Shown one piece after another: positions 1-45,291 of a stretch of DNA of 45,291 bases. The notes under the pieces are model-generated. The model was not told the origin of the DNA, searched no databases, and saw only the letters and a list, made by a program, of their open reading frames with translations. The stretch lies in IMG/VR virus record IMGVR_UViG_3300033150_001041, positions 1-45,291 of that record; one strand, given 5' to 3'. This DNA is from a virus. The stretch's first letter is position 1; every line of letters begins with the position of its first letter. Both the position numbers and the translations under genes were made by a program.

Positions 1-83
1 ACGACATCAAGCAAATCAAGGCGGACGTGCAGGCTATCCGTATTCAGAATGCACGGATAGCCGCTAAGCTCGGCATCGAATGA
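1..83 (+). CDS. C-terminal end of a small protein, XhlA-like coiled coil (partial)
   Basis: An open frame entering from the left edge reads 26 residues, from D-I-K-Q-I-K to A-A-K-L-G-I-E, and stops at the TGA at 81-83. The alternating hydrophobic and charged pattern suits a short amphipathic helix or coiled coil, as in small XhlA-type phage lysis accessory proteins, but that is only inferred from size and position. The start lies outside the window. If the window is circular, the GAGGAGG at the right end would sit just upstream of this gene, though only a TTG or a non-standard codon would then be available as start. Confidence 0.45.
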   Translation, partial: DIKQIKADVQAIRIQNARIAAKLGIE

Positions 84-109
84 GTCGCGCCTGCGGGAGG
101 CGAGGCATA

Positions 110-1516
110 GTGGCAGATGACACAGAGAAGGACATAAACGCCCTCACGCCAGAAGAGGCCCACGCCCTGCTCAAGCCGTACTGGGGCAAGCAAGGTCTGT
201 ATCGCGAAGAACTCGGCGACTGGGGCGAGCAGCTCCTCTGGAAGGCCGCAGAGGGTAGCCCGACGAATGCCGTGCGCATAGTGGACTATTCGCCGCAGTC
301 GAAGGGCAATATCTCAGTCCGCTGGCGGAAGCTAGGCTTGCCGATTCACCGCAGGTGGGGCAACGCCGCCGAACACAACCGCGAGGAACCGGAGCAAGAG
401 GAACTCCCCGAACCCATAGACGACTTCGCTGCCCGCGCCCAGTTTCATGAACGCGAGGCTGATAGACTCCGCAAGGAACTCGATAAGTTCCGCGAGGCCT
501 ACGCCGTCCTCGCCGACATTATCCACAGCGAGGTACGACGCCTTCCCCCCGTAAAGCCGCGCTACAAGCTCCCGCGCACGAAGAGCGTTGACGAAGAGCT
601 ATGTATGCTGCATGTAGCCGATGTGCATATCGGCGAATGGGTCAGACGCGAGCAGGTGGCGGGGCTGGAAGAGTACAATAAGGACGTGTTCCTTGAGCGC
701 AAGGAACGTTTCCAGGAGGGTATCGAGAGCATTCTCAATGGGCACGTCCGCAAGACTTGGCCGGTCAAGCATTGCTTCTTGCACATGTACGGCGACATGA
801 CCACGCATGAGGCTATCTTTGAGGGGCAAGCATTTCGCATTGACCAACACCTGACCGAGCAGATTGTGTGGGGCGCTCACCAGATGGCCGACCTCGTGCG
901 CTTCCTCGCCAGCATATTCGAGACGGTGACTGTGTATGAGGTGGAGGGCAATCACGGGAAAACGAAGGGCACGACGCTCAATACCGACTGGCTGCTATAC
1001 TACATAATGAACTGCGCCTTGGAGGAGCAGGCCAACGTCACGACGAACCTATCCGACGGCCCATATCTCGGCTATTTCATTGACGACACGCTCGGCCTGC
1101 TGGACTACTCGAAGGGCGGCAAGCGTTGGAATACTGTCATCTGCCACGGCCACCAAGCGAAGCGTTACGCGGGGGTGCCATACTACGGGCTTGACCGGCT
1201 GAAGATGCGCCTTGATAGCCTCTTCGGCGTGGTGTGGGATATGATGCGAGTCGGTCACCACCACGTAGAGGGCAGGGGGCAAGGATGGGAACTTGTTCCC
1301 TCGTGGGTCGGCGCGACAGACTACAGCATAGGCATGGGCTACGCCTCGCGGCCTCGGCAACTGATGAACGGCTTCCATCCCCGCAAGGGCGAGACCTGGA
1401 AGTTCGAGATTGACCTCGCCGACAAGTTCAACATCAATGAAGTGGCTATCGAGGAAGGAAGCAACGTGCTCACGCCACACGACAGATTCGCGCAGACAAG
1501 GGAGGCCGAGGAATGA
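110..1516 (+). CDS. calcineurin-like metallophosphoesterase
   Basis: A 468-residue protein with the ordered metal-binding motifs of the calcineurin-like phosphoesterase fold: D171-x-H173, G228-D229, G280-N281-H282, H346/H348 and the G-H-H-H run at 382-385. Such enzymes cleave phosphoesters using two metal ions; the substrate is unknown here. Residues 45-90 look like a helix-turn-helix and 105-145 like a coiled coil, so the catalytic domain is the C-terminal two thirds. The GTG at 110 is chosen because GGGAGG lies 9 bases before it; an in-frame ATG at 80 lacks this. The gene overlaps the next by ATGA. Similar proteins occur in many phages, often near replication or late genes, without a settled role. 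Confidence 0.8.
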   Translation: MADDTEKDINALTPEEAHALLKPYWGKQGLYREELGDWGEQLLWKAAEGSPTNAVRIVDYSPQSKGNISVRWRKLGLPIHRRWGNAAEHNREEPEQEELPEPIDDFAARAQFHEREADRLRKELDKFREAYAVLADIIHSEVRRLPPVKPRYKLPRTKSVDEELCMLHVADVHIGEWVRREQVAGLEEYNKDVFLERKERFQEGIESILNGHVRKTWPVKHCFLHMYGDMTTHEAIFEGQAFRIDQHLTEQIVWGAHQMADLVRFLASIFETVTVYEVEGNHGKTKGTTLNTDWLLYYIMNCALEEQANVTTNLSDGPYLGYFIDDTLGLLDYSKGGKRWNTVICHGHQAKRYAGVPYYGLDRLKMRLDSLFGVVWDMMRVGHHHVEGRGQGWELVPSWVGATDYSIGMGYASRPRQLMNGFHPRKGETWKFEIDLADKFNINEVAIEEGSNVLTPHDRFAQTREAEE

Positions 1517-2085
1517 TTCCTGAGGCGCGACATTGGGGCCGTATAAGGCGTGACGGGGAGGGCCGTACAGTACGAGGCCGCACTCTTCACGGCACCAAGA
1601 ACTATGACGCCAGCCCATACTACCTGCTCCGGCAGGGCTACGAGGAATGGCTAGATGAGGGAGACTACACCTACGGTTGGGCGATGGAGAAGCTCGGCCC
1701 CGGGCCCAACGGCGAGGAGCGCATCTTCGTGAGCGGGCCGTTGGCGGGGCCCGACTGGGAAACGGTTGAGCGCAATATCATGACGGCTAATGGTGTATTT
1801 TACCGCCTCTGGAGTATGGGGCACCGGCCGTTCTGTCCGCACCGTGGCGTATGGCCGGGAGACGTGCTTGAGCAGAGCGCGGAGGAACGCAGCAAGTGGC
1901 TCGCATGGTGCATATCATTCTTACCGGTCATGCACGCGATTATGATGGTTGATGGTTGGGAGGACAGCGAGGGCGCAAGCTATGAGCACGAGGCCGCGCA
2001 AAGGCTCAAGCTGAAGGTGTACCTGTCTTTCGACGATGTGCCGGAGATAACGCGGCCGGGGCTGAGGCCGCCGAACGTGGAGTAG
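1513..2085 (+). CDS. nucleoside 2-deoxyribosyltransferase-like (DUF4406-type) protein
   Basis: A 190-residue protein starting at an ATG that overlaps the previous stop. The core has the Rossmann-like pattern I-F-V-S-G-P-L-A-G (71-79), then N-I-x-x-A, then G-H-x-P-F-C-P-H (103-110), and later D-G-W-E-D-S-x-G-A-x-x-E (147-158). This is the arrangement of the nucleoside 2-deoxyribosyltransferase and DUF4406 superfamily, which acts on nucleotides or nucleosides. Phage members are thought to salvage or modify nucleotides, but substrate and activity are unproven. About 65 N-terminal residues are outside the fold and unrecognised. A distant relative lies at 41879-42367. Confidence 0.65.
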   Translation: MIPEARHWGRIRRDGEGRTVRGRTLHGTKNYDASPYYLLRQGYEEWLDEGDYTYGWAMEKLGPGPNGEERIFVSGPLAGPDWETVERNIMTANGVFYRLWSMGHRPFCPHRGVWPGDVLEQSAEERSKWLAWCISFLPVMHAIMMVDGWEDSEGASYEHEAAQRLKLKVYLSFDDVPEITRPGLRPPNVE

Positions 2086-2093
2086 GCACGGGC

Positions 2094-2119
2094 GGTCTGG
2101 CAACAGACCATATGGTCTG
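2094..2119 (+). promoter_or_regulatory. mutually exclusive hairpins (A - A' - A arrangement)
   Basis: GGTCTG (2094-2099), GCAA, then CAGACC (2104-2109) form a 6-bp stem closed by a GNRA-type GCAA tetraloop. The same CAGACC also begins a perfect 16-bp palindrome, CAGACCATATGGTCTG (2104-2119). In RNA the middle segment could pair with either neighbour, as in attenuators; in DNA the palindrome could be a protein site. It lies 9 bp after the stop of the deoxyribosyltransferase-like gene and 86 bp before the PAPS-reductase-like gene. Confidence 0.5.
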
Positions 2120-2171
2120 GAATTAGACTGGAATTAGGCCGGAATTAGGTCAGGAATTAGGCCCGGATTAG
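2116..2171 (+). repeat. five degenerate 11-12 bp direct repeats ending GGAATTAG
   Basis: Five consecutive units at 2116-2126, 2127-2137, 2138-2148, 2149-2160 and 2161-2171 each end in GGAATTAG, with GGATTAG in the last. The spacing is about one helical turn, which would place the same bases on one DNA face. This is iteron-like and immediately follows the 16-bp palindrome. The function is unknown; a protein-binding array controlling the gene at 2205, or a replication element, are both possible. Confidence 0.6.
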
Positions 2172-2204
2172 ACAATGCGCCCGCACATATAAGCTGAATA
2201 GAGA

Positions 2205-2966
2205 ATGCAACTAACCCTAGATGGCAAGAACGCGATTGAACGGAGCATTGCGGTCATTCGCGAGTTTGAACCGCCAGAGGGATACTATCTCGCCTTCAGC
2301 GGCGGCAAGGACAGCGTAGTGCTATACGACCTAGCGGTTCGGGCCAAAGTGCGCTTCGATGCGCACTACGGTATGACTACGATTGACCCGCCCGAACTAA
2401 CACGGTTCATCAAGCACGAGTACCCATGCGTGGCTTGGGAAGTACCTCCATTGAACTTTTTCCAAATGGCGCTCATACGCGGGACGCTGCCAACACGCAA
2501 GATGCGCTGGTGTTGTCGGGCATTCAAAGAACTGGGGGGGATAGGGCGAATTGTACTAGTAGGCTTGCGCACCCAAGAAAGTGTGAGCCGGGCCAAGCGA
2601 CCCATTGTGGCAGCGTGTACGAAATCGCACAAATGGTTCGTGTCGCCCATTCGCGACTGGACATCAGCAGACGTATGGAGCTATATTCATAGCCGAGGTC
2701 TGCCCTATTGCAGCCTGTACGACGAGGGTTTTGACCGCTTGGGTTGTGTTATCTGCCCATTTCAGAGCAAGGCACAGCGCGACGCAAGCATGGTGCGATG
2801 GCCGACATTCTGGCGGCTCTTGGAGCAGACTGCCCACAAACTCTGGCATTTGCGCCCACGTATCCAAGATGACTTCGCAACGCCAGAGGACTACTGGGAC
2901 TGGTGGCTATCGGGCCAGGCAGCAAATGGGGCAAACAGTCCGCAAATGCACTTCGACATAGAATAG
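2205..2966 (+). CDS. PAPS reductase (CysH/DndC) family protein with [4Fe-4S] cysteine motif
   Basis: A 253-residue adenosine-nucleotide alpha-hydrolase-type protein. The PP-loop S-G-G-K-D-S is at 32-37 and would bind ATP, PAPS or a related nucleotide. C103-C104 and C181-x-x-C184, 76 residues apart, match the CC...CxxC iron-sulfur signature of APS reductases and their relatives. The C-terminal catalytic E-C-G-L-H motif of true reductases is absent, so sulfate reduction is unlikely; sulfur transfer to DNA, RNA or a metabolite is more plausible but unproven. Start ATG 2205 has only a weak upstream purine stretch. The gene stands alone behind a structured, repeat-rich leader. Confidence 0.8.
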   Translation: MQLTLDGKNAIERSIAVIREFEPPEGYYLAFSGGKDSVVLYDLAVRAKVRFDAHYGMTTIDPPELTRFIKHEYPCVAWEVPPLNFFQMALIRGTLPTRKMRWCCRAFKELGGIGRIVLVGLRTQESVSRAKRPIVAACTKSHKWFVSPIRDWTSADVWSYIHSRGLPYCSLYDEGFDRLGCVICPFQSKAQRDASMVRWPTFWRLLEQTAHKLWHLRPRIQDDFATPEDYWDWWLSGQAANGANSPQMHFDIE

Positions 2967-2986
2967 AGGGAGAGGAGGTCTGAGCA

Positions 2987-3277
2987 ATGCAAGCATTCTG
3001 GCTGTGGTGGGCGGCGCTTGACCCGCAGGCGCAAGCGGCCTTGATAGGTGCGGCGGCGTCAGTCGTCTTCGGCGTGGTGCGCCACTACTGGCCCGCGCTC
3101 AACCTGACGCAGGCGCGGGTGAAGCAGTATCTCGTGGCGCTGCTGGCGGGTGTGGGGGCATACGCGACGACCGGCAATCTACTAAGCGCGCTGCTGGCGA
3201 TACTGAGCGCGTTGGGTAGCTACGCTGCCTGGAAACATCAGGTCGCGGGCCGCGCCAAGCCGAAGAAAGGCGGATAA
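2987..3277 (+). CDS. holin-like small membrane protein
   Basis: A 96-residue protein with a good GAGAGGAGG site before ATG 2987. Two hydrophobic stretches, about residues 15-32 and 46-78, would span the membrane, and the C-terminus is lysine- and arginine-rich (R-A-K-P-K-K-G-G), which fits a holin with its charged tail in the cytoplasm. The name rests on size, topology and position 640 bp upstream of the cell-wall hydrolase gene, not on a recognised family motif. Other small membrane proteins at 44130-45285 are competing holin candidates. Confidence 0.55.
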   Translation: MQAFWLWWAALDPQAQAALIGAAASVVFGVVRHYWPALNLTQARVKQYLVALLAGVGAYATTGNLLSALLAILSALGSYAAWKHQVAGRAKPKKGG

Positions 3278-3488
3278 ACGCGCTCTAAGCTGGGGGGAAT
3301 CTGCGAATGAGGCAAACCCCCACGAAGACGCGGGAAATGCCGTGGTGGGGCTTGAGAGCGGCTGTACAAGGAGCGGGAGATACTAGTGAGTCAATACGTC
3401 ATCACGGGCGATAGCACGGTAGTACTAGGGCCTTGCAATGACTGACTACGCCGGAACCAAGGCAGCTTAAACTGGCAGGAGGCAGAGA
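3278..3488. other. 211-bp intergenic region between the holin-like gene and the next gene
   Basis: Runs CCCCCAC near 3316 and GTGGTGGGG near 3342 could pair into a stem with a large loop. A spaced AAGGAGCGGGAG precedes a tiny GTG frame (listed separately). No clear sigma70 promoter or T-tract terminator was found. Confidence 0.4.
3386..3445 (+). CDS. possible 19-residue peptide
   Basis: GTG at 3386 follows an AAGGAG-type site and reads M-S-Q-Y-V-I-T-G-D-S-T-V-V-L-G-P-C-N-D before TGA. It resembles no known peptide. It is listed because it has a ribosome binding site and lies in an otherwise empty stretch; it may be chance. Confidence 0.2.
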   Translation: MSQYVITGDSTVVLGPCND

Positions 3489-3905
3489 ATGAGCAATGTA
3501 TGCTTTGACGACGTGCTCACCGAACCCGAGGGCTGGTGGTGGTGCTACTTGGGGCGGCACTTCTGGCGTGTCTACCGCACCCTGTGCCGCGCCAGGGAAG
3601 CCGCCGAGGAGTGGTGGCAGCGGCGCACCATCGGCTACGCCTACGTGGAGGCGTGGAATCTGTGCGACTACCTCGCACGGTACGCCTTGCCGCGAGTGCG
3701 CCACCTGCGCGACCACCACATGTCCCATCCTAGCTCCCTTGCGCCCGAGGACTGGCAGGCCATCCTCGACGATATAGTGTACGCCCTTGAACTGAAGGTT
3801 CGTTGGGAGTCCGGCGATGCGACTGAAGAACTGCCTGATGGTGAACCGCGCTACGAGCGCGGCCTGAAACTCTTCGGCGAATGGTGGCAACATCTGTGGG
3901 ATTGA
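3489..3905 (+). CDS. hypothetical protein, tryptophan-rich
   Basis: A 138-residue protein with a strong GGCAGGAGGCAG site before ATG 3489. It is rich in tryptophan and arginine, predicted mostly helical, and soluble apart from a W-W-W-C-Y-L-G segment near residue 16. No family is recognised. It is spaced 13 bp from the hydrolase gene at 3919 and probably co-transcribed with it, so an accessory role in lysis is possible, but this rests on position only. Confidence 0.7.
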   Translation: MSNVCFDDVLTEPEGWWWCYLGRHFWRVYRTLCRAREAAEEWWQRRTIGYAYVEAWNLCDYLARYALPRVRHLRDHHMSHPSSLAPEDWQAILDDIVYALELKVRWESGDATEELPDGEPRYERGLKLFGEWWQHLWD

Positions 3906-3918
3906 GAGGAGGGACGCT

Positions 3919-4635
3919 GTGAACATCCCCGTGACGGGAACTAACGCTGATGCGGCGAACATCGCACGCGCAGCAGCCTACGCTCACGAACGCGATGGTC
4001 TCTCGCACATAAGTATCAACGGGGAGGCTTTCGACCTGATTGCGGGCGGTTGGTGCAGCAGATTCGCCCGCAAGGTTTGTGCTGCTGTCACAGGCATCGA
4101 ATGGCCGCCGTGGGCGGGACGATTTGCCGTGTGGACTGAGCGGAACCTGCACCAGCAGGACTTCGCGGTAGACGAGCCTGAGCCTGGCGATCTTGTGTGT
4201 TTCAATGCGCTGACCTACCATAAGTTCGGACGCCACGCGGTCTGGGGCTGGCCGGTGTGGAAGGTAAAGGTGAACGGTGCCGTTGGACACATCGGCGTCT
4301 TCCTCGGTGATGGCCTCTTCGCCGAAAACACTAGCAGTTCACGGGGACCCGGCACGGTCATCAGCGACCTCTCCCGCATGGCCTCCCGCATCAGCGGTTA
4401 CTACCGGCCCCTGCGGTCGGCGCGAGAGGCAAGCTTGCCCGAAACCGTGAAGGTCGTCCGGCTAGGCACGAACATGGTCACGGAGGCGCACCTGTCTGAC
4501 GGGCACTACCGCGTGACCGTACGCGACTGCGCCGACCTCACCGACTGCGAACTCGTGACAAAGCACCTGCGGGAGCAGCGGAAGCTGTACCTCTGGCCGC
4601 GAGCCTGGGGGCCGGTGCCACACTCAGACATGTAG
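3919..4635 (+). CDS. NlpC/P60 or CHAP-type cell-wall hydrolase (endolysin candidate)
   Basis: A 238-residue protein from GTG 3919, preceded by GAGAGGAGGG. The pattern W-C46-S-R-F near residue 46, P-G-D-L-V at 89-93, G-H124-I-G-V and a following E136-N137 is that of papain-like NlpC/P60 and CHAP peptidases, with C46 and H124 as likely catalytic residues. These cut peptidoglycan stem peptides or cross-bridges. Residues 165-238 form an extra C-terminal domain of unknown fold that may bind the wall. No signal peptide is visible, so export would depend on a holin. It follows the holin-like gene and fits an endolysin; a virion-associated hydrolase is the alternative. Confidence 0.65.
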   Translation: MNIPVTGTNADAANIARAAAYAHERDGLSHISINGEAFDLIAGGWCSRFARKVCAAVTGIEWPPWAGRFAVWTERNLHQQDFAVDEPEPGDLVCFNALTYHKFGRHAVWGWPVWKVKVNGAVGHIGVFLGDGLFAENTSSSRGPGTVISDLSRMASRISGYYRPLRSAREASLPETVKVVRLGTNMVTEAHLSDGHYRVTVRDCADLTDCELVTKHLREQRKLYLWPRAWGPVPHSDM

Positions 4636-4686
4636 CGCCGAATCTCACGGACGAGCCATTCTCCATTTCAGGGGAGGCCGCATATT

Positions 4687-4947
4687 ATGAGCAAGCTGCT
4701 AGCGAACATCCGCCGACTGGCAGGTAGCCGCACAAGCCGTCGCATCCAGGAGGCGTACAAGCTCCTGGCGGCGGGCAGGGCCTGTGGCTACATCGCCAGC
4801 CGCGCAGACTGGTCGCAGCACCGTATGGGTTGCGCGGAAGCCGCCCTCGGTGCATACGACCGCGCCCGCGAACAGGGCCTCGAAGAGCACGCTGCGGCGC
4901 TAGCTGCGGTACGGGCGGCCTGTCGGTTCATCGTGGAGCATCCCTGA
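4687..4947 (+). CDS. hypothetical protein, helical, alanine-rich
   Basis: An 86-residue basic protein with GGGGAGG 12 bases before ATG 4687. It is alanine- and arginine-rich and probably all helical, with two C-A/C-R pairs but no zinc motif. No family is recognised. It is the last gene of the first plus-strand unit: palindrome copy 1 begins 4 bp after its stop codon. Confidence 0.65.
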   Translation: MSKLLANIRRLAGSRTSRRIQEAYKLLAAGRACGYIASRADWSQHRMGCAEAALGAYDRAREQGLEEHAAALAAVRAACRFIVEHP

Positions 4948-4950
4948 AAT

Positions 4951-4966
4951 GTGGAACCGGTTCCAC
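4951..4966. repeat. 16-bp palindrome, copy 1 of 7
   Basis: GTGGAACCGGTTCCAC, a perfect dyad. Flanks are AAAT on the left and TATT on the right. It lies directly after the stop at 4945-4947 and separates the lysis-side unit from the winged-helix unit. Confidence 0.9.
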
Positions 4967-5089
4967 TATTAGTTTGGGGGCCGCCTAGTGGCTCGACGGA
5001 GCTAGAGCCGCCGGAGTATGCAGGGTGGGTGGGTGGACACAACTCCGGCGGGGGTGACGCCAGGCGCCCCCTGAATACTGCAAAAAGGC
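4967..5089. other. non-coding spacer with inverted repeats
   Basis: CCGCCGGAG (5008-5016) pairs with CTCCGGCGG (5043-5051), and GGGGGTG (5050-5056) pairs with CGCCCCC (5065-5071). Both stems are GC-rich but lack a following T-tract. They may end transcription of the upstream unit or insulate the promoter that follows. No gene is supported here. Confidence 0.45.
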
Positions 5090-5118
5090 TTGACTCGCTT
5101 GCTCCAGCAGGCTATACT
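5090..5118 (+). promoter_or_regulatory. sigma70-type promoter for the winged-helix genes
   Basis: TTGACT (5090-5095), a 17-bp spacer and TATACT (5113-5118). Transcription should start near 5125, giving a leader of about 130 bases before the ATG at 5258. Confidence 0.75.
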
Positions 5119-5126
5119 CCCCGCAA

Positions 5127-5231
5127 CGGTCAAGGAGTGAACCTCTTACTTTGTGTACCGACAACCGAATTGCCCACCCGAAGCGATGAGGCTCGCTCCT
5201 TGACCGGAAAGAACCTAAGCTTTGGGTGGGC
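5127..5231 (+). promoter_or_regulatory. structured 5' leader with two interleaved stems
   Basis: CGGTCAAGGAG (5127-5137) is complementary over 11 bases to 5196-5206. The 13 bases at 5172-5184 pair with 5219-5231, with one G-U. The two stems interleave, so they form either a pseudoknot or two alternative folds. The element ends 10 bases before the AAGGAGG of the gene at 5258, so control of translation or early termination is plausible. It matches no riboswitch class I recognise. Confidence 0.55.
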
Positions 5232-5257
5232 TTCATTTGTTAAGGAGGCAGACAACG

Positions 5258-5809
5258 ATGGATGATGAATACGTGGTGCGCGTGCCCTATGAATTGATAT
5301 TCGGCTTCCCCGACCTAAGTGACGAGGACAAAATAACATACATGGCTATTGCCATATCCGCAATGGGTTTCTCTATCGTCCAAGTTTCCCTCGAAGGACT
5401 TGCAGCAAAGCGATACATAGACATACAGACCGCTAGGCGGCACCTCGAAAAACTAGTGGCCGTTGGTCTCCTCATACCCCATGGGCACCCCAACGAAGAT
5501 ACTTTTGAGTATTACCTCCCATCTCGTGTATTCACGGGAGTAGAAGACAGTTGGGTCTACTTCATAGGCACAGACGACCACACCCGCATTAAGATAGGCT
5601 GTTCAACCGACCCCAAGCGACGCCGCACTCAATTGCAGTCGGGCAGGTCGAGCAGGCTGTCTATAATCGGAACTATAAGAGGGGGCGCGGTATTAGAGGC
5701 CGAAATGCACGAGAGGTTTAAGGCCCAACGGGTCAAGGGCGAGTGGTTCGCATGGGAAGGCGAACTCGCCGAGTTTGTCGCCAACAAGTTTGGAGAGAAG
5801 GGGCAATAG
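5258..5809 (+). CDS. winged-helix DNA-binding protein fused to a GIY-YIG (T5orf172/MUG113-like) domain
   Basis: A 183-residue protein. Residues 18-75 form a winged helix (L-S-D-E-D-K-I-T-Y, then R-R-H-L-E-K-L-V-A-V-G-L-L). Residues 99-175 have the GIY-YIG superfamily pattern of the T5orf172/MUG113 type: V-Y-F-I, I-K-I-G-C-S-T-D-P-K-R-R, E148 and H151, and G-E162-W-F. Such domains are nucleases or nuclease-like DNA binders. ATG 5258 is chosen because TTAAGGAGG precedes it; an in-frame ATG at 5222 does not have one. It is 1 bp overlapped with a paralogue of its own N-terminal domain. The role may be regulation, replication initiation or site-specific nicking. Confidence 0.75.
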   Translation: MDDEYVVRVPYELIFGFPDLSDEDKITYMAIAISAMGFSIVQVSLEGLAAKRYIDIQTARRHLEKLVAVGLLIPHGHPNEDTFEYYLPSRVFTGVEDSWVYFIGTDDHTRIKIGCSTDPKRRRTQLQSGRSSRLSIIGTIRGGAVLEAEMHERFKAQRVKGEWFAWEGELAEFVANKFGEKGQ

Positions 5810-6183
5810 TGTCAGAGGCCGTCCTCGACATCGTACCTGGAGACGCATTGATGGCGGCAGGATTCGTAAATCTATCAAACGCCTTCGCGTGGGGCTACCC
5901 CGAACTATCTGACGGGGATAAGATGACGTACGTTGCCCTTGCTAGGTTCACATACGGGCACGAGAGCACATTTGTCAGCCAGAAGATACTTGCCAAGGCT
6001 CGGCGAGTCTCCACAAGAACGATTCGTAGGCACCTCCGCAAGTTAGAGAAAGCAGGCCTTATCGAGGTCAAGAAGGGGAAGGGCCGCCGAACCAAGGCAG
6101 GAGGCCGAACCAATCTCTGCATCGTATATCAGACCTCAAAGGAAATGGCGATAGAGTATCTCAAGGAGTGGCGAGGATACTAA
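5809..6183 (+). CDS. winged-helix DNA-binding protein (replication initiator or regulator candidate)
   Basis: A 124-residue protein from GTG 5809, overlapping the previous TAG by one base, with GAGAAGGGG upstream. It repeats the neighbour's N-terminal domain: Y-P-E-L-S-D-G-D-K-M-T-Y-V-A-L-A, then S-T-R-T-I-R-R-H-L-R-K-L-E-K-A-G-L-I-E-V, a typical winged helix. The tail from about residue 86 is basic (K-K-G-K-G-R-R). Helix-turn-helix proteins of this kind often start phage replication or control transcription. The structured block immediately downstream (6222-6392) would suit an origin or operator bound by it. Confidence 0.7.
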   Translation: MSEAVLDIVPGDALMAAGFVNLSNAFAWGYPELSDGDKMTYVALARFTYGHESTFVSQKILAKARRVSTRTIRRHLRKLEKAGLIEVKKGKGRRTKAGGRTNLCIVYQTSKEMAIEYLKEWRGY

Positions 6184-6221
6184 CCGCCGCTTCTTCATAC
6201 CGCCGCGTCCGATACCTGTCA

Positions 6222-6273
6222 ATAGGACACAAACGTCCGAACGGTGCGGGACAACCGGACATCCGTGTCCTAT
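6222..6273. repeat. nested inverted repeat 1 of the structured block
   Basis: ATAGGACAC (6222-6230) pairs with GTGTCCTAT (6265-6273); inside, GTCCG (6235-6239) pairs with CGGAC (6256-6260). A stem with a symmetrical internal loop results. It begins 39 bp after the winged-helix gene stop. Confidence 0.65.
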
Positions 6274-6285
6274 AGAGGTACAAGT

Positions 6286-6340
6286 AGTTAACGACGTTAG
6301 GTACAAATAGAAGGCTAGACCTAGTACCTTACCGTTAACT
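6286..6340. repeat. nested inverted repeat 2 of the structured block
   Basis: AGTTAACG (6286-6293) pairs with CGTTAACT (6333-6340), and GTTAGGTAC (6296-6304) with GTACCTTAC (6324-6332). The result is a stem of about 17 bp with one mismatch and a 2-base bulge around a 19-base loop. Confidence 0.7.
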
Positions 6341-6344
6341 CTAG

Positions 6345-6392
6345 AGAGAAATCGGCCCGTCGGACAACCCAATGGGCGGGTAACCTTTCTCT
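6345..6392. repeat. nested inverted repeat 3 of the structured block
   Basis: AGAGAAA (6345-6351) pairs with TTTCTCT (6386-6392); CCCG (6356-6359) can pair with CGGG (6377-6380) inside. This is weaker than the first two. Three consecutive dyads in 171 bp suggest an origin or structured RNA. Confidence 0.5.
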
Positions 6393-6409
6393 GATTCTTG
6401 GGAGTGACC

Positions 6410-6438
6410 TTGCAACCCTACCCACGATGTGCTATGGT
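6410..6438 (+). promoter_or_regulatory. sigma70-type promoter
   Basis: TTGCAA (6410-6415), a 17-bp spacer and TATGGT (6433-6438). The transcript would begin near 6445 and run through palindrome copy 2 towards the glycosyltransferase gene. Confidence 0.55.
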
Positions 6439-6467
6439 ACGCAGTAGCGAGGGAGGCCGAGAAGACG

Positions 6468-6620
6468 ATGTGGGAGCCTCTGGCCGAAACCAACAAAGCG
6501 CGGCTTGTCCCAGCCGCCGCCTCCCTACGCCGCCGGAGGCTCCCGCCACTAATAGTGGACCCGGTTCCACTATTGGCTTGGACACAAAATGTTCACGCTG
6601 AGGCGAATAGAAGCCCGTAG
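6468..6620 (+). CDS. possible 50-residue protein, doubtful
   Basis: An ATG at 6468 follows GGGAGG by about 13 bases and reads M-W-E-P-L-A-E-T-N-K, then an arginine- and proline-rich stretch with no recognisable features. Palindrome copy 2 would lie inside the frame, which is unlike every other copy, so the frame is probably not a gene. Confidence 0.2.
   Translation: MWEPLAETNKARLVPAAASLRRRRLPPLIVDPVPLLAWTQNVHAEANRSP
6555..6570. repeat. 16-bp palindrome, copy 2 of 7 (one mismatch)
   Basis: GTGGACCCGGTTCCAC differs from the consensus at one base, so the dyad is imperfect. AATA and TATT arms flank it symmetrically. It lies between the winged-helix unit and the glycosyltransferase-methyltransferase unit. 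Confidence 0.85.
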
Positions 6621-6703
6621 AGGGTAGGGGAACATCCCCGATAGGATTAGGTCGCAAAGAGCATTCTCTTCGCAGGAAGGTGCCTTAATTCGCCGAGAAT
6701 CGG

Positions 6704-6717
6704 TATTCTGGTATTAT
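6704..6717 (+). promoter_or_regulatory. extended -10 promoter before the glycosyltransferase gene
   Basis: TGG-TATTAT, with the hexamer at 6712-6717, is an extended -10. The best -35 at 17 bp, TTCGCC (6689-6694), is poor. A second possible -10, TATTCT (6704-6709), follows TGCCTT by 17 bp and resembles the site at 20456. Transcription from either would start just before the gene. Confidence 0.4.
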
Positions 6718-6751
6718 AGCAGACTAGCAGGTTGGGAGGATGCACGAGGCG

Positions 6752-7786
6752 ATGCGTTCAGCAGCAAGGTTTCAAGGGCCGGTAACGGGCTTCACGGGCT
6801 ACGGTAAGCTCTTCGCCTGGCTCGTGAAGCGGCTGAAGCGCATGAGAGGCATTTCCCTAGAAGTGACGGCGCATAGGGGTAGAATATCGCCAAGCGCGCC
6901 GGACGAACTAGTGCAGTCACTTGCCCGCAAGGCAGACCACAGGTATCTTGGCCTGCTGCTGGCAACCCCCGACGAGACGCACCTCATTCCCACAGTCCGC
7001 AGGGTTCACCTCACGATGTGGGAAACGACCAGGCTCCCCAACATTGCCATTCAAGGCCTCAATGCGAACGCTACGGAGGCCTGGGTGACGAGTGACTTCT
7101 GCCTGTCGGTATTCCGAGACTGTCTCACGGTGCCGGTGAGGAAGGTGGGGTGTGGCGTGGACAGTAGCTTATTCACGCTCGGCGACCTGCGTGACCGCAA
7201 CAAGCTCACCTTCGGGACTATGGGCGTGATGTCGCGGAGAAAGGGCGTGGACGTGCTGCTGCGGGCTTGGGGCGCATCGCTGGCGGATAAGGAAGACGCT
7301 CGCCTCCTCATCAAGACGCGGGACACTAGGTGGCTTCCGCCGGAGGCTACTGTCTTTCCGAACGTGCAGGTGTTTGAGGGCGACTGGGAGCACGAGAAGG
7401 TCGTGCAGTTCTATCAAGCACTCGACTACTTCGTGCTGCCTACTCGTGGTGAAGGCTACGGGTTATGTCCGATAGAGGCAGCCTGCTGTGGGACGCCTGG
7501 CTTCGTGACGCGCTGGTCGGGGCCGGTAGACTATCTTTCGCGGTACATACAGCCCATCGAGGTACTGGGGCTGTATGGTATTCCCGAAGGCGGGGCCATA
7601 GAGAGGTCGGGGCAATGGGCGGAACCTAATGCTGACCATCTGGTGTTCATCCTCAGGGATTGCTACGAGAGGGGCGGCCCCACGGAGGAGGAACGGCGGC
7701 TGACCTCCAGGTGGGCGAGGGGGAACTGGGATATTCAGCCTATGGCGGAGGCGATAGCCCAAGGGTTGAGGAGGCTATCGCGGTGA
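6752..7786 (+). CDS. glycosyltransferase, GT-B fold (GT4-like)
   Basis: A protein of 344 residues with the family-4 C-terminal nucleotide-sugar site: the G-R/K-G motif region F-G-T-M-G-V-M-S-R-R-K-G-V-D-V-L-L and, near residue 233, E-G-Y-G-L-C-P-I-E-A-A-C-C-G-T-P-G. It would transfer a sugar from a nucleotide donor to an unknown acceptor. ATG 6752 is preferred because GGGAGG ends 12 bases before it; ATG 6740 directly abuts that site. The gene overlaps the methyltransferase start by GTGA, so the two are coupled. It could glycosylate modified DNA bases, virion proteins or host surface polymers. Confidence 0.8.
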   Translation: MRSAARFQGPVTGFTGYGKLFAWLVKRLKRMRGISLEVTAHRGRISPSAPDELVQSLARKADHRYLGLLLATPDETHLIPTVRRVHLTMWETTRLPNIAIQGLNANATEAWVTSDFCLSVFRDCLTVPVRKVGCGVDSSLFTLGDLRDRNKLTFGTMGVMSRRKGVDVLLRAWGASLADKEDARLLIKTRDTRWLPPEATVFPNVQVFEGDWEHEKVVQFYQALDYFVLPTRGEGYGLCPIEAACCGTPGFVTRWSGPVDYLSRYIQPIEVLGLYGIPEGGAIERSGQWAEPNADHLVFILRDCYERGGPTEEERRLTSRWARGNWDIQPMAEAIAQGLRRLSR

Positions 7787-8712
7787 GACCCTATTGGAGC
7801 GACGAGAGGCACGGCCTAGAGATATACCACGGGGACTGCTTGGAGGTCATGCCGGAGCTTGAGCGGGAGTTCGACCTGTGCCTGACTGACCCGCCGTACG
7901 GCAAGGGCAAGGGTTTTGCTGGGGAGGGGCTACAGCACGATGATTGGTATGCTCTTATCCAACGTGCGGTACAGGAGGCGTACGGTGTAAGCGACTGCCT
8001 ACTGTCGTTCTGGCCTACGGTCGGCCTCCGAGATGCTATGACAATCCTTCCAGAAGACCCTCGCGTCATTGTCTGGAATAAGACCAACCAATATACAGCA
8101 GTCTCGTCGCGGGGCTTCCTCTACACTTGGACACCTCTCTGCCTGTGGGGTCAGTCTCGCATGATGCAAGCGCGTCAAGCGCACAGAGAGGCTGTTGGTC
8201 GGGAACTCAAGCGGGTTCGTTTGGCAAAAGGTCTCACGACTTCTTCTGCGCTACAGGCAATCGGGCGGCCCGCCACTGGGCTTTGGTCGAACTGGGAACA
8301 CGGGCTTATGGTGCCCAACCAGCACGACCGCAAGGCTATTGAGCGACTAATGGGACAGACTTTTGATTTCCTTCCGCCTGGGGCAAAGCAAGATGCACTA
8401 TATCCCGATGTGTTCTCTGGCCCGGTAGTGATTCCCGACTCGAATGAGGACACGGCACATCCTACCCAGAAACCCCTCTGGTTGCTTCTGCGACTCATTA
8501 GAGCAATCGGGGGTGACCGCTTGCTCGACCCCTTCCTCGGCTCCGGCACTACCCTCGTCGCCTGCTACCGCCTTGGACGGTGGGGCATCGGCATAGAGAT
8601 AAGCGAACAGTACTGTGAGTTGGCCGCCAAACGCCTTGAGCGGGAAATCGCCCAGGGCCGCTTGTGGGAGCCAGCGGAGTTGGACACAGTAGACGATAGG
8701 AGGCTGCTCTGA
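7783..8712 (+). CDS. DNA methyltransferase, N4-cytosine/N6-adenine type, with an inserted HTH
   Basis: A 309-residue S-adenosylmethionine-dependent DNA methyltransferase. The catalytic D-P-P-Y (36-39) precedes the cofactor motif D-P-F-L-G-S-G-T-T (249-257), the beta-type order, and H-P-T-Q-K-P is at 226-231. DPPY predicts amino-group methylation of A or C. The target-recognition region between them contains, at about 135-185, an XRE-like helix-turn-helix (R-E-L-K-R-V-R-L-A-K-G-L). GTG 7783 overlaps the previous stop. No cognate restriction enzyme is adjacent, so it is probably an orphan enzyme for host-restriction evasion or gene control. The stop codon abuts palindrome copy 3. Confidence 0.85.
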   Translation: MRPYWSDERHGLEIYHGDCLEVMPELEREFDLCLTDPPYGKGKGFAGEGLQHDDWYALIQRAVQEAYGVSDCLLSFWPTVGLRDAMTILPEDPRVIVWNKTNQYTAVSSRGFLYTWTPLCLWGQSRMMQARQAHREAVGRELKRVRLAKGLTTSSALQAIGRPATGLWSNWEHGLMVPNQHDRKAIERLMGQTFDFLPPGAKQDALYPDVFSGPVVIPDSNEDTAHPTQKPLWLLLRLIRAIGGDRLLDPFLGSGTTLVACYRLGRWGIGIEISEQYCELAAKRLEREIAQGRLWEPAELDTVDDRRLL

Positions 8713-8715
8713 ATA

Positions 8716-8731
8716 GTGGAACCGGTTCCAC
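8716..8731. repeat. 16-bp palindrome, copy 3 of 7
   Basis: An exact GTGGAACCGGTTCCAC with AATA and TATT arms, giving a 24-bp perfect dyad at 8712-8735. It starts at the last base of the methyltransferase stop codon and lies 13 bp before a -35 element. Confidence 0.9.
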
Positions 8732-8744
8732 TATTCGGGGGTGC

Positions 8745-8773
8745 TTGCGCGACTGCAACGAATATGCTACCAT
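8745..8773 (+). promoter_or_regulatory. sigma70-type promoter for the connector and tail genes
   Basis: TTGCGC (8745-8750), a 17-bp spacer and TACCAT (8768-8773). Moderate match. It sits between palindrome copy 3 and the first head-tail gene. Confidence 0.45.
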
Positions 8774-8790
8774 TCGTGCGGTGAGGAACC

Positions 8791-9456
8791 TTGACCTCTT
8801 CGGAGTTACTGAACAACCTGCGGAACAGAGGTATCAGCGCGACGCAGATGTCGGATGCCGTGGCGACAGCATTGTTAGATGATGTCCTGCGCACCTACAA
8901 TCACTATCGCCCGCAGATGGACTATGCAACGCTGACTACCGTGGCTTATCAGACGAAGTATGATGCCGATAGCAGCTTGCTACGAGTGGTGGACGTGTAT
9001 TGGGAACCCTCTGGCACCTCCGATGTGGTATCTACAATCCTCAGCGAACTTGCGGTGCTCAAGGAAGACTTCGACTACCCCTCCATCTCCAAGATATACT
9101 ACACGAAGCGGCACCGACTGCGAGACGTAACGCATGGGAGATGGCGATGGGACGGAACACAGATATGGCTTATCCCCACGCCGACTACTTCAGATGACAT
9201 AGTGCCCTACGTCTTCACCAAGGCCTTCACATCCATCTCCGCCGTGCCCACAGCAGACGAGGAACTCTTGGTGATGCTCTTCGAGGCCCTCGCGTTGCGC
9301 TACATAGCGAACACTCAAGCGGGTGAGGGAGGTTGGCGGGCAGGAAGTTACAGCGTTGATGGGGCAACGATTCGGGAGGAACGAAGGGATGCTAACCTAG
9401 CATATCAGCGTGTCTGCGCCTTGCTGGGCGGCGGCGGCGTAGTAAAGCGAGACTGA
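8791..9456 (+). CDS. head-tail connector (adaptor) protein candidate
   Basis: A 221-residue protein from TTG 8791, with GTGAGG upstream. It opens with an acidic helical stretch and has a central beta-rich part (W-R-W-D-G-T-Q-I-W-L-I-P) and a helical end (E-E-L-L-V-M-L-F-E-A-L-A-L-R-Y-I-A). This, plus its place as the first of four small genes before the tail tube gene, fits an HK97 gp6 or SPP1 gp15-like connector that binds the portal. The family assignment is from pattern and synteny only. Confidence 0.5.
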   Translation: MTSSELLNNLRNRGISATQMSDAVATALLDDVLRTYNHYRPQMDYATLTTVAYQTKYDADSSLLRVVDVYWEPSGTSDVVSTILSELAVLKEDFDYPSISKIYYTKRHRLRDVTHGRWRWDGTQIWLIPTPTTSDDIVPYVFTKAFTSISAVPTADEELLVMLFEALALRYIANTQAGEGGWRAGSYSVDGATIREERRDANLAYQRVCALLGGGGVVKRD

Positions 9457-9459
9457 ACG

Positions 9460-9825
9460 ATGAAAGACGGCGCCTTTCTTCAGAAGATAACAATAACACG
9501 CCAAGCTACAACGTGGGACGAGACCACGAAGCGTCCCAAGACTGGCACCTCAAGCACAATCTCCACGGGCGTCAAGGCCTTGCTATCCCATCAGAGTGCG
9601 GGAGAAAGTGATGCTCTGATGGGGGTGCTTCCTACGAACCGAACGCTTCTCTTCGTGGAGCCGACTGCCGACTTGCGCAAGAACGATGTGGTGAAGGACG
9701 AGTCGAACGATAGAGAGTATGTTGTGCAGACACAGCCCTTTCTGTTCAAGAACCCGAGGACGGGGGAAGACAGCCACCTCCAGGCTGAGGTGCTGCCGCT
9801 TGAGCCAGAGGACAGGGAAACCTAG
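9460..9825 (+). CDS. head closure / head-tail joining protein candidate
   Basis: A 121-residue protein starting 3 bp after the previous stop. It is beginning-to-end beta-rich (I-T-I-T-R, L-L-F-V-E-P, E-Y-V-V-Q-T-Q-P) with a length and pattern typical of the phage head-tail joining or SPP1 gp16-like closure family, which plugs the capsid exit. The assignment rests mainly on order: connector, closure, tail terminator, then HK97 gp10-like protein. The next gene starts on GTG at the last base of its stop. Confidence 0.5.
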   Translation: MKDGAFLQKITITRQATTWDETTKRPKTGTSSTISTGVKALLSHQSAGESDALMGVLPTNRTLLFVEPTADLRKNDVVKDESNDREYVVQTQPFLFKNPRTGEDSHLQAEVLPLEPEDRET

Positions 9826-10331
9826 TGGCCGACCACAGACAGGAAATCAAAGACAAGCTCTTTCTCGCCTGCGACTGGAGTTGGACGGGGCATGGAGACG
9901 CTCCCGCTGACGCTAGTTCCTTGAAGAGCAAGCTGGAGGGCCATCCCATAGACTGGCTTGACAAGCAGACACGTTATCCCGCGCTTTTCTTTACCTATGA
10001 CCAATGGCCTATGTCTAGCCCTCTGCCCAACATGACCACGGAGTTGTTCCGCTTCACGACTTACGTGGTGCTAACGAAGCCAACGAATGCCTATCTCTAC
10101 GACGCGGCGATGGCGCTCATGCGGGCAGTAACGACGAATCTCCTTGCGGCCAAGGAGATAAACGTTCCCGCGTACAACTTGACGAATAAGCTCGACCTCG
10201 ACTACGTTGTTGACATCCGCTTGGTGGCAAGCAGCTTGGAGAATCCGGTGGCTTCGTTCCTCAGGGCGTATAGCCTGCCGTATATATGCGACATGAGCAG
10301 CTTCGAAATCATGGCGGATGGTGAGCGATAA
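9825..10331 (+). CDS. tail terminator / tail completion protein candidate
   Basis: A 168-residue protein from GTG 9825, overlapping the previous TAG by one base. It begins with a helix (H-R-Q-E-I-K-D-K-L-F-L-A) and alternates beta strands and helices (E-L-F-R-F-T-T-Y-V-V-L-T, then A-A-M-A-L-M-R-A-V-T-T-N-L-L), consistent with the lambda gpU or HK97 tail terminator fold that caps the tail tube. No strict motif supports it; position is the main argument. Confidence 0.45.
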   Translation: MADHRQEIKDKLFLACDWSWTGHGDAPADASSLKSKLEGHPIDWLDKQTRYPALFFTYDQWPMSSPLPNMTTELFRFTTYVVLTKPTNAYLYDAAMALMRAVTTNLLAAKEINVPAYNLTNKLDLDYVVDIRLVASSLENPVASFLRAYSLPYICDMSSFEIMADGER

Positions 10332-10846
10332 TGCCTGCCTTGAAGGTCTCATTCCCCAACATCACCGAGATTATTGGGCGCTACAAGATGCGTACACACA
10401 GAATGAAGAATGCTGCTCACGCTCATTGTTCGTATATGGCAATAGCTATTCAGGAGCAGGCGGTTCGCGAGTCGAGCTACACGGCTTATTCTGTCGCGGC
10501 TGCCCGAAGGGGCGTCAAGCAAGGTGGGGTGCGGTATCCCTATTCTAGGAGATACGGTGCGAACACGGGGCCGCTCGGCGATGACCGTCTTATCAATGTG
10601 CAGGACAATGGCGCGGTCAAGGCGGGCTGGTTCCACATGGAGATGCAGGGAGGGCCTAATGTTTCCATGCGAGGCCTCTTCAATAGCGCACCTTATGCGA
10701 AGTGGCTTTTCTGTCGCGAGGGCACGAAGCGTATGCGGCCAAGGCCCCTCTGGGAGCTTCTCGCGGAGAGGGGACGCCGGTTCCAGCCAATCTTCATCCC
10801 AAGGATATTCGAATATGTATTGCAAGACGCGGACGTAAAGGGATAA
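10331..10846 (+). CDS. HK97 gp10-like tail completion protein candidate
   Basis: A 171-residue basic protein whose ATG overlaps the preceding TAA. Its C-terminal part, G-T-K-R-M-R-P-R-P-L-W-E-L-L, resembles the G-T-x-x-x-x-x-R-P-F-L ending of HK97 gp10-family tail completion proteins. A central G-G-V-R-Y-P-Y-S-R-R-Y-G is unassigned. Together with the three genes upstream it completes a standard siphophage neck set. Confidence 0.5.
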   Translation: MPALKVSFPNITEIIGRYKMRTHRMKNAAHAHCSYMAIAIQEQAVRESSYTAYSVAAARRGVKQGGVRYPYSRRYGANTGPLGDDRLINVQDNGAVKAGWFHMEMQGGPNVSMRGLFNSAPYAKWLFCREGTKRMRPRPLWELLAERGRRFQPIFIPRIFEYVLQDADVKG

Positions 10847-10867
10847 CGCGTTTAGGGAGGCAGATTC

Positions 10868-11098
10868 GTGGCGCGGCAACACAAGCCAGATTGGGAGATT
10901 CTGGGCAAAGACCCCTCTGGAGCCTTGCTTGTGGCGCGTATCAATCATACTGCTGTGCATAAGTGCTGCCCCGCGTGTTTCCAGCAAGATACCTTGAGAG
11001 GGCCGCTTCGCGGCTGGCTCGTCGAGAACGGGCCGATTCTTTGGTGCCCCGATTGTGAGCATGTGCTAGTTGTCAAGGACGAAGAAGCAGAGGTTTAG
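10868..11098 (+). CDS. small zinc-ribbon protein
   Basis: A 76-residue protein from GTG 10868, with AGGGAGG upstream. It has two knuckles, C-C-P-A-C and C-P-D-C about 26 residues apart, the pattern of a zinc ribbon. Function unknown. It separates the neck genes from two glycosyltransferases and is the first of several small zinc-ribbon proteins in the window. Confidence 0.65.
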   Translation: MARQHKPDWEILGKDPSGALLVARINHTAVHKCCPACFQQDTLRGPLRGWLVENGPILWCPDCEHVLVVKDEEAEV

Positions 11099-11107
11099 GG
11101 AGGCAAT

Positions 11108-12211
11108 ATGGTAAGAATCAGGTTCGAGCACCCTAAGGCGTACCAATCCGGCGGCCTTAGGTTCTGCATCCAGCAGATTAGGCTGCTGCCGCACACGTGG
11201 TATGTGGCGCACGATGAGTTCGCGGAGAACGTGTCGCTCGTCATCCCCGACGAGACGACCGTTGAACCGTATTCACTACCCACCTGGAATGACAAGGACG
11301 ATGACCTGCGCAAGGGAGAGAGTCTGTGCCTGCTGTTCGGCGGAGGTCTAGGTGACCTTGTAAGCCTCCGCCCCGTGCTTAGGTGGCTACGCAAGAGGCG
11401 CGACTTTGGAATGATTGCTCTTGGTGTCCCATTCATGGGGCCGAGGTGGTTCTGTGGCCTTGCGGAGACGACATTCGAGTATCCGACCATGCTAGACCGC
11501 CTTACTCCCTTCGACAGGATTGTGTTGTTCGAGGGCATCTTCAAGGACACGATGCAGCGGAACCTCGTTGACGTGTTCGCCGACTACCTTGGGATTGGCG
11601 ATGCTATGGCCCCCGAAGAGAAGCAGCCGAAGCTAGTTCCTGCGCAGGGGGCTGTCGAGTACGTAAAGGGGCTTCTACCCCCACCTCGCGGTAAGTATGT
11701 TGGTATTCATTTCAATGCGACTGTGCCGGAGAGAAGCATCCCTGTTGCAACAGCGGTCGCGCTGGCTCGCATGATTGCGGATGCGGGTCATACCGCGATA
11801 TTGATAGGCACGTACAATGACCTTTGTTCCTACAATCGCGATGAGGACGGAAACCGCTACGTCGTCAGGAAGATGTGGGACGGCCTATACAACATGTGCG
11901 GGATGCTATCGGGCGAGGAGGAGTTGACCGCCTTCCTTTCCCTCCTCGACTTCTTCGTGGGCGTTGACTCCGGCCCTCTACACATAGCTGGCGCATTGGG
12001 CGTTCCAGGCTATGGCGTATTCCCCATGTATTCAAGCGACATCCGCCTGAAGTACTATCCCACGTTGGAGGGCATTGACGTACCCGAAGCATACCATTCC
12101 AAGCCAAGGGATAGTTTCTACCCCGAAGACGTAGACGAAGTGCAACGAGCACAGGAGCAGATAGATTGGGATTATTGGCTGGGCAAGATACTAGAAAGGT
12201 TGGAGGCTTGA
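11108..12211 (+). CDS. glycosyltransferase family 9 (heptosyltransferase-like)
   Basis: A 367-residue GT-B protein preceded by TTAGGGAGG. Residues 78-89, G-G-G-L-G-D-L-V-S-L-R-P, are the family-9 N-terminal loop (G-x-G-D), and V-D-S-G-P-L-H-I-A-G-A-L-G-V-P (about 285-299) is the donor-site signature of heptosyltransferases. Family 9 normally adds heptose to lipopolysaccharide core, and is unusual in phages. Here it lies between neck and tail tube genes, so it may act on a virion protein. The sugar cannot be inferred. It overlaps the next gene by one base. Confidence 0.85.
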   Translation: MVRIRFEHPKAYQSGGLRFCIQQIRLLPHTWYVAHDEFAENVSLVIPDETTVEPYSLPTWNDKDDDLRKGESLCLLFGGGLGDLVSLRPVLRWLRKRRDFGMIALGVPFMGPRWFCGLAETTFEYPTMLDRLTPFDRIVLFEGIFKDTMQRNLVDVFADYLGIGDAMAPEEKQPKLVPAQGAVEYVKGLLPPPRGKYVGIHFNATVPERSIPVATAVALARMIADAGHTAILIGTYNDLCSYNRDEDGNRYVVRKMWDGLYNMCGMLSGEEELTAFLSLLDFFVGVDSGPLHIAGALGVPGYGVFPMYSSDIRLKYYPTLEGIDVPEAYHSKPRDSFYPEDVDEVQRAQEQIDWDYWLGKILERLEA

Positions 12212-13074
12212 TGGCAACAGGACTTGTCATGCTAAATGGGCCAGCAGGTACGCTGGAGCATGTCCAGCGGATAGTCGAGGAGTTTCCTACGGCGACGACG
12301 GTGCCTTACCGTCTGCTGATAGTCAACAATGGCTGCACGGAGGGAGGGGCAGAATGGATTAGCGCCAACCTCAAGGAGGGGGAATATATCCTCAACGACG
12401 AGAACCTCGGGTACACACATGGGGCAAATCAGGGGATAGAGTTTTTCATGGCACAAGACGACGTGGAGCACATCGCTCTTGTGAACCCCGACCTCATTTT
12501 GGAGGAGGGTTGGCTGTCGGCGATGCTCAGACGCTTGCAAATCTCCCCACAATGTGGTATTGTTGGCAATAGACAGATTCGTGCTGACCAGGTTATCCAC
12601 GGCGGCGGGCGCATATTGGACGACCCCGTGCCTCTTTACGAGAGGGCGGAGACCGAACTTGCGCCTGGTGTGTTTGCAGAGGAGCGGATATTAGCCGCAT
12701 ACTCTAGGTTCGTGCATAGGGTGGGCTATGTATCCCGCGATTCGTGGAATAAGGCGGAGACCGTCCCGTGGAATACATTCGCCTGTGTCCTCTTGCGGCG
12801 CGAGATGATTGAGGACATAGGCCTGCTGGACGAGAGATTCTTCAATCGTTCGTCAGACGTGGAATACTGTTGCAGGGCATGGCGCGAGGGTTGGGAAGTA
12901 TGGTACGAACCTGCTGCGACCTTGTTCCACTTCATGGGTGTGACAGACACTAAGGTTCCACCGGAAATCAAGCAAAAGAGTATTGCTGACATGCGCTTGA
13001 TGTCCCGCGAAGAGGGCGTATGGATAGAATGGTGTAACAGCGGTATGGCACGGGAGGCCTCCAGGGACGAATAG
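12211..13074 (+). CDS. glycosyltransferase family 2
   Basis: A 287-residue GT-A protein starting at ATG 12211, which shares a base with the previous stop and follows GGTTGGAGG. It has the family-2 features: L-L-I-V-N-N-G-C-T-E-G (about 33-43), E-N-L-G-Y-T-H-G-A-N-Q-G, the metal-binding N-P-D near residue 93 and, late, F-N-R-S-S-D-V-E-Y-C-C-R-A-W-R-E-G. The ending is like bacterial rhamnosyltransferases. It is followed at 12 bp by the tail tube gene in the same transcript, which supports a role in late, virion-linked glycosylation. Confidence 0.85.
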   Translation: MATGLVMLNGPAGTLEHVQRIVEEFPTATTVPYRLLIVNNGCTEGGAEWISANLKEGEYILNDENLGYTHGANQGIEFFMAQDDVEHIALVNPDLILEEGWLSAMLRRLQISPQCGIVGNRQIRADQVIHGGGRILDDPVPLYERAETELAPGVFAEERILAAYSRFVHRVGYVSRDSWNKAETVPWNTFACVLLRREMIEDIGLLDERFFNRSSDVEYCCRAWREGWEVWYEPAATLFHFMGVTDTKVPPEIKQKSIADMRLMSREEGVWIEWCNSGMAREASRDE

Positions 13075-13086
13075 GAGGCCATGAGA

Positions 13087-13458
13087 ATGGCTAGGCGAAT
13101 CGGACATGACGTAACCGTGTTCAGCATCAGCGGCACGGACGTGAAGGCGCTGTTCCGCGATGGGTCGGTGCATCTCTCAGCGGATGAGATTGACCTCTCA
13201 GCAGCCTTAGACGACTGGGCACACTCTCGCACCAGCCTAAAGCACTGGGAGATTACTTGCACCAAGCTCATTGACTCAGCCGCCGACTTCATGGACATGC
13301 TGGTCACCGGAGGCACGGTAGCAGTCACTACTGACATGGGCGGCAAAACCTTCGCCGCCACCGGCGTTCTTGTAGACAATACAACGTCTACGGGGCAAGG
13401 CGAAGAGACGGAAGCTGTAACCATTCGTGGCTACGGCGACGAGCCAACAATCACGTAG
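13087..13458 (+). CDS. major tail (tail tube) protein candidate
   Basis: A 123-residue, beta-rich, acidic protein. ATG 13087 is 8 bases after AGGAGG; an ATG at 13081 would be only 2 bases away. The pattern D-V-T-V-F-S-I-S-G-T-D-V, S-A-A-L-D-D-W and V-T-T-D-M-G-G-K-T-F-A-A-T-G-V-L-V-D-N fits a small tail tube subunit. Its position directly before the frameshifting tail chaperone pair and the tape measure gene is the usual place of the tail tube gene. Confidence 0.65.
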   Translation: MARRIGHDVTVFSISGTDVKALFRDGSVHLSADEIDLSAALDDWAHSRTSLKHWEITCTKLIDSAADFMDMLVTGGTVAVTTDMGGKTFAATGVLVDNTTSTGQGEETEAVTIRGYGDEPTIT

Positions 13459-13474
13459 TAAGGGAGGAGATGTT

Positions 13475-13945
13475 ATGGCGGAGGAGAAGGAAGGGACTAG
13501 TGCGTCTGCGCGGAAGTCCAAGAAGGCGTCTAAGGAGAAGCTTGCTTCAAAGGATGACTTCCTGCGGCTGGCCTCTGACGAGGTGCTGGAGAAGCATATC
13601 GAGGTATTCCACCTCAACGACCTCGACCTCGACGTGAAGATTGCACCGGCGAGGTTTAGGGACTTCCACCGGATACTTACGGAGATTCGGGAGTCTGGTG
13701 GCACGGCTGAGGAGCAGGCAGAGTTGGAACTAGCGTGGATAGTAGCCTGCATGGTGGAGCCTGAGATAACGGCAGATGATGCCGCCCGCCTGATGGAATC
13801 CCGCTCGCCCGACATAGGTGCTTTAGCTGTTCGTTGTGCCTCCATTTCTGGAATGGGCTACAACGCGGAAATGGTAGCCCGTCAAGCTGTATCTGCCTCT
13901 GACGACGAGACGCCGGAGGGAGACAGTAACAGCCCTTTAGGGTAG
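13475..13945 (+). CDS. tail assembly chaperone (short form)
   Basis: A 156-residue acidic and helical protein with GGGAGGAG before ATG 13475. It lies between tail tube and tape measure genes. Its last codons contain CCCTTTA at 13933-13939, so a fraction of ribosomes should slip to -1 and continue into the frame that ends at 14208, as in lambda gpG and gpGT. The N-terminus is lysine-rich. Such chaperones bind the tape measure protein and recruit tube subunits; the short form is expected in excess. Confidence 0.85.
   Translation: MAEEKEGTSASARKSKKASKEKLASKDDFLRLASDEVLEKHIEVFHLNDLDLDVKIAPARFRDFHRILTEIRESGGTAEEQAELELAWIVACMVEPEITADDAARLMESRSPDIGALAVRCASISGMGYNAEMVARQAVSASDDETPEGDSNSPLG
13933..13939 (+). 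other. -1 ribosomal frameshift site CCCTTTA
   Basis: In the chaperone frame the codons are AGC-CCT-TTA, so the heptamer reads C-CCT-TTA, a canonical X-XXY-YYZ slippery sequence, two codons before the TAG. Slipping back one base gives TTT-AGG-GTA and enters the frame of 13951-14208 with no stop in between. Confidence 0.85.
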
Positions 13946-13950
13946 GCCAG

Positions 13951-14208
13951 TTGTACTTCAACCGATACGCTGCCGTCGTCGAGGAGTTGCACATTCTGCC
14001 ATGTATGCTGCCGAAGGATGTGCCCGATGCCGCCCTCGATGAACTGGCAACGTATCGTCGCGTTAAGGCTAGGCTAGAGAGGCAAGCCTTGAACGTTTGC
14101 CCTAGGTGCATGAAAAGACGCGAGCAGGAACTAAAGACTTGCAGCGTGTGCGGCGCGAAGTACAATGACGCTGGGGATTGGGAACCACCAGAGGGGGAAC
14201 AGCAATAA
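13951..14208 (+). CDS. tail assembly chaperone extension (T part of a G-T fusion), with zinc ribbon
   Basis: This frame lacks a good ribosome binding site (nearest start TTG 13951) and is best read as the C-terminal extension of the chaperone after -1 frameshifting at 13933-13939. The fusion would be about 244 residues. The extension has C-P-R-C and C-S-V-C-G knuckles 15 residues apart, a zinc ribbon not found in lambda gpT. In lambda this part contacts tail tube subunits while the G part binds the tape measure. Confidence 0.8.
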   Translation: MYFNRYAAVVEELHILPCMLPKDVPDAALDELATYRRVKARLERQALNVCPRCMKRREQELKTCSVCGAKYNDAGDWEPPEGEQQ

Positions 14209-14230
14209 CTCTCCGGTAGGCAGGGAGGCA

Positions 14231-14281
14231 ATGAAAGGCGCTGGACTATGCCAACGCAAGGCGGTTACCAGGACAACTTAG
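14231..14281 (+). CDS. possible 16-residue leader peptide overlapping the tape measure start
   Basis: ATG 14231 has an ideal GGGAGG site two bases upstream and reads M-K-G-A-G-L-C-Q-R-K before TAG at 14279. It overlaps the tape measure start in another frame. The tape measure ATG itself has no close site, so translation of this short frame might couple to it. May be chance. Confidence 0.25.
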   Translation: MKGAGLCQRKAVTRTT

Positions 14282-17200
14282 TCCTCCTCATAACCAGCGA
14301 TTACAAGGGTGCGGTAGAGGGTCTCCAGCAGGTTCAGAATAGCCTAGCAGACCTTCACGGGTCCCAGAAGACGCAGGCACAAAGCACGCGCACCGCTACC
14401 GCCGAGGCTAAGCAAAATGCCGCTGCGACAACGAGGGTGGCGGCAGCGCAGACCAAGACGGCGCGTTCAAGCAGGGCGCTGAAACAGGCTACGGACAGGC
14501 AGACGCACTCGTTCCGGCAACTATCACGTGACCTCAGCACAGGTAGTCGTCGCCTTGACATGCTTGCCGCAACCCTCGACAGGGCCTCCATGTACGCCTG
14601 GAAGTTCAATATCGCGATGATGCCGCTCCAGCGATTGCAGTTTTCGCTGATGATAGCAACAGGCGCTATTGTAGGTCTTGAGGCTGCCGCCGTAAATGCC
14701 TTCCGTGCAGCCGACCGCATGAAGAATACCCTTATTGGGATGGGGTCTTCAGCGGAGGAAGCTGGCACTACGGTTGACTTTCTTCTCAAGAAAGCAGCGA
14801 AGCTGCCCTTCACCTTCGAGCAAATCTCGCGGGCGGCAATGGCCTTCAGGGTATCGGGCTTGGCCACTACCGATAGGGAGATGGAGAAATGGATTGATAC
14901 TGCTGCTGATATGGCTGCGGCAGGAACAGCGCAGGCTCATGACATTGCACGGGCAGCAGAGGCGCTCGTGGACGCCGCGAATGGTGAGTTCCGCAGGCTA
15001 AGGCAAACGTATCACGTGTCGGGCGAGGAGGTAAAGAAGTTCGGCGATGATACTAAGAGCGCCCTCGTAAAGATGGTGGAGGCAAAGTGGGGTGGTGTTG
15101 CTGCAAAGCAGATGGAAAGCCTAGAGGGAGCGTTCAGCAACTTCCTTGATTCATTGCGGCGCTTTGGCATTGAGGTGGGCAAGGATATTGCACCAACCCT
15201 TATGAGGCTTGCGAAGGCTGGCGCAAAGTTTTTCGACGTTCTCACTGGGTTAGCCAAGACCTTCCCCACGTTGACTGCTGCTATTGCTATGGGCGTTCCT
15301 GCTGTGACTAGTGCAGTTATAGGACTCCTCGGATTGGCGACTCAGGTCTTGCGCTTTATATCGCTATGGGGTTCGGCTAAGATTGCATTGTCGAAGAACA
15401 CACAGACCCTTGCTGCTGCTATGGTGGAGGAGACAATAGCAGGAGAGGCGGCGGCAGTTGCCCAGGCTAAGGAGGCCCTAGCGAACAAAGCTAATACTGC
15501 AACGATTGTAGAGCAGACGGCAGCAAGGAAAGCTAATGCGGCAGCAGCAACTATGGAATACGTCTCGCTTGCCCGGCCTGGACGGATACCTACAGCGGGT
15601 GCCCTAAGAGGCGCAGCACGGATGACGCAAGTAACTGGTATTCCCACAGTGCCCAAGATATATAGTGAGATGGGTTATGTGTCAGGAGCAACAAAGACGG
15701 CCGGGGGTTTTGCGACGGCCCTAAAGACGGCAGCAACAAAGATGGCTGGGGGAGTAGCAACGGCCCTAAAGACGGCTGGTAGCTTTATAGCGGCCCTTGT
15801 TGCTGCTATCAACCCTCTTATTCTTGCGGCAGTCGCTGCTACCAGTGGCCTAATAGCACTTGCAACTAGTATCAAGCGAGTGCGCAATGCAGACAGAAGG
15901 GCTACGCTGGAACTTGTTAAGTCAAGCCGACAACGCATTAAGGAACTACGGGGCGAGGGCATGATGTTGGGGGTAACTGCTATTCACCTTAGGGAACACA
16001 CGGAACAACTTAAGGGAGAATTGGAGGCAGCCCAACGTGGGAGGAGAAGGATAGCGGGACTCCAGACTGCCCTCACAATGACAATCATTGGCGCTCCAAT
16101 AGCGTATGCCCTCCGAGGGAGGAAGAGTCGGTATGAAGCTAGGGAAACAGCACTTGAGACTGAAATTACTAGTGCTGTTGACAAGAGCCTTGCGGGCCAG
16201 ATACTGGACCTAGAGAGGCAATCGAGATTTGGCGCTGCTACGCGAGTAGAAGCAGGAGGCAGAACTACTACCCTTGGGGCCGCAGAGGTAGCTGCTAGAG
16301 GGCTGTATGGTGTTCTTGCTCCCTCAGTACAGGAGCAGGTTGGTGACTTGGGGCCCTACATAAAGGCCGTCCAGGAGGCGACGGCTGAGGTCAATAAGCT
16401 TCAAGAGCAGCAGAAGAGAGGGATTCTTGTAACTGCTCAGGGCGTATCTATTGATAGGGCAATCATACAAGCGAAGATAAAGCAGGCCGACGCCATTTTG
16501 AAACAGACGGAAGCCGAGAAAACCTTGGCTATTGTAAGGGCTGCTAATGCACAAGCCACCGAGGATACTACTGCCACGCAAGAGCGGGCCAAGTGGCTGG
16601 ACGCCTTGGAAAAGGCCGAGGAGAAACTAATCGAAACCCTGCAAGCGCGCTTGGAATTGGAGAGACAACTGATAGCGCTAGACATTGAGTTAGCCGAGGC
16701 AGCAGTTGGCTATAATGCGGCTATAGGTGCAACTGCCGCCCAACAAGCACCAATGCTGGAGGAGCTTGCATCTCTGCACATGAAGATGGCGGAGGCTTAT
16801 GCCAAAGAGGGGAAGCCTGCCGAGTCACTCCAAGAGAAAACAAAGGCATTGCAACTGCTCTATCAAGCTCACATTAATCCGCTCAAGGAACTGATTGAGG
16901 ACAGGCAGCGGGACGTAGAGCGTATGCAACTTCAAGGTAAGACGGTATTCCAGTTGCGTGAGGCCGTGTTAGCAGAGGCTGCTGCACACGATACCTTGGC
17001 TGATGCCCTAGATAGGGAGGGCCACCATCGCGAGGCAGCGGGGCAACGCCTTGAGGCAGATAGGAAGCGCCGCCAGCAATATCTGAAGGAACTTGGAGCC
17101 TGGGCCGGTCTAGGGCAGATAGCCGCAGAGCGGAGAAGACTCGAATCTGGCTTGACCGAGAATCAATTGCTCGACCCTCGCGTATTCGCTGCGGAGCGAG

Positions 17201-17817
17201 AGGCGATATGGCGGCAACTGTTTCAGGCTCAAGCGACAGGCGACGTTGTGGCCTATGAGCGGGCACGAAATCGGATGTTTAGCCTGTACAAGCAGTTGGC
17301 GGAGGAGCGAAAAAAGCAAGCAGAGAAAGAGAGGCAAGACAATGAGGACATTTCCTCTGCTCGCTGGGAGTGGGCGCAGACATACTACAAGTATGGCCTC
17401 ATCGGTGAGGAACGGCTCAACAAGGAGAAGAGCCTGCGCCTATCCATGCTCGCCAAGGAGATTAGCCAGACCACGAAGTTGGCTGATAAGTACCAACTCA
17501 TGACGGAGTACGTCCGCACGATGAAGGAAGACGCAGAGAGCATGTACGATAGGGTCATCAAGCGCATCATCGGCGGGCCAGGGGGCATTGAGCGTGCAAT
17601 ACCCTCGATGCACTACCTTGGCGGTCTCTTCGGAGCCGCCGCTGTTGGTGCCCCGCCTGTAACTCCCTCCGTAGTGCGGCGCACAGACAATACGCTGACC
17701 ATTAGGTTCGACCCTAGCGTGGGAGACCAGATAAGCAAAGCTATTCAAGGGGCATCCACCGAGGCCATCCAGAACGCTATCCTTGATGGTATCGTCCGTA
17801 GCTTTGGAGGCAGATAG
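14248..17817 (+). CDS. tape measure protein
   Basis: A 1189-residue protein, the longest in the window, which sets tail length and helps eject DNA. It is alanine-rich and largely helical with long coiled coils (for example 30-80 and 690-980). A conserved N-terminal tape-measure-like region is at 115-310 (F-R-A-A-D-R-M-K-N-T-L-I-G-M-G, K-L-P-F-T-F-E-Q-I). Hydrophobic segments at about 340-375 and 505-540 could cross the host membrane. Residues 480-512 carry a tandem 15-residue repeat. At about 1.5 angstrom per residue the tail would be roughly 170-180 nm, an inference. Start ATG 14248 lacks a near ribosome binding site. Confidence 0.9.
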   Translation: MPTQGGYQDNLVLLITSDYKGAVEGLQQVQNSLADLHGSQKTQAQSTRTATAEAKQNAAATTRVAAAQTKTARSSRALKQATDRQTHSFRQLSRDLSTGSRRLDMLAATLDRASMYAWKFNIAMMPLQRLQFSLMIATGAIVGLEAAAVNAFRAADRMKNTLIGMGSSAEEAGTTVDFLLKKAAKLPFTFEQISRAAMAFRVSGLATTDREMEKWIDTAADMAAAGTAQAHDIARAAEALVDAANGEFRRLRQTYHVSGEEVKKFGDDTKSALVKMVEAKWGGVAAKQMESLEGAFSNFLDSLRRFGIEVGKDIAPTLMRLAKAGAKFFDVLTGLAKTFPTLTAAIAMGVPAVTSAVIGLLGLATQVLRFISLWGSAKIALSKNTQTLAAAMVEETIAGEAAAVAQAKEALANKANTATIVEQTAARKANAAAATMEYVSLARPGRIPTAGALRGAARMTQVTGIPTVPKIYSEMGYVSGATKTAGGFATALKTAATKMAGGVATALKTAGSFIAALVAAINPLILAAVAATSGLIALATSIKRVRNADRRATLELVKSSRQRIKELRGEGMMLGVTAIHLREHTEQLKGELEAAQRGRRRIAGLQTALTMTIIGAPIAYALRGRKSRYEARETALETEITSAVDKSLAGQILDLERQSRFGAATRVEAGGRTTTLGAAEVAARGLYGVLAPSVQEQVGDLGPYIKAVQEATAEVNKLQEQQKRGILVTAQGVSIDRAIIQAKIKQADAILKQTEAEKTLAIVRAANAQATEDTTATQERAKWLDALEKAEEKLIETLQARLELERQLIALDIELAEAAVGYNAAIGATAAQQAPMLEELASLHMKMAEAYAKEGKPAESLQEKTKALQLLYQAHINPLKELIEDRQRDVERMQLQGKTVFQLREAVLAEAAAHDTLADALDREGHHREAAGQRLEADRKRRQQYLKELGAWAGLGQIAAERRRLESGLTENQLLDPRVFAAEREAIWRQLFQAQATGDVVAYERARNRMFSLYKQLAEERKKQAEKERQDNEDISSARWEWAQTYYKYGLIGEERLNKEKSLRLSMLAKEISQTTKLADKYQLMTEYVRTMKEDAESMYDRVIKRIIGGPGGIERAIPSMHYLGGLFGAAAVGAPPVTPSVVRRTDNTLTIRFDPSVGDQISKAIQGASTEAIQNAILDGIVRSFGGR
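15691..15780 (+). repeat. tandem 45-bp repeat inside the tape measure gene
   Basis: Two 45-bp units beginning ACAAAGA at 15691 and 15736 encode T-K-T-A-G-G-F-A-T-A-L-K-T-A-A and T-K-M-A-G-G-V-A-T-A-L-K-T-A-G. It is a recent in-frame duplication; such changes adjust tail length. Confidence 0.75.
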
Positions 17818-17818
17818 A

Positions 17819-20116
17819 ATGGGTGCATATTCCTGGAAAGTCCACGGTGATGTGCCTCAGACTATCATAAGCAAGAGGGGACAGACTTTCCTTGAGGTAC
17901 TTCGCACGGAGACTGATGATTGGCGTTCTCAAGGCGCATGGTATGATGACATGGTGTATGAGCCGCTCATACCGGGCTACATGCTCAGACCGCGCTTTGC
18001 GCCTTGGGTGGTGAGTTATCTTCCCGAGTACTACTGGGTTTTTCCCTATGATGAGAGTGTCGGCGTCGAATGGATAGGCATACAAGATTGTTGGGGGGAG
18101 AATGGAGGAAGATGGCTTTGTAGGCGTGATGCTCTGTGGCCGCAGAACACATTCAAGACCTGGGCAGCATATTTGGCACCAGGCCATACTGCGCTGGAGG
18201 CAGATAGGGGTATCTACTACGATTTGTATCTGCTTCCGCCCAGTGGCAGTCCGACCTCACCTGAGTTGGAGTATGTCACGTTCTATCCTCGCATTCATCC
18301 GGGCTATGCTGTTTGGTATGATAGCCATGCTATGGCACAATTCTGGGCACCTTATCGTGCTGTGCTTACCACAAATTCGCTTATCTTCCAGATTAACGTT
18401 AATAGCACACCTGCTCTGCCAACTGTGGCTCCTGGTACAGACCCAAGTAGCGCGTATGGTTCGAGCGATTATATGACTAGTTATGTTCACCCCCTCAGGG
18501 ACAAGATGGACATCGCAACCGAGTTCTTTAGCAAGCGGCAAAAGATATTCTTCCTGCCCATAGGCAACAAGAGGTTGCTAGTGAAGGCCGACTTCCTAGA
18601 AGATGGAGGCTTCGTCTACACCACTGATGTTGAGCATGATGGCTTTGAGTTCTTCCCCGTGGGGTCGGCGGGCGTACAGGTGTCGCAGGGAGGGTCAGCC
18701 ATTCTGAACTTCGTGCCTGCATACTTTCCATCGGAAGGGGAGTTCTGGGGAAGCAAGAGGGAACTCAATACGCCAGAGAACTACACGTTCGCAGAGGCTA
18801 GTATTGACTTCACGACGTATGCGCCGCCCGCTGCAAGCTACGGAGTGTCGGGGGAAGTACGCGACGGGGATGGCGACACGCCCACGCCAACAGATGTGAT
18901 ACACGAGCACCGCTACTATTTCTATGCAACGGGGGATACCAAATATACTCCTGTCATAGAAGATGTGAAGCTCCTCTTCGGAGGGCATGTTGTGGAGAAG
19001 ACCTTCACGCCCTCTTACATCCAAGATGACATCCTTTCCTTGGAAGAAAGCGTATCGGGCGAACAAGGGGCTATGGAGGTCACTATGGAACTGGCGGATG
19101 ACGCCAGTCATGGCGATGGCACCTACGCGGCCTGGGCGGATAGGGCCTCTATCGCCTTTGACTACGACTGGCTCGATGGCGATACAACTATCCATCGGGC
19201 GATGCTCTACATGGATAGCGTGGAGTATGATGAGGAGTCGCCCATTCTGCGCCTGACCGCACGGGACGCATGGAAGCGACTTGAGAATATCAAGCTTGGC
19301 GGCGTCAGCAAGGGCGACGGCAAGATGTACACCGCCTACATAAAGGAACTCCTAGAATGGGCGGGCTGGCCGGATGACAAGATTAACATATACACAGATG
19401 ATGCCTTCACTCTCCCCGCCTCTGGAGGCGGACAGGATTCTGCGTGGGAACCCAGGCCTGGGGTATCGCTGGCCGACTTCATTCGCCAGATGCACCGCGA
19501 CTTCGCCGTTCAAGACAGGATGTACATTGATGGTGATGGTGTCTTTACCATAGAAAAAGGGGAAGACTTCACCGCTACCTCCAGCAAGACCTTCTACTGG
19601 ACGCACGATGACGCGCTCGCTGCTGGTGACTGGTTTGCGACTATTGACCGAGGCACCTGGCGCGAGAAGACGGACATAGAAAGCTATCGCAATCTCATCG
19701 TGGTCATAGGTGAGATACAAGGGAAGGGGCCGGTAGGTAGCTACTGGGCAGACGTGCCGAGCGTGGCTGATGAGACCTCGGACAGATACGTGGGCGAATG
19801 GCGCCTGCTTATCTACATCAACTCTGGCTTCCGCACACAGCAGGTCTGCAACCGCGTCTGCCGCTCCCTGGCGATGAACTATGGTAAGCTGCGCAAGACC
19901 GCCGAGTTCTCCAGCACCTTCTACCCCGAACTGAGGCGCGGCGACTTCATCGTGATAGATGGCAAGGGTGTTGACCTCTGGGAGATAGAGGGTGTGCGCT
20001 ATCGCATTGACGCGGGCAGCGAGTTCACAGACGATGAGTATGGCACGGGGGAACGCATTGCCCATGCTCAATACACCATCCGCGAATGGGTTGACCCCTT
20101 CCCCAAGGAGGAATGA
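17819..20116 (+). CDS. distal tail / tail hub protein
   Basis: A 765-residue, beta-rich acidic protein. ATG 17819 follows GGAGG in the end of the tape measure gene. Position right after the tape measure matches distal tail and tail hub proteins of siphophages. The C-terminal half (about 420-765) has hub-like features: repeated domain turns ending in Y-P-E-L-R-R-G-D-F-I-V-I-D and the virtual-lysozyme-free layout of gp27-like hubs (V-S-L-A-D-F-I-R-Q-M-H-R-D-F). The N-terminal 200 residues are unrecognised and may serve the distal tail role. No peptidase motif was seen. Confidence 0.65.
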   Translation: MGAYSWKVHGDVPQTIISKRGQTFLEVLRTETDDWRSQGAWYDDMVYEPLIPGYMLRPRFAPWVVSYLPEYYWVFPYDESVGVEWIGIQDCWGENGGRWLCRRDALWPQNTFKTWAAYLAPGHTALEADRGIYYDLYLLPPSGSPTSPELEYVTFYPRIHPGYAVWYDSHAMAQFWAPYRAVLTTNSLIFQINVNSTPALPTVAPGTDPSSAYGSSDYMTSYVHPLRDKMDIATEFFSKRQKIFFLPIGNKRLLVKADFLEDGGFVYTTDVEHDGFEFFPVGSAGVQVSQGGSAILNFVPAYFPSEGEFWGSKRELNTPENYTFAEASIDFTTYAPPAASYGVSGEVRDGDGDTPTPTDVIHEHRYYFYATGDTKYTPVIEDVKLLFGGHVVEKTFTPSYIQDDILSLEESVSGEQGAMEVTMELADDASHGDGTYAAWADRASIAFDYDWLDGDTTIHRAMLYMDSVEYDEESPILRLTARDAWKRLENIKLGGVSKGDGKMYTAYIKELLEWAGWPDDKINIYTDDAFTLPASGGGQDSAWEPRPGVSLADFIRQMHRDFAVQDRMYIDGDGVFTIEKGEDFTATSSKTFYWTHDDALAAGDWFATIDRGTWREKTDIESYRNLIVVIGEIQGKGPVGSYWADVPSVADETSDRYVGEWRLLIYINSGFRTQQVCNRVCRSLAMNYGKLRKTAEFSSTFYPELRRGDFIVIDGKGVDLWEIEGVRYRIDAGSEFTDDEYGTGERIAHAQYTIREWVDPFPKEE

Positions 20117-20122
20117 TTTCCT

Positions 20123-20401
20123 GTGGCTAAACGATTGACCGGCGTATCGCGACGTGGCGGCGACACGCAAAACAAACTTGACTTGCTGAGGCGTACCTTG
20201 GACAAGATAGCGTCGAAGGAGAGCGAGGGTGCGCTAATCCTAACCGGCAAGACCACTACTACTGCTGATAGGACACAGGAGGTTCTGCGCGATGCCTATA
20301 ACATGTCGCTGACCTCGTTCGTGCGGCTAGATGATGGCAACGGGGGATTTCGTTTCCAGTTGGGCTGGTCAAGCCTAGACGGGCCGGATACATTAGGCTA
20401 A
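20123..20401 (+). CDS. small tail tip protein, function unknown
   Basis: A 92-residue protein from GTG 20123, with AAGGAGG upstream. The N-terminal half is basic and helical (L-D-L-L-R-R-T-L-D-K-I-A) and the C-terminal half beta-like. No family is recognised. It is the last gene of the tail unit, and its TAA overlaps palindrome copy 4. Confidence 0.6.
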   Translation: MAKRLTGVSRRGGDTQNKLDLLRRTLDKIASKESEGALILTGKTTTTADRTQEVLRDAYNMSLTSFVRLDDGNGGFRFQLGWSSLDGPDTLG

Positions 20402-20403
20402 TA

Positions 20404-20419
20404 GTGGAACCGGTTCCAC
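20404..20419. repeat. 16-bp palindrome, copy 4 of 7
   Basis: An exact GTGGAACCGGTTCCAC with AATA and TATT arms (24-bp dyad at 20400-20423) overlapping the stop codon of the preceding gene. It separates the tail core unit from the tail tip and glycosylation unit. Confidence 0.9.
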
Positions 20420-20434
20420 TATTGGAGCGTGGGT

Positions 20435-20461
20435 TTGCCTCCCGCCGATTCGGGGTATTCT
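20435..20461 (+). promoter_or_regulatory. weak promoter candidate
   Basis: TTGCCT (20435-20440) and TATTCT (20456-20461) are separated by 15 bp. Between them is CGCCGATT (20443-20450), which is inverted at 20479-20486 directly before the ribosome binding site of the next gene. The layout resembles the region at 6682-6709. Confidence 0.35.
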
Positions 20462-20499
20462 CCTAGAGAGCGCATACCAATCGGCGAGGAGGAGCCAGA

Positions 20500-21750
20500 A
20501 TGAAGTCGGTCTGGCCGTTGCTGGCTGTGCTGGTGGTGGGGACGGGCATTACCATTGCTGCGCGGACTCCAGCGGGCGAGCGGCAAATGCAGGAGTGGCT
20601 TGTCGGGCTGCCGAGGGGCGAGGAGGACGGGGCGGCATTCGAGTTCTCGGCAACGATAGACCCGACCGGCGAGAGGCCAGTGCTAACGACGGGCGACGGA
20701 AAGCGCATAGAGCTTAGCTGGGAGGACGGAGAAGGGCCGATGGCAGCGAAGACACAAGTGGCAGACCATTTCGGGGCGAGCGCGACGCTGAGGTTCCTGT
20801 GCAGTAGCACGGCGGATGGATACACAGGGTGTGGGGGTACAGCGGGTTTGTCTTTGAGTTTTGGTGGATATGATAGTGGGCCTAGATTAAGACCTGAAAC
20901 CCATGATGGGCACTTGATGATGCACGCATATAGAGAGGACCAGGACCTGCCGATTGATGAATGGTACGAACTGGATGATGCCTTCCACGATTGGCAAGTA
21001 AGCATAGAGTTAGATGCCACGCTTGAGGAAAGCGTGAGCGAACATCCTATAGGGGAGAAAACTGGCGTTACTCACGCCAAGGAGATGCAGGGGAGGGACG
21101 AGTGGGTGGTGGAGGAGGGGCAGACCGTTACAGTAAGGGTTGTCACAGAGCAAGGGACTTACCAATATGTTGATACACTGGATACACCACGCGATATTTC
21201 TACAGTGCTTACCATAGCGATGTGGTCGGGTGGGCACTATTCACGTACCGCGGGCGACTATGTGCGTATGGAGGACATCACGTGGACAGAATGCCCGATA
21301 GATGCAAGCAGACTCCACGAGGTGCTTGACCCGACATGCACGGGTGAATCGTGGACAGGAGTGAAGATGGAGGTCATCGGGTCGGGTTCCACGATACGCC
21401 TATATGCGCCCGAGGAGTTGCATACAGCGGGCTTCGGCTGGAGCGGCAGCATACACGCTCCTCGCGAATACTCATTTTCTGGCCTGAGTGTAGCCGACAT
21501 GGACAACAATCTGCTGGATTCCCTAGAACTGTACTGCACAGGCGTAGAGGAGTTTTCAGATGGGGCATGGCATACGAAGAAGGACACGCTGGCGGGATGG
21601 AGAGCGGCGACTTACGTGGATACATGGGGGAAGTACTCGTGGGATTCGGATGACCCGCAAGAAGGTGACATACGACTGTTGCCAAATGTGTCTTTCTACG
21701 TAGACGCTGCCAGCGCACAGAGCCACAGACTTGAAGGATACGGCGCATGA
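20500..21750 (+). CDS. hypothetical protein with N-terminal signal or anchor segment
   Basis: A 416-residue acidic protein preceded by GAGGAGGAG. Residues 2-21 (K-S-V-W-P-L-L-A-V-L-V-V-G-T-G-I-T-I-A-A) form a charged-then-hydrophobic segment like a signal peptide or membrane anchor. The rest is beta-rich with regularly spaced cysteines, and contains two repeated sandwich-like stretches. It overlaps the next gene by 4 bp (ATGA). A tail-tip protein would not need a signal peptide, so this may be an exported protein or the hydrophobic segment may insert into the host membrane at entry. Confidence 0.6.
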   Translation: MKSVWPLLAVLVVGTGITIAARTPAGERQMQEWLVGLPRGEEDGAAFEFSATIDPTGERPVLTTGDGKRIELSWEDGEGPMAAKTQVADHFGASATLRFLCSSTADGYTGCGGTAGLSLSFGGYDSGPRLRPETHDGHLMMHAYREDQDLPIDEWYELDDAFHDWQVSIELDATLEESVSEHPIGEKTGVTHAKEMQGRDEWVVEEGQTVTVRVVTEQGTYQYVDTLDTPRDISTVLTIAMWSGGHYSRTAGDYVRMEDITWTECPIDASRLHEVLDPTCTGESWTGVKMEVIGSGSTIRLYAPEELHTAGFGWSGSIHAPREYSFSGLSVADMDNNLLDSLELYCTGVEEFSDGAWHTKKDTLAGWRAATYVDTWGKYSWDSDDPQEGDIRLLPNVSFYVDAASAQSHRLEGYGA

Positions 21751-24212
21751 GCGTAGACACGAGCACGGTTAGCTTCGACCATGATGGGCGGATCGTCATA
21801 AGCGGTTGGCCGCTTTCTGCGACCGACCGCACGTCCTCGCCCTATGTTTCTGATATTGTCACAATAGCGCACCGCGATAATGTTGGGATCTATGGAGACG
21901 TATTCCCAATAAGTAGCGGCGATGAGTGGTGGGGACGGTGGGAGCCCACTACGCATTATGAAACCACACCGCACTACGTAGCCCAAGCCGATGGGTATGA
22001 AGGAGTCTTTGAGCCATGTCTGGAATGTGACCATTTTGTTCAGCTTTTTTTTGAGGCCAACTTCGGCATTGATTTTCCTGATGACTGGTGGAAGGGCACT
22101 GCCCTAGAGATGTGTTCGGGCTTGCCCGATGGGTTTGAATGTATAAGTGATAGTTCTCTTTGTGAAGACAAGTACTTACAACCAGGCGATGGATTGGCTA
22201 TTCATGTAGGAGGGGCAGGACACGCGGCGGTTGTACACAGCACCGAGGGCGGCAAAATAATTCTGGCTGAGGGTCTGTACGACCCTAATAATCCTGGGCA
22301 CGGAGTAGATGGCAACATAGTTTTAATCAGGGAGAAGCCCTCGTCCTATGTGACGTTCGCCATATTTCGTTATGTTGGGCCTAGTAACGTATTTAGGTTT
22401 GTCCCCATCTCGAACTATGAGCGGCGACAGGTTCTTGTTGCTTCTCAGGCAGCGCCTGAGCCAGTGCCCCAAGCCTATATAACTCGAAGGCATAGCTATT
22501 ACACACATCATTGGACAACTATTCAAGAGTACCCTGAAAGTGTCTATTGCTGGCTTGGATGGCGTTATCTATACGTCTATCTTGCCGCCCCCTCTCCTCG
22601 CAGCACTAGGTTGCAAACTACGATCACGTTTCGCAGGGGACAGTATTGGGACAACCACCGTACAGATTCTAGCCGCCAAACTGAGTACGAGTATGCAGCA
22701 GGGCAAGACTACACTCTTACTTACGATGCCCCCGTCGCCGAAGGAGTGCAAGAGATTTGTGTTGATATTGGCGAGATACAATCCAAGGAGCCGATGCAAA
22801 TCGTGACAGGAATTAGGCTTGAGTTCGCGGATGGTGATGACTGGCAAATAAACGAACCCAAGTTATGCCTTGACAGGGGAGACCTCTCTTCGAGCCCTCC
22901 GCGCGATCCGGCAACGCCGCATTGCTACCTCAAGGAGTTCGAGCACTGGCAGTACCGGCGCGGCGGCATGTCCGCCTGCGTGGACGGGCAGTACCTGGAG
23001 GGGATTGCCTGGCCCGATAGTTCGCACGGGAATACCTTGGAGCCAACGGGAGGGCATTTCGACTATCGGGTCGGAGCTACAAGCGGCATTGACTTCACGA
23101 GCGCGTGGAGTTTGGCAGGCTACCTCGACTTCATAGAGCGATGCTCAGACGCTTGGGATACTACGTACAGTGCCGCCGCTGCCGAGGCCGCCTTCAAGGA
23201 CGACGAGGGCAACTGGCTCAAGACGCCCCATTGCTTTGACCTGCGGCCTGTAAATCGGCAGACGGGAACTACCTTCGACGTAGCGGTGCGGGTGGGGCAA
23301 TGGACAACAGCGGCAGGCCTACACTACGACTTCACGGCGGAGAAGATAGTGAGAGGGCAAGCCCACGGGTGGATGAGCGACCCGACCGGCGCAGCAGACC
23401 GCAATCACGCTAACGCCGACACCTTGGAGCGGCGCAAGCAAGGCAGTAGCGATACGTGGGCAGAGGTACAATCCCTGAGCAGCGATGGGCATGGGCATTG
23501 GCACTCTCAAAGCCTAGAGACCATCGCAGAATACAGCGACGATGTGGCCACATTCTGGAACTACCGCGTGGATAGTACCTATGCCCTTGCACACGTCCGC
23601 GAGTATGCCACCATGCAAGGGGCCTCAGCGGGTGGGCATAGGTTTTCTCTCTTAGTCCCGCGTGCTTCTGCTAGGCTGATACACTTCTATTCTACGCTGC
23701 TGAATGGCATATATCACCTCTACAGCAATCCCGAGGTGCAGTACTGGGAGGATGCCTCAGAGGTTGACCCTGGCTACACAAACCCCCATCAAGATACAAC
23801 GGGTGCTGGCGACGATTATCCTAGCGCCTTCTTTACGGAACGAGGGCGGTTGCACTTGTGCTTTGTCCGTGATAACATAGTGTACACGCAGCATAGCGAT
23901 GACCTTGGCGAGACGTGGAGCACATCTGTGTCAATAACATCGGGCTATAGTACTGCCTTCTTCTGGCGGGCCGAGGATAACCCCATTGTCTACTTTGCTG
24001 GCGTGAAGAGCGATGGCACCTTGGACTTCGCCTACAGCACTGATACGCTTACAACCCTAGAGGACGCGGTTACCGTCGCCTCTGGGGTTGATGTGAGGCA
24101 AGCGTCGGGTGTCATGACACAACGTGGGCGTATAGTCATCGTCTACTCCAAGGGCGGGGAAGAGACCGTCTCATACTCAGATGACGGCGGCGTGACATTC
24201 CAGGAGGCGTGA
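21747..24212 (+). CDS. tail tip protein with NlpC/P60-like domain and Asp-box repeats
   Basis: An 821-residue protein. Near residue 94 the pattern E-C94-D-H-F-V-Q-L-F-F, then P-G-D at 146-148 and G-H159-A-A-V-V, followed by A-E175-G, matches NlpC/P60 cysteine peptidases, so it may cut peptidoglycan during entry. At the other end two Asp boxes, H-S-D-D-L-G-E-T-W (about 715) and Y-S-D-D-G-G-V-T-F (about 809), are typical of sialidase-like beta propellers that bind or cleave glycans. The middle is beta-rich. The combination suggests a receptor-binding or receptor-degrading tail protein. Start ATG 21747 overlaps the upstream stop. Confidence 0.65.
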   Translation: MSVDTSTVSFDHDGRIVISGWPLSATDRTSSPYVSDIVTIAHRDNVGIYGDVFPISSGDEWWGRWEPTTHYETTPHYVAQADGYEGVFEPCLECDHFVQLFFEANFGIDFPDDWWKGTALEMCSGLPDGFECISDSSLCEDKYLQPGDGLAIHVGGAGHAAVVHSTEGGKIILAEGLYDPNNPGHGVDGNIVLIREKPSSYVTFAIFRYVGPSNVFRFVPISNYERRQVLVASQAAPEPVPQAYITRRHSYYTHHWTTIQEYPESVYCWLGWRYLYVYLAAPSPRSTRLQTTITFRRGQYWDNHRTDSSRQTEYEYAAGQDYTLTYDAPVAEGVQEICVDIGEIQSKEPMQIVTGIRLEFADGDDWQINEPKLCLDRGDLSSSPPRDPATPHCYLKEFEHWQYRRGGMSACVDGQYLEGIAWPDSSHGNTLEPTGGHFDYRVGATSGIDFTSAWSLAGYLDFIERCSDAWDTTYSAAAAEAAFKDDEGNWLKTPHCFDLRPVNRQTGTTFDVAVRVGQWTTAAGLHYDFTAEKIVRGQAHGWMSDPTGAADRNHANADTLERRKQGSSDTWAEVQSLSSDGHGHWHSQSLETIAEYSDDVATFWNYRVDSTYALAHVREYATMQGASAGGHRFSLLVPRASARLIHFYSTLLNGIYHLYSNPEVQYWEDASEVDPGYTNPHQDTTGAGDDYPSAFFTERGRLHLCFVRDNIVYTQHSDDLGETWSTSVSITSGYSTAFFWRAEDNPIVYFAGVKSDGTLDFAYSTDTLTTLEDAVTVASGVDVRQASGVMTQRGRIVIVYSKGGEETVSYSDDGGVTFQEA

Positions 24213-24216
24213 AGAT

Positions 24217-24990
24217 ATGCCAGGCCTTGATAATCACTATACGTTGACCGACCCGACAGATTATCCGAGCGATGAGGGCGGCACACCCTTTAGGAACAGG
24301 CTGAATACCAATCAGGACACACTTCTAGCCCAATCCCAAACGGTCGAGAATAACTTCGAGGATGTCATATACGAACTCTTCGGTTCGGGCATCCTGAGCG
24401 GCATGGTGGCAAGCATCGGTACGGGTCTATCAATAGACGTGACCTCTGGCTACGCGCTCGTCGGCAAGCTTGTGACTGGCTATGCTGGAGGAGCAGTAAG
24501 CGTTGAGGCCAATGCCAATCCGGGCTACGTCTACTATTGTCAGAATGGCACATGGGTAGTGAACAAGACGGGCACAGCCCCGACCGACAAGGCCAACTTC
24601 GAGTTCTGCCAATATGTCTCTGACGCAAGCAGCGTCACCTCCGTAACAAGCCCGCCCCAAGTGTTGCCATGCGAACTCCTGACGCTCACGGGCACACTAG
24701 AGGACTTGCACGTGACATCGCTGCACTACCTGGACTACGAGCTTGACCACTCAGCGGACGGTATCTTCCAAATCCCAGGCTTCATCACCTTGAGCGTAAG
24801 CCCCAGCAATGCGTTCACGGTAGAGCATATCAACCTCCAGAGCGATACGGGTAGCGTCTTCAACTTCAGGATAACAAGAGGCGCGTCCTATAGAAGCTAC
24901 TCGCAGTACTATTACAAGTCTGCGTCAGACCACGGGGCGTACGCCCTATGCACCGTCACGTGGACAAGGACGGGTCTTGCGTTCAAATAG
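24217..24990 (+). CDS. tail fibre or baseplate-type protein
   Basis: A 257-residue protein starting 4 bp after the previous stop, with GGAGG inside that gene. The N-terminus (N-R-L-N-T-N-Q-D-T-L-L-A-Q-S-Q-T-V-E-N-N-F) is like a trimeric coiled-coil attachment segment; a glycine- and serine-rich beta region follows (G-T-G-L-S-I-D-V-T-S-G-Y-A-L-V), as in upper baseplate proteins and fibre tips. It is the last structural protein before the glycosyltransferases. Confidence 0.6.
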   Translation: MPGLDNHYTLTDPTDYPSDEGGTPFRNRLNTNQDTLLAQSQTVENNFEDVIYELFGSGILSGMVASIGTGLSIDVTSGYALVGKLVTGYAGGAVSVEANANPGYVYYCQNGTWVVNKTGTAPTDKANFEFCQYVSDASSVTSVTSPPQVLPCELLTLTGTLEDLHVTSLHYLDYELDHSADGIFQIPGFITLSVSPSNAFTVEHINLQSDTGSVFNFRITRGASYRSYSQYYYKSASDHGAYALCTVTWTRTGLAFK

Positions 24991-25005
24991 CACAGGGAGG
25001 CCACC

Positions 25006-26325
25006 ATGCGCCGTGTAGAGTCGGTAGGAACTATCCGCGTTCTGGGAGGCGGGAGGGTTATTAGGCTCCGCAACCTCACACCCCACGTCCAGCGCGTCGG
25101 CCTATACACTATTCCGCCAAGAGGCGAGCGCCTTGCCGCAGAGGGCGACATTGATACACGAGCGATTGACCCCCAGAAGGTGGAAGTGATATTCCCCGAA
25201 GGAGAGCAGCCAATGCCTGCACCAGCACAGCCCCCCTCCACGGGAGCATATTCCCATGAGGCAAGCTACACTTGGCTGTGGAGCAACGAGGACGGCTACG
25301 TAGACCCCTCAAAGCTTCCGCAGAAGAATGCTACGGGGAAGCAACGCACCTGCTGCATTGTCACGGGCGATGGGGGCCTTAGTGGTGGCGTCAAGGCAAT
25401 ACAATCCATTGCTTACTATCTTCTCAAGATGGGGTGGTACGTGGATGTCTCCTTCGCCCGCCCCGACTTCATGTCGCAATGGCCTTGGGTCAATTGCGTC
25501 CTTCGAGGACAAGAAGCCCCATATTATGATATGGTGATGGGCACCTTCGTCACCACGCGTCCCGTAGCTAGGGCCATAGACTGCCGTGTGAGAATAGGCC
25601 TTGTGCAGAGTGATGAGCCGGAGTGGGTGCGGGGCCAACCCCAGTACGAGGAGTGGAAAAAGTGCTTTGAGCTAGACGGCTTCAAGGACATAATCATTGC
25701 AGACCACATGTGGGAGTTCGCTGAGAAATATGGCATGGATATCGTGGGAAAACTTAACCCTGGAGTTGACACGCTGACCTTCTGTCCATGCCAGGCGTTC
25801 CTTAGCCCTAAACCCTGGGACCACAGCATTATGGTGGTGACAAAGGGCGCTCATGTTTGGTACGATGGGCATGACTATCTCATACCAGCTATCAACAGCC
25901 TAGCTAGTAAGTACCCCGACCTAGAAGTCACGTGGCTTGGCTATCCTCCTCCTAAGATGTCATGTAAGGTCACACATGTGCGTACTTACAATGAAGATGA
26001 GGTTGCACGGTTATACTCACGCGCCACGGTCTTTGTCTCACCTAGTCTCATTGAGGGAACTCCTCGGACGGTGAGGGAGGCTATGGCCTGTGGGACGCCA
26101 GTTGTGGCTACTCCTATCGGGCTGGATTACGCTGAACATGGTGAGAACATCTGGCTTGTGCCCATGAAAGACGCTCAAGCAATCGTCGAAGGGGTAAGCA
26201 CTCTATTCGAGGACGAGTGCCTACGCGAGAGAATAATGCTCAACGGCCTGCGCCCTTGGCGCGAAAGGACGCACCTTGCGTATGTTAAGCATTTCTACAG
26301 CATACTGGGAGGATTGTTAGCTTGA
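25006..26325 (+). CDS. glycosyltransferase GT4 with extra N-terminal domain
   Basis: A 439-residue protein with CAGGGAGG before ATG 25006. Residues 350-370 (E-G-T-P-R-T-V-R-E-A-M-A-C-G-T-P-V-V-A-T) give the family-4 donor-site signature. The first 75 residues are extra: G-T-I-R-V-L-G-G-G-R-V-I-R-L-R-N, then T-I-P-P-R-G-E. The same module begins the family-2 enzyme at 29869. A proline-rich linker (P-A-P-A-Q-P-P-S) joins it to the catalytic part. It directly follows fibre genes and overlaps the next glycosyltransferase, so a joint role in modifying the virion or its receptor is plausible. Confidence 0.8.
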   Translation: MRRVESVGTIRVLGGGRVIRLRNLTPHVQRVGLYTIPPRGERLAAEGDIDTRAIDPQKVEVIFPEGEQPMPAPAQPPSTGAYSHEASYTWLWSNEDGYVDPSKLPQKNATGKQRTCCIVTGDGGLSGGVKAIQSIAYYLLKMGWYVDVSFARPDFMSQWPWVNCVLRGQEAPYYDMVMGTFVTTRPVARAIDCRVRIGLVQSDEPEWVRGQPQYEEWKKCFELDGFKDIIIADHMWEFAEKYGMDIVGKLNPGVDTLTFCPCQAFLSPKPWDHSIMVVTKGAHVWYDGHDYLIPAINSLASKYPDLEVTWLGYPPPKMSCKVTHVRTYNEDEVARLYSRATVFVSPSLIEGTPRTVREAMACGTPVVATPIGLDYAEHGENIWLVPMKDAQAIVEGVSTLFEDECLRERIMLNGLRPWRERTHLAYVKHFYSILGGLLA

Positions 26326-27368
26326 GGATTCTCATCCGATTGCTAGGTGACGGAGACCCACAGAACCCCACGGTGCGCCAGCGCGGAATACGTGTGCGCG
26401 AGGAACTAGAGAGGCGTGGCATAGAAGCCTTCTTCTGGTCTGAGGACGGGCCAGAGAGTCTACATGCAGATGTGCGCCCATACTACGACAATAGTCCTGC
26501 TGACCTTGTATTGATACAACGCCAGCCTACTTTCAAGCGTATGGCAGCAGCGAAGGCCCTAGCAAACATCGTGCTGTTGGATGTGAACGACAGTCTCTTC
26601 CGAAGAGAGGGTCCGGGCAGCACAGGAGCCAGGTTGCTTGCAGAAGCGGATGCGTTGCTTACGTGTTCTGTCTGGCTTCAAAAGACCTTGCGAGTATTCC
26701 ACCCTCATGTCTACTACTGGCCGGAGGCGATTGACACCAACTGGCTTCAGGAGCGTGTCAAATACAGCCGGAGAAAGAAGTCGGTTCGTATCGGCTGGCA
26801 TGGCTTTACTGATAACCTCTGCTGGTTCGGGCTGTCACCTATTAGGTGGGCATTGCCAGAACTTGCGGACAAGTACAATCTCACTTGGATTATCTCGTGT
26901 CCTGCTATGAACAGCGCAGGGAAGTCGAACGAGGAATGGGCACGAGAGTTGCTCCCAGGAGAGGTCGAGTTTTACCCATGGCATCGCGATGAGGTTGCCC
27001 CGCTTATGGCCTCATGCGACTTTGCGGCTATCCCCCTAGAGCAGTCAGACTGGACATGGAGTAAGTCGTGCAACAAGAGCGCCAGTCTCATGGCAATGGG
27101 CCTGCCTGTCATACTGGAGGACACACCGTCCCATGCAGAGGTTACCAACAATGGCAAGGTGGGCTTGCTGGCATATCATGCAGAAGACTGGCTTGACGGC
27201 ATGGCAAAGCTGATAACTCGACCTAACCTACGGAAGAAGCTTGGAAGGGTTGGCCGCGACTATGCCCTCAAGCACTACACGGTTCAGCACGTCGTAGACA
27301 TGCTATTGTCTCGTGTTGAAAGGGGCACCGCCGAGAAGGGGTGGGCGAGGGTTGGGGCCTCGGGATAA
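26322..27368 (+). CDS. glycosyltransferase, GT-B fold
   Basis: A 348-residue protein from TTG 26322, overlapping the previous stop by 4 bp. It has a GT-B layout: L-V-L-I-Q-R-Q-P-T in the N-terminal half, I-G-W-H-G-F-T at about 162, and a C-terminal donor region F-A-A-I-P-L-E-Q-S, K-S-A-S-L-M-A-M-G-L-P-V-I-L-E-D (about 255-268), the usual E-A-M-A-x-G-x-P-V slot. The acceptor is unknown. It ends the unit before palindrome copy 5. Confidence 0.75.
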   Translation: MRILIRLLGDGDPQNPTVRQRGIRVREELERRGIEAFFWSEDGPESLHADVRPYYDNSPADLVLIQRQPTFKRMAAAKALANIVLLDVNDSLFRREGPGSTGARLLAEADALLTCSVWLQKTLRVFHPHVYYWPEAIDTNWLQERVKYSRRKKSVRIGWHGFTDNLCWFGLSPIRWALPELADKYNLTWIISCPAMNSAGKSNEEWARELLPGEVEFYPWHRDEVAPLMASCDFAAIPLEQSDWTWSKSCNKSASLMAMGLPVILEDTPSHAEVTNNGKVGLLAYHAEDWLDGMAKLITRPNLRKKLGRVGRDYALKHYTVQHVVDMLLSRVERGTAEKGWARVGASG

Positions 27369-27398
27369 GGCGATAGCCGCAGGACCCCTATCCTAAAA

Positions 27399-27414
27399 GT
27401 GGAACCGGTTCCAC
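27399..27414. repeat. 16-bp palindrome, copy 5 of 7
   Basis: An exact core; arms are AAAA and AATC, so they do not pair. It is 30 bp after a stop and is followed within 5 bp by the GGAGG of the next gene. Confidence 0.9.
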
Positions 27415-27429
27415 AATCGGAGGCCACAA

Positions 27430-28287
27430 ATGCGAATCGCAGTGATTGGGAGTTCGGGGCAGCTTGGCAGCGAACTGATGCTCGAAGGCAAGAAGCTTGG
27501 CCACAAGATGCTGGGCTTCAAACACACACACATTGAGGTGGCAGACGCAAGTAGCCTCCATCCCCTCATGGATGCACAGCCGGATGTGGTGGTGAACACA
27601 GCGGCCCTACACGACTTGCAGAAGTGCGAGAGGCAGCCCGCGAAAGCGTGGGATGTCAATACTGCAATCCCCCTTGTGCAGTTCACAGACGTTTTAGGCG
27701 ACTGTGTGTATATCTACGTGAGTACAGACTACGTGTTCGATGGGGTGCTTGGCAACTATAGCGAGACTGCTCCTTGTAGGCCCAAGTCAGTCTACGGTAT
27801 GACGAAGCGTGCGGGAGAACTAGCGGCCCTCAGCATATTGGGAGAGAAAGCGGCAATCTGCCGCGTGAGTTACCTCTACGGTAAGAAGGGGTGCAGAGGC
27901 AAGGGCGGAGGCAACTTCATAGACTTCCTAGCGAGGGCTGCACGAGAAGGCAGGCACCTAGAGCTTGATGCCGACACGCGCTTCTCTCCTACCTACGCCA
28001 AGTCTGCCGCACAGAGAATCTGCGAGGTGGCCGTTAGGGTTCGTGAGGGTAATGGCGGTATCTATCATTGTGCTGGAGGTGGCGCATGTAGCCATCACAC
28101 GCTCGGTTACGCTGTGGCAGAGATGCTACACAAGAGGGTGGACTTTGCTGCTAGGACTGGCTCTCCTGATGAACTGAGGCCTAAACAAAGCGACTTGCTG
28201 AACACACGGTTAGCAGATGCACCAGACTGGCGTGAAGAGGTATCCCAGTACCTGCGAGAGAGAGGCTGGGCGTCCCCAAGGCGCTGA
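27430..28287 (+). CDS. rfbD: dTDP-4-dehydrorhamnose reductase (RfbD-like)
   Basis: A 285-residue extended short-chain dehydrogenase. It has the Rossmann motif G-S-S-G-Q-L-G (7-13), S-T-D-Y-V-F-D-G near residue 97-104, and the catalytic Y122-x-x-x-K126 (Y-G-M-T-K). S-T-D-Y-V-F-D-G is characteristic of RfbD, which reduces dTDP-4-keto-L-rhamnose to dTDP-L-rhamnose with NADPH; close relatives act on methionine metabolism or other sugars. It is followed by an epimerase-like cupin, supporting a rhamnose-type pathway. No thymidylyltransferase (RfbA) is present, so the phage would rely on host precursor. Confidence 0.8.
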   Translation: MRIAVIGSSGQLGSELMLEGKKLGHKMLGFKHTHIEVADASSLHPLMDAQPDVVVNTAALHDLQKCERQPAKAWDVNTAIPLVQFTDVLGDCVYIYVSTDYVFDGVLGNYSETAPCRPKSVYGMTKRAGELAALSILGEKAAICRVSYLYGKKGCRGKGGGNFIDFLARAAREGRHLELDADTRFSPTYAKSAAQRICEVAVRVREGNGGIYHCAGGGACSHHTLGYAVAEMLHKRVDFAARTGSPDELRPKQSDLLNTRLADAPDWREEVSQYLRERGWASPRR

Positions 28288-28301
28288 GAGGAGAGAAAGA
28301 G

Positions 28302-28784
28302 ATGTCAGAGGGTAAGGTGCGCGTAGTAACGCTGCCTATGCACTTCGTGGACGATAGGGGTTCGCTAGTGGAGGTGTTTAGGTGTGACGAACCGAGCTTC
28401 GAGAACTTTGGGCAAGTGTATATCGTGGAGGATTTCACAGCGGGCACCATCAGGGGGTTCCATAGACACTTTAAGATGTGGGACGTATTTTTCATTGCAC
28501 GAGGGGCAGCCAAGTTCCTCTTCGTGGACGCAGGGCTTGATGAGCCGCCCGACCCCTCTGGCAACGTCTACGCTATCACTACTGCTGCTTCAAAGCCCAC
28601 ACGCTTGGACGTGCCGCCTGGCGTTTGGCACGGTTGGAAGGCACTCGTAGACGGAACGCTTCTAGTGAGCATTGCTTCTGAACCCTACATGGGCAAGGAT
28701 AGGAAGGGCGAACTAGACGAGGAACGTGTTGGGCCGTATTTCTTCCATCAAGCAAGCGAGATGTGGCAAACGGAGTTCAAATAG
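28302..28784 (+). CDS. dTDP-4-dehydrorhamnose 3,5-epimerase-like cupin
   Basis: A 160-residue protein, GAGAGGAG before ATG 28302. Features of RfbC-type sugar epimerases: D-D-R-G-S-L-V-E-V-F (13-22), I-R-G-F-H-R-H (50-56) carrying the catalytic-type histidine, and P-P-G-V-W-H-G-W (about 105). RfbC epimerises carbons 3 and 5 of dTDP-4-keto-6-deoxyglucose, the step before RfbD. It is about 20 residues shorter than typical RfbC, and a related ketoisomerase or epimerase role cannot be excluded. Confidence 0.75.
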   Translation: MSEGKVRVVTLPMHFVDDRGSLVEVFRCDEPSFENFGQVYIVEDFTAGTIRGFHRHFKMWDVFFIARGAAKFLFVDAGLDEPPDPSGNVYAITTAASKPTRLDVPPGVWHGWKALVDGTLLVSIASEPYMGKDRKGELDEERVGPYFFHQASEMWQTEFK

Positions 28785-28793
28785 GCGAGGGAG

Positions 28794-28813
28794 GCACGAG
28801 GGAGGCCTCGTGC
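28794..28813 (+). promoter_or_regulatory. hairpin presenting a ribosome binding site in its loop
   Basis: GCACGAG (28794-28800) pairs with CTCGTGC (28807-28813) around the loop GGAGGC, one base before ATG 28815. CGAGGGAGGC occurs twice (28786-28795, 28797-28806), so a second ribosome binding site lies just upstream. Confidence 0.45.
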
Positions 28814-28814
28814 T

Positions 28815-29891
28815 ATGCAAGTGCTAGTGGCTGGAGGTGGAGGCTACATAGGTGTACCGCTTTGCCAACAGCTTGTGGAGAGGGGGCACCACGTCCGCGT
28901 AGTGGACAAGGGCCTATTCCCCAGCGGTATCCGCGCCTTGGCGGAAATAAGCCCGCCCGTGGAGTTAATAAGGGCTGACATAAGCCAGCTTGACCCAAGG
29001 TACTACGAAGGCATGGATGCTGCCGTCTGCCTTTCTGGTCTGAGCAATGACCCTACTGCACAACGCTGGCCCGAAGAGAACCGCAGGATGAACGTACATG
29101 CTACTGCAACTATGGCACGACAAGCTAAACATGCGGGTATTCGCCGCTTTACGTTTGCCTCCTCTGCATCCGTGTATGGCTTTTCGCACAAGGTTGGTCT
29201 TACAGAGGACAATGAACTTGAGCCGCAGAGTTACTACGCGCAAAGCAAGTTGGATGCTGAGAGAGAGCTTATCCCACTGGCAGGTGACGGTTTCGAGCCT
29301 GTGATTCTCAGACAGGCGACGGTAAGCGGCTGGTCGCCAAGAATGCGCTGGGACCTTGTGGTGAACACAATGGTCATGTGGGCATTGCTCAAGGGCAAGA
29401 TTAGCGTACACGCTGGAGGCGAGGCACGGCGGCCCCTAATAGACGTACAGGACGTAGCCGAGGCGCATGTGCGCTTCCTAGAAGTGGATGCGCCAATAGC
29501 AGGCGAGGTCTTCAATGTGGCGCACCGTCGGACGCCACACGGTGCGGAGAGCCTTATAGGAGAGGGCTACGCAATAGCAAGTCTGGCCCTCTGGATTGCA
29601 GAGTTGCTGAACAAGCGCGGCTATGATGTCCGCGTGGTAGGTGACTGGTCGCGTTCGGAGGGTAGAAGCTATGACTTGGACTCCTCGAAGATGCGAAGAG
29701 TTCTGGGATGGGAACCCCAGCGGGGCGTAGCTGCTATGGTAGATAGTCTCCTTGCTCATGATGCCGACTTCTTTGACCTTGAGACGAGAAACATCAACTG
29801 GCTTACTGCTTTGCAAGAGGGCGAACATATAACCCAAGAGTTCGGCAGCGTACTGTCGAGGGGCACAGATGCCAACGGTAAGACGAGCTAA
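28815..29891 (+). CDS. NAD-dependent nucleotide-sugar epimerase/dehydratase
   Basis: A 358-residue extended short-chain dehydrogenase with G-G-G-G-Y-I-G (7-13), A-S-S-A-S-V-Y-G near 116-123, and the catalytic Y141-x-x-x-K145 (Y-A-Q-S-K). This is a sugar 4-epimerase or 4,6-dehydratase fold. In its context it could supply the 4-keto sugar used by the two genes upstream, but the exact reaction is not readable. The last 23 bases overlap the next gene. Confidence 0.8.
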   Translation: MQVLVAGGGGYIGVPLCQQLVERGHHVRVVDKGLFPSGIRALAEISPPVELIRADISQLDPRYYEGMDAAVCLSGLSNDPTAQRWPEENRRMNVHATATMARQAKHAGIRRFTFASSASVYGFSHKVGLTEDNELEPQSYYAQSKLDAERELIPLAGDGFEPVILRQATVSGWSPRMRWDLVVNTMVMWALLKGKISVHAGGEARRPLIDVQDVAEAHVRFLEVDAPIAGEVFNVAHRRTPHGAESLIGEGYAIASLALWIAELLNKRGYDVRVVGDWSRSEGRSYDLDSSKMRRVLGWEPQRGVAAMVDSLLAHDADFFDLETRNINWLTALQEGEHITQEFGSVLSRGTDANGKTS

Positions 29892-30792
29892 GGGCACCCT
29901 CAAGCTAATAGGCAAGGGACGGGTTGTGCATGTCCGCAACACGAACACGATGCCTATCAAGGTGGGGAACCGCACGCTCTATCCTGGAGAGAGTGCAGAT
30001 GTCGCAGACGTAGACGCAGCAGCAGCAGGTCTGCCCATTGAAGAGTACTCACCTGCGCCTCCCACGGTAGTTTCTGCACCCGTCCTATCATCCTCTCAAC
30101 TCCATGAGTACCCCCTTGTCTCTATTGTCATCCCAACGCGCAACCGTCTCCAGATGCTCAACGAGTGCCTAGCGAGTGTGGCACGTCAACCCTACGAACC
30201 CAAGGAGGTCATCGTAGTAGATGATGCCAGCGAACACGAGGGGGCGTGCACGTGCGCCGCCTCTTATGGTGCCACGTATGTACGGCTTGCCGAGCAGCAA
30301 GGTGTTTCGCGGGCGCGGAATGTGGGTAACATGGTAGCAAGCGGAGAAATCATAGCCGAGATAGATGATGATGACAGACTTGCAGACAATGCCCTCGGTC
30401 TCGCGGTCAAGGCCCTTGAGGAAGCAGACTACGTGTATGGTCATTGCCAAAAGGTCGGGGGCGGGAATCAACTTGTAAGGCGACCCGCATATTACCCTGG
30501 TGTCTTCTGTGAGGGCAGCTTGAGCTTCGGGTTTCGGGCATACCGCAAGGTTGTGTGGCGGGCGATAGGGGGCTTCGACGAGGGGCTTGAGGCGGCGATA
30601 GACTTGGACTTTGCCCTGAGAGCGGAGGAAGCAGGCGCGAGGTTCGTGCTAGTAGACGCTGTGCTGGCCTACTATCGCAGGCACGAGGAGCAAATCTCCA
30701 GGCGAAATGCTGACAAGCAGAATGAACTGGCGCGGAAGGTCATCACGGTCGCCAAGAGGCGACGAAGCACGGGGAGGCTGTCTTGGGACTAA
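29869..30792 (+). CDS. glycosyltransferase family 2 with extra N-terminal domain
   Basis: A 307-residue protein. Catalytic family-2 features start at S-I-V-I-P-T-R-N-R (about 85) and include V-V-D-D-A-S and the metal-binding E-I-D-D-D-D (164-169). The first 65 residues, G-T-L-K-L-I-G-K-G-R-V-V-H-V-R-N then L-Y-P-G-E-S, mirror the N-terminus of the family-4 enzyme at 25006. The same module on two unrelated catalytic folds suggests a shared docking role. ATG 29869 overlaps the previous gene by 23 bases. Confidence 0.8.
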   Translation: MPTVRRAKGTLKLIGKGRVVHVRNTNTMPIKVGNRTLYPGESADVADVDAAAAGLPIEEYSPAPPTVVSAPVLSSSQLHEYPLVSIVIPTRNRLQMLNECLASVARQPYEPKEVIVVDDASEHEGACTCAASYGATYVRLAEQQGVSRARNVGNMVASGEIIAEIDDDDRLADNALGLAVKALEEADYVYGHCQKVGGGNQLVRRPAYYPGVFCEGSLSFGFRAYRKVVWRAIGGFDEGLEAAIDLDFALRAEEAGARFVLVDAVLAYYRRHEEQISRRNADKQNELARKVITVAKRRRSTGRLSWD

Positions 30793-31799
30793 CAATCGAG
30801 CATATTGCTCCCTTCTGGGCACCCGGTGGGCGCGAGCGCGTCATCCTCAACCTAGCCCGCTATCTACCAGAGTACAGGCATACCTTGGCCTTTGCCACCG
30901 ACACGTATTTCTTCCCCAAGGAAGGGCTGCTAGGAAGCAAGGGCGAACCCGACGTAGTGCATTGCCACGGGGCGTCGCTGCTGCCGAGGCTTCCTTGGAG
31001 GGACATCCCCGTTGTCGTGACATTCCACAATGTGCCCACCGCCGACGAAGCAACACTCGTGCGCGAACTGAAACAACCCGTTGCAGTAGTAGCAGTCTCG
31101 CGGGCGGTTGCGGATGGCATCAGCAAGAACGGTTTGATTTGTACTGCCATCATCGCCCCTGGCGTGGACACGAAATACCTCGCACAACGTGTCGGCTTCC
31201 TGCCTCTGAATACCTGGCGGGCAAGGTGGAGGCTACCCTTTCTATCGCCGATAGTACTCTGGTCGGGCAGGCTAAACAGTATGCACCCGCCGAAGGACGT
31301 GGCTCTTCTCTTCGAGGTGATAGACCTTCTACCCCGCTATCACTTCCTTATCGTAGGGGACTTCTACCTGCGCGAGGCCGAACCGAAGCTTGACTTTGAC
31401 TTCGAGGAGAGAGTCAAAGCCCTCCAAGGGAGGGTGACGTGGGTTCCCTATGTTCCGCCTCATGCTATGCTCGTGGCGTATAGGTTGGCCGATGTGGTCA
31501 TCAGCACCTCGGAACGCGAGGGCTTCGGGCTAGTGATTGCGGAGGCTATGGCCGCTGGCAAGAACGTGGTGGTGCCCGATGTGCCCGCTCTGAACGAACT
31601 TGTGTCGCCAGACCGTGATGATGGGATAATCGTAGAGCGGTCAGCGGAAGCGATTGCCCAGGGCGTAAAGAAGGTTACAGAAGACCCCATCGCGGCCGGA
31701 GCACGCAACGTGCGGGCACAACGGACGGCAGAAGCGTGGGATGTCGAGCTAGTGGCGGAGGCATATCGGAAGGTATATGAAGGTTTGATTTCGCGTTGA
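30783..31799 (+). CDS. glycosyltransferase GT4
   Basis: A 338-residue GT-B protein from TTG 30783, overlapping the previous stop by 10 bases. It begins I-E-H-I-A-P-F-W-A-P-G-G-R-E-R-V, the acceptor-site loop of family 4, and near residue 245 has E-R-E-G-F-G-L-V-I-A-E-A-M-A-A-G, the donor-site signature; W-S-G-R-L-N is at about 158. Clear family member; sugar and acceptor unknown. It closes the sugar unit before palindrome copy 6. Confidence 0.85.
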   Translation: MGLTIEHIAPFWAPGGRERVILNLARYLPEYRHTLAFATDTYFFPKEGLLGSKGEPDVVHCHGASLLPRLPWRDIPVVVTFHNVPTADEATLVRELKQPVAVVAVSRAVADGISKNGLICTAIIAPGVDTKYLAQRVGFLPLNTWRARWRLPFLSPIVLWSGRLNSMHPPKDVALLFEVIDLLPRYHFLIVGDFYLREAEPKLDFDFEERVKALQGRVTWVPYVPPHAMLVAYRLADVVISTSEREGFGLVIAEAMAAGKNVVVPDVPALNELVSPDRDDGIIVERSAEAIAQGVKKVTEDPIAAGARNVRAQRTAEAWDVELVAEAYRKVYEGLISR

Positions 31800-31834
31800 G
31801 CGGGGTATGATAGGAATGCGTGGGGTAGGCAATA

Positions 31835-31850
31835 GTGGAACCGGTTCCAC
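31835..31850. repeat. 16-bp palindrome, copy 6 of 7
   Basis: An exact core with arms AATA and AATC. It is 35 bp after a stop and 6 bp before the AGGAGG of the next gene. A possible -10, TATGAT at 31806, lies upstream. Confidence 0.9.
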
Positions 31851-31870
31851 AATCTTCAGGAGGCAAGCAG

Positions 31871-32044
31871 ATGGGCGCAGGCGTCAGGCAGTACGAGGGA
31901 CACGACGTGCTAGTGTATGAATGCCCCCGCTGCGGCACCAAGTGGGATGTCTTCGTTCAGCGGGTGAACGGCCACTGGGATATAGTAGACGACAGGGACA
32001 TTCAATGCCCCAAGTGTAAGACCATCGGCAAGCAGGTGTACTAG
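31871..32044 (+). CDS. small zinc-ribbon protein
   Basis: A 57-residue protein; ATG 31871 follows AGGAGG by 8 bases. It has C-P-R-C and C-P-K-C about 28 residues apart with hydrophobic strands between, a classical zinc ribbon. It is 10 bp upstream of the SSB gene and shares its transcript, so a nucleic-acid role is likely, but there is no direct evidence. Confidence 0.65.
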   Translation: MGAGVRQYEGHDVLVYECPRCGTKWDVFVQRVNGHWDIVDDRDIQCPKCKTIGKQVY

Positions 32045-32054
32045 GAGGGATACG

Positions 32055-32525
32055 ATGTCAGTCAACTCGGTTATACTCATGGGCAGGCTAGGCAAAGACC
32101 CCAAGGAGGTGGAGACACGCAGCGGCGATACAATGGCCGCCTTCCGTATCGCTGTGGACACAGACCAAGATGATGACGAACCCATGTGGATTGATGTCGT
32201 GTGCTTCAGGCAGCAGGCCGATGCGGTGCTAGAGAACCTCTCCAAGGGCGACCAGGTGATTGTGCAGGGTTCGCTCCGCGAGAGGACGTGGGAGGACGAT
32301 TCGGGCCGCAGGCGGGCACATAGCGTCAACGCCTATCGGGTGGACTTCATCAAGGTGCGTAGTTGGGAGAAGAAGCGCAGGAGAGACTATGACGAGGATG
32401 AACGCCCCTCGCGCAGGCGGTCACGTGACGAGGATGATGAGAGGCCGCGTCGGCGTGAGAAGGACGAACCCGTGGACTACGAGGAACTCCTTGACGACGA
32501 TGAGGACATAGACCCTTGGGCTTGA
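32055..32525 (+). CDS. ssb: single-stranded DNA-binding protein
   Basis: A 156-residue protein with GGAGGGA before ATG 32055. Residues 1-97 fit the bacterial SSB OB fold: N-S-V-I-L-M-G-R-L-G-K-D-P, W-I-D-V-V-C-F, G-D-Q-V-I-V-Q-G-S-L. A charged low-complexity linker rich in R, D and E follows, ending in D-D-E-D-I-D-P-W-A, a version of the acidic hydrophobic tip (DDDIPF in E. coli) that recruits repair and replication proteins. It coats single strands during replication and recombination. It is the only recognisable replication protein here, so polymerase and helicase are probably taken from the host. Confidence 0.9.
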   Translation: MSVNSVILMGRLGKDPKEVETRSGDTMAAFRIAVDTDQDDDEPMWIDVVCFRQQADAVLENLSKGDQVIVQGSLRERTWEDDSGRRRAHSVNAYRVDFIKVRSWEKKRRRDYDEDERPSRRRSRDEDDERPRRREKDEPVDYEELLDDDEDIDPWA

Positions 32526-32565
32526 GTGGTGTGCCCACAATCTAGCAAGAAAGGAGGCAGTTCCA

Positions 32566-33042
32566 ATGAAGAGACTTACAGTTGTGCTGCTGGCCTTGGC
32601 AATCTGTATCGGCGCAACAGCAGCGCCCAACATGGCCTTGCCAGACAGCCAATACACATTGCGCCAAGCAGGGACGTGGACTTGCTCGCACGACTATTGG
32701 GTGTCGGGCAATGGGCAAGTCATCGGCCCCGCAACGTCTGCACCACCCGCAGAGAGCCTCGTAGACATTGCCGGGGGAAGCGTCACTAGGGGCTATCTGC
32801 TTCAGCGGCAGATATGCTCCTGCACGGCAGTGGAGGGAAGCATCACCGCCACCCGCGTTCTGAATACCTTCCTCTATGCCGTCCCCGAAGGCACAGGGGC
32901 CATCTGGTATCCGAGGGAGGGGGTTATCTACCGCCAACTCGTGCGAGTGACTGCTTGCTACAATCTGAACGCAGATGGCACCATCAAGGCGCAATGGCAT
33001 TGGCTGCTGCCAGCCATAGGCATTTCCTACCTCGGCCAATAG
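32566..33042 (+). CDS. secreted protein with signal peptide, unknown function
   Basis: A 158-residue protein preceded by AAAGGAGG. Residues 1-19 (M-K-R-L-T-V-V-L-L-A-L-A-I, then G-A-T-A-A) form a classical signal peptide, with cleavage likely after A-T-A-A. The mature part contains five cysteines, probably in disulfides, and is beta-rich. No family is recognised. Phage-encoded secreted proteins often alter the host envelope or block superinfection; that is an inference. Confidence 0.65.
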   Translation: MKRLTVVLLALAICIGATAAPNMALPDSQYTLRQAGTWTCSHDYWVSGNGQVIGPATSAPPAESLVDIAGGSVTRGYLLQRQICSCTAVEGSITATRVLNTFLYAVPEGTGAIWYPREGVIYRQLVRVTACYNLNADGTIKAQWHWLLPAIGISYLGQ

Positions 33043-33057
33043 CCCAGCAAATAAGGG

Positions 33058-33093
33058 AGGGGCGACCCCGTGCTTCTGTGTGGGGTTGCCCCT
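33058..33093. terminator. bidirectional terminator-like hairpin between converging units
   Basis: AGGGGCGACCCC (33058-33069) pairs with GGGGTTGCCCCT (33082-33093), 12 bp with one G-U, around a 12-base loop. On the minus strand it is followed by CCCTTATTT. It lies between the end of the SSB unit and the end of the head operon. Confidence 0.6.
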
Positions 33094-33127
33094 CTCTGCG
33101 GTGTAATAACAACAGCCGTACGGCGTC

Positions 33128-33334
33128 TCACCCCTGGCGGTTTCTGCCGCCTCCTCGCCCACCACCACGTCCGTGCCCCACTCCGCCTTGGGAACAGCCA
33201 CCGGTGTTCCGTCCTCGCCTCAGACCACCTGGCATACCAGTACCTCCGCCGCGCCCATCGCGTGGGCGACGTTGCCCACGCGGGTTGTGTGTGCTGCTAC
33301 CCCCTCTGCGATATGGCACGAAGGGATTAGCCAT
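33128..33334 (-). CDS. glycine-arginine-rich (RGG-like) small protein
   Basis: A 68-residue protein on the minus strand. The ATG at 33334 has GAGGAGG 6 bases upstream, which is a good start; the in-frame ATG at 33367 has none. It is strongly basic and low in complexity, about one third glycine with many arginines in G-R-G-G-G and R-R-G-G contexts, plus one cysteine. It is the last gene of the head operon, after the major capsid frame. RGG-type tails bind nucleic acid, so packing or condensing DNA, or a capsid decoration role, is conceivable. The GC-rich sequence makes an accidental frame possible, but the start site argues for a gene. Confidence 0.5.
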   Translation of the reverse strand: MANPFVPYRRGGSSTHNPRGQRRPRDGRGGGTGMPGGLRRGRNTGGCSQGGVGHGRGGGRGGGRNRQG

Positions 33335-33356
33335 GCTATGCCTCCTCTGCATAGTC

Positions 33357-33396
33357 GGGGAGGGCAAGCCATTCTAGCCCACCCTCCCCTTTGTTT
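33357..33396 (+). terminator. terminator-like hairpin with T-rich tail
   Basis: GGGGAGGG (33357-33364) pairs with CCCTCCCC (33382-33389), followed by TTTGTTT. This suits an intrinsic terminator for plus-strand transcripts. On the minus strand it lies between the capsid stop and the RGG-rich gene and could trim mRNA. Confidence 0.6.
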
Positions 33397-33400
33397 GAGC

Positions 33401-34945
33401 CTACGTTAGGTCTGTGCCAGCAGTACCGGAGTCAATCGTCACCAGCCCGAAGAAGTCGCCGTCCACAAGATAGGTGGCGTACCGAGTGTTCACCGACCGG
33501 CTGGCGATGTTGGTGCTCGTGTTGTAGCTGCTCGGCGAGACATAGACCGGAACATACGGTGCGTAGATGTAGGCCGTGTCATTCCAGTCCTGGCCCTTAT
33601 AGCCAAGCATTATCGTGTCCGTGGTGAACCAGCCGACGGAGTACACGCGCCAGCGGTTAGAAAGAACACCCTCATACGTTACATCAATACCGAAGGTATT
33701 CTGCTCGTCTGGCGCAGCCGCCACGAAGTTATTAAGCGCCGAGAAACGAGACGCTGCAATCGGGTCACACACAAGCCAGTTGGGGCGTCGGTACTTCTTG
33801 CTGGCAATCTCCCCGCCTGCGCGGGAAATGAACTCTGCCAGCACTTCGCGCCACTCTCGGCCCGTGTAGTTCGAGCCAGACGGTATGGCGGTGCCAAAGG
33901 TCATCGAGGACCCAGAGGCATTGCTTCGCATATCCTCAAGGATGGTGTAGTTAACCTCGCGGGCGATTTCGTTAGCCGCAATGTTAAGCAACTCCTCTTC
34001 GGCATTCAGACCGTGATACGCTGCAATGTCCTGCTGGAGCACGGAGGTCCACTTCGCTTCAATTGACTTCTCCGTGGCGCTAATAGACGCCTCGGTGATA
34101 GAGAGGCCCACCCGCGCCTTAGCCGCCTCCTCCGTGTGGTCAGCATACGTGCTATCGAAGTTGGCACTCTGGTCAAGCCGACTGTCGCTTGGCTTGGCCA
34201 ATGGATTCAGGAAGAATACCTTGCCGTCCGGCCTATCAATCGGCTGCACGGAGCAAAGTTCTTGAGCAATGAGCCTCGGGAACGTCCTGCGGAATAGCGG
34301 CAAGATGTACGGCGCGCCAACGGCTATGTCTGAACTTGTGGTCGCCTCCACGAGACTCTGGTGGCGGGCAAAGCCCTCGCGGGTCAGAACGTTGATGTAG
34401 TATGGATGCTCCTTCTGATAGTTCTCAATTATCCGACGGAAGCACCATACGGGGTTCGTGGGATTGTCCTCGCCCGTATCCCTCATACCGTCGGCTACGA
34501 GACCCTCAACAAGTTGATTGACTACCTCGGCGGGAGTCTCAGGCAACGGTCGGCGCTCTGAGGCAAGCAGTTCGGTTTCGTCGTCGGCGTGTACCTGAAT
34601 ACCAACACCGGCCTTCGCCTTAATCTCGGCAGCCTCCTTCATAGGCGCATAGAGCACCTCGAAGGTCTTGTCAATGTCCTCGACGCTTGTGCATTTCGTG
34701 AGGGCACTCTCCAAGCGGCTGCGCAGTTCTGCTGGAAGTGCCGCGACCTCTTCAGCGGCAATCTTCTCCTCAACATGGGCGGAGAGGGCTTCCCTCTGCG
34801 CACGCAAGGCCTCTTCCTGCTCCAGCTTCTCAAGGCGAGCCTTGAGTTCGGCGGTATCTTCTGGAACAGCCTGTGGCGGCTTCTCCTCTACAACCTTCTC
34901 TACGGTCTCCTTAATAACGTCTTCTTGGCCCTTCTGAGTAGCCAT
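33401..34945 (-). CDS. scaffold - major capsid protein from an internal in-frame start
   Basis: Within the 953-codon frame, codon 440 is an ATG at 34945-34943 preceded on the minus strand by AAAAGGAGG with a 5-base gap, one of the best ribosome binding sites in the window. It would give a 514-residue product: coiled-coil scaffold (about 120 residues) then the gp23-like capsid domain. Expressing the abundant capsid subunit this way while the full frame yields a few protease-bearing copies parallels lambda C and Nu3, where the scaffold starts inside the protease gene. Cleavage at the scaffold boundary by the protease is expected. Confidence 0.75.
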   Translation of the reverse strand: MATQKGQEDVIKETVEKVVEEKPPQAVPEDTAELKARLEKLEQEEALRAQREALSAHVEEKIAAEEVAALPAELRSRLESALTKCTSVEDIDKTFEVLYAPMKEAAEIKAKAGVGIQVHADDETELLASERRPLPETPAEVVNQLVEGLVADGMRDTGEDNPTNPVWCFRRIIENYQKEHPYYINVLTREGFARHQSLVEATTSSDIAVGAPYILPLFRRTFPRLIAQELCSVQPIDRPDGKVFFLNPLAKPSDSRLDQSANFDSTYADHTEEAAKARVGLSITEASISATEKSIEAKWTSVLQQDIAAYHGLNAEEELLNIAANEIAREVNYTILEDMRSNASGSSMTFGTAIPSGSNYTGREWREVLAEFISRAGGEIASKKYRRPNWLVCDPIAASRFSALNNFVAAAPDEQNTFGIDVTYEGVLSNRWRVYSVGWFTTDTIMLGYKGQDWNDTAYIYAPYVPVYVSPSSYNTSTNIASRSVNTRYATYLVDGDFFGLVTIDSGTAGTDLT

Positions 34946-36262
34946 CGTATCCTCCTTTTGCGACTCTTGAACGTTCGGTTCCGTCTGTGCTGTCTGCTCC
35001 TCAGGTTGTATGACCTGAATGCTGGTGTCAGGGGCTGCGCCCTCAAACACCGAGTCTATCGCAGCCAGCACATAGTCGTCCTGAACGACTTCTACCTCCT
35101 CGCCGTTCTCCCACTCCTCCTTCTCCACCGAACCGAACCCTCGCGTGCTCCACTCGACGCCTACTCCGGCCCGAATAAGCTGCTTCAGGTTCTCGCCAGA
35201 TGCGGTATTCAGCACCTTCGCCTTATACCGCATCCGGTCTCTGTCCTGCCAGATGTCGGTGAACAGTACGCTAATCTTGCCGAGGTCAGTCCCAGGCGAG
35301 AACCACCCTGGGTGGCCCTCCATTCCGATTAGCTTCCCGTTCATGAGCATAGCCTCGATGTGGTCTTCATTGGCTTCCCACACGCTTTGAGGATACACCC
35401 GACCGTTGGCAGTAAGAATGTTGACGCGAGCAAACGTACCCGTGATGGGGACTTCTCCCTCCCCCACGGTAGCGCCCTCGTCAATCTGCGGCTTGTCATT
35501 GGCGTACGCGTCCTCGATAACATCAAGGCCTTGCTCTTCCGCAAGTGAGCGTAGCCTATGGTCGGCTTGTTCAAGTACCTTGCGCCAAGCGTCCTGCTCT
35601 ATCCCCTCCGTACCTTCTAGGGCAATGAATGCTTCGCTCTCGGCCCTCATAGCATCGGCGATGGTAGCAGCCTCGCTAATCGCTGCCTGGGCGGCCTCTA
35701 TGCTCTCCGCGCCCATGCCTGCATTCTTCTTGGCCCAACGCTTGAGCGATGGATTCAGGAGCCTATCGAGGGGACTAGCTGTATTGTACTTGTGCTTGAT
35801 GCCATTGCTCCTCGCGGCGGCTATAATGCGATTCCAGACAACCCTCCGCGAGGCGGTCTTCTTATACTGCTTATAGTTTTTCGCCATGTAAGTGATGGCA
35901 GCCCTGACGTGTGAGGCATCTATCGGGTAAAGCCAGTTCACAGGGTCGCCGAAATCATTGTCCGCGATATTCTTGTACTCTCCAGGTTTCGTGAGATGGC
36001 CCTGGGGCAGAACCTCAATGCCATACCTGCGGCTCCTGGCGTCCCGCGCCTTGCGCAGAGCCTCACGTTCCTTGTCCGTGTATTCCGTGTATTCTCGGAG
36101 CCAGTCGGCGTAGGGGCAGGTTTCGTCCTCGGAGAGTTCATGGAAATGAGGACATTGCTCCGTGGCATTCAGCACGTCATCAGCTAGGGCTTCGTCGGGG
36201 GGGTAGCCGAGAGCCTCAGCAATGCAAGCATCAGTACCCGCGTTTTCACACTGGCGAGCCAT
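33401..36262 (-). CDS. prohead protease - scaffold - major capsid polyprotein (full-length frame)
   Basis: A 953-residue frame from ATG 36262. Residues 1-180 are an N-terminal domain (W-L-Y-P-I-D-A-S-H-V-R-A-A-I) often seen before phage proteases. Residues 270-405 match T4 gp21-type prohead proteases: N-G-R-V-Y-P (286-291), H317 in E-G-H-P, and S372-T-R-G-F-G, giving a His-Ser pair. Residues 445-560 are a charged coiled coil, suiting a scaffold. Residues 575-953 resemble T4 gp23-type HK97-fold capsid proteins, with the W-T-S-V-L-Q-Q-D-I-A-A-Y-H-G-L-N-A-E-E-E helix. No stop separates the parts. An internal start at 34945 probably makes the capsid part alone. A promoter lies at 36318-36346. Confidence 0.85.
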   Translation of the reverse strand: MARQCENAGTDACIAEALGYPPDEALADDVLNATEQCPHFHELSEDETCPYADWLREYTEYTDKEREALRKARDARSRRYGIEVLPQGHLTKPGEYKNIADNDFGDPVNWLYPIDASHVRAAITYMAKNYKQYKKTASRRVVWNRIIAAARSNGIKHKYNTASPLDRLLNPSLKRWAKKNAGMGAESIEAAQAAISEAATIADAMRAESEAFIALEGTEGIEQDAWRKVLEQADHRLRSLAEEQGLDVIEDAYANDKPQIDEGATVGEGEVPITGTFARVNILTANGRVYPQSVWEANEDHIEAMLMNGKLIGMEGHPGWFSPGTDLGKISVLFTDIWQDRDRMRYKAKVLNTASGENLKQLIRAGVGVEWSTRGFGSVEKEEWENGEEVEVVQDDYVLAAIDSVFEGAAPDTSIQVIQPEEQTAQTEPNVQESQKEDTMATQKGQEDVIKETVEKVVEEKPPQAVPEDTAELKARLEKLEQEEALRAQREALSAHVEEKIAAEEVAALPAELRSRLESALTKCTSVEDIDKTFEVLYAPMKEAAEIKAKAGVGIQVHADDETELLASERRPLPETPAEVVNQLVEGLVADGMRDTGEDNPTNPVWCFRRIIENYQKEHPYYINVLTREGFARHQSLVEATTSSDIAVGAPYILPLFRRTFPRLIAQELCSVQPIDRPDGKVFFLNPLAKPSDSRLDQSANFDSTYADHTEEAAKARVGLSITEASISATEKSIEAKWTSVLQQDIAAYHGLNAEEELLNIAANEIAREVNYTILEDMRSNASGSSMTFGTAIPSGSNYTGREWREVLAEFISRAGGEIASKKYRRPNWLVCDPIAASRFSALNNFVAAAPDEQNTFGIDVTYEGVLSNRWRVYSVGWFTTDTIMLGYKGQDWNDTAYIYAPYVPVYVSPSSYNTSTNIASRSVNTRYATYLVDGDFFGLVTIDSGTAGTDLT

Positions 36263-36298
36263 TCAAGTCGCATCCTCTGAGCCTCCCAAGGCCTAATG

Positions 36299-36325
36299 GT
36301 TACTACCACTACACGATATAGTAAC
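36299..36325. promoter_or_regulatory. inverted repeat over the capsid promoter -10 region
   Basis: GTTACTA (36299-36305) and TAGTAAC (36319-36325) are separated by 13 bases and cover the -10 and expected start of the minus-strand promoter, an operator-like arrangement. Confidence 0.4.
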
Positions 36326-36346
36326 AAACATGCGCTGGGCTGTCAA
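36318..36346 (-). promoter_or_regulatory. strong sigma70-type promoter for the capsid frame
   Basis: On the minus strand, TTGACA (36346-36341), a 17-bp spacer and TACTAT (36323-36318). It lies 55 bp before the ATG at 36262 and overlaps the end of the ChaB-like gene, so the capsid frame can be transcribed apart from the terminase-portal genes. Confidence 0.7.
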
Positions 36347-36783
36347 GCAACCTCTGAGTCGTCTAGGCTATCCCAAGCAGGATGCTTCAATCCCCGCGCT
36401 TGTAGCATCCGCACAACTGTCTGGTGCATATCGGCGGCCTTGTCCATATCCTGCGAACAATCTTCATGCAGAGCGTTGTGGAGAGCAACGAGGGCAGCCG
36501 TACTGAGTTGGTGCAAGTCATCTTGGTTCTTGCTATCTCGCTTGACCCACTTGCCGTTGGCAGACCTATGCCAGCCCATCTTCTTCAACTGCGCATTGGC
36601 GGTAGCAAAGGCCAGACTCTCGGCGTCCTTAGCGGACTTGCCCTTGGACAGGTAATGCTTGTATGAGTTGTTCCATGTCTTGACCCACGCCCGCTTTGCC
36701 GAAGTCGGCAATCCCTTCAGCCTGTCGGGTAGGTTTTTCAGCGTATAGGGTTCGCCAAGCTCAACTGGCGTCTCGTTCGACAA
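36343..36783 (-). CDS. ChaB-like domain protein
   Basis: A protein of 146 residues if started at TTG 36783, which has GAGGAGG 9 bases upstream. Residues 18-82 match the ChaB pattern: L-P-D-R-L-K-G-L-P-T-S-A-K-R-A-W-V-K, N-x-x-Y-K-H-Y and G-x-W-V-K-R. ChaB-type domains occur in phage head regions beside protease and portal genes; their role there is unsettled. The second half is helical and may mediate protein contacts. It overlaps the upstream gene by 23 bases. A longer frame to ATG 36876 is open but lacks a ribosome binding site. Confidence 0.65.
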   Translation of the reverse strand: MSNETPVELGEPYTLKNLPDRLKGLPTSAKRAWVKTWNNSYKHYLSKGKSAKDAESLAFATANAQLKKMGWHRSANGKWVKRDSKNQDDLHQLSTAALVALHNALHEDCSQDMDKAADMHQTVVRMLQARGLKHPAWDSLDDSEVA

Positions 36784-37516
36784 CTGTCCAGCCCTCCTCG
36801 AAGTAACCGCCGAATGCGGGCCTGCCCACGCTAGTTTCCCAAGGCTTCTCGGTAGTTTCGTCCTCTGCCAGAACATGGGCCACTCTGCCAGTATTGTTCG
36901 GCCATTCTATCCTATCAAGAAGCTCCATGCGCGAGACCGTGGGCAGTTCGTGTGCGGCCATGTTATCCCAACGCAAGACATCTGTAACTGCAACCGCATC
37001 AATGCCAGCGGCAAGCACGGCATCGAAGATAGCACTATCTACCTCGTCAATGCCCGCCAGGGCGAGAAACAACGCGGAGGCGTTCCTTGTTTCCTCGTTG
37101 CCCTCAACATCCCGCACCACAATCTTGCCGGTAAGGGCTTCACCCACATAGTCGAAGACCCTGACCGTGTTGCCCTTCTTGTGTATCTGAATGCGTCTGC
37201 CAGTTAGAAGCGGCTGCAACACCAGCGGGTAAGAAGGCTCACCCTCACGGGTAGCCCTTGGCGGTTCATGAAACTCGTTCAGGGGCAAGACATCGGGCAT
37301 GGCAACCTCTGCTGCCACTATGGGCCGTAGTACTACCTCGTATCGTGGCAAGTAGGGCGCTATGCCTATGAACTCCTGTGGAGGTGCGTCCTCGTCTGTC
37401 CTCTCAAGGGCCGCCCAAGCCTCGCTTATAGGGTCGCTTTCAAAGAAGAGGTTGGGTTCCCCCGTCTCCATTGTGTCTATGCGGGTCAGGACAATCTCCT
37501 CATCAATCTGGCGCAT
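36761..37516 (-). CDS. catalytically dead ATP-dependent DNA ligase-like protein
   Basis: A 251-residue protein from ATG 37516, preceded by AGGAGG. Residues 95-205 follow the nucleotidyltransferase core of ATP-dependent DNA ligases: L-L-T-G-R-R-I-Q-I-H-K-K-G (103-115) where K-x-D-G-x-R is expected, I-F-D-A-V-L (163-168) at the D-G-E motif, V-T-D-V-L-R-W-D-N (177-185) at the F-D-x-L motif and L-P-T-V-S-R-M-E-L-L after it. The adenylated lysine and the D of motif I are missing, so it should not ligate. Between portal and protease genes, it is more likely a structural head component built on a ligase fold. This reading is by eye. Confidence 0.55.
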   Translation of the reverse strand: MRQIDEEIVLTRIDTMETGEPNLFFESDPISEAWAALERTDEDAPPQEFIGIAPYLPRYEVVLRPIVAAEVAMPDVLPLNEFHEPPRATREGEPSYPLVLQPLLTGRRIQIHKKGNTVRVFDYVGEALTGKIVVRDVEGNEETRNASALFLALAGIDEVDSAIFDAVLAAGIDAVAVTDVLRWDNMAAHELPTVSRMELLDRIEWPNNTGRVAHVLAEDETTEKPWETSVGRPAFGGYFEEGWTVVERDAS

Positions 37517-38954
37517 CGTTATCGCCTCCTGGCACGGGTGTGGCAGTAGCTTGGGCCTGTTGCTTTTGCATGGCATCAGCAATCTCCTCAGGAGTGAGAC
37601 GCAGTACCTTCTGCCAGATAACCTCATCGGGGAGGTTGACGTTGCGCCAGTTGCTTGCGGTCTGCGCTCGCTGGAGTTCGATGTTGGCCTCCCTCTCCTC
37701 CGCACGTACTGCGATTGGTGGCATAACGATAGAGTACTCTCCCTCTGGGCTTGCAGGATTAATGCCGTTCAGGATTAACTCCAGGTCGAAGATGCGCTTA
37801 AGGCCCATCTTTACAGCACGCTGTACGTGACGCAAGGTGCGCCCAAACTGTTCATCGCGTTCCTTGTCGCCCGTGCCTACAAATGTCCTCCTGCCAATGT
37901 CATAGTTCAAGAGTTTGGCTGGCACCTTGAGCGTACACAATATCCGGTTGAGGCTCCTATCAAGGTCATCCAGCCGCGTGATATGAGGATTGCTGCCGCC
38001 GATAGCTTCGACTTGACCATCTGCCACTACCCTACCTTGCGGGTCATACAACTTGGGCAGGAAGATGTCCGTGTAGACATCCGGCGGATTAGGCTGGCTG
38101 CTGAAGGTCGTAGCAGAATGACTGGTATCCCAGCCTCCCAACTGCTCCCTCTTCATGCTTCCTACATAGGTGTCTATCGCAGCCATCTGCTCTTGTGGCG
38201 TAGAACCATTAGGCACCGGAACGTGATGCACAAGCGTCTCGTATGCCCTAATAAGTCGCGCCATTGCTACAGAGTCCTCTGCCATCTGAAGGCGTTGCCA
38301 GTTCCTGCGTTCCCTAGAGAGCATGGCCTTGGCGTATGTTCGGCCCTCAAACGCGCCATAGGCCAGATGAACTATCTGCCAAGCGTAGAAACAAGCCACC
38401 AACGTATTGTCAACTATCTGGTCGTAGGGAGCTTCCCCCCGTACCTTCCGGCGGAAGGCATCAACGGGGTCGCCCGACTTCAGGTTACCATAGGCATCAA
38501 CGTTCTTATGTATCTGGTAGCTGTGCGGGAATTGCTTGATGCGTTCAATCCTTTTGTCCTCGCCCAAGACGGGTTCAAGGAAGTGATTGCCCTTCTTTAC
38601 CATTGTCCGCACGATGTCCCACGTCTGTGTCGCCAAGCCCGTTCGGGTTACCATTGCCCCCAACGTCTCCACAGCCATAGAATGGCCCTCTATGAGGAAG
38701 TCCCTGTCTTCCTGGGGGTCTATGAAGGTCGTCGCACAGTCAGCTATCACGTCTAGCGCAGTAGAGACTACGCCATCCTCGTTGTCCATGCGGTCAATGA
38801 TATTCTCTTCGTCCTTGCGCGTGTTAGAGATTGACAGCCACGGAAGCGTATCTAGGAACCTGCTACTATGAGTGACACCTGTATCTGTAGCGGGTTTCCT
38901 AGAGCGGGCTACCTGTCTCCAGAGGCGTTGTGCCCAAGTCGTCAGCCTGTTCAT
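37503..38954 (-). CDS. portal protein (T4 gp20-like)
   Basis: A 483-residue protein if started at ATG 38954 (an upstream in-frame ATG at 39008 lies inside the terminase gene). It has portal features: N-I-I-D-R-M-D-N-E-D-G-V-V-S-T-A-L-D-V-I near the start, then alternating helices and the N-R-I-L-C-T-L-K-V-P-A-K-L-L-N-Y-D-I-G stretch typical of gp20-type portals, followed by an acidic tail. Twelve copies would form the DNA entry vertex. It overlaps the large terminase gene by 56 bases and the ligase-like gene by 14. Head proteins from portal to capsid all resemble the T4 lineage. Confidence 0.8.
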   Translation of the reverse strand: MNRLTTWAQRLWRQVARSRKPATDTGVTHSSRFLDTLPWLSISNTRKDEENIIDRMDNEDGVVSTALDVIADCATTFIDPQEDRDFLIEGHSMAVETLGAMVTRTGLATQTWDIVRTMVKKGNHFLEPVLGEDKRIERIKQFPHSYQIHKNVDAYGNLKSGDPVDAFRRKVRGEAPYDQIVDNTLVACFYAWQIVHLAYGAFEGRTYAKAMLSRERRNWQRLQMAEDSVAMARLIRAYETLVHHVPVPNGSTPQEQMAAIDTYVGSMKREQLGGWDTSHSATTFSSQPNPPDVYTDIFLPKLYDPQGRVVADGQVEAIGGSNPHITRLDDLDRSLNRILCTLKVPAKLLNYDIGRRTFVGTGDKERDEQFGRTLRHVQRAVKMGLKRIFDLELILNGINPASPEGEYSIVMPPIAVRAEEREANIELQRAQTASNWRNVNLPDEVIWQKVLRLTPEEIADAMQKQQAQATATPVPGGDNDAPD

Positions 38955-40497
38955 GTTCTTCTTGCGCCTTTCTTGCAGAAGCCGTCTTCGGGAACGCCGC
39001 CCACGCATCGAACACCTCGCGGCTTACGCCCGTGCCTTTAGCGGCAGCGTCAGCAAGCCACATCGCCATCACGGTATCATTGTAGTCACCAACGGGGTAT
39101 GTTATCATTTCCTCTATCCAACTGCAAACGGGGCAGCTATGCGTAACACCCTCGTGGTCTCCCGCGAAGGGGATAACCCACCCCCCATTGTCTACCTGCG
39201 CGGCTAATCCTGGCACCCCCATATTCAAATCGTGCTTCTTGGCGCCTGTATAGAAACCTCTCACGGGGATAGACTTGCTCATCTCCTCAAGCATCTCCAC
39301 AATGACCTGCTGGAAAGCATTGTTCTCTACCATGACTAACTGGGGCTTGTGGCGCTCGTAGGCCTCATATATCAAACTAGCCGCGTCTAGCGCCCTCATC
39401 TGCCGCCGGATTATGTCCACTACATGTCGGCGGCCCTCCTCGTCCACAGCAATAACGAAGACCACCGTGTAGTTACCGCCACCCGCCGTCCTCGCCAAGT
39501 CAACACCTATGTAGCGGGGCCACGTAGGGTCTATGCCCTCGCCGAGATATAGGTCGCGCCGCTTGCACTTCTCTATGCCCTCGAACGAGAAAACGCGCTC
39601 ATTCTCAAGGAACATCTGAAGGAGATACTGCTGATTGAATGCCCTATCGTTTGCTATCTCCTGCCGCCTATTCTCAAGGGCAGCTATTGACCATACCTCA
39701 GGCCAGATGGCCTCGCCATTGAAGATAGCGGGGCGCTTCCAGACATTCCAACCCTTCTGCTTTTCTAAGGTGCAGGTGAGGTCATTCTCTGTCCACGGTG
39801 TCGCGATGTAGACAATACGACCATCGGGAAGAAGCGTGTTCAGCCAAGCATCGCGGTACTGCGCCCGCACGTGTGTTTGCAATGCGGGTTGGAATATGGC
39901 ATTCTTGGGCGTCACTACATCGTCGAAGACAAGCAGGTTCGACCGCCCGCTTACGCCCGACGCGAGAATGGCACCAGCTTCTACCGTCGGGTCTTTAGAG
40001 TGCGACTCTCTCTCCACGTAGAGACGATGCGTCTTCCATGACCTGAATGTGTGGGGCTTGAGGCTGGGGAAGACATTCCTCACCCGTGGGTTGTCTGTGA
40101 TGTGCTCTCCTATCGAGGATACTAGGGCAGAAGCGTATTCGTCTTTGCCCATGACGACCTTGACCAGCAACTCGTGATTGCGCCCTATCTCCCATATCAC
40201 TCTCCCGATAGACATCTGTTCTGTCTTGCCGTGGCCTCTAGGTGCGATTATCAAGGTGCGCGAAGGGCCTTGAAGCGGAACTAAGCCTTGCCACTCTCTG
40301 TGTATCTGGCCTTGCTGGAAGAAGTTGCCACTACCGTCAAAGAAGCAGTACTCCATGAAGGCATTAACGTCTTCCTGGGCTTTCCTGATGCGTATGCGCT
40401 CCTGCGCCTCCTCAATGTGGCGCATCTCCTCCGCTATCGCATCAGGCGACGCCCTCATGCGCTTCTTCCGTAGGTGGCTTGCTATGTCTGTAGCCAC
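38899..40497 (-). CDS. terL: large terminase subunit
   Basis: A 532-residue packaging motor. GTG 40497 is used because it overlaps the upstream TAG and follows GAGGCGGG. Walker A is A-P-R-G-H-G-K-T (85-92) and Walker B L-L-V-F-D-D (188-193), followed by T-P-W-T-E-N as coupling motif. The RNase-H-like nuclease has Y-I-G-V-D-L-A near 335, V-M-V-E-N-N-A near 385 and D-Y-N-D-T-V-M-A near 487, supplying the acidic triad. It cuts and pumps concatemeric DNA through the portal. The packaging strategy cannot be deduced from this alone. Confidence 0.92.
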   Translation of the reverse strand: MATDIASHLRKKRMRASPDAIAEEMRHIEEAQERIRIRKAQEDVNAFMEYCFFDGSGNFFQQGQIHREWQGLVPLQGPSRTLIIAPRGHGKTEQMSIGRVIWEIGRNHELLVKVVMGKDEYASALVSSIGEHITDNPRVRNVFPSLKPHTFRSWKTHRLYVERESHSKDPTVEAGAILASGVSGRSNLLVFDDVVTPKNAIFQPALQTHVRAQYRDAWLNTLLPDGRIVYIATPWTENDLTCTLEKQKGWNVWKRPAIFNGEAIWPEVWSIAALENRRQEIANDRAFNQQYLLQMFLENERVFSFEGIEKCKRRDLYLGEGIDPTWPRYIGVDLARTAGGGNYTVVFVIAVDEEGRRHVVDIIRRQMRALDAASLIYEAYERHKPQLVMVENNAFQQVIVEMLEEMSKSIPVRGFYTGAKKHDLNMGVPGLAAQVDNGGWVIPFAGDHEGVTHSCPVCSWIEEMITYPVGDYNDTVMAMWLADAAAKGTGVSREVFDAWAAFPKTASARKAQEEHEQADDLGTTPLETGSPL

Positions 40498-40817
40498 TAG
40501 AATGCCCGCCTCAGATATATGCCCCAAGTGTCTTCGTCCACGTAGCCCACGCCGAACCGTATCTTCCGTCGCGTGATGCCAGCATCCGCCCCGAACCCAG
40601 GCTGATAGTATGGCCTCAGCACTGTCGCATAGGCACCCCAATCGTTAACGCTGAATGCCTGCCAACTTAGTGTCGCCAACCCACGCTCGTCCTCGTTGAC
40701 CGCAGGCACCACAAACAGGCTTATGCCATATTCGTCGGGCAACAAGGCGTCCCAGTCGTCTGACGCATCGGCAGGAGCCACCACCATCGCGAGCACAACA
40801 ACTCCCAGTACCACCAT
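40497..40817 (-). CDS. secreted small protein in the terminase operon, with an in-frame amber upstream
   Basis: From ATG 40817 a 106-residue protein with a signal-like start (L-G-V-V-V-L-A-M-V-V-A-P-A-D-A) and a beta-rich body ending G-I-Y-L-R-R-A-F. That ATG has no ribosome binding site. In the same frame, ATG 40868 has GGAGGAGG 7-8 bases upstream, overlaps the TerS stop, and reads M-M-L-K-V-D-T-G-L-S-I, then TAG (40835-40833), then F-W-L-L-V before ATG 40817. The longer version would have a normal basic signal-peptide start. The gene may need amber readthrough, or carry a mutation. Function unknown. Confidence 0.5.
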   Translation of the reverse strand: MVVLGVVVLAMVVAPADASDDWDALLPDEYGISLFVVPAVNEDERGLATLSWQAFSVNDWGAYATVLRPYYQPGFGADAGITRRKIRFGVGYVDEDTWGIYLRRAF

Positions 40818-40864
40818 AACTAGCAGCCAGAACTAGATACTCAGCCCTGTATCTACCTTCAGCA

Positions 40865-41467
40865 TCATTGTTCGGCCTCCTCCGTGAACTCTGCATCTAT
40901 TGCATTCCTGGCACTACCAAGCGACGCAATCTCCTCGCGCATCGTCTCCAGCTTGCTTGCCATTTCCTCCAGTTTCTCTGGCGGCAATGCGTTTATCGTA
41001 TCCACGTAGATATTCGTCTGTGTCGCCGACATGTCGCCTTGGCCTTCGCACTCGGCTTGGGCTACGCTTAGTGTCTTCAATAGCGTCCTGCCAAGACGCT
41101 CCAGGCCGCTGGCGGGTTCGCTTATCACCCCTAGCTTGAACCTGTCGAGCAAGTCTAATGCCATCTCGTTGAGGAGGCGCAGGCGGTAGGCCTTATGCAC
41201 TATCGGTATGTGGCCTATCTCCCGTGAGAGACTCTCAACCTTCTCGGCTATCTGTGCCGCATGTGTCTCGCGTAGCCTGCGTATGGGCGTGGTCGTACGC
41301 GGGCCGCCGAAATACTCCTCGCATAGCTGCTGTATCTGCACGTCAGAGTGCCCAGCGGCCACCATGCCGATGACGAAGTTGGCAATGGGGCTAGTCATCT
41401 TGCCTTGCCACTCCACCTGTGGCACGTTGGCGGGACGCTCGCCCTCACCTAACTCAGCTAACACCAT
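40865..41467 (-). CDS. small terminase subunit candidate
   Basis: A 200-residue helical protein upstream of the large terminase. The N-terminal part has a helix-turn-helix-like stretch (V-A-A-G-H-S-D-V-Q-I-Q-Q-L-C, then I-R-R-L-R-E-T-H-A-A-Q-I), the central part is a coiled-coil oligomerisation region and the end is acidic (F-T-E-E-A-E-Q). This is the usual build of small terminases, which recognise phage DNA and regulate TerL. No strict family motif is present. It overlaps the upstream gene by 14 bases. Confidence 0.65.
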   Translation of the reverse strand: MVLAELGEGERPANVPQVEWQGKMTSPIANFVIGMVAAGHSDVQIQQLCEEYFGGPRTTTPIRRLRETHAAQIAEKVESLSREIGHIPIVHKAYRLRLLNEMALDLLDRFKLGVISEPASGLERLGRTLLKTLSVAQAECEGQGDMSATQTNIYVDTINALPPEKLEEMASKLETMREEIASLGSARNAIDAEFTEEAEQ

Positions 41468-41729
41468 CGTCTGATTCAGGGGGAATGCCTCCTAGCCGCT
41501 CTAATCGGTCTAAATCCAAGTGCTTCGAGGGCACCTTGCTTGATTGACTCATCTGATGTTCCGCATACACATGGCGGACGCACATACGTATTGCCCCCGC
41601 CATAGTCAGACCCTTCTCCCTCCTAAGCTTGTCGAGGAACTCCCTAAGCACAGGCGGGAACCCCACCTTAACGCGTGGGGTTTTGTGCCGCCCTGTCACC
41701 TGGTCGAGCCACTCAAGGTCGTGTACCAT
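41454..41729 (-). CDS. ribbon-helix-helix-like DNA-binding protein
   Basis: A 91-residue protein from ATG 41729. Residues 19-56, R-V-K-V-G-F-P-P-V-L-R-E-F-L-D-K-L then G-L-T-M-A-G-A-I-R-M-C-V, follow the ribbon-helix-helix pattern of a beta strand and two helices. RHH dimers bind palindromic operators. It is the first gene of the head operon; its promoter (41750-41778) would start transcription near 41743, which excludes the TTG at 41747 as start and leaves a very short leader. Palindrome copy 7 is 70 bp upstream, making it a candidate ligand. It could instead be an accessory terminase factor. Confidence 0.55.
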   Translation of the reverse strand: MVHDLEWLDQVTGRHKTPRVKVGFPPVLREFLDKLRREKGLTMAGAIRMCVRHVYAEHQMSQSSKVPSKHLDLDRLERLGGIPPESDDGVS

Positions 41730-41749
41730 GATGCTTACACCCAGCAAGC

Positions 41750-41778
41750 ATTATACTAACCTCTGGTGCAACCGTCAA
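41750..41778 (-). promoter_or_regulatory. strong sigma70-type promoter for the head operon
   Basis: On the minus strand, TTGACG (41778-41773), a 17-bp spacer and a consensus TATAAT (41755-41750). The best -10 in the window. It diverges from a plus-strand promoter, with palindrome copy 7 between them. Confidence 0.8.
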
Positions 41779-41798
41779 CCTACTTCCCATCCCCAATA

Positions 41799-41814
41799 GT
41801 GGAACCGGTTCCAC
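41799..41814. repeat. 16-bp palindrome, copy 7 of 7
   Basis: An exact core with arms AATA and ATTT, centred about 63 bp upstream of the minus-strand start site and about 63 bp upstream of the plus-strand start site. Confidence 0.9.
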
Positions 41815-41833
41815 ATTTTGTGGGCTGGCAGGT

Positions 41834-41862
41834 TTGAAATCCATGCTACAAGGGTATATTCT
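41834..41862 (+). promoter_or_regulatory. sigma70-type promoter for the right-hand plus unit
   Basis: TTGAAA (41834-41839), a 17-bp spacer and TATTCT (41857-41862). Transcription near 41870 leaves about 9 bases before ATG 41879. Confidence 0.6.
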
Positions 41863-41878
41863 ACTCGGTCGAGATACT

Positions 41879-42367
41879 ATGCAAGAGAGAGAAAGACCAT
41901 TCACGTGGTTCCTAGCAGGCCCCATCTTTGTGCCCTCATGGATAATCCCCAAGGCGTGGCGCGAGAAATACCCTGAGGCCACCTATGAAAAGCAGAAGGC
42001 GTTCATCTGGCGGTTGCCTATTGTACGGGGGCTTCACGAGCACGGGATGGGGACGATAGACCCTTACTCCAGTGACATGGAGAAGTACTGGTATCTCTAT
42101 GGCAAGCGGGAAGGTTACCTCAAGATGCTGGAGGATGTTGACGGGGTGATAGCAGTCTTGCGCCCTAAGCATTTTGCGGCGGTCAGAGAGCATGAAGCCC
42201 ACATCGGGCTTGTCATGGAGTATTGGCGCAGACCGTTCGTGCTGTATGCCCCAGAGATGGCGGCGCAGGATGTGCTCATGAAGCGTTTCACCGTTGCTCC
42301 CACATTTGGGTGGATTGTGCCAAGGGCTGGTATTATCCGCGACTACGAGGAGGCCCCGACATGGTAG
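41879..42367 (+). CDS. nucleoside 2-deoxyribosyltransferase-like protein
   Basis: A 162-residue protein from ATG 41879, chosen because the promoter overlaps the upstream ATG 41843 and TTG 41834. It has F-L-A-G-P-I-F (11-17), then D-V-D-G-V-I-A-V-L-R-P-K (about 87-98) and H-E-A-H-I-G-L-V-M-E-Y, the pattern of deoxyribosyltransferase-like Rossmann proteins (strand-end G-P, D-G-V-I-A and a catalytic-type E). It is a distant relative of the protein at 1513. Role in nucleotide handling inferred. Confidence 0.6.
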   Translation: MQERERPFTWFLAGPIFVPSWIIPKAWREKYPEATYEKQKAFIWRLPIVRGLHEHGMGTIDPYSSDMEKYWYLYGKREGYLKMLEDVDGVIAVLRPKHFAAVREHEAHIGLVMEYWRRPFVLYAPEMAAQDVLMKRFTVAPTFGWIVPRAGIIRDYEEAPTW

Positions 42368-42654
42368 ACATTCAGAGGTATCGAGGTAATGTAATAGAGG
42401 TAACTATACCTTTCGCGCTATCCAAGACAGTACGCAAATGGTATGGCAATAAGACGGTACATTGTTGTATGGGCGCTCGTGTAGACCGTCAGGGGGCTGA
42501 TGGGACGATTTATGTGCATCGCTGTTCTTGTAAGGACGAAGCCGAGTTCGAGCGCAAAATAAGAGAAGCAATAGCTAGAATTCGTGCGGTGATAGATGCT
42601 GAGAAAGCTGAGGAAGAATACATCGAGGCCTTGTTCAAGAGGTTGCGAACCTGA
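42361..42654 (+). CDS. hypothetical protein
   Basis: A 97-residue protein; ATG 42361 overlaps the previous stop and follows GAGGAGG by 7 bases. It has a beta-rich first half (V-I-E-V-T-I-P-F) with four cysteines (C-C-M-G, C-S-C-K) that are not in a clear zinc order, and a helical charged second half. No family recognised. Same transcript as the preceding gene. Confidence 0.65.
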   Translation: MVDIQRYRGNVIEVTIPFALSKTVRKWYGNKTVHCCMGARVDRQGADGTIYVHRCSCKDEAEFERKIREAIARIRAVIDAEKAEEEYIEALFKRLRT

Positions 42655-42673
42655 GGATGGTATAAGGTTGTGC

Positions 42674-42702
42674 TTGACACGTGCGGGCGTTTGTGGTACG
42701 AT
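42674..42702 (+). promoter_or_regulatory. strong sigma70-type promoter
   Basis: TTGACA (42674-42679), a 17-bp spacer and TACGAT (42697-42702). It should start transcription near 42709, giving a 27-base leader with GAGGAGG before GTG 42736. Confidence 0.75.
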
Positions 42703-42735
42703 GCGTCACACGAACCTAAGCGAGGAGGTGCGATA

Positions 42736-42906
42736 GTGTCCAAGAAGAAGTCTAAGTCCAAGAAGGAACTAAGCAAGGAAACCCTCCGTGCAATCCAACA
42801 GGTCGTAGGCACCAAGGTCACGTGCGCGGGCTGCGGACGTAAGGTCACACTCACGGAGGAGGGAACCTGCCCCATTTGTGGGCGAGCGTTCCTGGAGGAG
42901 GGTTGA
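42736..42906 (+). CDS. small basic zinc-ribbon protein
   Basis: A 56-residue protein from GTG 42736, after GAGGAGG. The start is lysine-rich (S-K-K-K-S-K-S-K-K-E-L-S-K-E), then C-A-G-C-G and C-P-I-C-G about 15 residues apart make a short zinc ribbon. Probably nucleic-acid binding. It is the first gene after a strong promoter, typical of early phage genes that redirect the host. Confidence 0.7.
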   Translation: MSKKKSKSKKELSKETLRAIQQVVGTKVTCAGCGRKVTLTEEGTCPICGRAFLEEG

Positions 42907-42907
42907 G

Positions 42908-43180
42908 ATGCCAGGCATACTGAGCAAGGGCGGGTTCGGCGGTAAGCTGCGGACATACCAGATTCACCTTGGAGAATGTACCAAGGAACTCTACGACATC
43001 ACCCACGCGAAGTCGCCCGCGCTTGACCCTAAGACAGGAAAGAGCAAGTACAGGATAGTCAAATGCGCCAAGTGTGGCTTGCTAGATGCCGTGCCCCGTG
43101 TCAAAGCGGGAGGCAAGGCCGTGCTTGAGAGGGGCCGTTGCCCCCGATGTGGCGGGCGACGAGAACTGCTATTCCGCTAG
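42908..43180 (+). CDS. small zinc-ribbon protein
   Basis: A 90-residue protein; ATG 42908 follows GGAGGAGGG. It carries C-A-K-C-G and C-P-R-C-G-G about 26 residues apart, a zinc ribbon in the C-terminal half, preceded by a basic region. One base separates it from the previous stop, so it is part of the same early transcript. Function unknown. Confidence 0.65.
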   Translation: MPGILSKGGFGGKLRTYQIHLGECTKELYDITHAKSPALDPKTGKSKYRIVKCAKCGLLDAVPRVKAGGKAVLERGRCPRCGGRRELLFR

Positions 43181-43191
43181 GGAGGCGTACA

Positions 43192-43860
43192 GTGGGCGAC
43201 ACAGATAGGTTGCAGTATATCCAGAAGGCGCTTGAAGCAGGCACTACCTATGCAGATATAGGTCGGCACCTCGGCATTAGCCGCGAACGTGTGCGCCAGA
43301 TAGTGAACAAGCACTTCGATGTCAGTATGTATCCCCGAATCTGCCCTTGGTGTGGGAAGCCCGTGGATGGTGGCAACAGGCGCACTATGTATCACAAGAA
43401 GTGCTTCCAAGAGAAGCACATGATAACGGAGCAAGAGAGAAAGCGTGCGAAGACTTGGCATCAGAGAATGACCTTCTCTCATGCCGAGGCGTTGGCAATG
43501 ACTACATACCGCGAGCGTGACATCCCCTTCATTGCCTGCCCGTATCAAGCTCCCTTTGACTTTTGGCTTAGTGGAATCCGCGTTCGTGTATCTGGCTCGC
43601 GGTTGAATGCGCGGGGCTGCTTTCAATGGCGCATAGCCCGACGAGCTTGGAGTGATATTACCGATGCCTGCGATGTGATGCACCTAGTGGGGATGAGAGA
43701 ACAGGCTACGCACCACCTGATAGTGCCCGCATCGGAGGCCGTTGGTATCAGCACCATCGTATGGCGTCCTTGGGACTCCGAGCACAAAGGCTCCTCGCAG
43801 TGGGATAGATGGGTTGACGCTTGGAGTGTCCTTGAGGCCCCAGAAGCGTTGCAAAGATGA
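43192..43860 (+). CDS. sigma-region-4-like HTH, zinc finger and endonuclease-like fold fusion
   Basis: A 222-residue protein from GTG 43192 (GGGAGG upstream). Residues 18-40, T-T-Y-A-D-I-G-R-H-L-G-I-S-R-E-R-V-R-Q-I, are close to the -35-binding helix-turn-helix of sigma70 region 4.2. C51-x-x-C54 with H68 and C71 forms a zinc site. Residues 113-182 resemble a PD-(D/E)xK nuclease core (P-F-D-F-W-L-S-G-I-R, then R-V-S-G-S, W-R-I, H-L-I-V-P), but the expected E-x-K is R132-V-S134, so it is probably inactive. A promoter-directed regulator or homing-type protein are options. Confidence 0.55.
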   Translation: MGDTDRLQYIQKALEAGTTYADIGRHLGISRERVRQIVNKHFDVSMYPRICPWCGKPVDGGNRRTMYHKKCFQEKHMITEQERKRAKTWHQRMTFSHAEALAMTTYRERDIPFIACPYQAPFDFWLSGIRVRVSGSRLNARGCFQWRIARRAWSDITDACDVMHLVGMREQATHHLIVPASEAVGISTIVWRPWDSEHKGSSQWDRWVDAWSVLEAPEALQR

Positions 43861-44093
43861 GAGTTGTGCCCAAGCCAGGGCAGCGGCCTGCCCCCTTCCT
43901 GCTCCCCGCGTTTGTTTCCCTCCCCAGGTTGGGGGCGGGCCGCACATTTCGTAGAGCAATACTACCACTTGGCACAAAAGGAGGTGTGGCCTTTCCGAAG
44001 GGAAGCACCCACGCCCGCCTCAAGAGAAAGGCGGGCGGCGATTATCCTATCTTGGTGTTTGATAAGACGCGGAATTGGGGATACTGTTCTTAG
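43857..44093 (+). CDS. possible 78-residue protein, doubtful
   Basis: ATG 43857 overlaps the preceding stop (ATGA) but has no ribosome binding site. The translation is proline-, arginine- and glycine-rich without recognisable features, and a GC-rich hairpin lies at 44013-44036 inside it. Listed because the 269-bp gap otherwise holds no gene. Confidence 0.2.
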   Translation: MRVVPKPGQRPAPFLLPAFVSLPRLGAGRTFRRAILPLGTKGGVAFPKGSTHARLKRKAGGDYPILVFDKTRNWGYCS

Positions 44094-44129
44094 CCCACGA
44101 GCACATAAGACTAAGAGGTGACACACACC
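43861..44129. other. intergenic region with hairpins
   Basis: GGGCAG-CGGC-CTGCCC (43878-43893) and GCCCGCCT (44013-44020) with AGGCGGGC (44029-44036) are stable stem-loops without clear T-tracts; they may end the early transcript. A promoter candidate follows at 44059. Confidence 0.45.
44059..44087 (+). promoter_or_regulatory. promoter candidate for the small membrane protein genes
   Basis: TTGATA (44059-44064), a 17-bp spacer and TACTGT (44082-44087), 43 bp before ATG 44130. Confidence 0.45.
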
Positions 44130-44312
44130 ATGTCTGACTACCAGTTTCACGTTATCGTTGGCTTGATTTGGCTCGTCATCGTCTGGGTCATTACGGTCAG
44201 CAGCAGTGATGGTGCAGACGGGAGGTTGAGATGGGGGCCTACGTTCGCCCTCGTCGCCGCCATCGCTGCAAGCACTGCGTATTTCGTACTAGCACTGATT
44301 GCTGTTCGATGA
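44130..44312 (+). CDS. small membrane protein with two transmembrane segments
   Basis: A 60-residue protein; ATG 44130 is 9 bases after AAGAGGTGA, a better start than GTG 44118. Hydrophobic segments at about 8-24 (V-I-V-G-L-I-W-L-V-I-V-W-V-I-T-V) and 40-58 flank a short charged loop. Size and topology fit a holin or antiholin, but no family is recognised. First of four small membrane proteins in a row at the right end. Confidence 0.65.
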   Translation: MSDYQFHVIVGLIWLVIVWVITVSSSDGADGRLRWGPTFALVAAIAASTAYFVLALIAVR

Positions 44313-44403
44313 GCAGATAGCGCGAACACCTGAGGGAGAAGACCTGCCGGCCACGTTCTTCGCGACGGTCTCGGAGTGCGGGCAATCAGAGATGGAGGTG
44401 TAG
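44299..44403 (+). CDS. possible 34-residue acidic protein
   Basis: TTG 44299 reads M-L-F-D-E-Q-I-A-R-T-P-E-G-E-D and ends at the TAG just before the next gene. No ribosome binding site is visible, though translation could be coupled to the overlapping gene upstream. Composition is protein-like. Low support. Confidence 0.25.
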   Translation: MLFDEQIARTPEGEDLPATFFATVSECGQSEMEV

Positions 44404-44405
44404 CG

Positions 44406-44582
44406 ATGGGCAAGTGGTATTTAACATTGCAGTCTTTCTGTATCGGCTTTTCGACCTACTGGACGGTAGATTGGTTCATAGAGCAGCCAGAACGGGCATG
44501 GATAGCGGTTCTGTCCCTAGTCTATTGGGTCGGAACGGCTGCCTTCAATGTCTCCGGCATGATTAGCGGGAGGTACGAATAG
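44406..44582 (+). CDS. small membrane protein
   Basis: A 58-residue protein; ATG 44406 follows GGAGGTG by 6 bases, better than the upstream in-frame ATG 44376. Hydrophobic segments at about 5-22 and 30-50 predict two membrane passes. No family recognised. It sits in the run of small membrane proteins that may form the lysis gene set together with the genes at 2987 and 3919 if the window is circular. Confidence 0.6.
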   Translation: MGKWYLTLQSFCIGFSTYWTVDWFIEQPERAWIAVLSLVYWVGTAAFNVSGMISGRYE

Positions 44583-44689
44583 CCCATGGACGAACAACAG
44601 TCTTATTCTTGGCTCTCAACCTGCGCCAAACGAGGGAAAGGCTCACGAGTACGCGGTTCCGCGTGAAGACTTGAGAGAGGAGGCCACGA

Positions 44690-44818
44690 ATGAACGATCC
44701 TATCTGGACGTGCATGTTACTAGCAGTGCTATGCGGCGGTATGGCTGGGGCCGCTGGCTTTAGCGCAATGAGAGAAGATGAAATAAAGGGCATAGTGTTG
44801 CTGCTTGCAAACTCGTGA
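44690..44818 (+). CDS. 42-residue single-span membrane protein
   Basis: ATG 44690 follows GAGAGGAGG. The 42 residues begin M-N-D-P-I-W-T, have one hydrophobic, glycine-rich stretch (about 6-24) and end charged then hydrophobic. It has a better start site than many longer genes here. Function unknown; membrane location and neighbours suggest a role at the envelope. Confidence 0.55.
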   Translation: MNDPIWTCMLLAVLCGGMAGAAGFSAMREDEIKGIVLLLANS

Positions 44819-44847
44819 GAATCTGATGGGATAAAGGAGAATATGCC

Positions 44848-45285
44848 ATGCGCAAACTTGCGGTCGCGATGCTGTTAGTCTTGGCGGGAACGGTCTGTGC
44901 TATCGCACAGGAGCAAGAGGTCACCTATAAGGTCGGGATAGACAGCGAGAGCATTGCCGAGGCCGCCGAGGTCTTGGAGAAGTACGTGGACGGGCCACTA
45001 GGCAGGTACTACGCAGCGGCGGTCAGGCGGCAGGTCATCATCGGCAAGGGGAAGGTAGTACTGCTATCCATAGGGATGGTATTATGCCTCGCGTTTATAT
45101 TTAGGGTTGCGAGAGGTATCCCCGCAGAGGCCCATGACGAGGTAGATACGATAGACGTGGCGATAATAACGTTTGGCGCGCTGGTAGTATTAGCAAATCT
45201 AGGACTGCTATTACTCGATGCCCTACCACGGTGTGCTACCCCAGAGTTCTATGCTGCCAGAGACATCCTGCAAAGCTTGCATTGA
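44848..45285 (+). CDS. membrane protein with signal peptide
   Basis: A 145-residue protein; ATG 44848 follows AAAGGAG. Residues 1-20 (M-R-K-L-A-V-A-M-L-L-V-L-A-G) form a signal peptide with likely cleavage after A-I-A or A-Q. Two further hydrophobic segments at about 72-90 and 108-126 predict membrane insertion, with a helical outer part between. No family recognised. The GAGGAGG of another gene starts in its stop codon, at the window edge. Confidence 0.6.
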   Translation: MRKLAVAMLLVLAGTVCAIAQEQEVTYKVGIDSESIAEAAEVLEKYVDGPLGRYYAAAVRRQVIIGKGKVVLLSIGMVLCLAFIFRVARGIPAEAHDEVDTIDVAIITFGALVVLANLGLLLLDALPRCATPEFYAARDILQSLH

Positions 45286-45291
45286 GGAGGC

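Follow-up and report, generated by a model that had tools for sequence, protein, structure and literature searches.

The window analysed here, a stretch of 45,291 nucleotides, is a virus record of 45.3 kb (IMGVR_UViG_3300033150_001041) in which tail, capsid/protease, portal and terminase genes are present. The features considered lie between two winged-helix genes and a glycosyltransferase (GT) gene, and a sequence-only reading had interpreted the dyads among them as a replication origin or structured RNA. The motif named in the list is one built from a related phage, as described below.

5258–5809, plus strand: ORF1, a winged helix paralogous to ORF2, plus a GIY-YIG (MUG113/T5orf172) nuclease domain
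5809–6183, plus strand: ORF2, a lone winged helix (HTH_36) of 124 aa
6219–6276, no strand assigned: dyad 1, arms 6219–6239 and 6256–6276, 81% complementary
6278–6293, minus strand: motif match in the left arm of dyad 2, 18.1 bits, the highest score anywhere in the 45-kb window
6286–6301, plus strand: second motif match, 12.9 bits, overlapping the match at 6278–6293
6286–6340, no strand assigned: dyad 2, outer arms AGTTAACG/CGTTAACT, inner arms AGGTAC/GTACCT
6343–6392, no strand assigned: dyad 3, outer arms AGAGAGA/TTTCTCT, inner stem G+C-rich
6410–6438, plus strand: promoter-like pair TTGCAA-17-TATGGT, weak (8/12, below the tool cut-off)
6450–6546, plus strand: GT leader with interleaved stems A (6450–6457/6519–6526) and B (6470–6484/6532–6546), a candidate pseudoknot
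6551–6574, no strand assigned: one of seven copies of a palindrome
6740–7786, plus strand: GT gene, the first of the downstream block, encoding a glycosyltransferase 46–47% identical to that of the related phage

Inverted repeats were confirmed at 6219–6276, 6286–6340 and 6343–6392, the place where the sequence-only reading had put three stems. They do not follow one another without gaps, as had been stated, being about 9–12 nt and 3–4 nt apart, and the gene-free stretch, previously given as 171 bp, amounts in the ORF table to 556 bp without a main gene (6184–6739). The 18-bp core of dyad 1 (from 6222 onwards) contains three internal mismatches, read from the sequence, each of which is A.C on the plus strand and G.U on the minus strand. 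In dyad 2, 6286–6293 pairs with 6333–6340 on the outside, and 6296–6304 with 6324–6332 nested within. Repeats here are two-copy only, for example AGGTACAARTAG at 6276 and 6299, and a search of the dyad stretch for a tandem array found none. Measured against 300 dinucleotide shuffles per element, the fold z on the plus and minus strands was −2.8 and −5.1 for dyad 1, −1.9 and −2.1 for dyad 2, and −2.2 and −1.1 for dyad 3. The stretch 6222–6392 as a whole gave a z of about −3 to −3.7 (plus) and about −4 (minus), a stability matched by none of the 300 shuffles on either strand. In a genome-wide fold scan (397 scanning windows on both strands, 794 values, 25 shuffles each), this stretch ranked 5th (minus) and 17th (plus) among the 794 strand-windows, 17 of which reached z ≤ −3, several of them inside genes. 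With flanks added (6184–6420), z was only −1.4/−2.1; that of the whole region 6184–6740 was −4.4, indicating that its second half is structured at least as much as its first. The dyads are real and modestly more stable than chance, at about the 1–2% level, and are not unique.

The two proteins encoded just upstream had been described as being of initiator type, a description in need of correction. Each carries a winged helix (41% identity over 66 aa between that of ORF1 and ORF2), which in ORF1 is joined to a GIY-YIG nuclease and in ORF2 stands alone. The best match of ORF2 to PHROG initiator families (3.5e-9) is confined to the winged helix, which is generic, also matching transcription regulators, LexA and ribosomal protein S19e. 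The protein ends after this domain, and no match to a helicase-loading part was obtained. On this sequence similarity, ORF2 is possibly of initiator type. A single-sequence structure model of ORF2 was set aside (mean pLDDT 37.8). Elsewhere in the window, a single 953-aa frame at 33401–36262 (minus strand) combines head-maturation protease and major capsid domains.

The queries used in looking for relatives were ORF2, ORF1, GT, terminase, a capsid alignment, the palindrome and a gapped GT-leader pattern. The identical phage is present as two IMG/VR contigs of one sample, the first with 100% identity over the stretches fetched near the dyad region and the second with 99–100% identity over those fetched from the remainder; their ends extend about 2.0 kb and about 2.5 kb past the window, with no junction between them. 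The sole true relative found in the collections searched is IMGVR_UViG_3300033148_007023 (27.5 kb; hereafter G001, with coordinates prefixed L027 and L028), whose aligned proteins show 46–55% identity to those of the window. The G001 contig stops short of the region equivalent to ORF1/ORF2, and the conclusions drawn here depend on this one relative. ORF2 gave no matches as a query against the genome contig collection or by tblastn against phage records, and neither did the 24-bp palindrome against the genome contig collection, while the capsid alignment returned eight weak capsid-domain matches. Other versions of the dyads were sought as well, and only the identical copies of the same phage were seen, with none in phage records or G001. 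A contig of the viral contig collection (L014) was rejected as a relative; it contains the palindrome core, but no protein detectably common with the window.

In G001, a repeat cluster at L027:3640–3795 comprises eight TTAAC-centred sites in units of about 19 bp. It stands between a leftward block, whose last gene encodes a radical SAM protein, and a rightward block in the order cluster, 224-aa gene, Mom-like gene, endolysin, holin, terminase, portal, capsid, tRNA, GT and tail, where terminase, portal and capsid were assigned by alignment to the window. The Mom-like DNA modification gene lies at L027:4668–5471, and the tRNA, tRNA-Met(CAT) with its CCA end encoded in the sequence, at L028:3779–3852 between capsid and GT. 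A motif was built solely from the eight TTAAC-anchored units of the cluster. Beyond the two overlapping matches listed above, all motif matches in the window score 9.7 bits or less, and the 14 best do not include the right arm of dyad 2. Shuffling reached the top score of 18.1 bits 3 times in 300 for the window and 7 times in 5000 for the dyad stretch, and 4 of 500 column-permuted motifs had their best match in the dyad stretch. The dyad stretch and the cluster have eight 8-mers in common, a number reached by none of the 251 window tiles of 180 nt, and no tile equals the dyad stretch in 7-, 8- or 9-mers in common with the cluster. GTTAAC occurs four times in the window, two copies being the arms of dyad 2, and three times in G001, always within the cluster. 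When the cluster was aligned to the window, the dyad region came first among 600 tile-strands (33 vs 30); in the reverse search of the dyads against G001, three tiles scored slightly better than the cluster (35, 34 and 34 vs 33). The dyads had been aligned to two G001 regions four ways before one alignment stood out (1 of 300 shuffles), and the probabilities carry no correction for this. The common motif is absent from dyads 1 and 3. The core motif of a putative operator is found at the corresponding place in the relative, for this one relative, and the evidence, drawn from sequence comparison, for a DNA site common to the window and G001 is fair, not firm.

The element at 6450–6546, which starts about 60 nt downstream of the dyads, is a stronger RNA candidate than the dyads themselves. 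Among 1066 interleaved stem pairs on the plus strand of the window, the two best are 5127–5231 (score 69) and 6450–6546 (61), and the best of 383 such pairs on the plus strand of G001 (59) lies at L028:4257–4359, in the leader upstream of the orthologous GT gene, with the same stem geometry; in 12 shuffle controls, the best scores were 50–65, two of them above 61. The geometry common to both GT leaders is an 8-bp stem A, a gap of 12/14, a 15-bp stem B, a gap of 34/40, A', a gap of 5/3 and B', with a hairpin just before A' in both. Their sequence similarity is weak (14 of 1000 shuffles were as good; best among 364 tile-strands), and the GTs of the two phages are only 47% identical. The leader is a candidate regulatory RNA in two diverged phages that matched no Rfam family, with putative co-formation of stems A and B, and is a more interesting lead than the dyads. 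A gapped leader pattern was derived from the two known leaders, so its recovery of those two proves nothing; three new matches in the viral contig collection (L041, L042 and L044) have no matching interleaved stems and fit the number expected by chance. A self-cleaving HDV-like ribozyme was also rejected for 6450–6546: a strict descriptor gave no matches in W2, W1 or G1, a relaxed one gave one match in W2 and none in G1, and the element lacks the minimal HDV-like combination of a 7-bp P1, a short J1/2 and a P2 joined directly to P3. A short frame from an ATG at 6469, with SD-like GGGAGG, was spotted by eye.

The other high-scoring leader lies in 5090–5258, where TTGACT-17-TATACT is followed by the leader directly before the Shine-Dalgarno sequence of ORF1. 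Its interleaved stems of 14 and 13 bp are 5127–5140/5193–5206 and 5172–5184/5219–5231, the fold z of 5125–5236 is −5.3, and the arm CTCCTTGAC can alternatively pair near the Shine-Dalgarno sequence. In G001 (L028:4257–4390), GGCCTCC has two possible partners, stem A and the GGAGGCC found at the Shine-Dalgarno sequence of GT, an alternative pairing that is possibly a translational switch. A further recurrent element is the palindrome AATAGTGGAACCGGTTCCACTATT, of which seven 24-bp copies with 0–3 mismatches (0 expected) occur at 4947, 6551, 8712, 20400, 27395, 31831 and 41795, between or at the ends of main genes. None was seen in G001 or in the end extensions of the same phage. It looks like a dispersed operator.

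What do the dyads do? The origin proposed for them by the sequence-only reading, in which ORF2 or another phage protein would bind the dyads and open the DNA to the replisome and the cluster of roughly 19-bp repeats in G001 would be the equivalent origin, is unlikely. It draws on the winged-helix gene adjoining the dyads, with its PHROG initiator matches over that domain, and on the motif common with G001 repeats spaced at 19 bp beside the cumulative GC-skew minimum of that contig (3801). However, skew in the window turns at about 33 kb and 41.5–42 kb, with gene direction, and not at 6.2 kb, and the dyad stretch has neither an iteron array, its repeats being two-copy only, nor a marked A+T-rich element (A+T 0.38–0.58 across 6200–6400 in 50-nt steps). 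ORF2 has no helicase-loading part beyond its winged helix, and the neighbours of the G001 cluster are the radical SAM gene and the 224-aa gene rather than a winged-helix gene. A skew check had been proposed for relatives as well as for the window; the G001 minimum does fall beside the cluster, but divergent transcription explains this switch equally well. The origin claim does not stand on present evidence. The cluster in G001, at the skew minimum, is itself a candidate origin or operator array.

Nor does a role as RNA appear probable for the dyads, whether as a structured 3' untranslated region or as a small RNA that would protect the winged-helix mRNA end or separate operons. A fold z of −3 to −4 over 171 nt, at a position about 36 nt past the stop codon of ORF2 and ahead of the following block, would suit such a role, but the strand signals conflict: 4 further G.U pairs form in dyad 1 on the minus strand and dyad 3 folds better on the plus strand, opposite preferences that are not expected of a single transcribed RNA. 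There is no T-run terminator on the plus strand at the dyads, no minus-strand promoter-like site was found in 4600–9000, Rfam gave nothing at gathering score and otherwise chance-level matches only, and the IMG/VR copy of this phage matches the dyads with 100% identity, leaving no second sequence variant for covariation. An RNA function of the dyads themselves is unlikely. That they have no function, being inverted repeats arisen by chance in a long stretch of non-coding DNA where gene blocks were joined by rearrangement, is improbable. Strand-windows of z ≤ −3 do include coding ones, the low z with flanks added points the same way, and the block order, which differs between the window and G001, would in that case mark the junction as rearranged; against this stand the motif match as an independent finding (7 of 5000 shuffles) and the occurrence of three dyads consecutively. 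The dyads are probably DNA control sites.

Our preferred interpretation, held tentatively and at somewhat less than even confidence, is that the dyads serve as DNA sites in a region controlling the GT-tail block, where a phage protein binds dyad 2 and sets transcript level or timing. The control region would be flanked by two rightward units, the operon that closes with the winged-helix gene and, after it, the glycosyltransferase-tail block. A DNA-binding protein of the phage, for which ORF2 would be the obvious candidate, would bind dyad 2 through its core AGTTAAC, reading inward from both arms, and possibly the neighbouring dyads. Bound shortly before the point where the GT-tail transcript starts, it would set level or timing, with the promoter-like pair at 6410–6438 presumably in use and regulation possibly in either direction; a promoter-like score of at least 9/12 is reached at 22 plus-strand places in the window. 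In G001, the genes from the cluster to the tail are all rightward, in a block that holds head, GT and tail genes, so that the motif stands upstream of the GT-tail block in both phages. A lysis-head block separates the cluster from the GT gene in G001; in the window, the dyads with the common motif directly precede the GT leader and the head block lies elsewhere. This arrangement would fit a junction that brought together the two elements controlling one rightward block. The window head block (33401–41467) is opposite in orientation to the GT-tail block (6740–32840), and the two have the same orientation in G001. Inversion at inverted repeats was rejected as the origin of the difference in block order: no inverted repeat of at least 18 nt joins 6.2–6.7 kb to 33 kb among the 25 longest pairs covered, in which only dispersed palindromes paired across (6552–6578 with 31827–31853).

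If the dyads do control the GT-tail block, they provide an orphan winged-helix protein of the phage with a concrete candidate binding site; a single further member of this lineage was found in the collections searched. A broader possibility, which we regard as doubtful, is that 6184–6740 forms a compound switch in which dyads bound by a phage protein would feed a promoter, with a pseudoknotted leader at the start of its transcript; this RNA would belong to a class absent from Rfam, be conserved in topology and geometry before the GT of two phages and be reused at 5127–5231 before the winged-helix/GIY-YIG operon; as part of that same doubtful proposal, the phage lineage would be undescribed.

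How does the region compare with known systems? Iteron-type phage origins are exemplified by lambda O and its relatives, with their O-protein/origin complexes. As in these origins, a DNA-binding gene lies beside repeats here, and the relative G001 has a short repeat array; unlike in these origins, the window has no iteron array or A+T-rich element, its repeats lie after rather than inside the candidate gene, and no skew switch occurs. Phage operator clusters upstream of promoters are closer in that short-core inverted repeats stand upstream of an operon, with the core also in repeats upstream of the corresponding block of the relative, but here the binding protein, the promoter and the effect are all putative. 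The leader at 6450–6546 resembles the minimal HDV-like (theta) ribozymes of phages (PMC10879173) in its order A, B, hairpin, A', B', its lack of P4 and its occurrence in a tailed phage, and differs from them in its long A–B and B–hairpin linkers and its 15-bp B stem. The dispersed palindromes resemble mycobacteriophage stoperators in having many copies of one site across one phage genome; stoperators are 13-bp sites mostly oriented with transcription (PMC6550527), whereas the sites here are 24-bp palindromes and hence without orientation.
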